From: Nitrosopumilus oxyclinae
GTDB lineage: Archaea > Thermoproteota > Nitrososphaeria > Nitrososphaerales > Nitrosopumilaceae
NCBI RefSeq assembly: GCF_013407165.1
Contig: NZ_CP026994.1
Location: forward strand, 620,001-684,000
DNA: 64,000 nt
Direction: 5' to 3'
Position numbers and translations under genes: made by a program. The notes beneath the pieces were generated by a model. It saw nothing but the letters and a program-made list of their open reading frames with translations, made no database searches and was not told the DNA's origin. This document shows, piece by piece, positions 1 to 64,000 of this stretch (positions are counted from its first letter, which is position 1; every line of letters begins with the position of its first letter).

Positions 1-43
1 ATGCCTATGAACTGGTCTAAAATTAATATGAAAGTATTATTTA

Positions 44-664
44 ATGATAATCATGACTGAGATTGATACATTTTTTGCAGCATCTCTTGAAAAGATGATT
101 CGAGAGAATCTTGGAGAGACTACTTTCCATAGTATCCAGAATCGTCTATTTGAAAAATATGGTATTTCAATTACAAACTCGATAAAAGAATTCCACAAAT
201 TAGATTCTGTTTTGAGGGAATTTTTTGGGGCAGGGGCATCTGGTCTAGAGCAGAAATTCTTAGATGGTGTTTGTTGTATGAAATCAAAACAGGACAAGGC
301 TGAAAAAAGATTTACGATCTCTGATCCTGAAATTAGTCAAGCTATTTTGAAAGCATTCAGCGATGATGAAATGTCAAAAATTCTAAATGCATCGATAGGT
401 GAACCCTGGACTATATCTGAAATCTTAGAAAAATTAGAAATTCCAATAACTTCTGGATATCGAAAAATTAATTCTTTAATTGAAGGTGGATTACTAATTA
501 AATCTGGATTTGATTTAACCTCTAATAATAGAGTGGTTGACAAATACAAATCATTATTTGATAATGTGAATATTGATTTTAACAATAAGGTTACTGTTCA
601 TGTACAATTTACTCCTGAAGTTATTTCAAATAGCACTGTGCTTCAAACAGTTTATGGTGAATAA
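44..664 (+). CDS. Winged-helix transcriptional regulator, thaumarchaeal type
   Basis: A 206-residue protein. Its middle (about residues 95-165) reads as a winged-helix DNA-binding domain with the pattern ILNA...PWTISEILEKLEIP...YRKINSLIEGGLL. The first 80 or so residues form a helical domain I do not recognise. The C-terminal half aligns by eye with the small protein at 41504-41833 (shared IP-x2-S-x-YR-x-I, the KYKS/YKSK segment, and a final V-x-V-x-F strand), so the two look like members of one regulator family. ATG codons at 44 and 53 are both possible starts. A TATA-like tract lies around 22-30. Target genes are unknown. Confidence 0.75.
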   Translation: MIIMTEIDTFFAASLEKMIRENLGETTFHSIQNRLFEKYGISITNSIKEFHKLDSVLREFFGAGASGLEQKFLDGVCCMKSKQDKAEKRFTISDPEISQAILKAFSDDEMSKILNASIGEPWTISEILEKLEIPITSGYRKINSLIEGGLLIKSGFDLTSNNRVVDKYKSLFDNVNIDFNNKVTVHVQFTPEVISNSTVLQTVYGE

Positions 665-748
665 TTTTTTTAGTGTTTAATAGTTTCTAGAATTTACATT
701 ATTTTTTTTGTATTTGGTGGTTGTTCTATTTTTTAGAATTTTTGTATG

Positions 749-1570
749 TTACATCTTGACTAATTTTCTGAATTGATCATTAGAATGCAACTTTGTAAAA
801 ACTGGTTCTTCTTTTGCCCAACTTCTAATCATTTTTGGATTTTTAGAGATTGATTGTTTTAGTAACTCTAATGCTTGAGGGTATTCTCCTAATGCTGCTT
901 TGCTTCTTGATTTTGCATAAATAATATTTACATTATCTTTATGTTTTGATAATATTTTATCAAAAATCTCAATTGCTTTTACATGCTTATCTAATTCTGC
1001 AAGTTCGATTCCTTTATGAAAAAATGCATCCATGTGACTTGGATTGTTCTTGTGCACAGAATTAAAACAATTTAATGCCTCTTCATGTTTTTTCATTTTA
1101 CCTAGTATGATTCCTTTGTAAAACAATGCATTTGGTTTTCTTGGTTCTATTGAAATTGCTTTATCTAAAACTTGTAATGCCTCTTCTCTTTCTTGTAATT
1201 TGTCTAACAGTACTCCTTTGTTAAAATATGATGCTGCATTCTTTGGGTCGACTTCTATTGCTTTGTCATAGCATTCTGCAGCAGCTTGTATGTTTCCATT
1301 TTCTGCCATTGCTATCCCTCTGTTATTCCATGCTTGAGAATCTTTAGGATTAATTTCTAATAAAATATCAAAACATGTTATTGCATCACTGTATTTTTTA
1401 ATTTGGTTTAATGCTAGGCCTTTGTTAAATAATGCTGTTGTATTTTTTGATTCTTGTTTTAGAATTTTGTTAAATAATGAGATTGCCCCCTTTGGCTGAT
1501 TTTTCTCCATTAGTGACATTGCATTGTACATTAAATCCTCGGTGTTGTCCTTGGATCCAAACAGTCCCAT
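749..1570 (-). CDS. TPR-repeat protein
   Basis: A 273-residue protein made almost entirely of tetratricopeptide repeats of 34 residues (for example ALFNKGLALNQIKKYSDAI, AWNNRGIAMAENGNIQAA, SYFNKGVLLDKLQEREEA). About six to seven copies run from residue 10 to 245. There is no signal peptide or membrane segment, so it is probably a cytoplasmic protein-protein interaction scaffold. The N-terminus MGLFGSKDN is short and polar. No catalytic domain is present and the partner is unknown. It is divergent from the gene at 1689, with a roughly 118-base AT-rich gap between them. Confidence 0.85.
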   Translation of the reverse strand: MGLFGSKDNTEDLMYNAMSLMEKNQPKGAISLFNKILKQESKNTTALFNKGLALNQIKKYSDAITCFDILLEINPKDSQAWNNRGIAMAENGNIQAAAECYDKAIEVDPKNAASYFNKGVLLDKLQEREEALQVLDKAISIEPRKPNALFYKGIILGKMKKHEEALNCFNSVHKNNPSHMDAFFHKGIELAELDKHVKAIEIFDKILSKHKDNVNIIYAKSRSKAALGEYPQALELLKQSISKNPKMIRSWAKEEPVFTKLHSNDQFRKLVKM

Positions 1571-1688
1571 AATTTCTCAAAAATGATATTGCTAATGAAA
1601 GTTTGGCTTGTTCCAAAAATCTGAATATCTTAATTCTTTAGTGTAATTGATCTAATTTCTTGTTTCATGGGATAGGCTTAATTTGTAA

Positions 1689-2069
1689 TTGACTTTAGTA
1701 GGATTATTGTCATCCTCTGAAATTTCATATCTTTGTGAGAAGGTTCATGTTCATAGATGGCCAATGGATGGTCCAATTTGGAGTGATTCTGTCAAAAAGG
1801 AACTAGATGACTCTATAAATAAAAATCCAAAGAGAAAAAAAGTAACTATAAAAAAAGATGTCATTCAAATTGAGAATTTCAAATTTACTTCTCTGAAAAA
1901 AATTGGAATAACTGTACCTTTTTTCAAACAAGAATGCACTTTGATATTTGAGGCTCAGTTTAGTGCTCTTTTGGCACATGTTCATGTGACTGTCAAATCT
2001 GAAAATTACGTTGATGTTTTTACAGAACTTACATCTTGGAAAAACAAGACATTTCCAAACGATTCCTAA
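1689..2069 (+). CDS. Conserved-looking hypothetical protein
   Basis: A 126-residue protein with a TTG start at 1689; no in-frame ATG precedes the body. It shows alternating strands and a lysine-rich middle ([12 protein letters not shown]), with no signal peptide, membrane helix or metal motif. Its stop overlaps the stop of the convergent aminotransferase by four bases. I do not recognise the family. Codon use resembles the neighbours and the frame is open throughout, which supports a real gene. Confidence 0.6.
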
Positions 2070-3355
2070 AATTCTTCTGATGCTTTGATCATTTTTTTGA
2101 TGTCTTCTTTTGTATGGGCATCTGAAATTGCACCTAGTTTTCCAGGCAAAAAGAAAATTCCATCTTGTGCAATCATCTTGAAATGATATTTTGCAAGCAT
2201 TTTACTATCACATTTTGCAGCATCTGCAGAATTTGTAATCTCAGTTATGCCGTCTTTTAGAAAATGAGTCATGAATAATGAGCCTTTGCCTGTTATTGCA
2301 ACTTTACCATCAAATGCTCTTCCTATCTCTTTTCTTGCAAATTCTCCCAATGAGTTTAATTTTGAATACGTTGATTTTTTTGATTTTAAGAGACTGAGTG
2401 TTGCATATCCTGATGTCATGGATGCGGGATTTGCAGAAAATGTGCCTCCCCCAACATAACTACGTTCAGATTTTTTCTTCCCTCTAGTGTCTGCCTGCTC
2501 CATGATTTCCTTTTTACCACACATTACACCTATTGCCATTCCTCCACCAACAATTTTTCCTAATGTGACAATGTCGGGATTTAATTTCATGGTTGGATAG
2601 AGACATCCATATCTAAATCTAAATCCTGTCACAATTTCATCTAAAATAAATAATGAATTATTTTTGTGAACAAATTCTTCAATCCCTTTAAGATAATCTT
2701 GTGTTGCAGGAATGCATCCGCCACCTCCAAGCACTGGTTCAATTATTACTCCTGCCAAGTCTTTAGAATATTTTTTTAAAATCTTTAGTGAATTTTCTAA
2801 ATCATTGTATGGAATTGAAACAATTTTTTCTTCATTAACTACTCCACTACTTTCTGATTCTGTAAATGGCCAGTTTACACTTTTTAATAAATCAGAAGTA
2901 TATCCGTGCCATCCTCCATCAATCTTTGCAATAATATTTTTTCCTGTTACTGAACGTGCTAATCTAACTGCATACATTGTAGCTTCAGTACCTGATGTAA
3001 CGTATCGAATTTTTTCAGCAACTGGAACTGCTTTGGAAATTAACTCTGATAATTTTATTGTCTGCTCATTAACTGTTCCATACATCCAACTTTTTTCAAT
3101 TTGTTTTTGTAGTGCATCTTTGACATTTTTTTGACCATGTCCAAATATCAAAGACCAGTGACCCATCCAGTAATCTGTATACTTGTTGTTATCGACATCC
3201 ACAAGCTTTGTTCCTTTAGATGATTTTACAACAAATGGATATGGTTCATAAAATCTTATGTTATGAGAAACACCATTTACATGAAGTCTTGCTGACTTTG
3301 CAAATAGTTTTGCAGATGTCTTTGTCTTTTTTTTATATTCAGAAATGTTACTCAA
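2066..3355 (-). CDS. Class III aminotransferase, glutamate-1-semialdehyde aminomutase-like
   Basis: A 429-residue PLP enzyme of fold type I. Visible motifs are [14 protein letters not shown] (phosphate binding), a WHGYTSD segment, an acidic LDEIVTGFR motif and the Schiff-base lysine in TLGKIVGGG. The length matches glutamate-1-semialdehyde 2,1-aminomutase (HemL, tetrapyrrole synthesis). However, the N-terminal third diverges from typical HemL and the cofactor loop reads GGWHG rather than the usual GCYHG. It may therefore be a HemL paralogue with another amino-ketone substrate, so I withhold the symbol. It is the last protein gene before the rRNA operon and is transcribed away from it. Confidence 0.85.
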
Positions 3356-3510
3356 AAGTAATTTTCAAAATGAGATGTATCATTTTAAGTATCAAAATAT
3401 CTTTGATTTTGAGAATTTTACACATCATCTGGGGCTTTAGATGTGATCTTGAAAATAAAATGTGTAATTTTTACAATATTTTGCCCCGATCAGGCATAAT
3501 TTCACGTATG

Positions 3511-3520
3511 GTTTATATGG
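3511..3520 (+). promoter_or_regulatory. TATA-like box of the rRNA operon
   Basis: The sequence gtttatatgg matches the archaeal box A pattern. Transcription would start roughly 25 bases downstream, near 3540, just where the GC-richer structured leader begins. This is inferred from sequence only. Confidence 0.5.
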
Positions 3521-3660
3521 ATTCTGGCTTTGTTGGCTTCTGCATACGTAACGCAATAGGCGGCGCTCGTGATGAAGTATGGCAAGATGCCACTTTGTGA
3601 TTCATGGGCCTCCAGTTACGCATACAAGAATGAGGATTTGATTGAAAGATCAATATCTGA

Positions 3661-3684
3661 AATGTGAAGATTATGTGCATCCGT
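3661..3684 (+). other. 5' arm of 16S processing stem
   Basis: These 24 bases (aatgtgaagattatgtgcat onward) are complementary to 5231-5254 in the spacer behind 16S, with only G-U exceptions. Together they form the long helix that encloses pre-16S rRNA. In archaea such helices carry the bulge-helix-bulge cut site of the splicing endonuclease. Confidence 0.8.
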
Positions 3685-3743
3685 CAATTCCAAATTAAAG
3701 TACAAAAGTACTTCAATAATCGAAAATACAAAATATAATTCAG

Positions 3744-5216
<1,473 letters not shown>

Positions 5217-5354
5217 GACATGGAAAGTGTACGGGTGTACATAATCTTCACATTGAAATCATCGATGCAATGCATCACGAAAGTGGTGTATGAAGGATGT
5301 AGTGGGCCACTTACCGGTGGCTTGCAATGATCGTCGTGCATAGTCGTGTAATAT
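5217..5354 (+). other. 16S-23S internal transcribed spacer without tRNA
   Basis: The spacer is about 138 bases. It holds the 3' arm of the 16S stem (5231-5254) and the 5' arm of the 23S stem (5329-5345). There is no tRNA-like cloverleaf and no TPsiC-arm motif, so the tRNA-Ala found here in many euryarchaea is absent, as is usual for group I.1a Thaumarchaeota. Confidence 0.8.
5329..5345 (+). other. 5' arm of 23S processing stem
   Basis: The 17 bases gatcgtcgtgcatagtc pair with gactatgcgcgatgatc at 8376-8392 (two G-U pairs). They enclose 23S in a long helix that continues after a short internal loop into the terminal 23S helix (gtggctgaa with ttcagccac). Confidence 0.8.
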
Positions 5355-8366
<3,012 letters not shown>

Positions 8367-8620
8367 TTACATAGAGACTATGCGCGATGATCAAATTTCA
8401 TATCATCAAGTGGATAACATAATACACGACTTGTACGATGATTTCATTTCAAATCATACATAGCGTAAGCTATGCATTTTTGATTTTCTAATTAACTCTT
8501 AGCGTAAGCTATAGATGAAATTATTTGAAATCTACCTTAGTGAAAACTATGCACGATTATTTACTCTGTTATTGAAAATAACACACAACCGCTTGTATTA
8601 TATCAAATAAAAAATTAATT
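8367..8620 (+). other. rRNA trailer with serial small hairpins
   Basis: This is the gene-free stretch behind 23S. It contains the 3' arm of the 23S stem (8376-8392), an overlapping alternative hairpin (gatgat 8386-8391 with atcatc 8402-8407) and a 7-bp stem atgattt/aaatcat at 8438-8457. Three short stems capped by GNRA-type loops follow: catagc-gtaa-gctatg at 8459-8474, tagc-gtaa-gcta at 8500-8511 and tagt-gaaa-acta at 8538-8549. T-rich tracts follow some of these. It is probably the rRNA 3' trailer and termination zone. Confidence 0.55.
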
Positions 8621-9754
8621 ATGATAATGGGGCTTTCTGCATCTTTTAAAAAATTAAATTTAGATGTTGAGAATTTTGATGAAATTTTCTCTGATCATTC
8701 TATAGTTGCAGTTACTGATGCTGAAGGTACAATAATCTATGCAAATAAAAAATTCTGTGAATTATCAAAATATTCTGAGGATGAATTAATTGGGCAAAAC
8801 CATCGCATTTTAAAATCAGATGAACATTCTGATGAATTTTTTACAACAATGTGGGATGCAATTACATCAGGACAAATTTGGGAAGGTGAGATAAAGAATC
8901 GTGCAAAAGACGGTTCACACTATTGGTTAAAATCTACTCTTATCCCTGTTGCTGACTCTGAAGATAACATTACACATTTTGTTGCAATTCGAACAGACAT
9001 TACAAAAGAAAAAGAAATTGAATCAAAACTTTTGGAAGCAGAAGCAAAATTAGTAAAACAAAATGAAAATTTAATATCTCAAGTTGAAATAAAAAGTAGT
9101 GAACTAGTAAGATCTGAAAGATTGGCTACTATTGGAACTATGGCAAGTAGAATTGCGCATGATTTGAAAAACCCTCTGACAATTTTACACACTTATGCTG
9201 AAATGTTATCTCCTGAAATACTTTCAAAATTAGATTCTAAAGATAAAGAGAAATGGTTTAGAATGCAAAATTCTATTTTTGATATGAATAGAATTATTGA
9301 AGATGTTTTAGATTTTGCAAGAACTACTGAAATTAAAAAGAAACCTATCTACATTCAGAGAATTCTAAAATTGGCTATGAATCACGTAAAATCTTCTTAT
9401 GGTGTTGTGATTAATTTGTCTGAAAATGATTTCAAAATTAATTGTGATGAAAGAAAAATTGAGGGTGTTCTATCAAACATAATCAATAATGCTGTTCAAG
9501 CTATTGATGGTCAGGGAGAAATTGATGTTGAGATTGAATCTGATTCTGAATTCCTAACTATTTTGATCAAAGATTCTGGCCCTGGTATTTCTGGTGAAAA
9601 TTTATCTAAAATATTTGAGCCCATGTTTACTACTAAAACAACTGGAACTGGTTTGGGATTGGTAATTTGCAAAAGCATTGTGGAACAACATGGTGGGTCT
9701 ATTTCTGTTTCAAACAAACCTACTACTTTTACACTGAAACTTCCAATTCAATAG
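8621..9754 (+). CDS. PAS-domain sensor histidine kinase (soluble)
   Basis: A 377-residue two-component kinase. A PAS domain spans about residues 22-128 (TDAEGTIIYANKKFCELS, ending with the PAC-type segment FVAIRTDITKEKE), followed by a coiled-coil linker to about 165. The dimerisation H-box is MASRIAHDLKNPLTIL with phospho-acceptor His180. The ATPase domain has an N-box (SNIINNAVQAI, near Asn290), DSGPGI (318-323) and GTGLGL (342-347). No membrane segment or signal peptide is present, so it senses a cytoplasmic cue. No response regulator is adjacent; a lone receiver lies at 60665. Confidence 0.92.
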   Translation: MIMGLSASFKKLNLDVENFDEIFSDHSIVAVTDAEGTIIYANKKFCELSKYSEDELIGQNHRILKSDEHSDEFFTTMWDAITSGQIWEGEIKNRAKDGSHYWLKSTLIPVADSEDNITHFVAIRTDITKEKEIESKLLEAEAKLVKQNENLISQVEIKSSELVRSERLATIGTMASRIAHDLKNPLTILHTYAEMLSPEILSKLDSKDKEKWFRMQNSIFDMNRIIEDVLDFARTTEIKKKPIYIQRILKLAMNHVKSSYGVVINLSENDFKINCDERKIEGVLSNIINNAVQAIDGQGEIDVEIESDSEFLTILIKDSGPGISGENLSKIFEPMFTTKTTGTGLGLVICKSIVEQHGGSISVSNKPTTFTLKLPIQ

Positions 9755-9768
9755 ATGGATTTGTTTTC

Positions 9769-10914
9769 TTATTCAAATGTAGTATCAATTGTAAATGAAG
9801 CCAATGCATTACAAATGATTGGCTCACCTGCTGGGATTGTAGGAGTAAAAATTACTATGTGGTAATCTCCGGATTGACCTGTAAATTGGAATTTTCCTTC
9901 CCATGATTCTTGTTCATCTAACATTGGTGATGAAGGAATTAAATCAAAAGAATTTTCCATTGTTTCTGAATTTGTCTGGATGAAGTTATCTCCAGTTTCA
10001 GGAAATTGTGAATATGTTGAAACTGAATCAATTACAACTGTGTTTATTTGTCCGTCTGGATCATATTTCTTAAACCATTCATTTGTCATATCAAATTCTT
10101 CATGGAATGATTCGGTAGAATGTTTAACTGGTGCAGAAAATCCAATTTTTAATCCTGCAGTATCGACAGTATTCCCTTTAAGGCATTCTGATGTCATTTT
10201 AATGTCTACTTCATATGGTTTGTTAGGTTTTTTTGGTTTGAGAATTTTTAGATAGATGTCATTGTCTCCATCATAATCTAAATCCGCACTGCCTTCAAGA
10301 TGTATTAATTTTAATTTTTTAAAGTTAGGATCTTTTAGAGCTTTCTTGATTTGATCCCATGCTTTGACATAATTTTTCAAAGCTTGAGAATATTTTTCAT
10401 CTTCCAATAATACATTTCCTTTATCTATTTTCTCAATGGCTTTTTCAATTTTTTTAACTCCTTTATCACTCATAATAATTTCTTCTAGTTCATTTATTGC
10501 ATTTTCTACAAGTGATTTGTCTAATTGTGTGATGTTGATGTTGATATTTTTAATTTCATCTTTAATTTCATTAGATAATTTTTTATCTTTTAAAATATTT
10601 TCTAATTTCTTTATTGCCTGTTGATCTGCATTTAGAACTTTTTTACCATGTTTAAAATTAATTGTAGATTCATCTTTCCAATATTCTGAATTAAGACTTT
10701 TTTCTAATTTCTTTATTGCTAATTCTAAATTCTTTTTTGATTTTTTACTTATGTTATCATCGTTTTTGATATTCTCTAATTGGTTAATGATGTCTTGTTT
10801 TTCTTGTTGTACAGTAGAGGCAAAAATTTCAAAATTACCTGAATACGTCATTGATAATAGTAATACTGAGAATACTGTTACTGCAAATCTTTTCATTTCT
10901 CTATTTTTGTTCAT
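9769..10914 (-). CDS. Secreted coiled-coil protein with a Ca-binding-like loop
   Basis: Starting at ATG 10914, or at the ATG at 10896, the protein begins MKRFAVTVFSVLLLSMTYSG, a clear export signal; the GTG at 10932 would put extra residues before it. Residues after the signal form long charged helices (many K/E/N, QLENIKNDD type) resembling a coiled coil. Next comes an Asp-rich loop, DLDYDGDNDIYL, like EF-hand or thrombospondin type-3 calcium loops, and then a beta-rich C-terminal domain. The family is unknown and it is probably extracellular or surface-attached. It is convergent with the histidine kinase, 14 bases away. Confidence 0.75.
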   Translation of the reverse strand: MNKNREMKRFAVTVFSVLLLSMTYSGNFEIFASTVQQEKQDIINQLENIKNDDNISKKSKKNLELAIKKLEKSLNSEYWKDESTINFKHGKKVLNADQQAIKKLENILKDKKLSNEIKDEIKNININITQLDKSLVENAINELEEIIMSDKGVKKIEKAIEKIDKGNVLLEDEKYSQALKNYVKAWDQIKKALKDPNFKKLKLIHLEGSADLDYDGDNDIYLKILKPKKPNKPYEVDIKMTSECLKGNTVDTAGLKIGFSAPVKHSTESFHEEFDMTNEWFKKYDPDGQINTVVIDSVSTYSQFPETGDNFIQTNSETMENSFDLIPSSPMLDEQESWEGKFQFTGQSGDYHIVIFTPTIPAGEPIICNALASFTIDTTFE

Positions 10915-10931
10915 TCTACTACATTGACACA

Positions 10932-10980
10932 CGTCTATAGACGATATTACAAGTTATTCCGATTTTCCCTATATTGGGAA
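10932..10980. promoter_or_regulatory. Two palindromes in the promoter of the secreted protein
   Basis: A perfect 12-base palindrome, cgtctatagacg, lies at 10932-10943. A second, ttccc-tatatt-gggaa, lies at 10965-10980 and encloses a TATA-like core for the minus-strand gene starting at 10914. Their placement fits an operator, but no regulator is identified. A near copy of the first element (gtctatagatgatat) sits at 11872-11886 before the methyltransferase. Confidence 0.35.
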
Positions 10981-10995
10981 TTAATTTGAAAGTAA

Positions 10996-11070
10996 TTACT
11001 CTTCAAATTCGATATCTTTTTGAAGTTCTTCTGGTAGTCCTAACCACCATTGTTTGTTTTCATCAGACAT
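10996..11070 (-). CDS. Possible 24-residue small protein
   Basis: A short frame encoding MSDENKQWWLGLPEELQKD followed by IEFEE. The acidic, Trp-pair and helix-like composition looks protein-coding rather than random. It lies between the secreted-protein promoter and the RDD gene, on the same strand as both. Function is unknown and the short length leaves real doubt. Confidence 0.4.
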   Translation of the reverse strand: MSDENKQWWLGLPEELQKDIEFEE

Positions 11071-11150
11071 AATTTTTCAAAGATCTGATCTTGCTAATAG
11101 ATCTGTTGGTAAAATCTTCACAGTATTTGTTTAACAAAAAATGACAAAAT

Positions 11151-11636
11151 CTAGTCTTTGGTATATTTTAAATCTGAATTAGCCTCATCTTCTTTTAATT
11201 TAACAACTATTGTATCTCCTATTTTATTGAATATCCTTTGACGTTTTTCATTTGTTAGAATCCATCCTAGAATGATGTCTATTGGTAGTAGAAATGATTT
11301 TCCAAAACTGCTAATCATAATTCCTTTGAGGTCAGCTTTTTGACCTGTAATTCTGACTATCTTCAAATTAAGAATTTTTTTGCCAATTGTTTGTCCTGTT
11401 TTGTATTCTAAAATTACCCAATAGAGAAAGAATATGCTACTTGTGGGGATGTATTGTATGCTTTCTGCCCAAAACTCTACATTTTCAAATTCATAATACA
11501 TTGTTCCAAATAATGCAAAAATAATTGATGTTGAAATAATTGAAATTATTATAAAGTCAATTAACCATGCAGCAAATCTATCTGTCCATTTAGCTAGAAT
11601 TATTTTTGATGGGGAATTGTCTTGTGGATCGGACAT
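11151..11636 (-). CDS. RDD-family membrane protein
   Basis: A 161-residue protein with about three membrane helices. It has the RDD family signature: an Arg and Asp in the first helix (RFAAWLIDFIII), Gln-Thr-Ile-Gly-Lys-Lys after the second helix (KTGQTIGKKILNLKIVR), and the final RIFNKIGDTIVV segment. The family is poorly characterised, and some members have been linked to ion transport. It is a single-gene unit, divergent from the small zinc protein at 11731. Confidence 0.85.
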   Translation of the reverse strand: MSDPQDNSPSKIILAKWTDRFAAWLIDFIIISIISTSIIFALFGTMYYEFENVEFWAESIQYIPTSSIFFLYWVILEYKTGQTIGKKILNLKIVRITGQKADLKGIMISSFGKSFLLPIDIILGWILTNEKRQRIFNKIGDTIVVKLKEDEANSDLKYTKD

Positions 11637-11730
11637 GTAAATTCATTTTTTGAATCACTAAAATATGTTCATCTTTGGTTAACACTTTACCTATAATAGA
11701 TGATTTATCTCTCTGATATGATTTACATTC

Positions 11731-11862
11731 ATGAAAGCAAAATTTGGTACATCTTGCATCTCTTGTGGTGATAAAATTCAACCGGGAAAAGAGATTACAA
11801 AAAATCAAGACGATCAGTGGGTACACAAACACTGTGCTGAAGATTCTGAAGGTTTACCTTAG
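11731..11862 (+). CDS. Small zinc-binding protein (43 aa)
   Basis: It encodes MKAKFGTSCISCGDKIQPGK, then about 20 residues ending in WVHKHCAEDSEGLP. The C-x2-C and H-x2-HC arrangement would coordinate one zinc ion. The frame is ATG-initiated and the metal-ligand spacing is non-random, so I take it as real. Function is unknown; it is one of many mini zinc proteins in this window. Confidence 0.7.
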   Translation: MKAKFGTSCISCGDKIQPGKEITKNQDDQWVHKHCAEDSEGLP

Positions 11863-11891
11863 GAATTAATAGTCTATAGATGATATAAAAT

Positions 11892-12737
11892 TTGAAAATA
11901 TTTTTGACTACTATTAATCTCCTTGATCTTTTCTTATGGACTTTTCGTAGGAACGAAAAAGATGTTGTAAATCTTTACAATACTTTGTCTCCTGTTATGC
12001 AACTTGCCACTGGTGGAGATATGCTGAATTTTGGATATTGGGATGCTAAAAATAATACTCCTATCTCTGCACAAGAAAATCTATGTACTGTTTTTGCTAA
12101 CATGGCAGAATTAAATTCTTGTAAAAATATTGTGGATGTAGGCAGTGGATTATCTGCACCTGCAATTTTTTGGCGAAACAATTTTGAAAATTTGTCTATA
12201 TTTTGTGTCAATATTAATTATGATCAGCTTTCTCATTCAAACCCACAACAAAAAATTATTTTTTTAAATTCCTCTTCTACAAAATTACCGTTCACTGATA
12301 ACTCTGTAGATAGAGTATTGGCATTGGAATCTTCACAACATTTCAAGCCTTTCTCTGATTTTATTTTAGAATCTAAAAGAATTTTATCTGATTCTGGCTT
12401 GTTGATTTTGGCAATACCTATCACACTTACATCCTCATCTATTTCAAAATTAGGGATTTTAAAATTTACTTGGTCCTCAGAACATTATAGTTTAGATGAT
12501 GTGAAAAAAATTATTGTTTCTGGAGGATTTACAATATCTGAAGAAAAAATGATTGGTTCGTCTGTCTATGATCCTTTGGCTGATTATTATGTGGAAAATA
12601 GAGATGAATTAAAGAAATCCATTTTGAAACAATATTCTCCATTTGTTGAAAAAGTATTATTCAGATCTATTCAAAAAATGAAAAAAGCATCACAAGATGG
12701 GATAATTGATTATGTCTTGCTGAAATGCCATTTGTAG
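11892..12737 (+). CDS. SAM-dependent methyltransferase
   Basis: A 281-residue class I methyltransferase. Motif I is NIVDVGSGLSAPAIFW (near residue 80-95), preceded by a LNFGYWDA segment typical of the UbiE/tocopherol and small-molecule methyltransferase group. The post-motif ALESSQHF and LILAIPI strands are present. The TTG start at 11892 is the longest option; TTG at 11904 is also possible. A TATA-like tatcta/gatataaaa region precedes it. The substrate is unknown, possibly a quinone, lipid or other small molecule. S-adenosylhomocysteine from it would be removed by AhcY (33401). Confidence 0.85.
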   Translation: MKIFLTTINLLDLFLWTFRRNEKDVVNLYNTLSPVMQLATGGDMLNFGYWDAKNNTPISAQENLCTVFANMAELNSCKNIVDVGSGLSAPAIFWRNNFENLSIFCVNINYDQLSHSNPQQKIIFLNSSSTKLPFTDNSVDRVLALESSQHFKPFSDFILESKRILSDSGLLILAIPITLTSSSISKLGILKFTWSSEHYSLDDVKKIIVSGGFTISEEKMIGSSVYDPLADYYVENRDELKKSILKQYSPFVEKVLFRSIQKMKKASQDGIIDYVLLKCHL

Positions 12738-12794
12738 TTAAATTTTTGACTGCTATAGGCTAGGTTTTTATTTTTGATAATTTATTTGAAAAAT

Positions 12795-13163
12795 ATGTCT
12801 GATACTTTGTATGCTCAAAAATGTGCCAAATTATTAGAAGAAACTGAAATTCGTTTTGCTGGAATTGTTGATAAAGATGGTAAACTGATCTCTGGAGGTT
12901 TTAAAAAAGGTCTAGTTCCTTATGAGGGTGATGAGACTAAGTTACAGTCATTTTTTGATTTTGTTTCAAAAGCATCCATACGAAAAGAGTTTGATGAAAG
13001 CCTAGGTCCAATCAATTATCTTGCTGCAAGACGTGATAAAGCAGTTTTAGTAAGTTTCCCATTTCCTATCACACAAATTTTACTATTGATTTCAGCAGAA
13101 CCTACTGTCAATATTGAAACCTTGGCAAAAAAAGTTGTAGAGATCTTCACTGATGTTAATTAA
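12795..13163 (+). CDS. DUF6659-like protein, copy 1
   Basis: Starts at ATG 12795 (MSDTLYAQKC); an upstream TTG is less likely. It is a compact alpha/beta protein of about 122 residues with the pattern IRFAGIVDKDGKLISGGFK-x-GL and ...RRDKAVLVSFPF. The paralogue at 18701-19096 shares this layout (INSRGHLTAGGMKGGL, SYRDKVIVMSFPL). The fold order resembles small profilin or roadblock-like sensor domains. The family occurs in Thaumarchaeota; no function is known. Confidence 0.75.
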   Translation: MSDTLYAQKCAKLLEETEIRFAGIVDKDGKLISGGFKKGLVPYEGDETKLQSFFDFVSKASIRKEFDESLGPINYLAARRDKAVLVSFPFPITQILLLISAEPTVNIETLAKKVVEIFTDVN

Positions 13164-13223
13164 ACATAATTGAATTATCTGACGAATTCTTTAATTAAGC
13201 GTATTGAAGATGAGCATTAGTTC

Positions 13224-14249
13224 ATGAATTCTAGTTTTCTTGTATTGTTATTGATATTTCCGATTTTCCTTACTCCGTCATTTGCAACTGTGAATGATTT
13301 CACTACTGACAAAACATTGTATCATACTGATGATACTATTGTAATTTCTGGCAATGTGGATTATGATCCTGAATTACTATCTATAATTATTCAAATTATT
13401 ACCCCTAGTGGTACTGGTTTGGCTCATGTTGATAGTGCTATTCCAAATACTGATGGATCATTTTCAAAAACGATTAATGCCGGAGGTCCAACTTGGTCTG
13501 AAAATGGTCAATACACAATCAAAATTTCTTATGCTGGAAATCTTGAAAAATTTATGGAGTATGAAAAATCCTCTGAATATGTTCCTCCAACTACACCCAA
13601 TATTGCCCCTAACACTACGCCAAACACTAAACCAAATCCTACTCCTACAAACATTACGCCAAACATTGATGATGATCATCCTTTTACTGAAAATCCAAAA
13701 ATGATAATTTTAGGTTTCCCTGCTTTTGATAAATCGCCACAATACTATATTGATAGATACAATGCTGAATCAACATATCGTTCTTGGTTTGATTCTCAAT
13801 TCCCACTTTACGATATAGATGAAGTTGTAGGCTATTCTCCTACTCACATTGAAAATTTCCCTGCTTTTGATAAATCGCCACAATACTATATTGACCGATA
13901 CAATGCTGAATCAACATATCGTTCTTGGTTTGATTCACAATTTCCTGAGAGAACCATTTATGATATTTTAGGATTTTATACATACATCCCTGATTGGATT
14001 AAACTCTATGCTCAAAATTGGGCTATTGGTGGGATTTCTGACACTGAATTTATGTCTGGCTTAAATTTTATGATACAAAATAAAATTATAGTGATTCAAA
14101 ATCTTGAAAATAATTCCCTTTCCACTGATGATATTCCTTCTTGGTTTAGAAATACTGCTCATTGGTGGTCTACTGATTTAATTTCTCAGCAAGAGTTTAT
14201 CAACTCTATAAAATATCTTATTCAAGAAGATATAATATCCATTGATTAA
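13224..14249 (+). CDS. Secreted repeat protein with two C-terminal WW-helix modules
   Basis: A 341-residue protein with an N-terminal signal peptide (SFLVLLLIFPIFLTPSFA). It continues with an Ig-like beta domain (residues 22-115, macroglobulin/PKD type) and a Pro/Asn/Thr linker. Two identical 30-residue repeats follow, starting FPAFDKSPQYYIDRYNAEST. The protein ends with two helical modules of the form IPxW-x4-A-x-WW/NW-x4-I-x3-EF-x3-I/L-x2-I-x-I. The same modules occur in the protease at 20579. It is likely cell-surface or exported; adhesion or S-layer association is only a guess. Confidence 0.8.
   Translation: MNSSFLVLLLIFPIFLTPSFATVNDFTTDKTLYHTDDTIVISGNVDYDPELLSIIIQIITPSGTGLAHVDSAIPNTDGSFSKTINAGGPTWSENGQYTIKISYAGNLEKFMEYEKSSEYVPPTTPNIAPNTTPNTKPNPTPTNITPNIDDDHPFTENPKMIILGFPAFDKSPQYYIDRYNAESTYRSWFDSQFPLYDIDEVVGYSPTHIENFPAFDKSPQYYIDRYNAESTYRSWFDSQFPERTIYDILGFYTYIPDWIKLYAQNWAIGGISDTEFMSGLNFMIQNKIIVIQNLENNSLSTDDIPSWFRNTAHWWSTDLISQQEFINSIKYLIQEDIISID
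13715..13944 (+). repeat. Internal 89-base direct repeat
   Basis: Units 13715-13803 and 13856-13944 are offset by 141 bases (47 codons). They differ at four positions, and every difference is synonymous (AGA/CGA with GAT/GAC, TCT/TCA, TTC/TTT). Both lie inside the secreted protein gene. Confidence 0.9.
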
Positions 14250-14288
14250 TTTAGAATCATTTTAATTCTGTATGTGTATAGTTTTGTC

Positions 14289-14744
14289 ATGAAAGCAACT
14301 TTTGGTGCAGGATGTTTTTGGCATGTTGAAGATTTACTCAATAAAACTAAAGGAGTGAAATCAACTGCAGTAGGATACATTGGTGGTCAACTCCCAAATC
14401 CAACATATGAAGAAGTTTGTACTGATAAAACAGGACATGCAGAAGCTGTTGAAGTTGATTATGATCCTGATGAAATCTCATTTGAAGAATTACTTGACAT
14501 TTTTTGGTCAAACCATAACCCTACAACACTAAATCGTCAAGGTCCTGATGTAGGAATTCAATACCGTTCAGCAATTTTCTATCATGATGAAAAACAAAAA
14601 GAAATTGCAGAAAATTCTAAAGAATCACTTCAAAAATCAGGGAAATTTGATAATCCTGTTGTCACTGAAATAGTTCCAGCCCCTACATTTTACAAAGCTG
14701 AAGAATACCATCAAAAATATTTCAAAAAACACGGACTTTCTTAG
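14289..14744 (+). CDS. msrA: Peptide methionine sulfoxide reductase A
   Basis: It reduces methionine-S-sulfoxide in proteins. The catalytic cysteine is in [10 protein letters not shown] near the N-terminus. Further family motifs are [38 protein letters not shown] and [10 protein letters not shown] prefer the ATG at 14289 ([11 protein letters not shown]) to the GTG at 14274. The length of 151 residues is normal for an MsrA without a fused MsrB. No resolving cysteine is seen in the C-terminal tail, so recycling may use another thiol protein. It is convergent with the stress-protein gene, one base away. Confidence 0.95.
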
Positions 14745-14745
14745 A

Positions 14746-15177
14746 TTATTTTACTATTACAACTGGAATCTTTGATGTATGGATTACATAATTTGAAACA
14801 CTTCCAAAGAACATTGCTTTAGTAGAACTTCGTCCTCGTGAGCCCATAACGATCATATCAAAATTACCTTTTCCTTGTGCAAGTTTGATAATATTATATC
14901 CTATTTCCCCTCTGGCTATTTTTTCATTAAATACAATGCCATTTTTTGCAGCAAGAGTTTTTGCCTCATCCATGAATTTTTTAACTTCTACATTTAGTGA
15001 TTTTTCTACCGAGCCTACGCCTCTGAATTCAGAATGTGGTGGGGCATAAATTGAATATATTCCTGTAAGTGTTGCACCACAACTTCTGGCTAGTGTAATT
15101 GCCGTCTCTAATCCTCTGATGGAATTTTTAGATCCATCTAGTGGAACTAGTATTTTTGAAATTTTCTTTTTTATCAC
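14746..15177 (-). CDS. Universal stress protein (UspA family)
   Basis: A 143-residue single-domain protein. It starts with the typical KILVPLDGSKNSIRGLE strand-loop. It ends with the ATP-binding signature MGSRGRSSTKAMFFGSVS, in which G-x2-G-x9-G-S is intact, then IPVVIVK. This predicts an ATP-binding cytoplasmic stress protein that works as a dimer. It has its own promoter divergent from the hydrolase at 15288. Confidence 0.93.
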   Translation of the reverse strand: MIKKKISKILVPLDGSKNSIRGLETAITLARSCGATLTGIYSIYAPPHSEFRGVGSVEKSLNVEVKKFMDEAKTLAAKNGIVFNEKIARGEIGYNIIKLAQGKGNFDMIVMGSRGRSSTKAMFFGSVSNYVIHTSKIPVVIVK

Positions 15178-15287
15178 ATTTTTTAGCTACAGTTGATCCT
15201 AAAAAACATACATTCTATTTTCATTTAATCGTGATTTTCTTTGTGTGATGTCTGTTGATCGCAAATTTAACTAAAACTTATCTACTG

Positions 15288-16100
15288 ATGATAATTGTTG
15301 CTAAAATAGTGGAAGAGAAATTCCTTAAAATAGATGGATATAAAATTCGATATTTGGAATCAGGAAATTCTAAAAATACTCTTGTTCTACTACATGGGTT
15401 GGGAGCATCATCTGAACGATGGTTGAACGTACTTCCTTATTTTTCAAAAAACTATACTGTGATTGTTCCTGATTTGATAGGGTTTGGATTGAGTGATAAA
15501 CCTCAAATTGATTACACTCCTGAATTCTTTTCAGAATTCTTAGAAAAATTTTTTGCACAAATTGGAGTTGCACATCCAAATTTGATTGGTTCTTCATTGG
15601 GTGGACAAATAGCAGCAAATTATACCTCAATACATCCTAACGAAATTGAAAAACTTGTTCTTGTTTCTCCTGCCGGAGCTATGCAACACTCTACTCCTGC
15701 ACTTGATGCATATGTTATGGCTGCACTATACCCTAGTGAAACTACTGCTAAAAATGCATTTGAACTGATGGAAGCTTCCGGAGAAGAAGCTTCTCAAGAA
15801 CTCATTACTAGTTTTATTGAGCGAATGCAATTGCCTAATGCAAAATTAGCATTCATGTCTACTATTTTGGGGTTGAAAAATTCTACACCCATCACTACAA
15901 AACTTGATTCTATTAGAACTCCTACTTTGATAATTTGGGGGTCTCTAGATCCTGTTATTCCTATTGATTATGCCGATAGTTTTGTTTCAGCAATTCAGGA
16001 TTGTAGATTTTTTAGAATGGATGAATGTGGTCACACTCCATACGTTCAAGATCCTGAAACATTTGCTATCAAAGTCTTGGAATTCTTAGATGGCACTTAG
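15288..16100 (+). CDS. Alpha/beta hydrolase beside the PHA genes
   Basis: About 270 residues from ATG 15288; a TTG 33 bases upstream is possible. The fold is a classic alpha/beta hydrolase: the oxyanion HGLGASSERW, nucleophile Ser in LIGSSLGGQIAA, acid Asp in WGSLDPVIP and base His in CGHTPYVQ. It precedes the AbrB/phasin pair by 35 bases on the same strand, so a role in polyester or hydroxyacyl ester hydrolysis is possible. The sequence alone does not tell a depolymerase from a generic esterase. Confidence 0.85.
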   Translation: MIIVAKIVEEKFLKIDGYKIRYLESGNSKNTLVLLHGLGASSERWLNVLPYFSKNYTVIVPDLIGFGLSDKPQIDYTPEFFSEFLEKFFAQIGVAHPNLIGSSLGGQIAANYTSIHPNEIEKLVLVSPAGAMQHSTPALDAYVMAALYPSETTAKNAFELMEASGEEASQELITSFIERMQLPNAKLAFMSTILGLKNSTPITTKLDSIRTPTLIIWGSLDPVIPIDYADSFVSAIQDCRFFRMDECGHTPYVQDPETFAIKVLEFLDGT

Positions 16101-16104
16101 ATCC

Positions 16105-16112
16105 ATTTATAT
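16105..16112 (+). promoter_or_regulatory. TATA box for the AbrB-phasin operon
   Basis: The sequence atttatat lies about 27 bases before the ATG at 16136, the spacing expected for a leaderless or near-leaderless archaeal transcript. It implies the granule genes can be transcribed apart from the hydrolase. Confidence 0.5.
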
Positions 16113-16135
16113 GCAAATGATTCCAACTATTACCT

Positions 16136-16561
16136 ATGAGTGGTAATCAAAACCTATACGATCCTTCTGAGATGTTCAAATCTTGGATTCAAAAAAGCGG
16201 ACGTGCTCAAGCAGAATTTATGAAAAACTTTGGTTCTTTGATGACAAATCAAACTAGTCAAACATTCAATCCTTTAGAAACACTAAAAGGAGTTTCTGAT
16301 ACTGCACGAAAAACTCAATCTAATGTGATGGATAACATGTCTAACATGCAAAGTAAAAGTATGGATACAATGTTTTCTATCGGCCAAATGCTTCCTTCCT
16401 TTATGAATTGGGGTGCTTACAAAACTACTATTAGTAGTAATGGAAGAATCTCTATCCCTGAAGCTGAACGTAATGCACTAGGTTTAGGAGATGGTGATTT
16501 AGTTCAAGTCATAATCTTACCAATAGCAAAAAAATCAAAAAATAAGGAGGTGAAACAATGA
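16136..16561 (+). CDS. AbrB-domain protein with phasin-like N-terminus
   Basis: A 141-residue protein. Residues 1-90 are helical, Gln/Asn/Met/Ser-rich and free of cysteine, like granule-coating phasins. Residues about 94-130 form an AbrB/SpoVT-type swapped-hairpin DNA-binding domain (YKTTISSNGRISIPEAERNA, then LGLGDGDLVQVII). In haloarchaea an AbrB-type protein, PhaR, regulates the phasin gene beside phaEC. This protein joins both traits, which suggests a sensor that binds either granules or DNA. Its stop overlaps the next start (ATGA). Confidence 0.8.
   Translation: MSGNQNLYDPSEMFKSWIQKSGRAQAEFMKNFGSLMTNQTSQTFNPLETLKGVSDTARKTQSNVMDNMSNMQSKSMDTMFSIGQMLPSFMNWGAYKTTISSNGRISIPEAERNALGLGDGDLVQVIILPIAKKSKNKEVKQ
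16543..16553 (+). promoter_or_regulatory. Exceptionally strong Shine-Dalgarno site
   Basis: The sequence taaggaggtga is a perfect 11-base complement of the 16S tail at 5206-5216 and sits five bases before the ATG at 16558. It lies inside the end of the AbrB gene, so the phasin-like protein can be translated strongly from the shared mRNA. Confidence 0.85.
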
Positions 16562-16986
16562 GTAAAAACGAAACAACACAAACAAAATCTAAAGATGTAT
16601 TTTCTGTATATCAAGAAAATGTTGACAAAATCTTCAACGGTATAAAACAATCAGTACCGCAATACCATCAATCAATTACAAATGTACAACAGGAATACCT
16701 ACAAGCATATGAAAACATAGTTGATTCAACTATTACAATACAAAAAGAATATGTGCAAAAAGCAGGTATAGCAGCAAATATTCCTGAAGCAACATTAAAA
16801 GTAATTAATGATACTACTGAAGAAATTGTAAAGGCAGCTTCTATACAAAATCAAGTAACACTTGCAACTATCGATGCAACACAACAAAATATCAAAACAT
16901 TCAACGATAATGCAAAATCATTTGCTGACCTAAATAGAAATATTCTGCAATCTTGGATTTCTGTCTTTACAACAAAAACAAACTAG
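16558..16986 (+). CDS. Phasin-like PHA granule protein
   Basis: A 142-residue, almost wholly helical protein rich in Gln, Asn, Thr and Ile. It has amphipathic heptads (IFNGIKQSVPQYHQSITNVQ and similar) and no Cys. Composition, size and position beside the AbrB protein and phaEC match phasins, which coat polyhydroxyalkanoate granules. It is translated from an overlapping ATGA start with the strong ribosome-binding site at 16543. This suggests high output, as expected for a structural granule protein. Phasins diverge fast, so family assignment rests on context. Confidence 0.7.
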   Translation: MSKNETTQTKSKDVFSVYQENVDKIFNGIKQSVPQYHQSITNVQQEYLQAYENIVDSTITIQKEYVQKAGIAANIPEATLKVINDTTEEIVKAASIQNQVTLATIDATQQNIKTFNDNAKSFADLNRNILQSWISVFTTKTN

Positions 16987-17017
16987 TGGAAAACTAATTT
17001 TTTAACTTTTTCCTTTT

Positions 17018-18082
17018 TTATGATCTTTCAGCTAACCATGTACCTAATTCTGGTAATACCTTTTTTTGAGATAGTGAACTAGCAATCATTCCAACATGAC
17101 CTGTGGGGTACATTCTCAAAGTTTTATCTTCACTTCCTATGGCATAATGTAGTGGCATACTGCATTCTGGGGATACTAGATGATCTCCGACTGCAATCTG
17201 AGTAAATGTGGGCATGTCTATTTTTTTCAAATCTATGCGTTCTCCTCCAACATACATCTTATTTTGAATAAGTAAATTCTCTTGATAGATGTCTTTTATC
17301 CATTGTTTGAATAATTCGCCTGGGATTGGTGGTGTATCTCCTAACCATTTTTCTACCCTTAGGAAATTATCTACAAATTTCTTGTTATCAATATTTTTAA
17401 AAAATTTCACATATTTCTCAATCCCTTGCTCAAATGGTTTTAGAACTGAAAAGCAATAATACATGAATTCTGGAGGCATGTTACCAATAGTATCTACCAT
17501 TTTATCCACATCCATGTGTTTGGCAAGATTACTAATTACTGTGGTATCTCGCCATCCGTCAATTACGGGAGCTGTAGCAACATAGTTTTTTACACTTTCT
17601 GGATGTAATGCTGCATATGCTGTAGCAATTGTACCTCCTGTACAATATCCTTGAAGTGAAATTTTTTCTGTAGATGATTCATTTTTGATATGCTCTACTG
17701 CTGAATCTAAATAATTATTTACATAATCATCAAAATCTAGATACTTGTCCATACTGGTTGGTGTTCCCCAATCTAACATGTATACATCAAATCCTTGTAG
17801 GAGAAGATTTCTTACCCAACTTTTCTCTGGTTGAATATCTAATATGTGATATCTGTTGATTAATGCATAAGAAATCAGTAATGGTGTTTTATGTTGTTTT
17901 TCAGTAAGTGGTCTATAGTGTAATAGTCTGGTCTTATCTAATTCGTGAACTGTGTCGTGAGGTGTTACTTCTAAACTAATTTCATCCGGAGCTGATACTA
18001 GTTTTGGAGCATCAATTACATTTTTACTAAATTTTAAAACCTCTTCGATAATTTTAGGATCTATTCTTGATTCGCTATTCAT
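17018..18082 (-). CDS. phaC: Class III polyhydroxyalkanoate synthase subunit PhaC
   Basis: It polymerises hydroxyacyl-CoA into PHA. The 354-residue length is that of class III enzymes. The lipase-like box GYCTGGT supplies catalytic Cys147, Asp300 lies in VGDHLVSP and His329 in PTGHVGM. The DWGTP segment is typical. It overlaps phaE by four bases (ATGA), so the two are translationally coupled. Convergent with the phasin gene. In this lineage the monomer could come from the hydroxybutyryl-CoA step of the carbon-fixation cycle (inference). Confidence 0.94.
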   Translation of the reverse strand: MNSESRIDPKIIEEVLKFSKNVIDAPKLVSAPDEISLEVTPHDTVHELDKTRLLHYRPLTEKQHKTPLLISYALINRYHILDIQPEKSWVRNLLLQGFDVYMLDWGTPTSMDKYLDFDDYVNNYLDSAVEHIKNESSTEKISLQGYCTGGTIATAYAALHPESVKNYVATAPVIDGWRDTTVISNLAKHMDVDKMVDTIGNMPPEFMYYCFSVLKPFEQGIEKYVKFFKNIDNKKFVDNFLRVEKWLGDTPPIPGELFKQWIKDIYQENLLIQNKMYVGGERIDLKKIDMPTFTQIAVGDHLVSPECSMPLHYAIGSEDKTLRMYPTGHVGMIASSLSQKKVLPELGTWLAERS

Positions 18083-18675
18083 TTTTTAGTCATCTCTTTT
18101 TTCTTTAATTCTAATTCTAGTTTTCCAACTCTTTTTTTTAGAGAATGAAGTTCTTTGTACACTTCATCAATCTCTTCTTTACTTGGAAGATTGACAGATT
18201 GTAATACAACGTTTGTAATATTATTCCAATGTTTAGTTAACTCAAGTTCTTTTGAAACTAATTTTCCATAATTTTCTCCAAATTTTTTGGAATCAAATAA
18301 TTCTGTAAAATCATTATCGAAAATATCTATCCAAATACGTTTGAATGCTTCAATTTGTTCTACATCTTGAGGTACTTCAGGTGCCTTGAGATTAACCTTT
18401 TTTTGAGCAACTTCCCAAGCCCCTGCTAATTGTTTGTAATATTCTGTAAGGTATTGATTGAATCCCATCAAATCTTCATTAATTTCAATTAATTCTGTAG
18501 TTACTTTCTTTGAATTTGCTGCAAATGCTCTCATGGGTCCAGTAGATGTTAATGCCTGTGGTTTACTTGACATCAAATGCATAATGTCAGTCCAAAATAA
18601 TGACAAATGCTTGTAGTAATCAGTAATGTCTTTTGAAGAATCTTGTTGCACAAATATCCTTGTTACAGATCGCAA
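18079..18675 (-). CDS. phaE: PHA synthase subunit PhaE
   Basis: A 198-residue helical protein that starts at TTG 18675. The N-terminal part has aromatic-rich helices (DYYKHLSLFWTDIMHLM), and the C-terminus is a coiled coil of K/E heptads (HSLKKRVGKLELELKKKE). PhaE is the required partner of class III PhaC. The four-base overlap with phaC and the gene order E-C match known class III operons. It is divergent from the DUF6659 gene at 18701. Confidence 0.87.
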   Translation of the reverse strand: MRSVTRIFVQQDSSKDITDYYKHLSLFWTDIMHLMSSKPQALTSTGPMRAFAANSKKVTTELIEINEDLMGFNQYLTEYYKQLAGAWEVAQKKVNLKAPEVPQDVEQIEAFKRIWIDIFDNDFTELFDSKKFGENYGKLVSKELELTKHWNNITNVVLQSVNLPSKEEIDEVYKELHSLKKRVGKLELELKKKEMTKK

Positions 18676-18700
18676 TAAATAGTTCGATTTCTAAATTAGA

Positions 18701-19096
18701 TTGTTGGACAATGTTGAAGAACTAGAAAAAATATGTCAAAAAATCATTGCTTTAGACCCAAAAATGCGTTCAGCCAGGCTCATCAATAGCAGGGGACATC
18801 TTACTGCTGGTGGAATGAAGGGTGGATTGCATTCTCTTGAAACTCAAAAACAAGATGAAATGATGTTCATGGAGCTTGCATTACGAGTTAGAATGAGACA
18901 TGAATTTGATAGAGAATTCGGTGAAGTGCATTTTTCAATGTCATATCGAGACAAAGTAATTGTGATGAGTTTCCCATTAAGTAATGATGAAGTATTGTTA
19001 TTATCTTGTGAAAAAGATACTGATTTTGGAAAATTACCTTTTAAAGTTCTCAAGATTATAGAACCTCTGAAAAAATCTCCAATGAGCACTTTCTAA
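18701..19096 (+). CDS. DUF6659-like protein, copy 2
   Basis: A 131-residue paralogue of the protein at 12795. Shared features are the SARLINSRGHLTAGGMKGGL hairpin, a helix with RMRHEFD, and the SYRDKVIVMSFPL strand pair. It starts at TTG 18701 or TTG 18704, separated by only 25 bases from the divergent phaE start, so the two must share a compact promoter zone. Function is unknown; the position beside phaE raises the question of a link to storage metabolism. Confidence 0.7.
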   Translation: MLDNVEELEKICQKIIALDPKMRSARLINSRGHLTAGGMKGGLHSLETQKQDEMMFMELALRVRMRHEFDREFGEVHFSMSYRDKVIVMSFPLSNDEVLLLSCEKDTDFGKLPFKVLKIIEPLKKSPMSTF

Positions 19097-19133
19097 TCAT
19101 AACAACTTAATTCCTCCTTACGATGTTTCAATT

Positions 19134-19538
19134 ATGGATAAGGAACAATATGTTAGCTGGTCTGAAATTGATTCATTAACAGAACAACTTTCTAATCTTA
19201 TTTTAAAATCAAAAAAATTTTCTAGTATTACAACTCTGAGTAGAGGTGGATTGGTACCTTCTAGATTACTGGCAGATCACTTGGGAATTGAAAAAATCTT
19301 TGTTGATGAAAAAGTTATCCCTGCAAATTCCTTGGTTGTTGATGATATTTTTGATTCTGGGAAAACATTTGATAGAATTATTTCAAAATCTGAGGATGCA
19401 TCAAAATTAGTTTATGCAACACTGTTTGCAAGACGTGGAAAGAAATTTCCATCACAATTAATCTATGCTAAAGAAACTAATGATGATGGATATGTTGTAT
19501 TTCCTTGGGATAAAATAGAGTTTGAAAAGTCTAGATAG
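19134..19538 (+). CDS. Phosphoribosyltransferase family protein
   Basis: A 134-residue type I PRTase. The PRPP-binding motif is SLVVDDIFDSGKTFDRI, with the two acidic residues and the G-K-T loop. SRGGLVPSRLLADHLG is the usual early loop of xanthine/hypoxanthine PRTases, and the terminal VVFPWDKIEFE resembles the xanthine-guanine type. The likely role is purine salvage, but the base is not certain. It is shorter than many relatives because the hood region is reduced. Convergent with the TFB gene. Confidence 0.85.
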   Translation: MDKEQYVSWSEIDSLTEQLSNLILKSKKFSSITTLSRGGLVPSRLLADHLGIEKIFVDEKVIPANSLVVDDIFDSGKTFDRIISKSEDASKLVYATLFARRGKKFPSQLIYAKETNDDGYVVFPWDKIEFEKSR

Positions 19539-19543
19539 TGGTA

Positions 19544-20467
19544 TTATTCGTCTTTTAACATTTGTCTTAATCCGGCACATCTATTTCTAATTGTCACTTC
19601 TGTAACTCCTGATGCAATTGATATTTCTTTTTGAGATTTTACTTCACCTGTACTAATACATGCAAGATATAGTGCCGCTGCTGCAATTCCCATTGGATCT
19701 TTTCCTGCCACTACTCCCATTTCTTTTGCTTGATTTAAAATTGCAGTTGCTTTTCGTTTACTCTTTTCGCTAAGTTCAGCGATACTTGCAATTCTGGATA
19801 CTCCTTTAACAGGATCAACTACTGGCATCTTTAATTCCAATTCTCTAAAAATTAATCTATAACATCTTGCAACATCTTTTCTTCTAATGTTGATTCCTTT
19901 TGCAATATCATCTAGAGTTCTAGGAGTTTCTGTATTTCTACATGATGCATAAAGACATGCTGCTACTAATCCTTGAATAGAGCGGCCTCTCACAAGTTTT
20001 TTCTCCATTGCCTTTCTGTAAATGTAAGCTGCTTTCTCGATTACTGAATCCGTTAAAGCAAGTTTATCTTTTAATTTATCCATCTCATTAAGTGCTTGTC
20101 TCAAATTTCTATCTGCTGATGAATGTGCTTGACTTCTACTGTCCCAAGTTCTCAACCTTTCAATCGAACTTTTCATAGATGTTGAAAGTGGTTTACCTGT
20201 TGCATCTTTATTTGCTGCACCGATAACTGTAGATAATCCCATGTCGTGCATTTTTAATGATGTACCAGCACCTGTTCTAGCTTTGTTTCCTTCATCATTT
20301 GAAAATGAACGCCATTCTGCACCTGTATCTGAAATTTTATCTGTAACTACTATTCCACATTTACTACAGAACAACTCTCCTGTATTTTGATCTGTAATCA
20401 TTTTTTTATCGCCACATGATGGACATTTTGGGCCACTCATCATTGTATTTTTAAGCATAATACACAT
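19544..20467 (-). CDS. tfb: Transcription initiation factor B (TFB), copy 1
   Basis: A 307-residue TFIIB homologue that bridges TBP-DNA and RNA polymerase. An N-terminal zinc ribbon (CPSC-x17-CSKC) is followed by the B-finger (GAEWRSFSNDEG). Two cyclin-like repeats follow (residues about 115-200 and 210-300), ending in a helix-turn-helix VTEVTIRNRCAGLRQML. The true start may be the ATG pair at 20443/20440 (MMSGPKCP). It is closely similar to the second copy at 40534; multiple TFBs are usual in this phylum. Confidence 0.95.
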   Translation of the reverse strand: MCIMLKNTMMSGPKCPSCGDKKMITDQNTGELFCSKCGIVVTDKISDTGAEWRSFSNDEGNKARTGAGTSLKMHDMGLSTVIGAANKDATGKPLSTSMKSSIERLRTWDSRSQAHSSADRNLRQALNEMDKLKDKLALTDSVIEKAAYIYRKAMEKKLVRGRSIQGLVAACLYASCRNTETPRTLDDIAKGINIRRKDVARCYRLIFRELELKMPVVDPVKGVSRIASIAELSEKSKRKATAILNQAKEMGVVAGKDPMGIAAAALYLACISTGEVKSQKEISIASGVTEVTIRNRCAGLRQMLKDE

Positions 20468-20578
20468 AATTGCAAAAATACCTTATTATTCATTTTACCA
20501 AATATCTGAAGGTTAATTGGGTGTAGGTTAAGCTAATTTTTATTCTAGATTTTTAGAACATGATCTGTTTTTTTGAAT

Positions 20579-22060
20579 TTAATTCAACAAACAGTATGCG
20601 TACGATGGAGTAAATGATGGATACATTATGTTATTTTTATCGCTAATGTGTTTTAATCCAATTGAATGCCCTAATTCATGAGTCATGATTGTTTCAACAC
20701 TGTTTACATCGTATAATTGGAAACTACCGTCACAATTGTAATCTCCTAATGTAACTTCTACAACTCCCTTTCCAATATGTGCATGCCCTAATACCCCGTC
20801 TCCGATATTGCGCACAACCCATGTTACCCATACATTTGCTTCATGTTTGAGGTTGGTTACTGTAAATTTTATTTTTGCACTTTGCTCATTCGTTGATAAT
20901 TCTTGCTCTTCCCAAAAACTAAAAGAATTTTTTAATGTGTCTACATGGTTTAATGGAAGCCCTGTGGGTTGATCATTGATGAATACTTTGTAGTTGATGA
21001 TGTAAGTTCCGTTGTCAATTTGATATGTAGGATCTGGAAATTTAGATGATGCTCTTTTTACCTCTTCTTCAAAATTCCATTTAACATAATCTCTTAGGAA
21101 TTTTTTAATAACATCCCTGCTTGGGTTGGGGTATTCGATGTATCTTTTTTCTTTTGAGATATTATTTGAAATATCTCTGAGATATTTTTCAAACAAATGA
21201 ATTTCAAGATCTAATTCTTTTTGAGTTTTCTCTGGCAGTTTCTCAATTTTAATTTTGATGATTCCATTTTCAATTAAATATTGAATGGCTGCAACAAACT
21301 CTGTATCTTCTAATTGCTTGTCTGCCCACCATCCTGCATTGGTTTTTACCCACTCTGGAATCTTTTCATTTGATTGAGTGATTGGATTTGCTGGTGGAAT
21401 CTGAATTATTTTGTTTTCTATTAGATATATCAAGGCTGAATTGAATTCTGAATCCTCCACACTTCCTTCTGACCACCATTTTGCAATCGGTCTTACCCAT
21501 TCTGGGATTGATATTATTTGCACTGATTTTGATTGCTCTGGTTTTTCAGTTGGTGTGTAAGGATATTTTGAAATTACATCGTTGATGAAATCTTTATAAT
21601 TATTAATCACTATGCTATCTGGTTTCTCAATTGATGCTTTTTCAAAATATGCAATTGATTCTTGATATTCTCCCAAATACCCAAAACCAACTCCCATACC
21701 TGTTAAAGAAATAACGTCATTGGGCTTATACTGTAATACTTTGAAAAATTGTTTTAGTGAATTAGAGTGATCATCGAGGTTACTTAGTGCAATCCCCTTC
21801 ATTTTTAATGTCGAAATATTGTTTGGAGCAATTTTTAAAATCTCATCGTAAATTGTGATTGCTTGTTTGTATTCTCCATTGTTGAAATGATTATTAGCTA
21901 GATTGAACATTATTTCTGGATCATCTTCTGTTTGAGCAAACACTAATTCGCTAGAAATTGTCAAACTAATACCAATCACAAATAAAAAATAAAAAATCCC
22001 TTTCATGGATATTTTTATATTTTTATTTTGTTTATAGTTTATTTCCAAATTGTACTTCAT
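20579..22060 (-). CDS. Secreted TPR / matrixin-type metalloprotease
   Basis: A 493-residue exported protein. A signal helix lies near residues 19-43 (GIFYFLFVIGISLTIS...FAQ). Three or so TPR units follow at about 47-150. Next come two WW-helix modules (IPEWVRPIAKWWSEGSVEDS at about 184, and IPEWVKTNAGWWADKQLEDT at about 232). The C-terminal protease domain has zinc motif HELGHSIGLKH (His461, Glu462, His465, His471) and Met-turn NIMYP. The start at 22060 has an aaggag motif five bases upstream; ATG 22006 is an alternative. The substrate is unknown. Confidence 0.85.
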   Translation of the reverse strand: MKYNLEINYKQNKNIKISMKGIFYFLFVIGISLTISSELVFAQTEDDPEIMFNLANNHFNNGEYKQAITIYDEILKIAPNNISTLKMKGIALSNLDDHSNSLKQFFKVLQYKPNDVISLTGMGVGFGYLGEYQESIAYFEKASIEKPDSIVINNYKDFINDVISKYPYTPTEKPEQSKSVQIISIPEWVRPIAKWWSEGSVEDSEFNSALIYLIENKIIQIPPANPITQSNEKIPEWVKTNAGWWADKQLEDTEFVAAIQYLIENGIIKIKIEKLPEKTQKELDLEIHLFEKYLRDISNNISKEKRYIEYPNPSRDVIKKFLRDYVKWNFEEEVKRASSKFPDPTYQIDNGTYIINYKVFINDQPTGLPLNHVDTLKNSFSFWEEQELSTNEQSAKIKFTVTNLKHEANVWVTWVVRNIGDGVLGHAHIGKGVVEVTLGDYNCDGSFQLYDVNSVETIMTHELGHSIGLKHISDKNNIMYPSFTPSYAYCLLN

Positions 22061-22141
22061 TATGCTCCTTTTTATGTATGATTTTTCTTATTTACACCCT
22101 TTAGAAAATCTTTAATTCGTTAACAATTACGTGATTCTATA

Positions 22142-22510
22142 TTGACAAATGTTGGTGTTGGAGAAATTATTTATGATTTGCGGAAAAAAATTCAACAAAT
22201 ACAATTTGATTTAGACCAACTAGGAGAACCTACAAAGAATATTCCTGAAATGATTGAATCTGCAAATTTACTCCGTTCAAATGAATATCTTTTAAAATCT
22301 GACGAAAAGAAAACAGAATTGATTGGTGCATATGGTCAATATTCAAAAGAGCTTGAAAAATTACTCTCAATTGTTTTTGATATCCAAAAAGATCTTAAAG
22401 AGATTTTAAAAGAACAATCTACACTAATTTCAAATCCATCAAAAAAACCAAAACCTTCTAAAAAATTATTAAAACCTAAGAAAAAACTAGCAAAACCTAA
22501 GAAAAAATAA
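22142..22510 (+). CDS. Coiled-coil protein with a lysine/proline tail
   Basis: A 122-residue protein with a TTG start. Residues 5-95 are helical with heptads (IIYDLRKKIQQIQFDLDQLG). The last 25 residues are repeats of K-P-x-K-K (PSKKPKPSKKLLKPKKKLA), resembling nucleic-acid-binding histone-H1-like tails. No known domain is recognised. It is divergent from the protease and convergent with birA. Possibly a small DNA- or RNA-binding protein, by composition only. Confidence 0.6.
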   Translation: MTNVGVGEIIYDLRKKIQQIQFDLDQLGEPTKNIPEMIESANLLRSNEYLLKSDEKKTELIGAYGQYSKELEKLLSIVFDIQKDLKEILKEQSTLISNPSKKPKPSKKLLKPKKKLAKPKKK

Positions 22511-22512
22511 CT

Positions 22513-23520
22513 TTATTTTGATAAATGTATGATGTCCCCTGCAATTATTCTGTGATTCTTATTGTTGTTTGAAACTACGAGGGCTCCGTCATCATCAATT
22601 TTTATAGCTTTTCCTTTAATTTTAGAATCAATTGTGTTCAGTTCTACGTTTTTACCTATTGTTGATGATCTTAATGTCCACTCTGAAATTATTTTTTTAA
22701 TTTGTCTTTCATTGAGATCCTTGTAAATTTTTTCTAGTTCTAACAAAAATGTCTGCACTAATTGAATTGGTTTGATGTTTTGTTTTTGTTCACTCAGTGA
22801 TGCTACTCCGTAAAAATTTGGAGTTTCATTTAGTGTTTTTTCAATCTTTTTTACATCCACATCAAAATTTATTCCAACGCCTAAAACTAGTTTTTCAATT
22901 TTATTTGATTCTAATGATACGTCTACCAACATCCCCGCCACTTTTTTACCCTTTATTGTCAAATCATTTGGCCATTTCAATTCAGGTTTAATTGAAAATA
23001 CTTTCTCAATTGCTATTGATAATGCAAGCGATGATGCAATGGGAAATAATGTTGTAATTGAAATGTCAAATTTTGGATGCAGTATTATTGAAATCCAAAT
23101 TCCGCCTTTTGGTGATATCCATTTTCTTCCGTCTCTTCCTTTTCCTCCTGTTTGTTTTGCTGCAACTATTATTGTTCCGTCATTTGCAGCATCTTGAGCC
23201 ATTTTTAATGCCTGATTTTGTGTTGAATCAATTGAATCAAAATAGTATGCTTGCTTTCCTATGATTTTTGTTTTTAAATTTGAAGTAATCTCCCACGGAA
23301 GTAATAACTCTGAATTTGAAATTAATTTGTATCCTAACTTTTGTTTTGATTCTACAATGTATCCTAACTCCTGAATTTTTTTAATGTGTTTCCAAACTGC
23401 AACTCTACTAATTCTTAATACGTCACTCAAATCTTGACCTGATAGATATTCTGTATTGTGAGTTTGCAAAAATGTTAGTACTTTGATTAGCCCTGGATTG
23501 TCAAATGAATTGTAAATCAA
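22513..23520 (-). CDS. birA: Biotin-[acetyl-CoA carboxylase] ligase with HTH domain
   Basis: It attaches biotin to carboxylase carrier proteins. An N-terminal winged helix (residues 8-65, LSGQDLSDVLRISRVAVWKH) gives repressor potential. The catalytic domain has FDSIDSTQ, the biotinyl-AMP loop GGKGRDGRKWISPKGG and WPNDLTIKGKKVAGMLVD. A C-terminal SH3-like cap is present. The length of 335 matches E. coli-type bifunctional BirA. In this lineage the substrate should be the acetyl/propionyl-CoA carboxylase of the carbon-fixation cycle, encoded elsewhere. Confidence 0.94.
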   Translation of the reverse strand: MIYNSFDNPGLIKVLTFLQTHNTEYLSGQDLSDVLRISRVAVWKHIKKIQELGYIVESKQKLGYKLISNSELLLPWEITSNLKTKIIGKQAYYFDSIDSTQNQALKMAQDAANDGTIIVAAKQTGGKGRDGRKWISPKGGIWISIILHPKFDISITTLFPIASSLALSIAIEKVFSIKPELKWPNDLTIKGKKVAGMLVDVSLESNKIEKLVLGVGINFDVDVKKIEKTLNETPNFYGVASLSEQKQNIKPIQLVQTFLLELEKIYKDLNERQIKKIISEWTLRSSTIGKNVELNTIDSKIKGKAIKIDDDGALVVSNNNKNHRIIAGDIIHLSK

Positions 23521-23556
23521 CTATGTGTTCTTTTTATCTCAAGTATAAAACACACA

Positions 23557-24063
23557 CTAGAATCCAATATCGAAGTCAAATCCACCGTCATCCATACCTG
23601 CGTCATCCATGTTTCCATCTCCTGTATCTGGTATGTTTTCTGGAGCTACATAATCTGTCATTGCCATTCCCATCATGCTGAACATCATTGAAAACATCAT
23701 CATATCCATTATTCCAAAGAACATCATTGAGGGGATCCATGATTTGTTATCTTCCATTTCTTGTTTTAACTTGTCCTTGTCTCCTGTTTTGTATAATAAT
23801 GACATTTGATTCCATTTTGTTTGTAATTCATGAACTCTTTCATCGACTTCGTTGGAACCTTTGTCGGTAACTGTGATTTCTACCTTCGTCCCGAAAAATC
23901 CTTTTTTTTCTTCAGCACGAATGAATCCGCGTTTTTCTAATTGCTCTAAAATTAAATTTAATTCCTCAGGTTCAATTTTTGTCATTTTTTGAATTTTATC
24001 AAATTTCTTTATTCCGTGTTTTATTGCACCTAGTACAATGAGATCTTTTGGCTCTTCATCCAT
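23557..24063 (-). CDS. Winged-helix protein with a Met-rich membrane segment
   Basis: A 168-residue protein of unusual build. Residues 5-75 form a MarR-like winged helix (LNLILEQLEKRGFIRAEEK), followed by a charged helix. A hydrophobic stretch (about 108-132) has roughly a dozen methionines (SMMFFGIMDMMMFSMMFSMM). The tail is acidic and Gly/Asp/Met-rich. The layout suggests a membrane-anchored or metal-responsive regulator. Thioether-rich helices can bind Cu(I) or Ag(I), but no such role is shown here. It is divergent from the CoA-binding gene. Confidence 0.7.
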   Translation of the reverse strand: MDEEPKDLIVLGAIKHGIKKFDKIQKMTKIEPEELNLILEQLEKRGFIRAEEKKGFFGTKVEITVTDKGSNEVDERVHELQTKWNQMSLLYKTGDKDKLKQEMEDNKSWIPSMMFFGIMDMMMFSMMFSMMGMAMTDYVAPENIPDTGDGNMDDAGMDDGGFDFDIGF

Positions 24064-24117
24064 GTTGTTTCTATTTCTTGGCTTCTAAAATATTCTTTGT
24101 TCTTTTTGGGATTCAAA

Positions 24118-24125
24118 AATTATAT
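24118..24125 (+). promoter_or_regulatory. TATA box setting the start of the CoA-binding gene
   Basis: The sequence aattatat lies 26-27 bases before the GTG at 24148. This supports that codon, rather than the upstream TTG at 24097, as a leaderless start. Confidence 0.5.
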
Positions 24126-24147
24126 TCACCCTGGCACAATCTTTGTT

Positions 24148-24561
24148 GTGGAGCAAGATTCTTTTTCCGATCAGCAAATCAGCGAGATCCTCTCATTAAC
24201 CAAAGTGGCTGTAGTGGGAATGTCTAAAAATTCTTCAAAAGCTGCACATTATGTGCCAAAATATTTGTTTGAAAATGGATATGATATAACACCTGTAAAT
24301 CCAACAACTGATGAAATATTAGGGAAGCAGTGTTACAGCTCTATTTCTGAAATTGATGGAGAAGTTGACATCATTGATGTTTTCAGGCCTTCAGACCAGG
24401 TTTTACCATTTGTTGTAGAGGCAATCAAGAAAAAACCTAAAGTGATTTGGCTTCAAGAGGGAATTCATAATCCTGAAGCTGAAAAGTTGGCAACACAAGC
24501 TGGGATTAAAGTAATTTTCAATCGATGTATGTTGGCAGAACATAAGAGATTGTCACAATGA
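24148..24561 (+). CDS. CoA-binding Rossmann protein (YccU-like)
   Basis: About 138 residues from GTG 24148. It is a single CoA-binding domain as in succinyl-CoA synthetase alpha and YccU: KVAVVGMSKNSSKAAHYVPK, then DITPVNPTTDEILGKQCY, DVFRPSDQVLPF and IWLQEGIHNPEAEKLA, ending NRCMLAEHKR. The stand-alone domain binds CoA or a nucleotide; its reaction is unknown. It overlaps the next gene by ATGA, so the pair is co-translated. The start is chosen from the TATA spacing. Confidence 0.87.
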   Translation: MEQDSFSDQQISEILSLTKVAVVGMSKNSSKAAHYVPKYLFENGYDITPVNPTTDEILGKQCYSSISEIDGEVDIIDVFRPSDQVLPFVVEAIKKKPKVIWLQEGIHNPEAEKLATQAGIKVIFNRCMLAEHKRLSQ

Positions 24562-24917
24562 CTGATTTTGAAAATTTTTATCATGATTTACTAGAGTTTA
24601 TTAAAAAGTATGAAAATCAAAACATTCCATTAAAAATTGAAAAAGATCTTGATAATAATATCGTAAAAATATTTGGGGAAAAAATTACTTCCTTGGCAAG
24701 AGCTCAAAATGGTCTTAATGATGTAACTGAACTCTCATACACAACTGCTGAACATCATCCTTACTGGAATTTGATTTACAGCTGTTCTGAAATTTCTAAT
24801 AGTGTTTTAGAAAAGTGGAAGGGGTCTCTTTCTGAGGAAGATTTCTCTGATATTGAATGGGCAATCAAAGAGCTACAGGAAACATTGGAAAAAATAAAAA
24901 AATCTCAGCATTCCTAG
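24558..24917 (+). CDS. Hypothetical protein coupled to the CoA-binding protein
   Basis: A 119-residue, mostly helical, acidic protein with no signal, membrane helix or metal motif. A weakly conserved-looking core reads HHPYWNLIYSCSEISNSVLE. Its ATG overlaps the upstream stop (ATGA), so it is in an operon with the CoA-binding gene and may act with it. Family not recognised. Confidence 0.65.
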   Translation: MTDFENFYHDLLEFIKKYENQNIPLKIEKDLDNNIVKIFGEKITSLARAQNGLNDVTELSYTTAEHHPYWNLIYSCSEISNSVLEKWKGSLSEEDFSDIEWAIKELQETLEKIKKSQHS

Positions 24918-24923
24918 GCAGAG

Positions 24924-24932
24924 ATAAATATT
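24924..24932 (+). promoter_or_regulatory. TATA box for the YchF-type GTPase
   Basis: The sequence ataaatatt is centred about 24 bases before the ATG at 24952, consistent with a leaderless transcript. Confidence 0.45.
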
Positions 24933-24951
24933 CTGAACTGTTCATAATTAC

Positions 24952-26163
24952 ATGCCCATCAAGATAGGATTAATTGGTAAAACCAATACTGGCAAGACTA
25001 CCTTTTTCAATTCCGCTACCCTTTCTTCTGAGGAAATTTCATCATATCCTTTCACTACAAAGTCTCCTGTATCTGGAGTTGCACATGCAATTACTTTATG
25101 CGTTCATCCTGAATTTAAAATTCAAGATAATCCAAATAATTCAAAATGTCTTGATGGTTGGAGGTATATCCCAATTGAGTTGATAGATTTACCTGGTCTC
25201 ATCAAAGATGCTTGGAAAGGTAAAGGTCTTGGGAATCAGTTTTTGTCAATTGCTGCACAATCTGATGCGCTGCTTCATGTCGTTGACGCATCTGGCGGGA
25301 TTGATTCTTCTGGAAAAATTACTGAAGTTGGGACTGGGGATCCAATATCTGATTTTGCAGATATAGAGGAAGAACTAATCATGTGGTATCATAAAATTCT
25401 AGAAGGTAATCGAGATAAGGTTTCAAAATTAATTAAATCTGGAACTGATGTTATTGATACTATTACTGATCTTTACCGTGGAATTGGAGTTACTAAAATT
25501 CAAGTTAAAGAAACATTTCGTGCCACTAATCTTGAAGAGAAAGATTTTGATAACTTTGATATGGTTGATACTAAAAAATTTGCATCACACTTACGGAAAA
25601 TATCGAAACCTACTTTGATTGTTGCAAATAAGGTTGATGTTGAAGGTGCTGACAAAAATTTTGCTAGATTGAGAGAACGATATAATGATTCAATAGTAAT
25701 CCCAGTCAGTGGTGATAGTGAATTTGTTTTAAGACGTGCAGAACAAAAAGGATTGATCAAATATTCTCCTGGATCTGAAACATTTGAAATTATAAAACCT
25801 GATGAATTGAATGAAAAACAAATTAACGCATTGAATTTTATCAAAAAAGGTATAATGGGAGAATACATGAGGACTGGTGTACAGTTTGCAATTAATGTGG
25901 CTGTCTTCAAACTACTTAAAATGAATTCTATTTATCCTGTAGCTGATGAAAAAAACCTTGCAGACAAAAAAGGAAGGGTGTTGCCTGATTTGATATTATT
26001 AAAAGATGGTGCAACTATTAATGATCTTGCAAAAGAGATTCATTCTGATTTAACAAAAGGTCTGATTTATGGAAAAGATTTGAGGTATAATTTGAGATTG
26101 CCTACTGATTACCAATTAAGGGATAGGGATGTTGTCTCTCTTGTTAGTGCTGCAAAAAAATAG
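24952..26163 (+). CDS. Obg/YchF-type GTPase with TGS domain
   Basis: A 403-residue translation-associated P-loop NTPase. G1 is GLIGKTNTGKTTFFN, G3 is DLPGLIKDAWKGKGLGNQFL, G4 is VANKVD and G5 is VSGDSE. A TGS domain (LPDLILLKDGATINDLAKEI...RDRDVVSLVSA) closes the protein. It belongs to the archaeal YchF/Obg-related COG0012 group, thought to act on ribosomes. ATG start with a well-placed TATA box. The nucleotide preference cannot be read from the sequence with certainty. Confidence 0.92.
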   Translation: MPIKIGLIGKTNTGKTTFFNSATLSSEEISSYPFTTKSPVSGVAHAITLCVHPEFKIQDNPNNSKCLDGWRYIPIELIDLPGLIKDAWKGKGLGNQFLSIAAQSDALLHVVDASGGIDSSGKITEVGTGDPISDFADIEEELIMWYHKILEGNRDKVSKLIKSGTDVIDTITDLYRGIGVTKIQVKETFRATNLEEKDFDNFDMVDTKKFASHLRKISKPTLIVANKVDVEGADKNFARLRERYNDSIVIPVSGDSEFVLRRAEQKGLIKYSPGSETFEIIKPDELNEKQINALNFIKKGIMGEYMRTGVQFAINVAVFKLLKMNSIYPVADEKNLADKKGRVLPDLILLKDGATINDLAKEIHSDLTKGLIYGKDLRYNLRLPTDYQLRDRDVVSLVSAAKK

Positions 26164-26168
26164 TTTAA

Positions 26169-26261
26169 TCATTGAATTTCGTTTTTAATTTTATACAGAA
26201 CATCATTTGTCATTTTCAACAAACTGTCGATTTTTTGGTCTCCTGCAAATGTTCTTGTCAT
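26169..26261 (-). CDS. Possible 30-residue small protein
   Basis: The frame encodes MTRTFAGDQKIDSLLKMTND followed by VLYKIKNEIQ, an amphipathic helix-like peptide. It fills the gap between the GTPase and the BtuF-like gene. Composition looks coding, but length makes it tentative. Confidence 0.4.
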   Translation of the reverse strand: MTRTFAGDQKIDSLLKMTNDVLYKIKNEIQ

Positions 26262-26336
26262 GTATTTTAATTTCCAAAATTGGGGATAACCCGTTGTATG
26301 TTATGTGAAATAACAGCCACTTAGTCATGCCTAGGA

Positions 26337-27266
26337 TTAATCATTCTCAATATGTGCAAATGACCTATCTGGCACTGTTAATTCTTCAAAGATTTCAGGC
26401 TGGATGATCTTTGCCAAAATTTCACTCCCGTCAATTGTGCGTATGCTGGGTTTACTGAAAAATGAATTTGCATCTACTGCAAAAATTTTATTCATTTTTA
26501 CTGCTTTAAGATTTTTCCATTTTTCATTATTTTTTAGAAATTTTTCATACTCTTTGATGGTTCTCTGTGTATCAAAACCACAAGGCATCAAGATAATGAT
26601 ATCTGGATTTGCATTGATGATCTCATCTATGTCTGATCTTCTAGAGTGTTCTCCTGTTTTGCTGATCATATTAATTCCTCCTGCAATTTCAATCATTTCT
26701 GGAACCCAATGACCTGCAGTAAAAAAGGGCTCAATCCATTCTATTGCAAGAACTTTGATCTCTTTGGCATTAGTATTTTTTCTAATTTTCTCAATCCTTT
26801 TTGATAGTGAATCTGTAATTTCTTTAGCCTTTTCTTTTTTATCGATTATTTTACCTAGTTCTGTAACTGAATTAATAATTTCATTCATGTTGTGAGGATC
26901 CATTGAAAATAACATTGGTTTTTTTTGCAGAATTTGAACTGCTTTGTTTACCTGATTCGTATAAGCTGCACATACCTCACATGTTTCTTGTGATATGATT
27001 AGATCTGGATTTGCATTTTTTAGATTTTCTTCATTTAATACAAAAATATCTTTTCCGTCCTTTAGTAATTGACATGTTGCGGTGTCAATTTCTTTACTGG
27101 ATAATTCATCTGAATTTATTACTGAATTAATTACTTTAGGCTTTGACACTGCATCTTTTGGATATTTACATTCATGAGTTACACCATACAGATCGTCTTG
27201 TATGCCAAATTCATATAATAATTCAGTAGCACTTGGTAAAAATGAAACAATTCTTTTTATCGTCAT
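26337..27266 (-). CDS. BtuF-like cobalamin/metal-chelate binding protein without signal peptide
   Basis: A 309-residue periplasmic-binding-protein fold of the BtuF/FhuD class (class III, two lobes joined by a helix). Visible are RIVSFLPSATELLYEFG at the very N-terminus, NPDLIISQETC, an AGHWVPEMIEIAGG segment and a DSNPDIIILMPCGFD-like NPDIIILMPCGFD. No signal peptide, lipobox or ABC transporter neighbours are seen. It may therefore be cytoplasmic, perhaps binding a corrinoid inside the cell; the window holds the B12-dependent methylmalonyl-CoA mutase. That link is inference. Confidence 0.85.
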   Translation of the reverse strand: MTIKRIVSFLPSATELLYEFGIQDDLYGVTHECKYPKDAVSKPKVINSVINSDELSSKEIDTATCQLLKDGKDIFVLNEENLKNANPDLIISQETCEVCAAYTNQVNKAVQILQKKPMLFSMDPHNMNEIINSVTELGKIIDKKEKAKEITDSLSKRIEKIRKNTNAKEIKVLAIEWIEPFFTAGHWVPEMIEIAGGINMISKTGEHSRRSDIDEIINANPDIIILMPCGFDTQRTIKEYEKFLKNNEKWKNLKAVKMNKIFAVDANSFFSKPSIRTIDGSEILAKIIQPEIFEELTVPDRSFAHIEND

Positions 27267-27366
27267 ACATTTTGATGAGAAATAATCCCTTAAACATTAT
27301 CTGTTGACATCTCATCAATTTTTGTCATTAGGCAAGTTAATAGCCATATTTCAGGCATGATTATAC

Positions 27367-28524
27367 ATGTCTTCTGACTCTCAAGAAATTAGACGTTCAA
27401 TTTTAGCAAAATGGCACGAGACTCTTTCAAAACATGGAAATCTATTTTCTTCTGATTCTGTTAGTGGTAGTAGTCCTCCGTCAGTTTTTGTTGGCTCTCA
27501 TAATTATCCCAAAGTCTTTGTGGGTCCAATGGTTCCTCCAATCCATGGTGACACTAGTTTACTTGATAGTCCAGAACAATGGAGAGGTAAATCATTAGAA
27601 GATATAGTGAATTTTAGATTAAATCTTGTTCGAGGAATTAAAAAAATTGGAATTAAAGAAACAGATGGACGTTATATTGAAAGTCTTCAAGAATTAACAA
27701 TGTCCTCTAGACCTATTGATTCTGATTTGATGTTTCAAAAATCTACACTGTCCAATGTTTCTTTAGATGGTGAAAGTGCTCCTTTTGGTCCTATTGGTGA
27801 AATAAAAACAGCAAAATTTTCTGGCTCGTCTTCTGTGAAATCTCTAGAAAAAACATACTATGACAAAGATTTGAAAGCTCAGGATGCTGTTTTGAATTTA
27901 TATAATTCTGGGATTGAAATTTCTAAAATTCAAAAATGTTTCAGTATTGGAATGTTGGGTCAGAAAAGAAAATTGGTTCCTACTAAATGGAGTATTACTG
28001 CTACTGATGATATAATTTGTAAATCTCTCACTGATGATGTTTTAGATTACTCTCTAATTGATTCACATAGAATATTTTCATATGAACATCTTGGAAACAT
28101 ATTCACTGTTGTGTTGTTTCCCCATCGATGGGTCTACGAGATGATTGAAGCTTGGTATTCTGATGGGGTTTTAGGATTTGGTTCTGATTATGAGGATGCG
28201 CGTGGAATTGATCATCCGCCTGCCATTGCTGGAGCTTATTTTGCAGCAAAATTAGGTGTGTTAGAGTATCTAAAAGAAAAGAAAATTCAAGCAGGAGTTG
28301 TAATTTTAAGAGAAATTCGTCCAGAATATGCAATTCCTGTTGGTGTATGGCAAGTAAGAGAAGGTGTACGTGAGGCAATGAATCAAACTCCTATTATTGC
28401 TGATGATTTTGAACACGCTTTATCTTTAGCATCAAATAAGATGAGTATCAGTAAATCAGAATGGCTATTACATGGAAATATTGTAGATCTGATTCGGCAA
28501 AAAACAATTTCTGATTTTTTTTAA
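27367..28524 (+). CDS. nreA: DNA repair protein NreA
   Basis: A 385-residue archaeal Nre-family protein. It has the family core PPSVFVGSHNYPKVFVGPMV near residues 38-57, and the later VGVWQVREGVREAM. The C-terminus ends RQKTISDFF, a PCNA-interacting (PIP) motif of the QxxIxxFF type seen in other NreA proteins. Nre proteins are implicated in DNA-damage tolerance together with PCNA and UvrABC in haloarchaea. It lacks the N-terminal zinc finger of some relatives. It is divergent from the BtuF-like gene, 100 bases apart. Confidence 0.92.
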   Translation: MSSDSQEIRRSILAKWHETLSKHGNLFSSDSVSGSSPPSVFVGSHNYPKVFVGPMVPPIHGDTSLLDSPEQWRGKSLEDIVNFRLNLVRGIKKIGIKETDGRYIESLQELTMSSRPIDSDLMFQKSTLSNVSLDGESAPFGPIGEIKTAKFSGSSSVKSLEKTYYDKDLKAQDAVLNLYNSGIEISKIQKCFSIGMLGQKRKLVPTKWSITATDDIICKSLTDDVLDYSLIDSHRIFSYEHLGNIFTVVLFPHRWVYEMIEAWYSDGVLGFGSDYEDARGIDHPPAIAGAYFAAKLGVLEYLKEKKIQAGVVILREIRPEYAIPVGVWQVREGVREAMNQTPIIADDFEHALSLASNKMSISKSEWLLHGNIVDLIRQKTISDFF

Positions 28525-28534
28525 AATAATTATT

Positions 28535-29374
28535 TTGATTACAATTCAGACATATTTTAAAAATAAGATGATGTTTGAAAACGATAGAATAAATTCAAGT
28601 TCAAAGAATCCTGAAAGTATGAGTGAAGAGGACATGAAATCAGAATATTCATCTTATGGGAAATATTCGATTGATGACTTTCTTGAACTTTCTTTTCCTA
28701 ATGTTACTGTTAGAATTAAAAAAATAGGTGAAAATATTTTTTCTTATGATAAGATAGACTCTGAAGAAAATATGGTTGAAAAAATAATCCCTACGTCTTC
28801 TTCAATTCTTACTATTGAAGTGGCACCAATTAGACCTTTGAATCACCCTGCTCGAAGAACTAACTATTTGTATTTGGATCTTGAATCTCCTATTTTTCTT
28901 TCTAGCGGGTCATCTGCAATTGTTTTCATTAATTGTCCTATTGAAATTGGTATTTTTTTAATTCATGATGGAGTTCCTGAATCTTTAGATTGGTTTACTT
29001 GCAATTCATTGGATTCTAGATTTTGTCTATATGGGCCCCCTGAATCTGGAACTTTGTGTAAATATGCTCATTCTGACATTGTTGAATCTCATGATTCATC
29101 AATTCCATATGTTAACGGTGTGATGGAAATTAATCTTAAAAATGATTTATCCAAAGGATATACTATATCCAATCTTGTTTTTCCTATTTCTGGACATTCA
29201 CTATATTATGATAATTCAAAGACCATCTTTGATTCTTTGACAGCGGTGCTAAAGAAAAAACTAACTTTAGAAATCCTTGATGCTAAATCTTTAACAGTTC
29301 AAACTGACTGGAAACAATCTCCAACATATGAGAGAGCAGAGCAGACTAAATCTATCGATATGGGAGTTGAATAA
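28535..29374 (+). CDS. DUF432 protein
   Basis: A 279-residue protein matching the archaeal DUF432 family: FPNVTVRIKKIGENIFSYDK near the start, then VAPIRPLNHPARRTNYLYLD, a beta-rich core with RFCLYGPPESGTLCKY, and a C-terminal helix. No signal peptide is seen. ATGs at about 28568 and 28571 are alternative starts. It is in an operon with, and one base from, the MscS gene at 29376, so it probably modulates or accompanies the channel. This is inferred from context. Confidence 0.85.
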   Translation: MITIQTYFKNKMMFENDRINSSSKNPESMSEEDMKSEYSSYGKYSIDDFLELSFPNVTVRIKKIGENIFSYDKIDSEENMVEKIIPTSSSILTIEVAPIRPLNHPARRTNYLYLDLESPIFLSSGSSAIVFINCPIEIGIFLIHDGVPESLDWFTCNSLDSRFCLYGPPESGTLCKYAHSDIVESHDSSIPYVNGVMEINLKNDLSKGYTISNLVFPISGHSLYYDNSKTIFDSLTAVLKKKLTLEILDAKSLTVQTDWKQSPTYERAEQTKSIDMGVE

Positions 29375-29375
29375 A

Positions 29376-30200
29376 TTGGTCTTTGAATTTTTACAACCTT
29401 TATCTGATATTGAAATAACTGGCGGATTAACTGTTCTTTCATTGTTATTTGGAGGAATAATTATGGGGGTTGGAATACTTGTTGCAAGAACTATAAGATT
29501 GCTTTTTTCAAAGTATTATGCCCCTAAATTACCTCAAGATTCTGCTAAAAACTTTGGAAAACTAATTTACTTTGGAATTATAATATTGTCTTTCCTTGTT
29601 TTTACTTCTACAACTGGTGTTGATTTTTCTGGATTACTTGTAGCTGGGGGAATCTTTGGAATTATCATTGGATTTGCAACACAATCAGTAGTATCTAATT
29701 TAATTTCAGGAATTTTCTTAATGATAGAAAAACCAGTTAAGCAAGGAGATAAGATTGAGATTCCTGGAACTGATGTTTCTGGAACTCTGTTAGATATTAG
29801 TACATTTTCTGTCCGAGTAAAAAAATTCGATGGTACTATTCTAAGAGTTCCAAATGAATCATTTTTTACTTCTAATATACGATCCTTAAGCTCAACTCCT
29901 GTTAGACGTTCTGAAGGAATAATTGGAATTGCATATAGAGAAGATATTGACGGTGCTATTTCAGTTCTTAAAAAAGCTATTCGTTCTTCCATGCCTTTTG
30001 TTTTGACATTGCCCGAACCTGACTTTAGAATAAAAGAATTAGCTGATTCAAGCGTAAATATTGAAATTTTGGTGTGGCATCCTAGAGATGATTGGGACCA
30101 AGTAGGACCTAAGTTACTCAAAGTTGCTAAAAATGCCCTTGATGCTGCAGGAATTGAAATTCCATTTCCTCAACGTGTTATTTGGAAAGCAAAAGAATAG
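29376..30200 (+). CDS. mscS: MscS-family mechanosensitive channel
   Basis: About 274 residues from TTG 29376; a longer frame would overlap DUF432. There are three membrane helices, the third being the pore (LLVAGGIFGIIIGFATQSVVSNLISGIFLMIEKPVKQGD). The beta domain has IPGTDVSGTLLDISTFSVRV and VPNESFF, and a C-terminal alpha/beta cage follows. The likely role is turgor release under hypo-osmotic shock. The start lies one base after the DUF432 stop, indicating coupling. Confidence 0.92.
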   Translation: MVFEFLQPLSDIEITGGLTVLSLLFGGIIMGVGILVARTIRLLFSKYYAPKLPQDSAKNFGKLIYFGIIILSFLVFTSTTGVDFSGLLVAGGIFGIIIGFATQSVVSNLISGIFLMIEKPVKQGDKIEIPGTDVSGTLLDISTFSVRVKKFDGTILRVPNESFFTSNIRSLSSTPVRRSEGIIGIAYREDIDGAISVLKKAIRSSMPFVLTLPEPDFRIKELADSSVNIEILVWHPRDDWDQVGPKLLKVAKNALDAAGIEIPFPQRVIWKAKE

Positions 30201-30482
30201 TTATGCTGTCTTTTGAATTAGTTTTTTCTCTGCTCTTCTCTTTTTGATCAAACTAAACATTATCATTCCAACATTAATTATTGAAACAATTTCAATTAGA
30301 TCTACTCCATACAAAAACCAGTCAATTACTGGATGAACTCTGGAGACGATTCCTGCTTCTAACATAATGTCTGCATTCCATATCATATGTGGAACTTGAA
30401 TGAATTGTATGATTGCAATTAAAACAACACTTCCTAATATTTTATTTTCATACCATTGCCAAAATTTATTCCATGCATTCAT
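30201..30482 (-). CDS. Small membrane protein
   Basis: A 93-residue protein with two hydrophobic helices (SVVLIAIIQFIQVPHMIWNA and DLIEIVSIINVGMIMFSLI) and a basic C-terminal tail (KKRRAEKKL). A conserved-looking HPVIDWFLYGVD lies between them. Family not recognised. It ends exactly at the stop of the mechanosensitive channel on the opposite strand. Confidence 0.7.
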   Translation of the reverse strand: MNAWNKFWQWYENKILGSVVLIAIIQFIQVPHMIWNADIMLEAGIVSRVHPVIDWFLYGVDLIEIVSIINVGMIMFSLIKKRRAEKKLIQKTA

Positions 30483-30601
30483 GTATTGTATTATTTTTTT
30501 CTTCTATTAAACAACGCGAAAATTAGATTGTCCTAATTAGACTCTCCTAATTTTTTTAGGCGTAATTGTTGTTAGTGTAAACTAATTAGTGTGTACTAAT
30601 T

Positions 30602-31990
30602 TTATTTTTCTGCATTGATAATTTCTTTACGCATCCAAATTGTTTTTCCTTTATGATCAATTAATTCAATATTCATTTCGTTTAGTTTGTCTCGAATTTT
30701 ATCTGCATCCTCAAATTGTTTTTCGTTTCTTGCTTTCTCTCTGTCGATGATCAATTTATCGATTTCTTCTTTTTGACTATCTGTTATTTTGGGAATTTCT
30801 AATCCAAGTATCTCTAACATTCTTTTTAATTCCTCTTTAATTATTTTAGAATTATTTATTCCAAGTTTTTCTTCAGCAGCTAATCTGTTAGTTTCTTTAA
30901 CTAACTGGAAAAATGCAGATAATGCCAAATGTGTGTTAAAGTCACTATTCAAAGCAGTATCAAATTCTATGCCTGTTTTAGTGACAAATTCGCCAATTTC
31001 ATCACTATTTTCGCTATTAGCATGAATTAATTCATAATGACAAGTTTCCACTTGTCTCCATTTTGTAAGATTTTCTTTTAATAATTCCTCAGAATAGTCT
31101 ATTGGTTTTGAATAATGTCCTGATAGACAGAATAATCTGATTATGTTTGGTCCCCAGTTCTCTAATACATATTTGATGGATTTTACATTTCCAATAGATT
31201 TTGACATTTTTTCTCCATCAATGGTGACCATTCCAACATGCATCCAAATTTTTGCAAATTGAACTCCTGTGCAAGATTCAGATTGTGCAATTTCATTTTC
31301 ATGATGAGGAAAAATTAAATCTCGTCCTCCACCATGAATGTCAAAATTTTCTCCTAGATACTTTATGCTCATAACTGAACATTCAATATGCCATCCGGGT
31401 CTTCCTTTACCCCAAGGACTATCCCAAGTGGGGCTGACATCTGATAGTTTCCATACTGCAAAATCTAAAGGGTCTTTTTTTTGCTCATCGATATCAATTC
31501 TAGCTCCTGATTGAAGTTCATCTATCTTCTTTTTAGATAATTTCCCATATTCTGAAAATTTTGAAACTGAAAAATAAACTCCGTTCTTTGTTGCATATGC
31601 GATATCTTTTTCAATTAATTTTTTAATGAAGTTAATAATATCTTCAATGTGTTCTGTTGCTTTTGGATAATTTGTTGCACGTTTTACATTTAATCCATCA
31701 AAATCGTTAAAATAATTCTCGATGTATTTTGTACTGATCTCTTCAGCTGTTTTATTTTCAGTCTTTGCGCGATTAATTATTTTATCATCAACATCTGTAA
31801 AATTTTGAATAAATTCAATTTCTATTCCTTTATTTTCAAGATATTTTCTTAGTACGTCGAAAACTATTATTGTTCTTGCATGGCCTATGTGAGATTCATC
31901 ATACACTGTGACTCCGCAGAGGTAAATTTTGACCTTTTTTGAAATATCTACCTCTTGTTCTGCTTTGGATAATGTATCTAACAGCTTCAT
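30602..31990 (-). CDS. cysS: Cysteinyl-tRNA synthetase
   Basis: Charges tRNA-Cys. I place the start at ATG 31990 (MKLLDTLSKAEQE), because the longer frame overlaps nadE; this gives 462 residues. Class I signatures are YLCGVTVYDESHIGHARTII (with the zinc-binding Cys) and the KMSKS loop GEKMSKSIGN. Zinc ligands continue with HIECSVMS and FPHHENEIAQSES. The ATG follows the nadE stop after one base, so the two are an operon. Confidence 0.96.
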   Translation of the reverse strand: MKLLDTLSKAEQEVDISKKVKIYLCGVTVYDESHIGHARTIIVFDVLRKYLENKGIEIEFIQNFTDVDDKIINRAKTENKTAEEISTKYIENYFNDFDGLNVKRATNYPKATEHIEDIINFIKKLIEKDIAYATKNGVYFSVSKFSEYGKLSKKKIDELQSGARIDIDEQKKDPLDFAVWKLSDVSPTWDSPWGKGRPGWHIECSVMSIKYLGENFDIHGGGRDLIFPHHENEIAQSESCTGVQFAKIWMHVGMVTIDGEKMSKSIGNVKSIKYVLENWGPNIIRLFCLSGHYSKPIDYSEELLKENLTKWRQVETCHYELIHANSENSDEIGEFVTKTGIEFDTALNSDFNTHLALSAFFQLVKETNRLAAEEKLGINNSKIIKEELKRMLEILGLEIPKITDSQKEEIDKLIIDREKARNEKQFEDADKIRDKLNEMNIELIDHKGKTIWMRKEIINAEK

Positions 31991-31991
31991 T

Positions 31992-32783
31992 CTATTCTCT
32001 ATTTGGTTTCTGGGGTAGCAATCTTTTATGTTCACTGTTTATGTGTAATTGTTGAATTTTTTCTATAGTGATTCGTGATATCTCTGTGTTTTTCTCTATT
32101 TCGTCAATTGAAAATTTTTTCTCTAACATGCAGTGCAAAATAGAATCTATCTCTTCGTATTGTATTCCTAATTCCTCTTCTGCCTCATGGTCTTTCCAAA
32201 GATGTGGACTGCTTTTTTTGGAAATAATTTTGTCTGGCACTCCCAAATGTTTAGCAATTTCTCTAACTTGTAGTTTGTATAATGAAATTATTGGTGTGAT
32301 ATCTGATGCCCCGTCACCAAATTTTGTAAAATATCCTATGTTGAATTCACTTTTATCACTTGATCCTAAAACGAGATAGTTTTTTGCATTTGCATAATAG
32401 TATAGTATGTTTGTTCGAACTCTAGCCCTGAGATTTCCTTTAGCTTTTTCATTTGGTTCTAAATACATTGAATATTCGTTTATGATTGGTTTGATATCAA
32501 TTAACTTGTACTCGATTCCTGTCAACGAAATCATTTTGAGTGCATCTTCTGTTTCAGATTTGGGAGTAATTGATGTATCTGGCATTATTAATGCAAGTGT
32601 TTTATCTTTTAGTTTTCTCTTACAAATGTAAGCTATTACTGCTGAGTCTATTCCTCCACTTAATCCTAAAATAACTCCTTTAGATTGATTTTTTTCTATT
32701 TGCTCTGATATAAAATTCTCAATTTCTTCAGTTATTGCTAGATAGTCTTGCTCTTTAATCTCATTTATGATGTCTTGATTCAA
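31992..32783 (-). CDS. nadE: NH3-dependent NAD+ synthetase
   Basis: It makes NAD from nicotinate adenine dinucleotide with ammonia. The 263-residue length lacks a glutaminase domain, so free ammonia is used, which suits an ammonia-oxidising lifestyle. The PP-loop is LGLSGGIDSAVIAY, and the NaAD-binding stretch is LVLGSSDKSEFNIGYFTKFG, then DGASDITPI. It is first in an operon with cysS. A 248-base upstream gap contains paired sequences. Confidence 0.95.
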   Translation of the reverse strand: MNQDIINEIKEQDYLAITEEIENFISEQIEKNQSKGVILGLSGGIDSAVIAYICKRKLKDKTLALIMPDTSITPKSETEDALKMISLTGIEYKLIDIKPIINEYSMYLEPNEKAKGNLRARVRTNILYYYANAKNYLVLGSSDKSEFNIGYFTKFGDGASDITPIISLYKLQVREIAKHLGVPDKIISKKSSPHLWKDHEAEEELGIQYEEIDSILHCMLEKKFSIDEIEKNTEISRITIEKIQQLHINSEHKRLLPQKPNRE

Positions 32784-32890
32784 TTATTATTTTTCTGAAT
32801 GTGTGAGAATAAAACTTATGCTTCTATTGAATATCTATTAGTTCATTTTGAACACACATTATTCCTTATACTAATTTGGAGTAGTATGAT

Positions 32891-32960
32891 CACAGAATAA
32901 TCTGTGCCCAACATAACCCATACCTAGTACGAGGAAAGGGCAATTGTCCCTTCTCCTTTA
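32891..32960. other. Two stable hairpins in the nadE-Rieske gap
   Basis: The first is cacaga-ataa-tctgtg at 32891-32906, a perfect 6-bp stem with a four-base loop. The second is at 32931-32955: aaggg-caattgt-ccctt, extended by gag/ctc pairs across small bulges and followed on the + strand by a T-rich tract. Candidates are a terminator for the Rieske gene (minus strand) or a small structured RNA upstream of nadE. No tRNA or 5S signature fits. Confidence 0.35.
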
Positions 32961-33031
32961 ATTCTCTAAACCTGTAATTGATGTAATTTGAAGAATTATT
33001 TGATATTTTGAGATGTGGAAATTTTTAATAA

Positions 33032-33337
33032 TTAGATGTCGATGTAAATACCGTCATCTCTAGCTTGTACTGGATATGTTTCAAGTTTTACATCTTTGAG
33101 ATAATCCGTTAATTGTCCGGTTTTGATATTATAATGCCAAAAATGTAATGGGCATTCCACAATATCTCCGTCTAATTTTCCTGGTGCAATTGATCCATCT
33201 TGATGTACGCAGAGATCATCCATTGCATGATATCCATCTTGATTGAAAACTGCAATTTGCTTACCATCTACTTTGAAAGCTTTTCCTTTACCTGCTGCTA
33301 CTGCACCTTTATCTGCAATTTTCTTCCAAGTCAACAA
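33032..33337 (-). CDS. Rieske [2Fe-2S] ferredoxin
   Basis: A 101-residue soluble Rieske protein. The cluster ligands are in the two motifs CVHQDGS and CPLHFWHYN, that is C-x-H and C-x2-H separated by 17 residues. No membrane anchor is present, so it is a dioxygenase-type ferredoxin or NirD-like electron carrier rather than a bc1 subunit. It stands alone, divergent from ahcY with a 63-base shared promoter. The partner enzyme is not in the window. Confidence 0.93.
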   Translation of the reverse strand: MLTWKKIADKGAVAAGKGKAFKVDGKQIAVFNQDGYHAMDDLCVHQDGSIAPGKLDGDIVECPLHFWHYNIKTGQLTDYLKDVKLETYPVQARDDGIYIDI

Positions 33338-33400
33338 ATCTCTGATATCTTTGTCATTTATTTACATTCGCATGATAGAATTTTATAGCCAGCAGGTTAG

Positions 33401-34651
33401 GTGAATTTGTTGAGTAAAGTAAAGTCTAGTCCAAAATTGATTAAAGATGGAAAGTTATCTTATGAATGGGCTCGATCTCATATGCAAATTCTTGATAATA
33501 CTATTAATCGATATAAAAAATCAAAACCTCTAAAGGGAATCACACTTGGATTTTGTCTTCACATTACTAAAGAAACATCCGTTTTACTAATGGGTGCAAA
33601 AGAGTTGGGCGCTACAGTTGCATGTTGTGGTGGAAATCCTCTCACAACACAAGACGACATTGCTGCATTTTTAGCCTCTCAAGGAATCAATGTTTATTCT
33701 TGGCATGGACAATCTGTAAAAGATTATGATTGGTGTATTGATCAAGTTCTAAAACACAAACCAGCTATTCTTACCGATGATGGTGCTGATATGAACATCA
33801 AAGCACATTTTGATAAACGGTTTAAAGATATGGAAATCCTTGGGGCAACTGAAGAAACCACCGCAGGTGTTACTAGAATCAGAGCTGTAGAAAACCAAGG
33901 GAAATTGCGTTATCCTGTTATTTTAGTTAATGAAGCATATACGAAGCACATGTTTGATAATAGATACGGAACTGGTCAGAGCACAATTGACGGATATCTT
34001 CGTGCAATGAATCTGCTTATGGCATCAAAACGTGTTGTAGTTATCGGTTATGGATGGGTAGGTCGTGGTGTTGCATCTAGATTTAATGGAATGGGTTCTA
34101 AAGTTATTGTAACTGAAGTTGATCCTATCAAAGCTCTTGAAGCACACATGGATGGATTTGAAGTAATGCCAATGAGTGAAGCTGCAAAGATTGGTGATAT
34201 GTTTGTTACATGCACTGGAATGACTAGTGTAATTAGAAAAGAACACATTATGAAAATGAAATCTGGTGCAATTATGGGCAACGTTGGTCACTTTGATGTT
34301 GAAATTGATAGTAAATTTTTGTTAAAATCTTCAAAATCAGTTAAAGAAGTGAGACCCAACCTCGATGAATGTACTTTGAGCAATGGAAAAATAGTGTATC
34401 TTATTGGACAAGGTCGTCTTGCAAATTTGGTTGCTGCAGAAGGACATCCTCCTGAAGTTATGGCACAATCATTTTCAAATCAAATACTTTCTGTATTGTA
34501 TATTCTCAAAAACCATAAAAAAATGGAAAACAAAATTATCGATGTTCCTGAGGAAATTGATCAACAAATTGCAGTTGATGCTCTAAAGGCAATGGATGTT
34601 AAAATTGATAAATTAACTCCTGAACAAGTAAAATACGCAAATAACTGGTAA
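33401..34651 (+). CDS. ahcY: S-adenosylhomocysteinase
   Basis: It hydrolyses S-adenosylhomocysteine to adenosine and homocysteine. Starts at GTG 33401. The 416-residue sequence shows LGFCLHITKETSVLLMGAKE, the NAD-binding VVVIGYGWVGRGVASRFNGM and a C-terminal HPPEVMAQSFSNQ. The closing VKYANNW is a shortened version of the usual YRY-type tail, as often seen in archaeal enzymes. It serves all SAM-dependent methyltransferases, such as that at 11892. MetRS follows 37 bases later. Confidence 0.95.
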   Translation: MNLLSKVKSSPKLIKDGKLSYEWARSHMQILDNTINRYKKSKPLKGITLGFCLHITKETSVLLMGAKELGATVACCGGNPLTTQDDIAAFLASQGINVYSWHGQSVKDYDWCIDQVLKHKPAILTDDGADMNIKAHFDKRFKDMEILGATEETTAGVTRIRAVENQGKLRYPVILVNEAYTKHMFDNRYGTGQSTIDGYLRAMNLLMASKRVVVIGYGWVGRGVASRFNGMGSKVIVTEVDPIKALEAHMDGFEVMPMSEAAKIGDMFVTCTGMTSVIRKEHIMKMKSGAIMGNVGHFDVEIDSKFLLKSSKSVKEVRPNLDECTLSNGKIVYLIGQGRLANLVAAEGHPPEVMAQSFSNQILSVLYILKNHKKMENKIIDVPEEIDQQIAVDALKAMDVKIDKLTPEQVKYANNW

Positions 34652-34688
34652 ACTTCTTAACCTCACTTCAGTCATTAAATAATATCAA

Positions 34689-36344
34689 ATGAACAAAAAA
34701 GCTATAATCACCAGTGCATTGCCATATGCAAATGGCGAAATTCATTTAGGACATGTTGCATCTACTTATCTTCCAGCTGATGTAACAACTAGATTTTTAA
34801 AAATGAATGGTGTTGAAGCTTACTATGTTTGTGCATCTGATGATTTTGGAACTCCAATCTTAATCCAGTCTGAAAAAGAAGGAAAAACACCTGCTGAATA
34901 TGTGGCACACTGGAATAAGCGAGACTACGAAGATTTTTCAGCATTCAATATTGATTTTGACTATTTTTACAAAACAAGTTCTACTGAAAACATTTCTTTT
35001 GTTCAAGATGTTTTCAAAAAGTTAAATGATTCTGGGCATATTTATGAAAAAGAAATTATCCAATTTTATTGCAATAATGATGAAAAATTCCTACCTGATA
35101 GATATGTGAAAGGCATATGTCCTTACTGTAAGGCAGATGATCAATATTCTGATCTTTGTGAGAGTTGTGGGCGTGTACCTGAAGAAATAACAGATCCAAA
35201 GTGCTCATTATGTGGAGCAACACCAACAAAAGAAAAAACCACACATTATTTTTTCAAACTCAAAAACTTTAGTGATTCATTAGCAAAATGGTTAGATGAG
35301 GCACCCAATTTACAAAAAGATGTAAAAAAATATGTTCAGAATTGGATCAAATCTGGACTAATTGATTGGGATATAACACGAGATATTCCTTGGGGTGTAC
35401 CAGTACCACTTGATGGTGCAGAAGGTAAGGTCTTCTATGGTTGGTTTGATAATCACCTGGCATACATTTCAACTGCATTAAAATTTCTTAATGATAAAGG
35501 AATTGATGGAAAAGAATTTTGGAATTCTGCTGACATTTACCACTTTATAGGAAAAGACATTGTATATCACCACTATCTTTTCTTACCTGCAATGAGATTG
35601 GGGATTGATTCAGAATACAAACTTCCAGATTACATTCCAACTCGTGGACATTTGACTTTACAATCAAAGAAAATTTCAAAAAGCAGGAATTGGTATATTG
35701 GTTTGAAACAATTTTTAGAATATTATCCTGCAGACTATCTTAGATTTTATCTTGTATCTATTAATCCATATTCTCAAGATGATCTGAATTTTGATTGGGA
35801 TGATTTCACAACAAGAATTAATTCTGAATTGATTGGAAATCTAGGAAATTTTGTAAATAGAGCACTTGGTTTTACAAAAAAAGCATTTGATGGAAAAGTT
35901 CCAGAAGTTGATTCATTTGATGAAAAAGATTCTGAGGCTGAACAAAAAATTAAAAACTTTGCAACTGATTTGAGTGACCTCATGGAACAAAACCATCTTG
36001 ATAGGGCATTGAAGAGAATTATGGAATTTTCATCATTTTTTAATCAATATTTTCAACACAAAGAACCTTGGAAAAAAGGACCTGGAACTGCAAACTGTGT
36101 GTATCTTTCAGTAAATGCTGCACGAGCGTTATCCATAGCCCTTTTCCCTTTCTTGCCTGAATCTTCACAAAAAATTTGGGAGCAATTGGGATTAGATGGT
36201 GAAATTAACAAATCTTCATGGAGTGACATGTCATTACTTGGAATCTCTCCAAATCATGTGCTGGGTGATGCATCTCCAATATTTGTTAAAGTTGAAGAAT
36301 CTGATATTGAAAAACACAAAAATCAATTGGGACCTTCTGAATAA
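34689..36344 (+). CDS. metG: Methionyl-tRNA synthetase
   Basis: Charges initiator and elongator tRNA-Met. The 551 residues have the HIGH-type motif PYANGEIHLGH and a KMSKS variant, KKISKS. The zinc knuckles CPYC, CESC and CSLC lie at about residues 140-178. An anticodon-binding helical bundle follows. The C-terminal dimerisation domain of longer bacterial enzymes is missing, as in many archaea. It may be cotranscribed with the hydrolase two bases downstream. Confidence 0.96.
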   Translation: MNKKAIITSALPYANGEIHLGHVASTYLPADVTTRFLKMNGVEAYYVCASDDFGTPILIQSEKEGKTPAEYVAHWNKRDYEDFSAFNIDFDYFYKTSSTENISFVQDVFKKLNDSGHIYEKEIIQFYCNNDEKFLPDRYVKGICPYCKADDQYSDLCESCGRVPEEITDPKCSLCGATPTKEKTTHYFFKLKNFSDSLAKWLDEAPNLQKDVKKYVQNWIKSGLIDWDITRDIPWGVPVPLDGAEGKVFYGWFDNHLAYISTALKFLNDKGIDGKEFWNSADIYHFIGKDIVYHHYLFLPAMRLGIDSEYKLPDYIPTRGHLTLQSKKISKSRNWYIGLKQFLEYYPADYLRFYLVSINPYSQDDLNFDWDDFTTRINSELIGNLGNFVNRALGFTKKAFDGKVPEVDSFDEKDSEAEQKIKNFATDLSDLMEQNHLDRALKRIMEFSSFFNQYFQHKEPWKKGPGTANCVYLSVNAARALSIALFPFLPESSQKIWEQLGLDGEINKSSWSDMSLLGISPNHVLGDASPIFVKVEESDIEKHKNQLGPSE

Positions 36345-36346
36345 TC

Positions 36347-37099
36347 ATGAAGCCTATTCCACGAATTTCTACAAGGGGGTACTATGATCTATCAAGTGGA
36401 GCAACTCTAAAAAATAATTCATATTATACATATCCCAAAAATGATTTTAAAAAATTAAACAATTCACAAGAAATTACTATCATGATTCATGGATTGAGAA
36501 ATGATAATGCAGGAGCTATTGCTAAAGTTGTTCTAGCTAAAAAACAATTACGTAAATTAGGATATGCTCATCCAGTAATTGGTTACAGCTATGACTCAAA
36601 CACAACTGGTGCCCATTTAATTAAACATGCAAAACGTTCGCTTGCAGTTGGTCAAAAAATTGCAATAAAAAATGGAAAAAATCTTGGAAAATTTATTGAA
36701 GATTTCAAAACCACTAGTCCTAAAACAAAGATAAGATTAATGGGTCATTCTTTAGGTTCACAGGTAATTTTGAGTACTTTGGAATATCTTGCAAAAAAGA
36801 AACAAAATATTGGAATTGTAGAGGCTGCTTATTTTTTTGGCGCATCAATTACTGAAGATGTTCCATCTTCAAAAAAATATGGAACAATTATTCAATCTAT
36901 AGTTAACTCGAAAATAGTGAATCATTATGCTCCAAAAGATGAAGTTCTTCTTTGGGCAAACAAGGAGAAATATGTTAAAGGTCCACTTGGTCTAAATGGT
37001 GCAATTGGAAAACCTGTGAAAAAATATTGCCAAAAATCAGTAAAGCCCAAAAATCATCGTTTTGCAAGTTATGCTCAAGTTTTGAATTCTTACCCTTAA
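36347..37099 (+). CDS. Alpha/beta hydrolase, TMCO4/DUF900-like
   Basis: A 250-residue protein with an alpha/beta-hydrolase core: the oxyanion segment ITIMIHGLRNDN, nucleophile elbow LMGHSLGSQVIL (Ser in GHSLG), and a later HYAPKDEVLLW holding the probable acid residue. No signal peptide. It starts two bases after metG, suggesting a transcription unit. The substrate is unknown. Confidence 0.8.
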   Translation: MKPIPRISTRGYYDLSSGATLKNNSYYTYPKNDFKKLNNSQEITIMIHGLRNDNAGAIAKVVLAKKQLRKLGYAHPVIGYSYDSNTTGAHLIKHAKRSLAVGQKIAIKNGKNLGKFIEDFKTTSPKTKIRLMGHSLGSQVILSTLEYLAKKKQNIGIVEAAYFFGASITEDVPSSKKYGTIIQSIVNSKIVNHYAPKDEVLLWANKEKYVKGPLGLNGAIGKPVKKYCQKSVKPKNHRFASYAQVLNSYP

Positions 37100-37171
37100 T
37101 TTCATGAACGTGTTGGTCTAGTATGATTCGTACGTTAGTATTTTATACCAAAAATGAAATTCATACTTATC

Positions 37172-37279
37172 ATGACAACGAGTATCGGCTCATCTAATAA
37201 CAAATCCATCCTATATCATCTTCATATTTTAGATGAACAGTATGATGTGCCTACAGATCTTTCTGAATATCCTTGCTAG
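37172..37279 (+). CDS. Possible 35-residue small protein
   Basis: The frame encodes MTTSIGSSNNKSILYHLHIL followed by DEQYDVPTDLSEYPC. A TATA box, ttttata, at 37141-37147 lies about 28 bases before this ATG, the leaderless spacing, while an earlier in-frame ATG at 37154 is too close. Promoter and composition together support a gene. Function unknown. Confidence 0.45.
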   Translation: MTTSIGSSNNKSILYHLHILDEQYDVPTDLSEYPC

Positions 37280-37320
37280 AGTCTAGAATCATTTTTAGAG
37301 TAGAAATTTCAAAAATATCT

Positions 37321-37437
37321 ATGAATGGAACTGCATGTGATAATTGCTTCACTGGATATCGACCAGGACAATTAATTTCATGTGAACAATGTGGCTCAGA
37401 ATTCTGTGATAGTTGTATTAAAAATCACAAACATTGA
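37321..37437 (+). CDS. Small zinc-finger protein (38 aa)
   Basis: Encodes MNGTACDNCFTGYRPGQLIS and a second half CEQCGSEFCDSCIKNHKH. Three C-x2-C pairs and a His-rich end would bind one or two zinc ions in a RING/FYVE-like cross-brace. ATG start. No function known. Confidence 0.7.
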   Translation: MNGTACDNCFTGYRPGQLISCEQCGSEFCDSCIKNHKH

Positions 37438-37488
37438 TCAAATTTGAAATCTTCAAAACTTCATAAAGTCTATTTTTAGCAAATCATT

Positions 37489-38409
37489 GTGGTACAATCA
37501 ATAAATTTTGTAGTTTTAGGTAAACAAGAAATTGCATCTGAGTTTGGAAAAAAAGGTACAGAATCTGATCTTACTCTTTATGATAGAAAAGAATCCGACA
37601 TTATCAAAACTTGGGTTATTCCAAATGGATTTCCTGATAAAATTCAGCCTCTCTTCCAAGCAATCAATTTGGCTGAATATATAATATTTCATGTTGATAA
37701 ATTAGATAAATTTACTGGTGAGCAAATCATTGCACTTGATTCTTTGAAAAAAGAAAAAGGAATTTTATCTCATACTTTTGATGTTGATGAATCAAAATTA
37801 AATATGATGATTAAAGGAACAGTGGTGGAAAATTACATCAAAGTTGAACAAGATAAAATCAAAGAAGAGATGGATAAACTGGAACCAATTACAAACAATG
37901 ATCCTTCTGAATTATTAATTGATCATTGTTTTGACGTGAAAGGAGTTGGAACTGTGATTTTAGGTAAGGTGACTAATGGAACTGTCAAACAATATGATAA
38001 TTTGAAATTATATCCAGCAGGAATTGATGTTTTAATAAAATCAATTCAAATGCATGATGATCCTGTATCTGAATCCATATGTCCTGCAAGAGTTGGATTG
38101 GCAGTTAAGGGTGCAAAACCTGATGAAGTTAGTCGTGGAGATGTTATTTCAGTAGAAGGTGCAGTTGATGTTAAAACTGAGATTGAACTTGATTTCAAAA
38201 AGAGTCCATTTTACAAAAGTGACATTGCAGAAAATCAGGGATGTCTGGTCAGTGTGGGTTTACAAATTAAAGCTGCAAAATTTTCCTCAATTTCTCCTCT
38301 TAAACTAACATTTGAAAAACCAATTGTTTGCAAAAAGGGTCAAGTTGCAGTTATTTTAAAACCTGAATCTACAACAATCAGAATACTTGGTAGTGGCACT
38401 ATCAAATAG
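37489..38409 (+). CDS. EF-Tu/SelB-like protein with a decayed GTPase domain
   Basis: A 306-residue protein starting at GTG 37489. The C-terminal two thirds match translation-factor beta-barrel domains 2 and 3 (FDVKGVGTVILGKVTNGTVK, then KSIQMHDDPVSESICPARVG and KGAKPDEVSRGDVIS). This is the pattern of EF-Tu, EF1A and SelB. The N-terminal 110 residues occupy the G-domain position but lack the GxxxxGKS, DxxG and NKxD motifs. It probably binds tRNA, ribosome or another factor without GTP hydrolysis. The role is unknown. Confidence 0.8.
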   Translation: MVQSINFVVLGKQEIASEFGKKGTESDLTLYDRKESDIIKTWVIPNGFPDKIQPLFQAINLAEYIIFHVDKLDKFTGEQIIALDSLKKEKGILSHTFDVDESKLNMMIKGTVVENYIKVEQDKIKEEMDKLEPITNNDPSELLIDHCFDVKGVGTVILGKVTNGTVKQYDNLKLYPAGIDVLIKSIQMHDDPVSESICPARVGLAVKGAKPDEVSRGDVISVEGAVDVKTEIELDFKKSPFYKSDIAENQGCLVSVGLQIKAAKFSSISPLKLTFEKPIVCKKGQVAVILKPESTTIRILGSGTIK

Positions 38410-38444
38410 ACTGATTTAATTAAATCAAAAATTATAATTGAATT

Positions 38445-38564
38445 ATGAAACCTGCACGTTCATGTCCTATTTGTCCCAAATGTGGTTCAAAGAGATTCAT
38501 TCGACTTGCAGGTGAAAAGGTCACTGTCAAATGTCGTTCATGTGACAAAATAATTGAGATTTAG
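38445..38564 (+). CDS. Small zinc-ribbon protein (39 aa)
   Basis: Encodes MKPARSCPICPKCGSKRFIR and LAGEKVTVKCRSCDKIIEI. Cysteines at C-P-I-C, C-P-K-C-G and C-R-S-C form a zinc ribbon. It lies between the EF-Tu-like gene and ilvC, 35 and 38 bases from each. Possibly RNA- or protein-binding. Confidence 0.75.
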   Translation: MKPARSCPICPKCGSKRFIRLAGEKVTVKCRSCDKIIEI

Positions 38565-38602
38565 ATTCTATAGTTAATATTTGCAATATTTTTCCTAGAA
38601 TC

Positions 38603-39601
38603 ATGGCAAAAACATGGAAAGATGCCGATATCAGTCTTGATCCAATTAAAGATCAAACAATTGCTGTAATTGGTTATGGAATTCAAGGTGATGCACAAGC
38701 AAATAACATGAAAGACTCTGGTCTTAATGTAATAATTGGTCTTAAAGAAGGCGGTAACAGCTGGAAAAAGGCAGAAGCTGATGGTCACAAAGTAATGTCT
38801 GTTGCAGATGCAACAAAGCAAGCAGATATTGTACACATATTGATTCCTGACATGATTCAAGGTCAAGTATACAAAGATGAAATCGGACCAAATCTTTCAG
38901 AAGGAAAAGCATTGTCATTTTCTCATGCAGCTGCAATCTATTGGAAATGGATTGAAGCACCAAGCAACGTTGATTTAATCATGGTTGCACCAAAGGGACC
39001 TGGTTCTAAAGTCCGAGAAACATATCTTGATAATTTTGGAACTCCTGCAATAGTTGCAGTTGAACAAGATTTTACAGGAAAAGCTTGGGATAGAACATTG
39101 GGAATTGCAAAAGCAATTGGTAGTGCAAGAGCTGGATTAATCAAAACTGCTTTCAAAGAGGAAGTAGAAACTGATTGGTTTGGTGAACAAGCTGACCTTT
39201 GTGGTGGAGCAGCTTCTATGGTTACAAATGCATTTGAAACTCTAGTTGAAGCAGGATACCAGCCAGAAATTGCATACTTTGAAGTTTTACATGAACTCAA
39301 ACTCATTGTAGATATGATTCAGAGATATGGAATTAATGGAATGTGGAGACGTGTAAGTGAAACTGCCAGATATGGTGGACTGACACGTGGACCAATGGTT
39401 ATGGATAAATCCAACAAAGAGAACATGAAAAAAGTTCTCACCATGATTCAAGATGGTACATTCAACAGCGAGTGGATTTCTGAATATCAGAAAAACGGTA
39501 AAGATGCATTTGATAAACACATGAAAGTATATGACGAACACCAAATTGAAAAAGTTGGTAAAGAAATGCGTAAAATGATGTGGCCTGATTCCACAGAATA
39601 A
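38603..39601 (+). CDS. ilvC: Ketol-acid reductoisomerase
   Basis: It catalyses the second shared step of valine and isoleucine synthesis (Mg- and NADPH-dependent). The 332-residue length is that of class I enzymes. The Rossmann loop is IAVIGYGIQGDAQANNMKDS, and the metal site has FGEQADLCGG. The later ETARYGGLTRGPM is the knotted C-terminal domain. Other ilv genes are not adjacent here. Confidence 0.95.
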   Translation: MAKTWKDADISLDPIKDQTIAVIGYGIQGDAQANNMKDSGLNVIIGLKEGGNSWKKAEADGHKVMSVADATKQADIVHILIPDMIQGQVYKDEIGPNLSEGKALSFSHAAAIYWKWIEAPSNVDLIMVAPKGPGSKVRETYLDNFGTPAIVAVEQDFTGKAWDRTLGIAKAIGSARAGLIKTAFKEEVETDWFGEQADLCGGAASMVTNAFETLVEAGYQPEIAYFEVLHELKLIVDMIQRYGINGMWRRVSETARYGGLTRGPMVMDKSNKENMKKVLTMIQDGTFNSEWISEYQKNGKDAFDKHMKVYDEHQIEKVGKEMRKMMWPDSTE

Positions 39602-39610
39602 TCTTTTTTC

Positions 39611-40033
39611 TTATATTTTTCTTAATTTAGATACGCCAGTTGTAATATGATCGATGATTGTTGACAATGGTGTACCTGGACCAAACACATGATCTACTCC
39701 TGCTTTTACAAGATCATTATGATCTATATCTGGAATTACTCCTCCTCCAACTATTAACACGTCTTTGATTCCTTTCTTTTTTAGTGTCTTGACTACTCTT
39801 GGGAAAAGTGTTCCATGTGCTCCATTTAGCAAACTCATTGCTATGGCATCTACATCTTCATCTTCTGCAATTTGTGCAATTCTGTCTGGTGTAGCAAAAA
39901 GACCTGAATAGATTACTTCCATTCCCGCATCTCTGAATGCTCTACATAGTACTAGGGCACCTCTATCGTGACCGTCTAATCCTAATTTGGCTACCAAAAT
40001 TTTGATACTTCGTGATGCTGCTTTTTGCTTCAT
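39611..40033 (-). CDS. mcmB: Methylmalonyl-CoA mutase, B12-binding small subunit
   Basis: A 140-residue stand-alone cobalamin-binding domain. The axial-ligand motif is GLDGHDRG (DxHxxG), followed by SLLNGAH and VGGGVIPD. It pairs with the catalytic subunit at 46634; in most bacteria the two are fused, while archaea such as this one split them. It converts methylmalonyl-CoA to succinyl-CoA in the carbon-fixation cycle. Transcribed opposite to the large subunit, about 6.6 kb away. Confidence 0.95.
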   Translation of the reverse strand: MKQKAASRSIKILVAKLGLDGHDRGALVLCRAFRDAGMEVIYSGLFATPDRIAQIAEDEDVDAIAMSLLNGAHGTLFPRVVKTLKKKGIKDVLIVGGGVIPDIDHNDLVKAGVDHVFGPGTPLSTIIDHITTGVSKLRKI

Positions 40034-40133
40034 GATTATAGTTGAATTTGGGATATTTTAAAAGGTTTATTTGATTTGCAACTTTTTACCTCTTCAAATA
40101 TATTGATTCAACCCCAAATAGTGAAGATAAGGT

Positions 40134-40397
40134 ATGACTGAAGATGTTTGTGATTTTTGTAAAGGTGTAGGTTCATCATCCACAAATATCTGCGTATATT
40201 GTAATGGCACTGGGGAATGGAATCAAGCAGCCCAAGCCTATGTAAAAAATCATATCTGTCAATGTATCGTACTTGATAGAAAATTCTGTCCTGTTTGTAA
40301 CAAGGCATGTCATCATGATACTTCTCTAAACCCTAAGCAAACTATAGATCCTGGATATGGCGGTATGTCTGCCCCTGAGATTACTGTAGTTGTATAG
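40134..40397 (+). CDS. DnaJ-type zinc-finger small protein
   Basis: An 87-residue protein with two CxxCxGxG elements (CDFCKGVG and CVYCNGTG), as in the DnaJ cysteine-rich domain. A QC and CPVC pair and a CHH follow. It carries no J domain. Such stand-alone fingers may bind zinc and unfolded peptides. A TATA-like aaatatatt lies near 40097. It is divergent from mcmB, 100 bases apart. Confidence 0.8.
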   Translation: MTEDVCDFCKGVGSSSTNICVYCNGTGEWNQAAQAYVKNHICQCIVLDRKFCPVCNKACHHDTSLNPKQTIDPGYGGMSAPEITVVV

Positions 40398-40465
40398 TTT
40401 GAAACTTTCTATCTTGCTTGATGAAAATACTCATCCTTCTTATAGATGAGAATTACTTCTAAATC

Positions 40466-40534
40466 ATGTTTAATTATGTTGATACCTCTATTGTTTCAAT
40501 TATGACTTTTCAAAAAATCATGGTGAATTTCTAA
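40466..40534 (+). CDS. Possible leader peptide of the second TFB gene
   Basis: A 22-codon frame, MFNYVDTSIVSIMTFQKIMV plus NF, whose stop codon overlaps the tfb start as TAATG. A hairpin (ctcatc/gatgag around 40430-40450) lies upstream. It may be a coupling or attenuation leader, but chance is possible. Confidence 0.25.
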   Translation: MFNYVDTSIVSIMTFQKIMVNF

Positions 40535-41433
40535 TGGATACTCCATCTTGTGCACGTTGTGGAAAAAATTCTATTTTATCTGATGAAGTAACTGGTGAAC
40601 AGTTTTGTGGAAAGTGTGGATATGTAATAGATGGAAAGTCTCAAGAATCTGGTCCTGAATGGAGATCATTCCAAAAAGATGGTGGGGCAGATCCTGCAAG
40701 AACTGGTGCACCTTCATCTCTGATGATTCATGACATGGGATTATCTACTGTGATTAATCCTCTAAACAAAGATGCATCTGGTAAACCACTTTCAACATCT
40801 ATGAAGAGTACCATTGAGAGACTAAGAACTTGGGATAGTAGAAGTCAAGTTCATGCACCTGTTGATAGAAATTTGAGACAAGCTCTTAGTGATTTAAATA
40901 AATTAAAAGATAAAGTTTCAATTCCTGCAAATGTTTTAGAGAAAGCAGCATACATTTACAGAAAAGCATTAGAGAAAAAATTAGTTCGTGGAAGATCTAT
41001 TTCTGCAATGATTGCCGCATCCTTGTATGCCGCATGTCGAGATACAGAAACACCTCGAACTCTAAAAGATGTTGCTGATGCCGCAAATGTAAAACGAAAA
41101 GATATTGCACGATGTTATAGATTACTACACCATGAATTAGAACTAAAAATGCCTGTAGTTGATTCCATTCAGTGTATTGCTAGAATCTCTAGTAAACTTG
41201 AGATCTCTGAAAAAACTAAACGATATGCAGTCAAAGTACTCAAAGAGGCACAAGAGCGTAAAGAATCTGCTGGAAAAGATCCTATGGGACTTGCAGCAAC
41301 AGCACTTTATCTATCATGTGTAAAGAACGGCGTATCAATTACTCAACGGGATCTTGCAGAAGCTGCAGGTGTAACTGAAGTAACGATTAGAAATCGTTAC
41401 AAGGGATTAAAAGCTGATCAATCAATAAAATAG
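40534..41433 (+). CDS. tfb: Transcription initiation factor B (TFB), copy 2
   Basis: A 299-residue TFIIB homologue, closely similar along its full length to the copy at 19544. The zinc ribbon (CARC and CGKC), B-finger (GPEWRSFQKDGG) and two cyclin repeats are intact. The HTH VTEVTIRNRYKGLK is also intact. A short upstream frame overlaps the start. Two TFBs within 21 kb imply promoter-class-specific initiation, as suggested for other archaea with several TFBs. Confidence 0.95.
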   Translation: MDTPSCARCGKNSILSDEVTGEQFCGKCGYVIDGKSQESGPEWRSFQKDGGADPARTGAPSSLMIHDMGLSTVINPLNKDASGKPLSTSMKSTIERLRTWDSRSQVHAPVDRNLRQALSDLNKLKDKVSIPANVLEKAAYIYRKALEKKLVRGRSISAMIAASLYAACRDTETPRTLKDVADAANVKRKDIARCYRLLHHELELKMPVVDSIQCIARISSKLEISEKTKRYAVKVLKEAQERKESAGKDPMGLAATALYLSCVKNGVSITQRDLAEAAGVTEVTIRNRYKGLKADQSIK

Positions 41434-41503
41434 TGTTTTTTGTAGTGCAGTGCACCCGTATGTCTTCTCAGTAGTTATATCGAAATTTTACCCTAGTTAG
41501 ATT

Positions 41504-41833
41504 ATGCAAGTAATTAACCAACTAAAAATTGAAGAGCCAGAAAGAAAAGAATCTTTTCTTGAAATTCTTTCTGACAAATACTGTAGATCTATTCTAGAAG
41601 CAATAATGGATTCTCCAAAATCTGCAATCGAGGTATCTCGAGAAAAAATAATCCCTCTAAGTACTGTATATAGAAGAATTCAACAATTACATGATTCGAA
41701 AATGATCAGAACATCAGGGGTAATCACTGATGAGGGAAAAAGATTATTTTTGTACAAGAGTAAAATCAAGGCAGTCAATACTAGTTTTCATGATGGAAAA
41801 ATTGATGTGGATGTAGTTTTCAATCAAAACTAA
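41504..41833 (+). CDS. Small winged-helix regulator (ArsR-like)
   Basis: A 109-residue protein dominated by a winged helix (ILSDKYCRSILEAIMDSPKS, then VYRRIQQLHDSKMIRTSG). It is related by eye to the C-terminal half of the regulator at 44-664. There are no cysteine pairs for metal sensing. It follows the TFB gene by 70 bases on the same strand and is convergent with the RHH gene. Target unknown. Confidence 0.8.
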   Translation: MQVINQLKIEEPERKESFLEILSDKYCRSILEAIMDSPKSAIEVSREKIIPLSTVYRRIQQLHDSKMIRTSGVITDEGKRLFLYKSKIKAVNTSFHDGKIDVDVVFNQN

Positions 41834-41847
41834 TCTACTATCTTTTT

Positions 41848-42432
41848 CTAGTAATCGTGCTCACTAAAATCCCCGCCCAGTGCAATAGTTGCAATGACTG
41901 TTGATTCTGTGGTTTGACATTTCATTTTTGAATCTGGTAAGAACTCTTTGAATATTTCTTGTAGTAACTGTTCTGTGAATATTGACCAGTTGCCTCCTAA
42001 TTCGTGCTGAATAATGAAATGATGTAGTTCACCTTCAATTCTATGGTCTGATTTCATTCCAGATGCTCGCATGTAATCTTCAAGCGTTTCAATACATCTT
42101 TTCAAATCATATTTTCCTTTGATGAATAACACAGTGTCTTTGATTACTGGCTTTATTACGTTGATAATTTCATTAATTTCTTTAGCAGTCATCTCAATTC
42201 CTAATGTGTCTAGAATTTTCTTTGGTACTGGAATCATGCCAATCTTAGATGCAAATCTATCCCACTCTACATATTTTTCTAAAATTTGTCTTGCCATTAC
42301 ATTGTGAGAGATATTTTTGTTCATTGCTTCAGTTTCTATTTCCTCAACTAGTTTCACTGGAAGACGATAAGTCACACTCCTTGTTTTTTCTTTTTTTTGA
42401 GGATGTTGTTGACGTTTTATTGGGGGTGACAA
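41848..42432 (-). CDS. Ribbon-helix-helix-type regulator with C-terminal domain
   Basis: A 194-residue protein. Residues 15-60 fit a ribbon-helix-helix DNA-binding motif (RSVTYRLPVKLVEEIETEAM, with a conserved basic strand). The remaining 130 residues form an alpha/beta domain (LHHFIIQHELGGNWSIF and similar) of unknown type, perhaps sensing or oligomerisation. No ligand motif is recognised. The upstream gap to 42557 probably holds its promoter. Confidence 0.7.
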   Translation of the reverse strand: MSPPIKRQQHPQKKEKTRSVTYRLPVKLVEEIETEAMNKNISHNVMARQILEKYVEWDRFASKIGMIPVPKKILDTLGIEMTAKEINEIINVIKPVIKDTVLFIKGKYDLKRCIETLEDYMRASGMKSDHRIEGELHHFIIQHELGGNWSIFTEQLLQEIFKEFLPDSKMKCQTTESTVIATIALGGDFSEHDY

Positions 42433-42556
42433 TTACATCAATATCTGAAGTAATCTGAATATAAAGTTGATACTTGGAATGGCTGAAAATATGTTTCTCA
42501 AATTTGATAATCGTATTTCATTTTAAAATGAATTGCTGAATTAGTTCATTTGAGAT

Positions 42557-42718
42557 ATGGGACTATATTGTGAAAATTGTGAAAAATTCATGAAAAATTC
42601 AGAGATGACTCATTGCTCTGATGAGTGTCTACTTGCTTCGATTAAAAATAGTGATACATTATCAGATAATGATATTAGTGCAATCTCTTGGGATGAAAAA
42701 TCTGATCCGTGGATTTAA
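42557..42718 (+). CDS. Small Cys-containing protein (53 aa)
   Basis: It begins MGLYCENCEKFMKNSEMTHC and continues SDECLLASIK, then an acidic end. C-x2-C and C-x3-C with His form a likely zinc site. ATG start; it precedes the aminopeptidase gene by 46 bases. Confidence 0.65.
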   Translation: MGLYCENCEKFMKNSEMTHCSDECLLASIKNSDTLSDNDISAISWDEKSDPWI

Positions 42719-42764
42719 TCTAAAATAGAAAATCTACTTAAAGTGTAACTAGAGCATCAGAATT

Positions 42765-45266
42765 ATGGATGTAAATCCGATTAATTACCAATTAACTTTT
42801 GAACCTGATCTAAAAAAATTTACATTTCACGGGATGGAGTCTATTACTGCAGATTGTAAAAAGCCTACCAATCTCATCACCCTGCATTGTGCTGAACTTA
42901 AAATTATTTCATGTCAAGTAAAATCAAAAGGAAAAATCATCAAATCTTCTCCAAAAACTGATGAGAAAAAAGAAGAATTGGGCATCAAATTATCTGAAAA
43001 AATTAAAGGTAAAATTACTATTGATTTAGAATTTCAAGGAATCTTAAATGATAGATTATTGGGATTTTATCGTAGTCAATATGTTCAAAATGGAAAAACA
43101 AAATATCTTGCTACTACTCAGTTTGAAGCAGCAGATGCCAGACGTGCTTTCCCATGCTGGGATGAACCTGAAGCAAAGGCAACATTTGAAATTTCTATAA
43201 TTGCAGATGACAAATTTACTGCAATTTCAAACATGCCAATTAAATCAAAGAAAAAAATTGGAAACAAAACTCTGTATAATTTTTCAAAAACTCCGATAGT
43301 TTCTACATATTTGATTTATCTTGGAGTTGGAGAGTTTGAATATCTTACAGGTAAAGTTGGTAAAATTCAGATTAGGGTAGTTACAACAAAGGGTAACAAA
43401 TCAAAGGGAAAATTCTCTTTAGATTTGGGAAAGAAACTTCTTACATCTTATGAGAAATATTTTGGAATCAAATATCCTTTACCTAAACTAGACTTGATTG
43501 CAGTTCCTGACTTTGCAGCAGGAGCTATGGAGAACTGGGGTGCAATTACTTTTAGAGAAACTATCTTACTATATGATCCTAAAACCTCTTCCACTAGAAC
43601 AAAACAATTTATCGCTGAAGTAATTTCACACGAAATTGCCCATCAGTGGTTTGGTAATCTTGTAACTATGAAGTGGTGGAATGATTTGTGGTTAAATGAG
43701 AGTTTTGCAACGTTTATGGCTACAAAATTTGTTGATAAATTCTATCCTGAATGGGATTTGTGGAACCAGTTTGTTGAAGATGCAATGAATGTGGCAATGG
43801 GCCTTGATTCACTTAAAACAACTCATCCAATTGATGTACAAGTAAATTCTCCTGCAGAAATTCGTGAGATTTTTGATGCCATTTCATATGATAAAGGTGG
43901 GTGTGTTCTTCGAATGCTTGAACATTATGTTGGTGAACCCAATTTCCAAAAAGGATTAAAAAAATATCTGTCTGATTTTAAATATCAAAATGCACAGGGT
44001 CAAGATTTGTGGGATGCAATAGGTAAGGCATCTAAAATGCCTGTATCCTCAATGGTAAATACATGGCTAAAACAGCCTGGATTCCCTCTAGTTGAAATTA
44101 ACCAAGATGGAAATAATTTAAAATTAACACAAAAGAGATATCTTCTTGAACCTGATAAAAAATTCAGTAAAGGGCTGTGGTCTATCCCTATGTCTCTGGG
44201 ATTAGAATCTGAGATTTCTCAAAAACTATTCACTACAAAATCCATGTCTGTTAAACTACCACGAAATACTTTGGGATTTGTTGCAAATTATGGACGTAAA
44301 GGATTCTATCGAGTCAAATATGATGAAGGTATTTTACTTGATTTGAAAATGTTAGTGGATGAAAAACGTATACCTGCAATTGATAGATGGGCTATTCAAA
44401 ATGATTTGTTTTCATTATGTGTTTCAGGTGATGAACAAGTTAGAAATTATCTGGATTTTTCAGATGCTTATTTTGATGAAGATAGTTATCTTGCTTCTGT
44501 TAATGTTGCACATAATTTGGCGTCATTGTATTTCCGTGCATTTGATGAACCATTTGCAGAAGAGATTCGTGGATATGCAGTAAATTACTTTAGGAAAATT
44601 TTATTTAATTTGGGATGGGAACCAAAAAAATCTGATAAACACACTGATGCACTATTACGTGGATTTGCAATTTCTGTTTTAGGTAAAATGAATGATGATG
44701 AAGTCACTGATGAAGCATTGAAACGATATAAAAAATTCTTAAAATCACCTAGTTCAATTTCTCCTGACTTAGTAGAACCAATCCTCTCTATTGCTGCATG
44801 GAATGGAAATTCAAAAACTCATGTAGAACTAACAAAACTATACAAGAATGCTAAAACCATGGAGGAGAAACTTCGATTCTTAGGTGCTCTATGTGGATTT
44901 AAAGATAAAAAATTACTAGTAAAATCACTTGATTTCTCTCAAACCTCTCAAGTTCGTTCACAAAATATGCAATTACCAATTATGAGAGTGGCTGCAAATC
45001 CATACGGTGACAAAGTTTTGTGGTCCTGGTTGAAGAAAAATTGGAAAAAAATCAACAAAAAAGTAGGACATGGAAATCCGCTCTTCAATCGAATTGTAGC
45101 AAGTATCACTTTGGTTGCAGATGATTCAATGGAGAAAGAAATTAAAGCATTTTTCAAAAAGAATCCTACTCCTGGAACTGAACGTACTCAATCTCAAACT
45201 CTGGAAAGAATTAGAATAAACTCCAAATTCCTTAGACGTATGAGAAAAGAATTCAAAGATGGCTAA
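42765..45266 (+). CDS. M1-family zinc aminopeptidase (tricorn factor-like)
   Basis: An 833-residue aminopeptidase that trims peptides released by the proteasome. The exopeptidase motif is GAMENWG and the zinc motif is HEIAHQWFGN with the distal Glu in LWLNESFA (HExxH-x18-E). A proton donor Tyr occurs in the ISYDKGGCVLRM region. The length fits tricorn-interacting factors F2/F3 and ERAP-like enzymes. No signal peptide, so it is cytoplasmic. It overlaps the following gene by eight bases. Confidence 0.95.
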   Translation: MDVNPINYQLTFEPDLKKFTFHGMESITADCKKPTNLITLHCAELKIISCQVKSKGKIIKSSPKTDEKKEELGIKLSEKIKGKITIDLEFQGILNDRLLGFYRSQYVQNGKTKYLATTQFEAADARRAFPCWDEPEAKATFEISIIADDKFTAISNMPIKSKKKIGNKTLYNFSKTPIVSTYLIYLGVGEFEYLTGKVGKIQIRVVTTKGNKSKGKFSLDLGKKLLTSYEKYFGIKYPLPKLDLIAVPDFAAGAMENWGAITFRETILLYDPKTSSTRTKQFIAEVISHEIAHQWFGNLVTMKWWNDLWLNESFATFMATKFVDKFYPEWDLWNQFVEDAMNVAMGLDSLKTTHPIDVQVNSPAEIREIFDAISYDKGGCVLRMLEHYVGEPNFQKGLKKYLSDFKYQNAQGQDLWDAIGKASKMPVSSMVNTWLKQPGFPLVEINQDGNNLKLTQKRYLLEPDKKFSKGLWSIPMSLGLESEISQKLFTTKSMSVKLPRNTLGFVANYGRKGFYRVKYDEGILLDLKMLVDEKRIPAIDRWAIQNDLFSLCVSGDEQVRNYLDFSDAYFDEDSYLASVNVAHNLASLYFRAFDEPFAEEIRGYAVNYFRKILFNLGWEPKKSDKHTDALLRGFAISVLGKMNDDEVTDEALKRYKKFLKSPSSISPDLVEPILSIAAWNGNSKTHVELTKLYKNAKTMEEKLRFLGALCGFKDKKLLVKSLDFSQTSQVRSQNMQLPIMRVAANPYGDKVLWSWLKKNWKKINKKVGHGNPLFNRIVASITLVADDSMEKEIKAFFKKNPTPGTERTQSQTLERIRINSKFLRRMRKEFKDG

Positions 45267-45666
45267 AAAATTAGGTCCTCCAATATTCCTTGGGGTTTTT
45301 ACTGTATTGGCAATAATATTTTTGACTGGCGGTGCATCTGATGATAAGGATACATTGCGTCAAACATTTCAAGTAGATGCTGTTTACTATGATACTGGCC
45401 ATGTTGAAATTTCATTTTTTGATAAATCACAAAAAACAACTAATGTTGTAATGGAAATCCTTGGCATGGATGAAACTTTCCAAAAAACATTCTCTGATTC
45501 AGAATTTATTGAAATTGTCCCATTTCCAAATGAACCAAAATATGGTTGGGCAATTCATCCTATAGTTTTAGAAATTGATCATGAAGAATTAGGTCATATT
45601 CAATTAAAAACTGAAATCCATCCTCTAGGAGAATCTATTCCTACTGTCATCTATTCTACTCCATAG
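45259..45666 (+). CDS. Single-pass membrane protein
   Basis: A 135-residue protein with one N-terminal hydrophobic helix (PIFLGVFTVLAIIFLTGG) followed by an extracytoplasmic beta-rich domain. The helix could be a signal anchor. It overlaps the aminopeptidase gene by eight bases and so is translated from the same mRNA. No known family. Confidence 0.7.
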   Translation: MAKKLGPPIFLGVFTVLAIIFLTGGASDDKDTLRQTFQVDAVYYDTGHVEISFFDKSQKTTNVVMEILGMDETFQKTFSDSEFIEIVPFPNEPKYGWAIHPIVLEIDHEELGHIQLKTEIHPLGESIPTVIYSTP

Positions 45667-45711
45667 ATCGAACACAAGATTTTATTGCACCTCTAATTCA
45701 TTTACTGTATC

Positions 45712-46629
45712 TTGGATTTGCTTGTTGATCTAAAAAAAGGAAAACGTGGAGCAATTGCCAAGGCAATAACTATTGTTGAAAATGATCAAACTGAAGCAAA
45801 AAAATTACTAAAGAAAATTTTCAAATCTAGTGGAAATTCAATTATAATTGGAATTACTGGACCTGCTGGTGCTGGAAAAAGTTCATTGATTAACAAGACT
45901 GCAATGGTGATGAAAAAATTAGGTACAAAACCTGCTGTATTGGCAGTTGATCCTACAAGCCATGTGACAGGTGGAGCTATACTAGGTGATAGAGTTAGAA
46001 TGAGTGAATCCACTGATTCTGGTACATACATTCGCAGTATTGCATCAAGAGGTGCAACGGGAGCTGTATCTCGTTCATTACGAAATAGTATTCGAGTTTT
46101 AGAATTTGCTGGATTTAATCCGATAATTATTGAGAGTGTGGGGGCTGGACAAACTGAAGTTGAAATTTCAAACATTGCCGATATTACAGTAGTTGTGTTT
46201 AATCCAAACACTGGTGATAGCATTCAAACAATCAAAGCGGGTCTAACTGAAATTGGAGATATCTACCTTGTTAACAAAAGTGACCTTAGCGGAACAAATC
46301 AACTATTTGATGCTGTACGTGATTTTATAGGAGATTCTGTCAGAAATCCTGTGATTCTAAAAACATCTGTAAAAAAGAATTCAGGAATTACTGTATTTGC
46401 TAAAACTCTAAAAGATATGATGAAATCTAAAAAACAATTCAAAGAAGCTAAAGATAAAGAACGATTAGAGGCAGAACTAAAAGATATTGTTTTAAATAAC
46501 ATCAAAGAAAAGATTGATGAGTTGCTAGTCACTGATAAAACATTTTCAAAATACCTTAAAAAATTACAATCAAGAGAAATTGATCCTTTCTTAGCTGGGG
46601 ACAAAATAACAAAATCATTGGTAAAGTGA
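45712..46629 (+). CDS. meaB: MeaB/ArgK-type GTPase, mutase chaperone
   Basis: A 305-residue G3E-family GTPase that protects and reactivates methylmalonyl-CoA mutase. The P-loop is IGITGPAGAGKSSLINK, followed by VLAVDPTSHVTGGAILGDRV, a switch segment IESVGAGQTEVEI and VNKSDL. Starts at TTG 45712. The mutase large subunit begins five bases after its stop, the classical meaB-mcmA pairing. Confidence 0.95.
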   Translation: MDLLVDLKKGKRGAIAKAITIVENDQTEAKKLLKKIFKSSGNSIIIGITGPAGAGKSSLINKTAMVMKKLGTKPAVLAVDPTSHVTGGAILGDRVRMSESTDSGTYIRSIASRGATGAVSRSLRNSIRVLEFAGFNPIIIESVGAGQTEVEISNIADITVVVFNPNTGDSIQTIKAGLTEIGDIYLVNKSDLSGTNQLFDAVRDFIGDSVRNPVILKTSVKKNSGITVFAKTLKDMMKSKKQFKEAKDKERLEAELKDIVLNNIKEKIDELLVTDKTFSKYLKKLQSREIDPFLAGDKITKSLVK

Positions 46630-46633
46630 TATT

Positions 46634-48235
46634 ATGACTGTAAAGAAATCATCAAAATCAAAAACACCTGAAAAGAAAATTTTTACAGATTCTGAATATG
46701 TTGTAAAACGAATATATCAAAAATCTCCTAAAAAGAGACCTGTAGAAGATGCAGGAAAATATCCTTTCACTAGGGGCATTCATCCTGGAATGTTTCGTGA
46801 AAGATTTTGGACTATGAGACAGTATTCTGGATTTGGAGATGCAAAATTAACTAATGAGCGATTCAAATTCATGCTTGAAAAAGGTCAGACTGGTCTTAGT
46901 ATGGCATTTGATCTTCCAACTCAAATTGGGTATGATTCAGACTCTCCACAAGCTGAAGGTGAAGTCGGAAAAGTTGGTGTATCAATTACCTCAATAAAAG
47001 ACATGATGACTGCCTTTGATGGCATTCCTTTGGGAAAAGTAAGTTCTTCTATGACGATTAACTCCACTGCATCAACGCTTTTGGCATATTACATTGCAGT
47101 TGGAGAAGCTCAAGGTTTCAAAAGTCATGAACTTCGTGGAACTACTCAAAATGATATTCTCAAAGAATACATTGCAAGAAACACCTACATTTATCCTCCA
47201 GAACCATCTATGCGATTAATTGGTGACATGATAGAATACTGTGCAGAGAAGGTCCCTTCTTGGTATCCTGTATCTATTTCTGGATATCACATGAGAGAAG
47301 CTGGTTGCACTGCCACACAAGAAGTTGCATTTACTTTAGCAAATGCAATTGCATATATTCAAACTTGCATCGATAAAGGGTTGAAAATTGACGACTTTGC
47401 ACCCCGTTTATCATTTTTCTTTTGTTGTACTATAGAGTTCTTTGAAGAAGTTGCAAAGTTTAGAGTTGCAAGGAAAGTTTATGCAAAAATTCTAAAAGAG
47501 ATGTTCCATGCAAAAAATCCTCGTTCATTACAATTAAAGTTCCACACGCAAACTAGCGGAGAATCATTAACTGCACAACAACCTAACAATAACATTGTTC
47601 GTGTTGCAATTCAAACAATGGCTGCAGTTGCTGGAGGCACTCAATCATTACACACAAATTCTCGTGATGAAGCATTGGCACTTCCAACTCAAGAGTCTGC
47701 AAAAATTGCATTGAGAACTCAACAGATAGTAGCTCATGAAAGTGGAATTACAAAGACTGCTGATCCTTTGGCCGGCTCTTATTATTTGGAGGAATTATGT
47801 GACCAAATTGAGGCTGATGTTTGGAAATATCTCAAAAAAATTCAGAAAATGGGTGGTTCTGTCAAAGCTATAGAGAAAGGCTTCTTTCAATCTGAGATTC
47901 GTGCAAATGCATATCGTTTGAAAAAAGAAACTGATGATGCTGAAAGGGTAATTGTCGGTGTAAACAAGTATGCTGAAGAAGAAGAGCAACCTGAATTATT
48001 GAGAATTGATGGTAGAATTGAAATCCAACAAAAGAAAGCGCTTAAAAAATTACGTGCAGATAGGGATTCTAAAAAATTAGAAAAGGCATTATCTGCAATG
48101 AAGAGTGCTGCTGATACTGAAGAAAATCTGATGCCATACATCGTAACTGCCGCTAAAGCATTTGCTACAACTGGTGAAATTAGTAATACATTCCGTGAGG
48201 TCTTTGGTGAATACCGTCCAAAAGAAGTTTTCTAG
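46634..48235 (+). CDS. mcmA: Methylmalonyl-CoA mutase, catalytic large subunit
   Basis: It interconverts methylmalonyl-CoA and succinyl-CoA with adenosylcobalamin. The 533-residue alpha-type subunit has the TIM-barrel entrance RQYSGFGDAKLTNERF, GLSMAFDLPTQIGYDSD and the SISGYHMREAGCTATQE active-site strand. The cobalamin domain is absent and supplied by 39611. It is a central enzyme of the 3-hydroxypropionate/4-hydroxybutyrate cycle in this phylum, in an operon with meaB. Confidence 0.96.
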   Translation: MTVKKSSKSKTPEKKIFTDSEYVVKRIYQKSPKKRPVEDAGKYPFTRGIHPGMFRERFWTMRQYSGFGDAKLTNERFKFMLEKGQTGLSMAFDLPTQIGYDSDSPQAEGEVGKVGVSITSIKDMMTAFDGIPLGKVSSSMTINSTASTLLAYYIAVGEAQGFKSHELRGTTQNDILKEYIARNTYIYPPEPSMRLIGDMIEYCAEKVPSWYPVSISGYHMREAGCTATQEVAFTLANAIAYIQTCIDKGLKIDDFAPRLSFFFCCTIEFFEEVAKFRVARKVYAKILKEMFHAKNPRSLQLKFHTQTSGESLTAQQPNNNIVRVAIQTMAAVAGGTQSLHTNSRDEALALPTQESAKIALRTQQIVAHESGITKTADPLAGSYYLEELCDQIEADVWKYLKKIQKMGGSVKAIEKGFFQSEIRANAYRLKKETDDAERVIVGVNKYAEEEEQPELLRIDGRIEIQQKKALKKLRADRDSKKLEKALSAMKSAADTEENLMPYIVTAAKAFATTGEISNTFREVFGEYRPKEVF

Positions 48236-48274
48236 TCTAGATCTTTTATAATTTTATTTTTAATAGTATGTTGA

Positions 48275-49092
48275 TTAATTTTTGAATTTTGCTATGTAAA
48301 AATCGGCAAAGAAATTTCCTTCGTCTTCATATTCTTCGGTGTTAATCCCCATTCCATGTAATAGGGAAATGGTTTGTATTTTTTCTTTAGGACCTGAAAA
48401 ACTTCTTTGACGTATTGGTTTTATGTCGCTTTTTACAACAGAATAGTCATACATTTCAAAAACTTCTTCAATGTCTTCCATGTTAAACATTCTGAGAACT
48501 GAGAATGCAAAGATTGGTGCGACATACTCTTTATCCGATTCGATATAATTGGATTGTCTATTTTTAATTACTTTAAGTAGATTAAAAATGCCTTGTATCC
48601 AATATAGCCTACACACCCAGTTGCAATTACTAAATCAATTTTAGGTAATGATCCTAACAAATTTAATTTTTCAGCCTCAAGATCAACATTCATGCCTCTT
48701 TCACACAAATTCATCTCTTCGGAGAATTTTAAAGCCTCATTTGAAATATCTATTTGATAGAAATTCATATTGTCATTGCAATCACATTCCTCGTAGAATT
48801 GTTTGGTCTCTTTTTTTGTGGGTCCAGTTCCATTCAAAAAGAAATCGTTCAATTCTGACATTGTTAAATTATATTTCATCAATGATGAGTTGATACCGTA
48901 TGAACTTCCCAAGTCTAAAACATTAATTGGTCTAGATACTGTTTTTTCAAGTTGTTCTATAATTGAATTGTATAGCGGTTTTGTAGAATCTGATATGTCA
49001 TAATCTAGTCTATCCATTTCCTTTAGGTAACTGCGTGGAGAATCTTGCGTGTAAATATCTGTAAAATCTTTTTTTACTTTTAATTCATCCAT
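48275..49092 (-). pseudogene. Frameshifted SAM-dependent methyltransferase
   Basis: Read on the minus strand, an ATG at 49092 opens a class I methyltransferase (motif I INVLDLGSSYGINSSLM). It runs into a stop after ...VGYIGYKAFLIYLK, with the stop at 48568. The next frame continues the fold without a gap (FNLLKVIKNRQSNYIESDKE to the stop at 48275). The break falls in a run of five T (plus-strand A at 48584-48588). A sixth T would restore one frame of about 273 residues. This is either a genuine pseudogene or a single-base sequencing error. Confidence 0.75.
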
Positions 49093-49217
49093 CTTGGAGT
49101 ATTGGTGTTATTCCTTACTTTATAAAACCCGAACATTTCGCTAGTCATTAAATAAAAATTTTGTAATTTTAAAGCAAAATAAATCCATTAATACTGTAAG
49201 TTGAGAAACTCTTTTAG

Positions 49218-49616
49218 ATGAAAATTGATCATATTGCAATTGCAGTAAATGATGTTGAAGAATCTGCTAAAATCTATCAACAAGCTCTGGGTGTTGATGA
49301 TGTTGAATTTGAAACAGTAGAAACTGAAGGTGTCAAAGTTGCAATTTTGCATTTAGAAAATGCTCGTGTGGAGTTAATGCAACCCACAAATGACTCTAGC
49401 CCAATTAAGAAATTTTTGGATAAAAAAGGCCAAGGGTTACACCATATGGCATTAGAGACTGATAACATTGAAGGTGAGGTTGAACGAATGGAAGGGTGTG
49501 GAATTCAATTTTTAGGCAATATTAGACCTGGATCTGCTGGAACTAAAGTTACCTTTATTCATCCAAAATCATTACATGGCGTTTTGGCAGAACTTTGCTC
49601 TCATCCCAAAGATTAG
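49218..49616 (+). CDS. mce: Methylmalonyl-CoA epimerase
   Basis: A 132-residue vicinal-oxygen-chelate protein. It begins MKIDHIAIAVNDVEESAKIY with the metal His, and has VELMQPTNDSSPI, GQGLHHMALETDNI (second His) and HGVLAELC (Glu ligand). It interconverts (S)- and (R)-methylmalonyl-CoA, which the mutase then uses. It lies 983 bases from mcmA on the same strand, separated by the broken methyltransferase on the other strand. Confidence 0.95.
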   Translation: MKIDHIAIAVNDVEESAKIYQQALGVDDVEFETVETEGVKVAILHLENARVELMQPTNDSSPIKKFLDKKGQGLHHMALETDNIEGEVERMEGCGIQFLGNIRPGSAGTKVTFIHPKSLHGVLAELCSHPKD

Positions 49617-49675
49617 TCACACTAAACATATTCTAACTATCAATACGCTTAAGTGAACGGGAAATTCTGATTTGT

Positions 49676-49825
49676 ATGAACTGCCACAAAATAAGCGAAC
49701 CTCATGTTTGGAGATATTCAAAAACCAACAAATTTCGTAGATGTGTTAAATGCAAATCAAAAATTAAAATGAATCAAAAAGAATTTGACCTCAAATGGGG
49801 TAAAAATCAAATTATTGTTCAATAG
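49676..49825 (+). CDS. Small basic Cys protein (49 aa)
   Basis: Encodes MNCHKISEPHVWRYSKTNKF, then RRCVKCKSKIKMN and a basic tail. A single C-x2-C pair plus Cys/His near the N-terminus could bind zinc. ATG start; it ends one base before a convergent small gene. Function unknown. Confidence 0.55.
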   Translation: MNCHKISEPHVWRYSKTNKFRRCVKCKSKIKMNQKEFDLKWGKNQIIVQ

Positions 49826-49826
49826 A

Positions 49827-49943
49827 TTATTTTTTACTTTCTTTTTGTCTAATTTTGTTACATCTATCACATAGTTTGTAATTTTTACCAATTCCTCTAG
49901 AACTTCTACATGATGTCCCACACTTTTTACAAATGTAATCCAT
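49827..49943 (-). CDS. Small zinc-ribbon protein (38 aa)
   Basis: Encodes MDYICKKCGTSCRSSRGIGK, then NYKLCDRCNKIRQKESKK. Two C-x2-C pairs and a further Cys give a zinc ribbon with a basic tail. ATG start. Probably nucleic-acid or ribosome binding by composition, not proven. Confidence 0.65.
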   Translation of the reverse strand: MDYICKKCGTSCRSSRGIGKNYKLCDRCNKIRQKESKK

Positions 49944-50003
49944 GTGATGATTGTTTGAAAACAATTGTCTTAAGACTTTGGCTATCTGAAAATACTACAA
50001 ATA

Positions 50004-50648
50004 TCATTCCATCATTTTCAAAGTATCTGATGCTGTTATGATGCCTATGATTTTTGATTTTTTTGAAACTAGGATGCATTTTGAATACCTTATCAGAGGA
50101 ACCAAAACATTTGCTGGTGTATCAAAATCCACAATTGGTGGAACTGAATCCATAGTGTCTGATAACTTTGCTTTTTTTAACTCTGTTTCTCCTAAATCTG
50201 AAAGGTGTTTTACTATCCCGTCTTCTGAAACTACACCTACTACATCTGAATTATCAAACACTGGGATTTGACTAATGGATAATTCATGCATTTTTTTAAT
50301 TGCATCATGAAGAGTGTTTGATGGTTTTAACTTTACGATGTCTTTACTACAAAAATCCCCTGCGGTGTGAGATGATGATTCTCCTTCTAATTTAGCAAGA
50401 CTTTCAAATATTCTTTTAGCAGTTTCATAGCTTGGTTGACTTCTTCCTGATTCAATTTGATTGATCATTGAAGTACTTATTCCTGCCATCGTTGCAAGTT
50501 TTTTTTGAGTAATGCCAATTTTCAGCCTAATTTGTTTAATAGAATCAATTCTAGGTAGCAATTCATTTAGAGGTGATTTTGATTGATTTAAAAATTTGTT
50601 TTTAGAGATCATTCTAATTAGCCATGATTGATTATTCAAATCCAGCAT
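50004..50648 (-). CDS. XRE-type HTH regulator with two CBS domains
   Basis: A 214-residue regulator. Residues 37-90 form a lambda-repressor-like helix-turn-helix (IRLKIGITQKKLATMAGIST, SMINQIESGRSQPS). Then a CBS pair spans about 95-214 (VKLKPSNTLHDAIKKMHELS, ISQIPVFDNSDVVGVVSEDG, KIIGIITASDTLKMM). CBS pairs usually bind adenosine nucleotides, so it may couple energy status to transcription. Start at 50648 or a few codons later. Confidence 0.88.
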   Translation of the reverse strand: MLDLNNQSWLIRMISKNKFLNQSKSPLNELLPRIDSIKQIRLKIGITQKKLATMAGISTSMINQIESGRSQPSYETAKRIFESLAKLEGESSSHTAGDFCSKDIVKLKPSNTLHDAIKKMHELSISQIPVFDNSDVVGVVSEDGIVKHLSDLGETELKKAKLSDTMDSVPPIVDFDTPANVLVPLIRYSKCILVSKKSKIIGIITASDTLKMME

Positions 50649-50711
50649 ATTAGCAAAGTTGTGATTTCCAAGTTTGATTTTATTCGTTGTTTAAAACTTA
50701 TTTTTTTGAAT

Positions 50712-50888
50712 TTAGATATTTTTAATAAGTGATTTGATGCTGTGGATTGATTTTGAATTTAGCTCAATTTCTTTATGTTCTTCAATGACGTGTTTAGTGA
50801 CTTTATCCATTAATTCTTCTTCGGTGGATGCAGTCGCAGACCATTTACAATCTTTTCCTGCATCAGAACAACTAATACTCTTTGTCAT
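50712..50888 (-). CDS. DUF1059 small protein
   Basis: A 58-residue protein with the DUF1059 pattern: CSDAGKDCKWSATASTEEEL then MDKVTKHVIEEHKEIEL. The cysteines in CSDAGKDC and the H-x4-H spacing are family traits. Function unknown, but the family is widespread in prokaryotes. It is transcribed in the same direction as the PPDK gene just upstream of it. Confidence 0.8.
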   Translation of the reverse strand: MTKSISCSDAGKDCKWSATASTEEELMDKVTKHVIEEHKEIELNSKSIHSIKSLIKNI

Positions 50889-50912
50889 AATATGGATGAT
50901 TTGTAGAATTAT

Positions 50913-53600
50913 TTATTTTTTCTTTCTCTTTGCTTTGGATTTTTTCATTGGTTGCTCAATTGCTGCTTGAGCTGCTGCGACTATGGCAATTGGTATTCTA
51001 TGTGGTGATGCACTTACATAAGTTAGTCCTGCACCATGACAGAATTTGATAGAACTTGGGTCTCCGCCATGCTCTCCACAAATTCCTACTTCCATATTTG
51101 ATCGTAATTTACGACCAGCGGCAAGACCTATTTTTATCAAACTACCCACTCCATTAACATCAATTGATTGGAATGGATTTCTTTCTAAGAGTTCTTTCTC
51201 CATGTATTCTGGAAGGAATTTCCCTTCAACATCTTCTCGACTGAAACTAAAAGTTCCTTGAGTCAAGTCATTGGTCCCAAAACTAAAGAATTCTGCCGTG
51301 GTTGCAAGCTCATTTGCAGTTAGAGCTGCCCTTACAACTTCTATCATGGTTCCAAAATTAATTTTTAATTTCATTTTGTGCTTAGTTTCTGTATCTTTCT
51401 TTATTCTATCGTAGATTTTCTTTATGTGATTTAATTCTGCAATGCTGCTAATTTGGGGAATCATTATTTGTGGATGTGCTTTAACTTTCTTTTTTGTTAA
51501 TTCTACTAATGCCTCAAACACTGCTTTAATTTGCATTTCATAAATTTCTGGGTATGTGATTCCTACTCTGACTCCTCTATGTCCCATCATTGGATTTATT
51601 TCTGCTAATTCTCTTGCTCTTTTGAGAATAATCTTTGTTTTGTTAATTTCATTTGTATCTCCACTCGATTCTAATTTTTGAATTTTTTCTACTAGTTCTT
51701 CTGGATTTGGTAAGAACTCGTGAAGTGGAGGATCAAGTAGTCTAATTGTAACTTCGTACCCTTCCATCGCCTTTAGAATTTCAATAAAGTCACTTTTTTG
51801 TAACTGGCCTAATTTCGTTAAGATTTTGCTTCTCTCTTCAATATTTTCAGCCATGATCATTTCTACAAATAAGTTGATTCTGTCACTTCCATTGAACATT
51901 CTTTCTGTTCTGCATAATCCAATTCCTTGACCGCCAAACTTTCTTGCAAGAATTGCTCCTTCTGGGGTGTCTGCATTTGCTCTAATTCCTAATGTTTTTG
52001 TTTTTTGTGCCCATTCTAAAATTTGCTCAAAGTCTTTTGTTACTTTTGGCTCAACTGTTGGAATGTCTCCGATATAGACAGTTCCTGCACTTCCGTCAAT
52101 GGTAATTGTTTCTCTTTCTTTGATTGTAATTCCATTTGCTGTACATGTGTTATTATCATAATTGATTTTTAATTCTGGACATCCTACTATGCATGGTTTT
52201 CCCATTCCTCTTGAGACTATAGCTGCATGGGATGATTTTCCTCCTAAACTGGTCAAAATCCCTTCTGATGAAAAGAATGCAGGTACATCTTCTGGCTTTG
52301 TTTCTTTTCTTACTAGGATTACTTTATTTCCTGTATCTCCTAACTCTATTGCTTTTTTTACATCAAAGACAACAATTCCACTTGCAGCTCCGGGTGATGC
52401 TGGAATTCCTTTTGCCAATAGTTTATAATTTTTAATTTCTGATTCATCCATTGTTCTATGGAGCAATGCTTCTAATTGTTGTGCTGGAATTCTTGTAAGT
52501 GCTCTCTCTTTACTGATTAATTTCTCTTTTACCATATCTACTGATGTTTTTACAAGAGCCGCTGCACTCATCTTTGCTGTTCTTGTTTGTAACAAGTAGA
52601 ATTTTCCTTGCTCAATAGTAAATTCAATATCTTGGGGTTCTCTGAAATGTTTTTCTAGCTTTGCACATGCATTGCTTAATTCTTTATGTGATTTTGGCAT
52701 GTCTTTTTTTAACAATTCGATACTCAATCCAGTTCTTACTCCTGCAACTACGTCTTCTCCTTGTGCATTGATTAGATATTCACCTTCCATCTCTTTTTTA
52801 CCGTTATGACCATTTCTTGTAAATACGACTCCTGTTGCACTATCATCTCCCATATTTCCAAATACCATTGTAACTACATTAACTGCAGTTCCATTTGCAA
52901 TGTCTTTTGTTATGTTATTTTTTTCACGATAAACAATTGCTCTTTCACCCATCCAACTTTTGAAAACAGCCTCTATGGATAACACTAATTGTTCATTAGG
53001 TGTATCTGGAAATTTTCTTTTTGTATGCTCTTCACATATTTTTTTGTATTCTGTTACAATTGTTTTTAATGATTCTACGTTTAGCTTGCTATCATCAGAA
53101 ACTCCTTGTTTGGATTTTGCAGAGTCTAGTACATGTTCAAATTTTTCATCGTTGACTCCAAATACAACTTTACCAAATAATTGAATAAATCTTCTATACG
53201 AATCCCATGAAAAACGTGGATTCTTTGTCTGTTCTGCAAAACCTTCAACTGTTTTCTCATTTAATCCTAAATTCAAAATTGTGTCCATCATTCCAGGCAT
53301 TGAGATGGCAGCACCTGAACGAACTGATACTAATAATGGATTCTTTGTAGAATTCCATTTTTTACCTGTCTTTTTTTCCATTTTTGCAATGTTTTTCATT
53401 ACTGCTGGCATCACATCTTTTGGAAGTTTTTTGTTATTATCGTAATACTTGTTACAAACTTCAGTTGTGATCGTAAATCCTGGTGGTACTGGAAGTTTCA
53501 ATCGAGTCATTTCGCTCAATCCTGCTCCTTTACCGCCTAGAAGCATTCTATTTTTGCTGTCTGCCTCTTCAAATGCATAAACTGGTTTGGATTTTACCAT
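50913..53600 (-). CDS. ppdK: Pyruvate, phosphate dikinase
   Basis: It interconverts pyruvate and phosphoenolpyruvate with ATP and phosphate; in this lineage it works mainly toward gluconeogenesis. The 895 residues contain the ATP-grasp domain (LLGGKGAGLSEMTRLKLPVP). The swivelling phosphohistidine domain (GGKSSHAAIVSRGMGKPCIV) follows. A PEP/pyruvate TIM barrel has GICGEHGGDPSSI with the catalytic Cys. The C-terminus is lysine-rich (KKSKAKRKKK). The full set of domains is present. Confidence 0.96.
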   Translation of the reverse strand: MVKSKPVYAFEEADSKNRMLLGGKGAGLSEMTRLKLPVPPGFTITTEVCNKYYDNNKKLPKDVMPAVMKNIAKMEKKTGKKWNSTKNPLLVSVRSGAAISMPGMMDTILNLGLNEKTVEGFAEQTKNPRFSWDSYRRFIQLFGKVVFGVNDEKFEHVLDSAKSKQGVSDDSKLNVESLKTIVTEYKKICEEHTKRKFPDTPNEQLVLSIEAVFKSWMGERAIVYREKNNITKDIANGTAVNVVTMVFGNMGDDSATGVVFTRNGHNGKKEMEGEYLINAQGEDVVAGVRTGLSIELLKKDMPKSHKELSNACAKLEKHFREPQDIEFTIEQGKFYLLQTRTAKMSAAALVKTSVDMVKEKLISKERALTRIPAQQLEALLHRTMDESEIKNYKLLAKGIPASPGAASGIVVFDVKKAIELGDTGNKVILVRKETKPEDVPAFFSSEGILTSLGGKSSHAAIVSRGMGKPCIVGCPELKINYDNNTCTANGITIKERETITIDGSAGTVYIGDIPTVEPKVTKDFEQILEWAQKTKTLGIRANADTPEGAILARKFGGQGIGLCRTERMFNGSDRINLFVEMIMAENIEERSKILTKLGQLQKSDFIEILKAMEGYEVTIRLLDPPLHEFLPNPEELVEKIQKLESSGDTNEINKTKIILKRARELAEINPMMGHRGVRVGITYPEIYEMQIKAVFEALVELTKKKVKAHPQIMIPQISSIAELNHIKKIYDRIKKDTETKHKMKLKINFGTMIEVVRAALTANELATTAEFFSFGTNDLTQGTFSFSREDVEGKFLPEYMEKELLERNPFQSIDVNGVGSLIKIGLAAGRKLRSNMEVGICGEHGGDPSSIKFCHGAGLTYVSASPHRIPIAIVAAAQAAIEQPMKKSKAKRKKK

Positions 53601-53627
53601 GCAAAATTTTGTAAATTATTTGGCTTT

Positions 53628-54284
53628 TTAAACTAATGCCTTGGCAAATTCTGAAATTACTTTATTCCAATCCTTTGCTTTAATAATTCCACTAGCTACT
53701 AGGATTCCTTTTGATCCTAACTCTATTGCTTTTGCAACGTCTTCGCCTGATACAATACCTGCACCACAAAGCAATTTTGTTTTATTTTTTGAATTATTTA
53801 CTATGCTGGCAGCTTTTGCAATTAATTCTGGTTTTTCTTTAGAAACTGCTTTCCCTGAACCAATTAATTCTGGAGGTTCAATTGCAATATAATCTGGATT
53901 TAACTTGACATATTTTTTTACTTCTGAAATATCTTTTACGCATAAAATTGATATCATTTTTAGTTCTTTTAATTTCAATACTAATTTTTCAATTTCTTTA
54001 CTTGTAATTCTATGTTCACTATGGTTGATTAATGATCCTTTGACTTTAGATTTTTTTAACAACTCTGGAATTACAAAACCTGTCGTGCTTCCAGTTTTGG
54101 AGACATCGATATGCTGAGCGAGAATTGATATTGAACTGTTTGCTACTACACCAACTAAATGCTGTGGCGGTGATACGGCGATTTTAATTTTATATTTTTT
54201 AGAAATTTTTTCTGCTATTTTTACAAATTTGATAATGTTGTCTCCTGCAATCTCTTCATAGTTTTTACAATTAATTACAAACAT
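53628..54284 (-). CDS. tpiA: Triosephosphate isomerase, archaeal type
   Basis: It interconverts DHAP and glyceraldehyde-3-phosphate. The 218-residue length is the short archaeal form. The catalytic Lys is in MFVINCKNY, His in LINHSEHR and Glu in AIEPPELIGSG. It sits 27 bases downstream of the ppdK gene start on the same strand, so the two are close in the gluconeogenic direction. No fused domain. Confidence 0.95.
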   Translation of the reverse strand: MFVINCKNYEEIAGDNIIKFVKIAEKISKKYKIKIAVSPPQHLVGVVANSSISILAQHIDVSKTGSTTGFVIPELLKKSKVKGSLINHSEHRITSKEIEKLVLKLKELKMISILCVKDISEVKKYVKLNPDYIAIEPPELIGSGKAVSKEKPELIAKAASIVNNSKNKTKLLCGAGIVSGEDVAKAIELGSKGILVASGIIKAKDWNKVISEFAKALV

Positions 54285-54322
54285 CTTTCTTTAAAATTTT
54301 CTATATTGTATTTAATTCTTGA

Positions 54323-54613
54323 TTAAGATTGTTTTATTTTTGATAAATTGTCGTATCGTTTTTTCATAGTTGATACAATTATCATTAGAGTTAATCCTGC
54401 TAAATTCGTGCCTATGATGAATACATCTGATACGACAATTCCATAAATTAACCACAATATTGATCCTGCAGCTATGAAGATCATCAAAAACTTTGAAACA
54501 TCATTTAGTCTCTTTGTTTTGTATCCTTTGTAAATTTGCTCTACCCACCCTGTAAGAATTAGCACTCCTGCTGTAATTCCTAATATTGTTAATAGGGTTC
54601 CATCAACTTCCAT
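54323..54613 (-). CDS. SemiSWEET-like PQ-loop membrane protein
   Basis: A 96-residue protein with three membrane helices in a single triple-helix bundle. The motif region VEQIYKGYKTKRLNDVSKFL is the SemiSWEET/MtN3 loop, with the usual Pro before Gln replaced by Glu, and FIAAGSILWLIYGI is the third helix. SemiSWEETs form dimers that carry sugars. The missing Pro may change the substrate or kinetics, so the cargo is uncertain. Confidence 0.8.
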   Translation of the reverse strand: MEVDGTLLTILGITAGVLILTGWVEQIYKGYKTKRLNDVSKFLMIFIAAGSILWLIYGIVVSDVFIIGTNLAGLTLMIIVSTMKKRYDNLSKIKQS

Positions 54614-54621
54614 TATTCAAA

Positions 54622-57177
54622 TCAACTCCAAAAAAATTCATCTAATCCTGTTTGCTTTGGTTTTCCCAACATTGTATCAAAATCTAAATCCATTGAGGAT
54701 GTTATTTGCTCCAATGTTGATTCCATAAACTCCATGTATTTTTTAGAATCAATCTCTTCTTTTTTTGCCAACTCTACTGGTTTTACGCCTGGTTTGTTTA
54801 GAATTTTAATGAATGAAATTTTATCTCCTTTCTTTATCTCTCTAATTGATTCTAGTTGTTTTGCTGCTCTGATATGTTGAGGAATTGTTTTTACATATTC
54901 TGAAGGAGCTTTACTCAACATCACATTGAATGTTAAATCTTCTAATGGAATTTCTTTGGCTTCTACTTTTTTTCCACAAATTGAAATTTTTTCTGCAATG
55001 TCTTGTTTTGCTTTTACAAAGTCATCCATCGTCTGAACTTTAGATAATATGTCTACTAATTCATAAAATAAATTTTTGATAAAAGCTGGTGTGTGTGATT
55101 TTTTGCCTGTTAACCCTTTAACATCTACTTTACCTGATTTTGTTACTCCTAGATAATTTTTCTTTCTATTACTTAATACACAATATCTATATGTTTTGTC
55201 AATTTCTAAATCTACTCCATGATCTTTTTTTGCCTGCTCTATTACTATCTTAATTTGCTCTGGAGTTGGTTTTTTAAGGAATAATGAATCTGTATCTCCA
55301 TACAACACTTCAATTCCTGTATCTTCGCATTTTTTGATTGTCTCTAAAATTGTATGTCTTCCTATCGCAGTTGTTGCTTCTGCTACTGGTAGAAAGTAGA
55401 GTGGAAATATTTCAGCACCCATTACCCCATAGCTGGCATTTAGAATTACTTTGAGTGCTTGACTGACTACTGTGTATTGCTGCTTTTGATCATCAGTTAA
55501 TGTCTCTTTTTTTGAGAGACTTTTGTAATAGTTTACTCTCAAATCTCGCAATGATCCGATGATCATTGATGTTAGACCGTTTTTCTTTGTACATGCCCAA
55601 TGATTTGTCCCAGGTATTGTATTTTTTTTACATTCTTCATGAGTGCATCTTACTGTCTCATATGATAAATTTCGAACTTTGATGATACTTGGATATAGAC
55701 TTGCAAAATCCATTACAACAACATCGAAATGGATTCCTTCTTTTGGTTCAACAACGAGACCTCCTCTATATTTTTTATCTTTGATTACTGCATCAGACAT
55801 TACCCCCTCTGATCTTCTTTGCAATTCTTCACGTTTGGGAATTAAATAATTTCTTCGTCTGTGTTCATAATACAATAAACTTCTAATCCATTGTGACACT
55901 CCTAATCTTGCAACATCGTCAATTGGTAATCTTCCAATCCTTGCAATGATTACAAGCAAGTCCATCAACAAATCTTTGTTGAAACTGGTAAGTTCGTATG
56001 TTAGTAGTGCGTCATTGTAACAATAATTTGCAGTCTGGTAAAGTGTTAATTCATCAAATTCTAGCCCGTAGTCTATCTTTTCTTTTCCTAGAAGTGCCTT
56101 TGAGACACTATTTAGAGAAAAATCCGTATATGATTGGCTGAATGCATAGATCTGAAATGATCTATTTGAAAGAACTTTGTATAAATCTAAATGAACTCCT
56201 TCTTTGAGGGTTGCAGAATCTCTCATCATGTAAAATGGATTTTGTGAGTTTTGTATCCCTAATCTTTCTGCTCTGTTGTAGAGATATGGTAAATCAAATT
56301 CATCTCCGTTATATGTTAGAACAAATGGAAATGTTTTGATTATTTCAAATGCGTCTTCTAGCATTTTTTTCTCATCATTTAATTCATAGAATTTTATCTT
56401 GATGTTGGGTTCTAGCTCATTTGTCCCTTCTTCTGTTCCTTCTGTTTTTAGTACAAAAATTTGATCAAATCCATCAGATCCTTTTAGACCGACGGCTGTA
56501 ACTTTTTTTTCTGCAAGTTTTGGGTCTGGAATTCTTCCAATTACTGCTTCGACTTCTATATCTACACTGAGTCTTTTTATTCTTGGAATTGGCTGGTTTA
56601 GTAAATCTGCCCATTCTGAAATAAATATTTTAAATTCTTCTGCATCTACCATGCTTTTACTGTCTACTTTATCCCACAACAAACTCTTCAATGCAAGTTT
56701 AACTTCATCTGAAATTTCTACATCGTAAGGTTCTATTTTTCCATTTTTTACTTCGTAATATCTTCCAACTATTAGCCCTCTGTCATAAAGATAGTTTTCA
56801 TAATATTTGAGATCAGATTCCCATGTTTCAATTTGATTTTTTATGCTTTCTCCAAAATTTCCTCCTATGGATAATGGATTATCTACAATTATTTGTGATA
56901 AATTAATTTCTTCATCCTTTAGTAAATCATATTTTTTAATCTGTTTGATTTCAAGTACATCAGTTCTTTCTTGAAGGAAATCTAATTCATCTGGATCTAA
57001 TCTTGAATAACAATATGGTTTATGATTTGTTTCATCATGCCATAAAATTAGTTTTTTTGATTCTGGTTCATAGAATTTTAGAACAACTGATTTTGAAATG
57101 TTGTCATATGTGGCTGACACTAGCATTGATGGTAACATTGATTCAATTTTTTTAGTTTCAGGCAAATTGACTTGCAT
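54622..57177 (-). CDS. polB: Family B DNA polymerase
   Basis: The main replicative-type family B polymerase, 851 residues. The exonuclease Exo I is SVDIEVEAV (Asp206, Glu208), and the polymerase motif A is MDFASLYPSI. Motif B is SQALKVILNASYGVMGAE and motif C is LYGDTDSLF. The C-terminus KQTGLDEFFWS is a PIP box for PCNA. No intein is present. The gene order with the dCMP deaminase (four bases) suggests coordinated replication and nucleotide supply. Confidence 0.96.
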   Translation of the reverse strand: MQVNLPETKKIESMLPSMLVSATYDNISKSVVLKFYEPESKKLILWHDETNHKPYCYSRLDPDELDFLQERTDVLEIKQIKKYDLLKDEEINLSQIIVDNPLSIGGNFGESIKNQIETWESDLKYYENYLYDRGLIVGRYYEVKNGKIEPYDVEISDEVKLALKSLLWDKVDSKSMVDAEEFKIFISEWADLLNQPIPRIKRLSVDIEVEAVIGRIPDPKLAEKKVTAVGLKGSDGFDQIFVLKTEGTEEGTNELEPNIKIKFYELNDEKKMLEDAFEIIKTFPFVLTYNGDEFDLPYLYNRAERLGIQNSQNPFYMMRDSATLKEGVHLDLYKVLSNRSFQIYAFSQSYTDFSLNSVSKALLGKEKIDYGLEFDELTLYQTANYCYNDALLTYELTSFNKDLLMDLLVIIARIGRLPIDDVARLGVSQWIRSLLYYEHRRRNYLIPKREELQRRSEGVMSDAVIKDKKYRGGLVVEPKEGIHFDVVVMDFASLYPSIIKVRNLSYETVRCTHEECKKNTIPGTNHWACTKKNGLTSMIIGSLRDLRVNYYKSLSKKETLTDDQKQQYTVVSQALKVILNASYGVMGAEIFPLYFLPVAEATTAIGRHTILETIKKCEDTGIEVLYGDTDSLFLKKPTPEQIKIVIEQAKKDHGVDLEIDKTYRYCVLSNRKKNYLGVTKSGKVDVKGLTGKKSHTPAFIKNLFYELVDILSKVQTMDDFVKAKQDIAEKISICGKKVEAKEIPLEDLTFNVMLSKAPSEYVKTIPQHIRAAKQLESIREIKKGDKISFIKILNKPGVKPVELAKKEEIDSKKYMEFMESTLEQITSSMDLDFDTMLGKPKQTGLDEFFWS

Positions 57178-57181
57178 TTTC

Positions 57182-57709
57182 TCACTCTGAATCTTCGTAT
57201 TTACTAACTAGTGCTTTTGCCCATTTTGTAATTTTATCTTTGTCTAAACTAATTACTTCAACTCCTGCTTCTTCTAGTAATTCATAATCTGTTTCAGGAT
57301 ATGCATCAAGACAAACAAATTTTCTAATTCCGATAGTAATTGCCATTTTTGTGCATTCTAGGCATGGTACAAATGTTGTGTATAGAATTGCACCTTTTAT
57401 TCCAGCTTCAATTCCTAATATTGCACAATGCATAATTGCATTAGCTTCTGCATGGTTGCACAGACATCTATCCAGTGATGCTCCGGATTCAATTTTGCCT
57501 TCCATTCGAAGTTGACATCTCTTACATCCTCCTTCAAAACAATTTTTGATTCCAGGTGGGGTTCCATTATATCCAGTTGCTAATTGTCTGTGGTTTCTCA
57601 CAATTACTGCTCCTACTTGTCTGGTCATGCAGTTGGAGCGCAATTTTGCTAGTTCTGCTTGAAGCATAAAATATTCATCCCAATCTGGTCTGTCAAAAGA
57701 ACTGCTCAC
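57182..57709 (-). CDS. dCMP deaminase family protein
   Basis: A 175-residue cytidine/deoxycytidylate deaminase (ComEB-like). The zinc site is CNHAEANAIMH (His-Ala-Glu) with PCLECTKMAI (two Cys). An extra Cys set, CFEGGCKRC, occurs upstream. It converts dCMP to dUMP for thymidylate synthesis. It ends four bases before polB, so the two probably form an operon. A TATA-like sequence lies about 26 bases before the start at 57709. Confidence 0.93.
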   Translation of the reverse strand: MSSSFDRPDWDEYFMLQAELAKLRSNCMTRQVGAVIVRNHRQLATGYNGTPPGIKNCFEGGCKRCQLRMEGKIESGASLDRCLCNHAEANAIMHCAILGIEAGIKGAILYTTFVPCLECTKMAITIGIRKFVCLDAYPETDYELLEEAGVEVISLDKDKITKWAKALVSKYEDSE

Positions 57710-58078
57710 ATGAATCCTGTTTGCCTGTTCAATATATGGATCACGCTAATTGCAATTGTATTTGCGATCATAATTCATAATGATGATTTTACTTCAAAAT
57801 GACTATTGAATTGTATTTCTCAAAATGAGAGTTGAGAAAAGTTATTGGTTTAATTTTTAGGAAATTTTTTAAAACTTGATGTGTGGTACATATGGCTTAA
57901 CCCAAATCTGTATTGGATCAACATTATACAAAGAATTAATCAATTAAGGATGATTTCCATAACCTTAATTTTTGAACTTAGGCATGGTTTTAGTTAATTA
58001 GAAACGAGAAAGTATACGTTAGCTAACAATTAACTATACGAAAGCATAAAATCAATAAATTACATCTCCATTTGTACG
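57710..58078. other. Intergenic region between dCMP deaminase and Hef
   Basis: 369 bases without a convincing gene. A frame at 57710-57802 encodes a 30-residue hydrophobic peptide, but it lies over the deaminase promoter. Further on are a gttagctaac palindrome at 58018-58027, a repeat of tatacg and a TATA-like aataaatta near 58053-58061, which precedes the helicase ATG by about 22 bases. It is a divergent promoter region for two replication/repair genes. Confidence 0.6.
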
Positions 58079-59587
58079 ATGACTGATTTCGTTGATAAAA
58101 AATATGTAAAAAAAAACTCTATTGAGATAAGAGACTATCAGATTAATCTGGCAAATCAAGCCATTACAGAAAACTGTATTGTTGTTTTGCCTACCGGTCT
58201 TGGAAAAACTGCTGTTGCATTACATGTAATTTCTGAATATCTATCAAAAGGAACTGGAGGAATCTTATTTTTAGCACCTACTCGAGTTTTAGTGAATCAG
58301 CACTATGATTTTTTAAAAAATAATCTTACTCTGGATGATATCGCACTAGTTACTGGTGAGGACCCAATTCCCAAGCGAACTAATCTTTGGAACAATAGTA
58401 TTGTCTGTGCTACTCCTGAAATTGCTAGAAATGATTTAATTCGTGGTATAGTTAATCCCGACCAATTTAGTCTGGTGATATTTGATGAAGTACATAGAAC
58501 TGTAGGTGATTATGCATACTCTGGAATCGCTGAACGATTCGGAGATTCGTCTGCTAGACTTGTGGGGATGACTGCTACTTTACCTAGTGAAAAAGAAAAG
58601 GCTACTGAGATTTTAACAAAACTTCGAATTTCTAGTGTTGCTGAACGTACTGAAGATAGTCCTGATGTAAAACCTTACACTCAAGAAACTAACACTGAAT
58701 GGATTAACGTTGAACTTCCTCCTGATCTAAAGGCGATACAAAAATTATTGAAATTAGCATTAGATGAGCGATATGATGTTTTAAGAAAAAACGGAATACG
58801 TTTGGCAGAGCAACAATCATTATCTGCACTTCTCAGAATTCGACAATTTGTATTAAATCAGAATAGACGTTCTGCAAAACCCCTATTCACTGCGATTAGA
58901 ATTCATTATGCGTTGAATATTTTGGAGGCTCATGGAATTACACCATTTCTAAAATTCTGTGAACGTGCAAAAGCAAAGAAGGGAGTAGGTGTTAAAGACT
59001 TGTTTGAAATTGATCCAAACTTTACACGGGCTATTCATTTGGCAAATGAAGCACAATCTCGTGGCATTGAACATTCAAAGATTCCTAAACTTAAAGAAAT
59101 AATTGAGTCTGTTCCTGGTAAGGCATTGATCTTTACAAGCTATCGTGACTCTGTTGATTTAATTTACAATAAACTCACTGAATTGGGAATTTCTGCAGGT
59201 ATCTTGATTGGAAAAGCAGGAGATGCTGGATTGAAGCAGAAGAAACAAATTGAAACTGTACAAAATTTTCGAGATGGGTTATTCCGAGTACTTGTTGCTA
59301 CTCGTGTTGGGGAAGAAGGACTAGATATTGCAGAAGTTAATCAGGTGATTTTTTATGATAACGTTCCTAGCTCTGTAAGATTCATTCAAAGGAGAGGTAG
59401 GACGGGGAGAAAAGATACTGGTAAACTTGTAGTGTTGATTGCAAAAAACACTATTGATGAGACGTATTATTGGATTGGGAAAAGAAAAATGACTGCAGCA
59501 AAATCAATGGGTGAAAAAATGACTAAAGTATTGGAGAATAATCAAGAAATTGAATCTAAAAAATCTGGACTAGATGCATTTCTTTAA
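58079..59587 (+). CDS. hef: Hef-type superfamily 2 DNA helicase without nuclease domain
   Basis: A 502-residue helicase of the Hef/FANCM/Mph1 group. Motif I is VVLPTGLGKTAVALHVI, Ia LAPTRVLVNQHY, II IFDEVHRTVGDYAY (DEVH), III MTATLPS, then IV-VI with VATRVGEEGLDI and FIQRRGRTGR. An inserted Hef-like domain (residues about 205-330) is visible. The XPF-type nuclease of euryarchaeal Hef is missing. The C-terminus KKSGLDAFL resembles a PIP box. Role: fork remodelling or restart. Confidence 0.9.
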   Translation: MTDFVDKKYVKKNSIEIRDYQINLANQAITENCIVVLPTGLGKTAVALHVISEYLSKGTGGILFLAPTRVLVNQHYDFLKNNLTLDDIALVTGEDPIPKRTNLWNNSIVCATPEIARNDLIRGIVNPDQFSLVIFDEVHRTVGDYAYSGIAERFGDSSARLVGMTATLPSEKEKATEILTKLRISSVAERTEDSPDVKPYTQETNTEWINVELPPDLKAIQKLLKLALDERYDVLRKNGIRLAEQQSLSALLRIRQFVLNQNRRSAKPLFTAIRIHYALNILEAHGITPFLKFCERAKAKKGVGVKDLFEIDPNFTRAIHLANEAQSRGIEHSKIPKLKEIIESVPGKALIFTSYRDSVDLIYNKLTELGISAGILIGKAGDAGLKQKKQIETVQNFRDGLFRVLVATRVGEEGLDIAEVNQVIFYDNVPSSVRFIQRRGRTGRKDTGKLVVLIAKNTIDETYYWIGKRKMTAAKSMGEKMTKVLENNQEIESKKSGLDAFL

Positions 59588-59955
59588 TTTTGATATTGAT
59601 TTGTAATATTTTCAAAAATGGTTTGTTTTCTTTGAATTACTTTATTTTTCATGCTTGATTCTAAATGGTGTATGCTACTTTTTTTTGCAGATAATAAATT
59701 TTCTAGTCTTATGTCGTATTGACTTTGAAGAAATTCTTTCACCCCTTCAAATCCTCCTTCTAATTCAAGATTTTCAAATGCCTCTTTTGCTAAATTATTA
59801 ATTGATTTTTCTAGATATTCTAAAATTTCATCTAATATTTTATCACTTAGTACCATGATTTTGTCTGTTTTGTAACTGAAAAAAATGTTGTGTATTTTAT
59901 TTTGGTTTTTTAGGTATTGAAATTGACGATAATCTTCTAAACTGTTTAAATTCAT
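59584..59955 (-). CDS. Hypothetical helical protein
   Basis: A 123-residue protein. The N-terminal third has aromatic and Asn-rich residues (YRQFQYLKNQNKIHNIFFSY), and the rest is helical with charged heptads (ILDEILEYLEKSINNLAKEA). It overlaps the helicase stop by four bases. No signal or domain is recognised. Confidence 0.55.
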   Translation of the reverse strand: MNLNSLEDYRQFQYLKNQNKIHNIFFSYKTDKIMVLSDKILDEILEYLEKSINNLAKEAFENLELEGGFEGVKEFLQSQYDIRLENLLSAKKSSIHHLESSMKNKVIQRKQTIFENITNQYQN

Positions 59956-59961
59956 TTTTCA

Positions 59962-60114
59962 ATGTTGTCAGTTAGTAACAAATCAAAAGAAATGAAAGAA
60001 TTAGTTGAAAAGGAGAAAAAACTTCACAAGGAAATTAAAGAAGATTTTAAGAAAATTAGTAAGAAAATTAATGATGATTTTGAAAAGGTTAGAGAATCAA
60101 AATCTTCACTCTGA
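59962..60114 (+). CDS. Small charged coiled-coil protein (50 aa)
   Basis: Starts at ATG 59962, MLSVSNKSKEMKELVEKEKK, and continues with Lys/Glu/Asp heptads. It is too short for certainty, but composition is coding-like and it sits between a divergent gene and the parvulin stop. Perhaps a small adaptor; the function is unknown. Confidence 0.55.
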   Translation: MLSVSNKSKEMKELVEKEKKLHKEIKEDFKKISKKINDDFEKVRESKSSL

Positions 60115-60115
60115 A

Positions 60116-60394
60116 CTACCCTTGTCTTTTGATAATATGGTATCCAAATTCTGATTTGATTGGTTCGGAAATTTCTCCAACTTGAAGTTTGAATGCTGCT
60201 TCTTCAAATGGTTTTACCATCATTCCTTTTGTAAAATAGCCTAAATTCCCTTCTTTTTTGCCACTCCCTGTGTCAGTTGAAAATTCTTTTGCTAAATTGC
60301 CAAATTTTTCACCACTTTTGATTTTTTCAAGAATTGTTAGCGCTTCGCTTTGTTTTGCTACTAGTATGTGCGAGCATTTTATCTTATTACTCAT
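60116..60394 (-). CDS. Parvulin-type peptidyl-prolyl isomerase
   Basis: A 92-residue stand-alone rotamase. It contains KCSHILVAKQSEALTILEKI, FGNLAKEFSTDTGSGKKEGN, LGYFTKGMMVKPFEEAAFKL and SEFGYHIIK, the complete parvulin fold with the two catalytic-core His residues. It is the same size as the structurally studied NmPin of Nitrosopumilus maritimus. No signal peptide, so it is cytosolic or surface-attached by basic patches. Confidence 0.93.
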   Translation of the reverse strand: MSNKIKCSHILVAKQSEALTILEKIKSGEKFGNLAKEFSTDTGSGKKEGNLGYFTKGMMVKPFEEAAFKLQVGEISEPIKSEFGYHIIKRQG

Positions 60395-60453
60395 TTCTAC
60401 ATTTGATCTCTTTCATCTCTTTATTTGTTAGTATTTGTTTAAGACATTAGGAA

Positions 60454-60561
60454 TTGGATAGAGAACGGTTAAGAGTAAAAAGTGGTAGAAGTAAAGGCTG
60501 TAGAGACTGTCTAACTCATAGATGCGTTCCTGATATTTGCCAATGTGATTGTCATAAATAA
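60454..60561 (+). CDS. Small Cys-rich protein (35 aa)
   Basis: Starts at TTG 60454: MDRERLRVKSGRSKGCRDC, then LTHRCVPDICQCDCHK. Six cysteines and two histidines within 20 residues strongly suggest zinc binding. The rare start codon lowers certainty. Confidence 0.5.
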   Translation: MDRERLRVKSGRSKGCRDCLTHRCVPDICQCDCHK

Positions 60562-60610
60562 AAATTTTGTAGGCAAATCAAAATTACAAGTTGTTTTGAT
60601 AAATATTCTA

Positions 60611-60630
60611 GTTTGTTCAAATGAGCAAAC
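60611..60630. promoter_or_regulatory. 8-bp inverted repeat upstream of the receiver gene
   Basis: The sequence gtttgttc-aaat-gagcaaac (one G-T pair) lies 35-54 bases before the ATG at 60665. The position suits an operator, or a terminator-like hairpin behind the Cys-rich gene. Which is not decided. Confidence 0.35.
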
Positions 60631-60664
60631 TTGTTCTTATCACTTTCAATCTCATTCATAATAT

Positions 60665-61030
60665 ATGAAAATACTTCATGTTGAAGATGTTTCTGAAATA
60701 AGTCAAATTTTTGCAGATATTTTATCTACTAAAAATTATGATTTTGATAGTGTGTCTGATGGACGAGCTGGTTTAGAATTGGCAGTCTACAAAGATTATG
60801 ATTTAATCTTGCTTGACATGTGTATGCCAAAATATAGTGGTGTTGATTTCCTTTTAGATCTAAAACATAGACGACCTTCAGAATTGTCTAAAGTGGTAAT
60901 CGTTAGTGCCCTTGAAATGAATCCTACACAAGAACAGGAACTACTTAATTTGGGAATTCGTTCCGTTCTAAGAAAACCAATTTCTGTTCAAGGACTATTG
61001 TCTCAAATTGAGCAAGAAGTAGTTTTTTAG
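60665..61030 (+). CDS. Stand-alone response regulator receiver domain
   Basis: A 121-residue CheY-like receiver with no output domain. Conserved features are the acidic pair in HVEDVSE, phospho-acceptor Asp in LILLDMCMPKYSG, the Ser/Thr in VVIVSALE, and Lys in VLRKPIS. It may accept phosphate from a kinase such as that at 8621, but no partner is adjacent. Starts at ATG. Confidence 0.9.
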   Translation: MKILHVEDVSEISQIFADILSTKNYDFDSVSDGRAGLELAVYKDYDLILLDMCMPKYSGVDFLLDLKHRRPSELSKVVIVSALEMNPTQEQELLNLGIRSVLRKPISVQGLLSQIEQEVVF

Positions 61031-61425
61031 GATAATCCCCAACTAATTTTATTATTTGGTATGATTTTTAAAAATGGGGCTTCATTTTCTTTCCAAGGAT
61101 CTTTTCTTACCCACGAAAATTTTTTATAAAAAATATCGTATAGTTTTTTAAACTCTTGTCCTGCTTCAATTAATTCTGTATCTCCTTGAATGCAGATTGC
61201 TTTATGTCCTCCAGATTTGTAAATATCAATTACAATTGCAGATTTTGAATTTATTTTGACATTTTTGTACGTTCTTGTGTTATAGTCTGTTGCAATAATT
61301 ATTGAATTATCTACAAAAATAAATGACACTGGTTTGGTATGGGGTATGTTGTCATGTGATGTAGCTATTCTTGCCTCTTCTAATTCATTTAGAAATGCTA
61401 TTTCTTTATTATTAAATTCAATCAA
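61027..61425 (-). CDS. Pyridoxamine 5'-phosphate oxidase-like FMN-binding protein
   Basis: A 132-residue split-barrel flavin protein. It has ARIATSHDNIPHTKPVSFIF at the N-terminus and an FMN-facing DYNTRTYKNVKINSKSAIV segment, with WKENEAPFLKIIPNNKISWG at the end. The family includes PNPOx, nitroreductase and F420-dependent reductases; cofactor choice is uncertain. TTG start overlaps the previous gene stop (TTGA), so it is cotranslated with 61422. Confidence 0.83.
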   Translation of the reverse strand: MIEFNNKEIAFLNELEEARIATSHDNIPHTKPVSFIFVDNSIIIATDYNTRTYKNVKINSKSAIVIDIYKSGGHKAICIQGDTELIEAGQEFKKLYDIFYKKFSWVRKDPWKENEAPFLKIIPNNKISWGLS

Positions 61426-61700
61426 CTAAAAATTCGTTCTCTTATCTCTGGAATGTGTTTGTATACTATGTCTCTGATTTTCATTTGATCTTCTTCAGTT
61501 GGCATTTCCTTTTGAGCACTGAGAATTGCTCCACCCATTCCAAGTGCCATTCCCATAACTATTCCATACACAAACTCTTGTGGGTTTTCAACTTTTAGCA
61601 CTTCTTTGTTTTCCTTAATTTCGTCTAGATATGATGGAATTGTAGTTACTGCTCCGTTGATTACTTGAATAATTAATGCCTCTAATTGATCCTCACTCAT
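61422..61700 (-). CDS. Hypothetical helical protein, first gene of a pair
   Basis: A 92-residue protein with helices and a glycine/methionine-rich patch (FVYGIVMGMALGMGGAIL) that could be a membrane-associated or buried helix. No known family. It is upstream of and overlapping the PNPOx-like gene. Confidence 0.65.
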   Translation of the reverse strand: MSEDQLEALIIQVINGAVTTIPSYLDEIKENKEVLKVENPQEFVYGIVMGMALGMGGAILSAQKEMPTEEDQMKIRDIVYKHIPEIRERIFS

Positions 61701-61764
61701 AATAATTCTCGATGTTATTTCTTAATAAATCTGCACCAGGGCAATTCAAAAGTTTACTCCCAAC

Positions 61765-61857
61765 TTAGTTTTTCTTAGATTCTTGTTTACGTTCTTTACG
61801 TCTTTTCTGTTTAGCGCCACCGCCAATATTATGTCCACTTGGTAATTTCTTAGTCAT
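61765..61857 (-). CDS. Small basic protein (30 aa)
   Basis: Encodes MTKKLPSGHNIGGGAKQKRR followed by KERKQESKKN. It is highly basic with a GHNIGGG turn, resembling short RNA-binding tails. ATG start. Local GC is higher than around it, which hints at constraint. Confidence 0.55.
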   Translation of the reverse strand: MTKKLPSGHNIGGGAKQKRRKERKQESKKN

Positions 61858-62044
61858 ACTATTATTTCCCTATCGTTCATGTATACCTTTGCAGTTTCTT
61901 TTTCTTGATACTTGGATTATTTGGATAGTCAAGGTTAGTCTCTAAACTCAATTAGCATATTTTCTACAATTATTACATCTAGATGTAATTGTGATTTATA
62001 GATGGGTGTCAACATTTGCACCTAAGATTTTTAATCTCTACTTT

Positions 62045-62458
62045 ATGAATAATCCCATGTTCTCGTTTTTTACTACAAATGAAGCAAATGATGCATTACC
62101 TGATGTGATAAAGAAATTTGAATATGCTTTGGCTAAAAATACTGAAGTAAAGAAGATTGAGCAAGAATTACAAATTTGCATCTCAACTACAAATTCCTTT
62201 GAATCTTATGTTAATTTAAAACAAAAACTAAATTCTGCAATTACCAAATTCTATGAATCTGTAGAATTATTGGAAAATACAGGAGTTATTGTTAAAAGTA
62301 TAGAGCAGGGATTGCTTGATTTTCCTTCAAAACGATTTGAAGAGGAAGTATGTCTATGTTGGAAATATGGTGAGACTGACATTAAATTCTGGCATGAAAA
62401 AGATTCTGGGTTTATGGGTCGCAAACCAATTGAAGTTGATGACGATACTCTAGTTTGA
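62045..62458 (+). CDS. DUF2203 protein
   Basis: About 137 residues from ATG 62045 (MNNPMFSFFTTNEANDALPD). The family signature is a helical N-terminal part followed by CLCWKYGETDIKFWHEKDSG then FMGRKPIEV. This is the DUF2203 family, of unknown function. TTG 61991 is an alternative start. Convergent with the small gene at 62459. Confidence 0.87.
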   Translation: MNNPMFSFFTTNEANDALPDVIKKFEYALAKNTEVKKIEQELQICISTTNSFESYVNLKQKLNSAITKFYESVELLENTGVIVKSIEQGLLDFPSKRFEEEVCLCWKYGETDIKFWHEKDSGFMGRKPIEVDDDTLV

Positions 62459-62563
62459 TTATTTTAAATCGTGTACGTTTCTAAAATCATTCCAAGAATT
62501 TGCTAAATGTGCGCAGAATTCATCTCTGCATCTAGTGCTGTATCCACAACTACATCTACTCAT
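62459..62563 (-). CDS. Cys-rich microprotein coupled to TrmB
   Basis: Encodes MSRCSCGYSTRCRDEFCAHL, then ANSWNDFRNVHDLK. Four Cys and two His give a likely zinc or iron site. Its ATG overlaps the TrmB stop by ATGA (62560-62563), so the two are translated together. This is strong contextual support for a gene. Function unknown; it may tune the regulator. Confidence 0.7.
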   Translation of the reverse strand: MSRCSCGYSTRCRDEFCAHLANSWNDFRNVHDLK

Positions 62564-63405
62564 TTGATATCTACCTCGTCTGAATCTGTTTTTGACCAAA
62601 TATTGTTAAACAATAATGCTTTAGAATAGATGATAGTTTCAGAGTTTGTCCAAATTGCCCTCATCTCTTTATTATTTCCTTCATTTTTAATAAAGAATAA
62701 TACTTCATCATCATCTTTGATCAAAAAGCACAAGTTTTCTTTTACAGATGAACACAATTGTTTGATTTTAGATTTGTCAATACCTTCAAAAATATATTTT
62801 GATTTATTTGTAATTGGAGTTAATAGTTTGTAATTGATTTCCCTCTCTTCTAATGCATCAAGAAAGTTTGCATGATAAAATTTCATAAAGTCTTTCTCTG
62901 AACCTAAAATTCTACACTCTTCTTTTGCATTTAATATCATGTCAAAAATTTTACTGTTAACTTGATTTCCCCCTTGCAATACTTTGAATTTCTCTTCTTC
63001 ATCTTCTTTTTTAGTTGTAGTAGCTCCTGGTATTTTTTCCCATATCTCTTCTAGGACTGGGCCTGATTTTTTTAGTTTGTTGAGTCGTTCTGTTTCTGTA
63101 CTGATTAGTAGGTTTACTGCTTTTTTAATTGCCAGTGCTGTGAATTGAATTGGATGTTGGAAAGATGCCTCTACAATTCCTTTGTTTTGTAGTGCTGTTA
63201 ACAAGTGATATGTTTCACTTCTTGGAATATTTACTGCCTTTGCAATATCTGATGCTGTTTTTGATCCTATTTTTCCAAGATAAAAGAAGACTTTGCTTTG
63301 GTTAGGTGTTAATCCAAACCCTACTAATGCATCTCTGATTTCTTCATAATTTGTTTTATCGACTGGAAAAGTTCCTAACTGCATTGTATTTGCAATGATT
63401 GCCAT
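62560..63405 (-). CDS. TrmB-family transcriptional regulator
   Basis: A 281-residue regulator. The winged helix (residues 22-95) reads YEEIRDALVGFGLTPNQSKV, then YLGKIGSKTASDIAKAVNIP and RSETYHLLTALQNKGIV. The linker and coiled coil lead to a C-terminal domain (FDMILNAKEECRILGSEKDF) of the TrmB/PLD-like type that senses sugars or other ligands. It is in an operon with the microprotein at 62459. The 204-base gap upstream (63406-63609) contains only AT-rich promoter-like sequence. Confidence 0.9.
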   Translation of the reverse strand: MAIIANTMQLGTFPVDKTNYEEIRDALVGFGLTPNQSKVFFYLGKIGSKTASDIAKAVNIPRSETYHLLTALQNKGIVEASFQHPIQFTALAIKKAVNLLISTETERLNKLKKSGPVLEEIWEKIPGATTTKKEDEEEKFKVLQGGNQVNSKIFDMILNAKEECRILGSEKDFMKFYHANFLDALEEREINYKLLTPITNKSKYIFEGIDKSKIKQLCSSVKENLCFLIKDDDEVLFFIKNEGNNKEMRAIWTNSETIIYSKALLFNNIWSKTDSDEVDIK

Positions 63406-63609
63406 TATTGGAAATGATCGATTTTATCTTAAAAGTCTGATCGTTCAATAGTATACAATTCATTACAAATAACTACATTTGAAATTTTTTTTAAAAATTA
63501 TGTATTTTTTATGCCTGCATTTTTCATTTTTTTCAAAATATTTGTACTGATTATTATTATTGATGACTATTTTTTTGTATTTTCATTTTTATGAAATGAC
63601 ATTTTGTGC

Positions 63610-64000
63610 CTATCCTGCACCAATCCAACCTTGGAAAACAACTACTTCTCTTATTCTGTGTGGAATCGGTGTTTTTGATTTATGTTTACCGCGCTTAACT
63701 GATGACCTATGTGATGATTCGTTAATGATTACTTCATTATCTGCACTAACATCGTGATCATCTTTGCCTGCCAGCCTGTTTCTAAGTAAGAATATTCCAG
63801 TTAGTACTAAAACTAGTGATATGATGTCTATTGCAGTAATTGTTTCGGCGAGGAATAGGCCTGAAAATACTACTCCAAAAACTGCAGTAGTTGAATACAA
63901 CAAGACTGTTCTAACGGTACCAATCATTTTCAAAGCCATCAAGAAAAATAATGTTGACATTCCTGTTCCTAAAATTGACATTACTAAGATTCCTGGAAGT
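63610..64000 (-). CDS. EamA/DMT-family transporter, C-terminal part
   Basis: The gene runs off the right edge of the window. The visible part has three or so membrane helices (STLFFLMALKMIGTVRTVLL, TTAVFGVVFSGLFLAE and IDIISLVLVLTGIFLLRNRL) typical of the second EamA repeat. A 45-residue polar cytoplasmic tail rich in His/Lys follows. The frame is open to base 64000, so the start lies outside. Substrate unknown. Confidence 0.85.
   Translation of the reverse strand, partial: LPGILVMSILGTGMSTLFFLMALKMIGTVRTVLLYSTTAVFGVVFSGLFLAETITAIDIISLVLVLTGIFLLRNRLAGKDDHDVSADNEVIINESSHRSSVKRGKHKSKTPIPHRIREVVVFQGWIGAG

Follow-up and report, generated by a model that had tools for sequence, protein, structure and literature searches.

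A small, mostly paired module of exported Nitrosopumilaceae proteins with a probable role in envelope retention

Few cells in the ocean are as abundant as the marine ammonia-oxidizing archaea. Here we describe a module that is associated with export, is mostly present in pairs, is specific to the family Nitrosopumilaceae and is carried by unrelated cargo proteins without other recognisable anchor. The explanation we favour, with a probability of roughly 0.6, is that the module pair retains these exported proteins, which have no other anchor, at the cell envelope. The most likely site is the inner face of the S-layer or the gap that separates it from the membrane.

The window analysed is a stretch of 64 kb from the genome of Nitrosopumilus oxyclinae. 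A first-pass annotation of its letters had claimed four modules in two unrelated secreted proteins, and both open reading frames and all four modules, each of 38 residues, were located:

13224..14249, plus strand: host protein 1, 341 aa, with signal peptide, Ig/MG2-like domain, Pro/Thr/Asn linker, two 30-aa repeats and C-terminal module pair
13224..13286, plus strand: signal peptide of protein 1 (residues 1-21), recognised by eye
13287..13565, plus strand: putative Ig/MG2-like beta domain of protein 1 (residues 22-114), recognised mainly by eye
13716..13946, plus strand: two copies of a 30-aa repeat of protein 1 (13716-13805 and 13857-13946), from sequence comparison
13986..14099, plus strand: module 1 of protein 1 (residues 255-292), a seed of the profile, E 1.1e-22 in the genome-wide profile search
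14133..14246, plus strand: module 2 of protein 1 (residues 304-341), reaching up to the stop codon, seed, E 4.5e-22
20579..22060, minus strand: host protein 2, 493 aa, with signal peptide, TPR repeats, module pair, helical linker and matrixin metalloprotease
21935..22006, minus strand: signal peptide of protein 2 (residues 19-42 if the second ATG is the start), from the strict script and the sequence
21611..21919, minus strand: TPR repeats of protein 2 (about residues 48-150), Pfam TPR_1 E 1.1e-13 and TPR_2 5.3e-12
21395..21508, minus strand: module 1 of protein 2, seed, E 1.5e-22
21248..21361, minus strand: module 2 of protein 2, seed, E 5.5e-23
20609..20956, minus strand: matrixin domain of protein 2 (residues 369-484), Pfam PF00413 E 5.6e-9

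The two genes lie about 7 kb apart on opposite strands, and in each protein the module starts are exactly 49 residues apart. The second to fourth modules are 37-45% identical to the first, and a six-frame scan of the 64 kb with strict and loose regular expressions returned these four modules only. The contexts named by the first-pass annotation were found, the Ig and repeat regions of protein 1 with the Ig domain seen by eye, and the position between TPR and matrixin in protein 2 confirmed by Pfam. Its order of elements also stands, as the modules follow the signal peptides, but they do not adjoin them: the pair is C-terminal in protein 1 and mid-chain in protein 2. The pattern printed there fits the modules except at its end, where it is one residue short (x3, not x2, precedes the final II); with the ending (L/M)I-x2-II there is no match in protein 1, and with (L/M)I-x3-II there are two in each protein.

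Protein 1 matches no Pfam family at E<=1, and its residues 16-145 give a sub-threshold match to NCBIfam TIGR04216 (S-layer glycoprotein; E 0.0028, 16 bits, cut-off 400). Its 30-aa repeats have the same protein sequence and differ at 5 of 90 bases, and appear to be a recent duplication separate from the module. Protein 2 has both marks of a matrixin, the PF00413 match and an intact HExxHxxGxxH zinc motif (HELGHSIGLKH, residues 461-471, at 20648-20680 on the minus strand). The modules of both genes, recognised by ORF length, are also about 7-8 kb apart in six congeners (G002, G007, G009, G010, G012, G013). Several relatives have, upstream of protein 1 and on the opposite strand, a gene (L031:1573-2673; also L032, L034, L035, L048) whose two diverged modules are separated by about 210 residues; a search at 9769-10932 of the window gave no significant match to it. 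Positions 4001-8000, perhaps rRNA genes, have G+C near 50% against 28-36% elsewhere in the window.

A profile of the four copies detected 33 modules in 19 genes of the single-contig genome of 1.585 Mb. The four seeds score E of about 1e-22; the other 29 copies match at E 1.1e-19 to 1.4e-8, which excludes chance. After masking of the modules the 19 host genes fall into 16 unrelated families. A Pfam domain over cut-off is present in five hosts, namely two matrixins, a polysaccharide deacetylase, a phosphonate-binding protein and a plastocyanin, and in none of the other 14. Ten hosts of other genomes were also compared with Pfam; four had no match, and six had a domain (phosphate-type binding protein, GH18, SNase with fn3, pentapeptide repeats, HYR and Hcp-like). 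The recognised cargo, as judged from these domains, is of extracellular kinds. The plastocyanin-type host (L148:2200-2754; G000:C1 about 1218700-1219250) has an in-frame stop inside the module, just after the signal peptide, perhaps as a pseudogene or through a sequencing error; its relatives (L104, L107, L109) have open frames. When hosts of this genome, of contigs from a scan of 84,980 species and of congeners are taken together, 137 distinct hosts are obtained, which form 30 clusters, two of these being short contig-edge fragments. Outside the module the hosts are unrelated.

Column frequencies were determined over 192 modules, with columns 2 and 4 preselected as P and W, which removed 14 of 206. 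Conserved are I/V1, P2, W4, K/R6, A9, W11, W12, I17, D19 and F22, followed in the second half by I/L26, Y/F28, L/M29, I30, I34 and I35; N7 and N8 are each present in about 60% of modules. AlphaFold2, given the pair of protein 1 and 48 other pairs, predicts two helical hairpins with moderate confidence (pLDDT 84.5, pTM 0.75), with helices at 5-15, 21-33, 54-64 and 70-82 of the 89-residue stretch and a low-confidence linker between the hairpins; the full TPR-matrixin model is weak (pTM 0.49). Comparison with the PDB by Foldseek gave three matches (best E 5.4), VIA-align gave a best Z of 2.0 in one row among 19 chains, and a sequence profile search of the PDB gave no relative below E 0.3.

No match over curated cut-off fell on the module in NCBIfam for the two window proteins, or in Pfam for these two, the 17 other hosts of this genome, ten foreign hosts and 41 single modules. 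Several sub-threshold Pfam matches on the module were set aside: F-93_WHD in L150 (E 0.0023), MRP-L51 (E 0.0007) and DUF2644 (E 0.006) in L149, phage gp16_SPP1 in protein 2 (E 0.22) and, as the best match of single modules, NirdL-like_HTH (3 of 41, E 0.044). The WW domain (PF00397), alike in name only, gave no match, and the predicted model is all-helical, not a three-stranded beta sheet. The module resembles SHOCT, a short hairpin too, in its G-x-I-S/T-x-x-E-F turn. The half with IPxW and WW has no equivalent in SHOCT, whose model (PF09851) is absent from the Pfam matches of the 41 modules at E<=1, a search whose HMMER filters drop most matches above 0.1. No description of the module appeared in the titles and abstract openings of the open-licence papers searched.

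The taxonomic range was assessed with a profile of 41 diverse modules. In a sample of 201 genomes of the order, matches occur in 52 of 52 listed genomes of the family and in one of 149 from other families. A sample of 200 genomes of the phylum gave 30 matches within the family, all from genomes that are also in the order sample, and one among 170 others. That no genome of the family is among the non-matching ones is judged from the row order of the listings, and module counts per genome in both samples are to be read as "at least" figures, 37-38 candidates having been scored. A single narrow peptide pattern served for the scan of 84,980 species; among the best 80 of 91 matches, the 79 loci kept are titled as Thaumarchaeota or simply as archaea, including Nitrosopumilus, Nitrosarchaeum, Nitrosotenuis, Nitrosopelagicus and similar. 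The recurrence that the first-pass annotation had proposed to seek with an HMM of the four copies is thus seen in every listed genome of the family, and the range of a phylum that it had suggested is narrowed by the two samples to what appears to be one family, the Nitrosopumilaceae.

The match outside the family in the order sample (G182) looks like a true host ORF, and a signal peptide was recognised in it by eye. It comes from a genome that is 87% complete in 230 contigs and perhaps reflects contamination or transfer. The one in the phylum sample (G291) was rejected as a chance match to a 26-residue piece of a helicase. A locus titled Nitrososphaeraceae (L038) looks like contamination, being 92% identical to a Nitrosarchaeum protein. 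A metagenomic contig of 7 kb that is listed as viral (IMGVR_UViG_3300006340_000718, L245) carries a module pair on the substrate-binding protein of an ABC operon that adjoins genes phage-like by eye; viral use of the module was not inferred from it, as it is perhaps a chimera or an integration junction. No relative was found in viral contigs scanned with the four-copy alignment or in phages searched with one pair, and a plasmid search gave one insignificant match.

Two modules are present in 104 of the 137 hosts, one in 33 and three in none. In 98 of the two-module hosts the modules are neighbours, with starts 48-51 residues apart in 95 of these pairs, and in the remaining six they are split by 140-216 residues. 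A neighbouring pair with a spacing of 57 (L137) involves a spurious partial match in a broken frame, and one host counted as single (L147) has a degenerate second copy by eye, so that at least one such case exists. Of the 125 complete hosts, 61 have the module no more than 4 residues from the C-terminus, and in many of these it runs to the final residue. In 25, some with one module only, it falls among the first 60 residues of the open frame, and in 39 it is internal, 33 of the latter belonging to the TPR-matrixin family. The linkers around the modules are rich in Ser, Glu, Thr and Pro.

This distribution bears on two alternatives. A sorting or secretion tag for a dedicated export or processing machine, comparable to C-terminal domains elsewhere, would explain the many hosts that end with the module, but not those where it is internal or near the N-terminus, and all 19 hosts of this genome already have a signal peptide; we regard such a tag as very unlikely. 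Still less probable, and the least so of the readings considered, is a generic structural repeat, a folding aid or spacer without common partner. A small domain on Ser/Glu/Thr/Pro-rich linkers would suit it; the limit of one or two copies, the tight period, the mostly terminal position and the conserved polar K/R6 and N7-N8 speak against it.

Identity inside a pair is 85-95% in some proteins and about 40% in others, and for 13 of 28 paired modules of this genome the own partner is the nearest relative. Pairing may have been re-made or homogenised more than once, a history that modules of this length are too short for a tree to settle.

A signal peptide is present on all 19 hosts of this genome, 16 by a strict script and three by eye, one of the latter being followed by an in-frame stop. 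That of protein 1 is rejected by the script because its n-region has no K/R. Over all hosts the strict script accepted 101 of 137, seven of the rejected ones being cut at a contig edge, versus one among the 43 remaining ORFs of 150 aa or more in the window, which are not necessarily all genes. A permissive test for a hydrophobic core was passed by 123 of 129 hosts versus 10 of the 43 control ORFs. The six hosts that did not pass (L048, L069, L071, L080, L117, L134) are by eye apparently broken or truncated frames of draft contigs. The co-occurrence with signal peptides anticipated by the first-pass annotation is therefore borne out, and the mostly cytoplasmic hits that it had named as contrary evidence were not encountered.

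Other anchors were sought in the 125 complete hosts. A transmembrane-like window after residue 80 was seen in two, once inside the module and once abutting it, and a lipobox-like string in one, within its signal peptide. By these sequence criteria the complete hosts show no other recognisable anchor. The same genome has a further surface-sorting device for secreted proteins, PEFG-CTERM (TIGR04296), which differs from the module in being a 30-residue C-terminal tail. It has 11 matches in this genome, 10 over cut-off, and by position none lies within the 19 module genes; taken alone, 0 of 11 does not reach significance. One report (PMC6593220) likens this tail to the membrane-anchoring PEP-CTERM.

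Hosts that lack another anchor might be held by the module as a peripheral membrane anchor, its Trp-rich hairpins entering the interface of the archaeal membrane. Each module has several conserved Trp, Tyr and Phe residues, and two kinds of host, the substrate-binding protein and the plastocyanin, are expected at the membrane. However, the mean net charge of the module is -2.7 (192 copies), unfavourable for anionic membranes, and the predicted helices have only 11-13 residues, so we consider direct membrane insertion distinctly unlikely.

The phosphonate-binding host adjoins, by eye, genes for an ABC ATPase and a permease, both in this genome and on the metagenomic contig L245, and because of this neighbourhood it must reach the membrane permease. 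Relatives outside the family were found in four of 18 genomes searched, two of these being of one genus, with 31-35% identity. None of the four has the module, and each begins with a hydrophobic stretch that could be an anchor or a cleaved signal, so the argument that the module replaces an anchor is ambiguous.

A second indication of location comes from a host of 1086 aa. The same genome encodes two S-layer-type proteins of 1712 and 1737 aa, of which this host is a shorter paralog, with 34-38% identity to both across 967-1005 aligned positions. Several hundred residues at the C-terminal end of the full-length forms are missing from it, and its own end is a module pair. We take the long proteins to be S-layer proteins from their length and their resemblance to NmSLP, the S-layer protein of N. 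maritimus. With the N-terminal 364-residue piece of the 1712-aa protein as query, a search of 41 genomes matched many ORFs in two size classes. Three S-layer-type proteins of this genome and 20 fetched ones were examined, ORFs of G386, G006, G017, G387 and others being left out. All 12 short paralogs among them (1063-1165 aa, from several Nitrosopumilaceae) carry the module, 11 as a pair ending at the last residue and one as a single copy, versus none of the 11 full-length proteins (1678-1950 aa). Seven of the 12 were already known as module-bearing from the module searches; among those picked by S-layer match alone (G012, G016, G163, G384, G385) the module is present in five of five. Short paralogs (L186, L225-L233, L243, L244) thus occur in addition to full-length ones in several Nitrosopumilaceae.

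Since the full-length proteins are without the module, the lattice itself is not anchored by it. In the published N. maritimus structure the last domain of NmSLP is not seen and is placed between S-layer and membrane, and an anchoring role of this domain is only speculated (PMC11153153). The module pair that ends the short paralog would, by analogy, point into the same space.

The S-layer link is not universal. The S-layer query had no match in seven of 25 genomes of the genus; six of these seven were searched for the module and all were positive, with 4 to 21 copies, including two genomes that are 94% and 96% complete (G005 and G011). A genome 98% complete in one contig (G006) has 24 modules; its single S-layer-type ORF is 1535 aa long, and none of the short class is seen there. 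A genome outside the family (G020) gave weak S-layer matches and no modules. The co-occurrence with the S-layer that had been proposed for checking is accordingly found for the short paralogs and fails both for the full-length proteins and for those module-bearing genomes in which the S-layer query has no match. A module protein of this genome that lies about 0.9 kb upstream of a full-length S-layer-type gene (L143:2215-2952, L184) was also considered as a linkage and dropped, as full-length relatives occur in only two of 18 congeners searched.

Pairs might instead bind pairs, so that hosts assemble into complexes with one another and the short S-layer paralog, where present, ties them to the lattice. 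The strict pairing and the presence of the module on every short paralog examined are consistent with homotypic contacts, as are the paired modules nearest to their own partner; in the predicted model, conserved aromatics would lie on more than one helix face. But a tandem pair may equally satisfy its own contacts within the chain, in keeping with the pTM of 0.75 for the pair, and in some genomes rich in modules no short paralog was seen. We think such assembly rather unlikely.

A bolder possibility, which we hold to be quite doubtful, is that in many Nitrosopumilaceae the short S-layer paralog sits in the lattice by its outer domains, with its module pair hanging beneath, and that around twenty further proteins with the module, comprising enzymes, binding proteins and copper proteins, are recruited by this pair or by its partner. 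If true, S-layer docking would be a modular extracellular assembly peculiar to marine ammonia oxidizers. The genomes that bear modules and give no match to the S-layer query weaken this docking reading and also our preferred explanation.

Envelope retention at or beneath the S-layer remains the reading that the sequences suggest to us, and it could work as follows. The host is exported by the cleavable signal peptide seen in its sequence. Each module would then fold as a hairpin, predicted to be built around W4, A9, W12, F22, I26, L29 and I30, leaving K/R6, N7, N8 and W11 available for contact. Through avidity the pair would bind a single envelope component shared across the family, so that it could lie away from the active domain of its cargo and be placed at either end. 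Proteases, deacetylase, substrate-binding proteins, copper protein and short S-layer paralog would in this way be held at their site of work. The inner side of the S-layer is indicated because modules are present both on the binding protein of an ABC transporter operon and at the end of the short S-layer paralog. The full-length counterpart of this paralog ends below the lattice (PMC11153153).

The closest parallels in mode of action are two well-studied modules. SLH is a small tandem helical module at either end of exported enzymes and S-layer proteins that retains them non-covalently at the envelope. The module shares the small size, the tandem arrangement, the predicted helical fold and the position at either end of exported proteins, but is used in twos, unlike SLH, which comes in threes. 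SLH domains bind a secondary cell-wall polymer; these archaea are not known to possess a pyruvylated one. The SLH model (PF00395) matched one of 41 modules at E 0.19, which is not significant, and none in the full hosts. Dockerins consist of a tandem pair of short helical repeats with calcium-binding loops of DxNxDG type, and they occur, frequently at the C-terminus, on a wide range of unrelated extracellular enzymes. The tandem duplication of a short, predicted helical repeat on extracellular proteins is found in the module too. Dockerin type I (PF00404) gave no match at E<=1 for the 41 modules and protein 1, or among the best 25 of 28 matches of protein 2, and none in the other hosts searched by Pfam; the column frequencies of the 192 modules contain no motif like the calcium loop, and no cohesin-type partner of the module was identified. 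A survey of methanotrophic archaea names both Nitrosopumilus and dockerin.

On best reading, then, the module works most like SLH or dockerin modules and by sequence tests belongs to neither. It is best regarded as an undescribed, family-specific module of envelope retention, without a model in the profile libraries searched here. Its profile could annotate many hypothetical proteins per genome as envelope-retained, and the module itself might serve as a fusion tag for display in these archaea and as a bait for its receptor. The module bears on how the S-layer and the proteins underlying it are held to the cell in these archaea.
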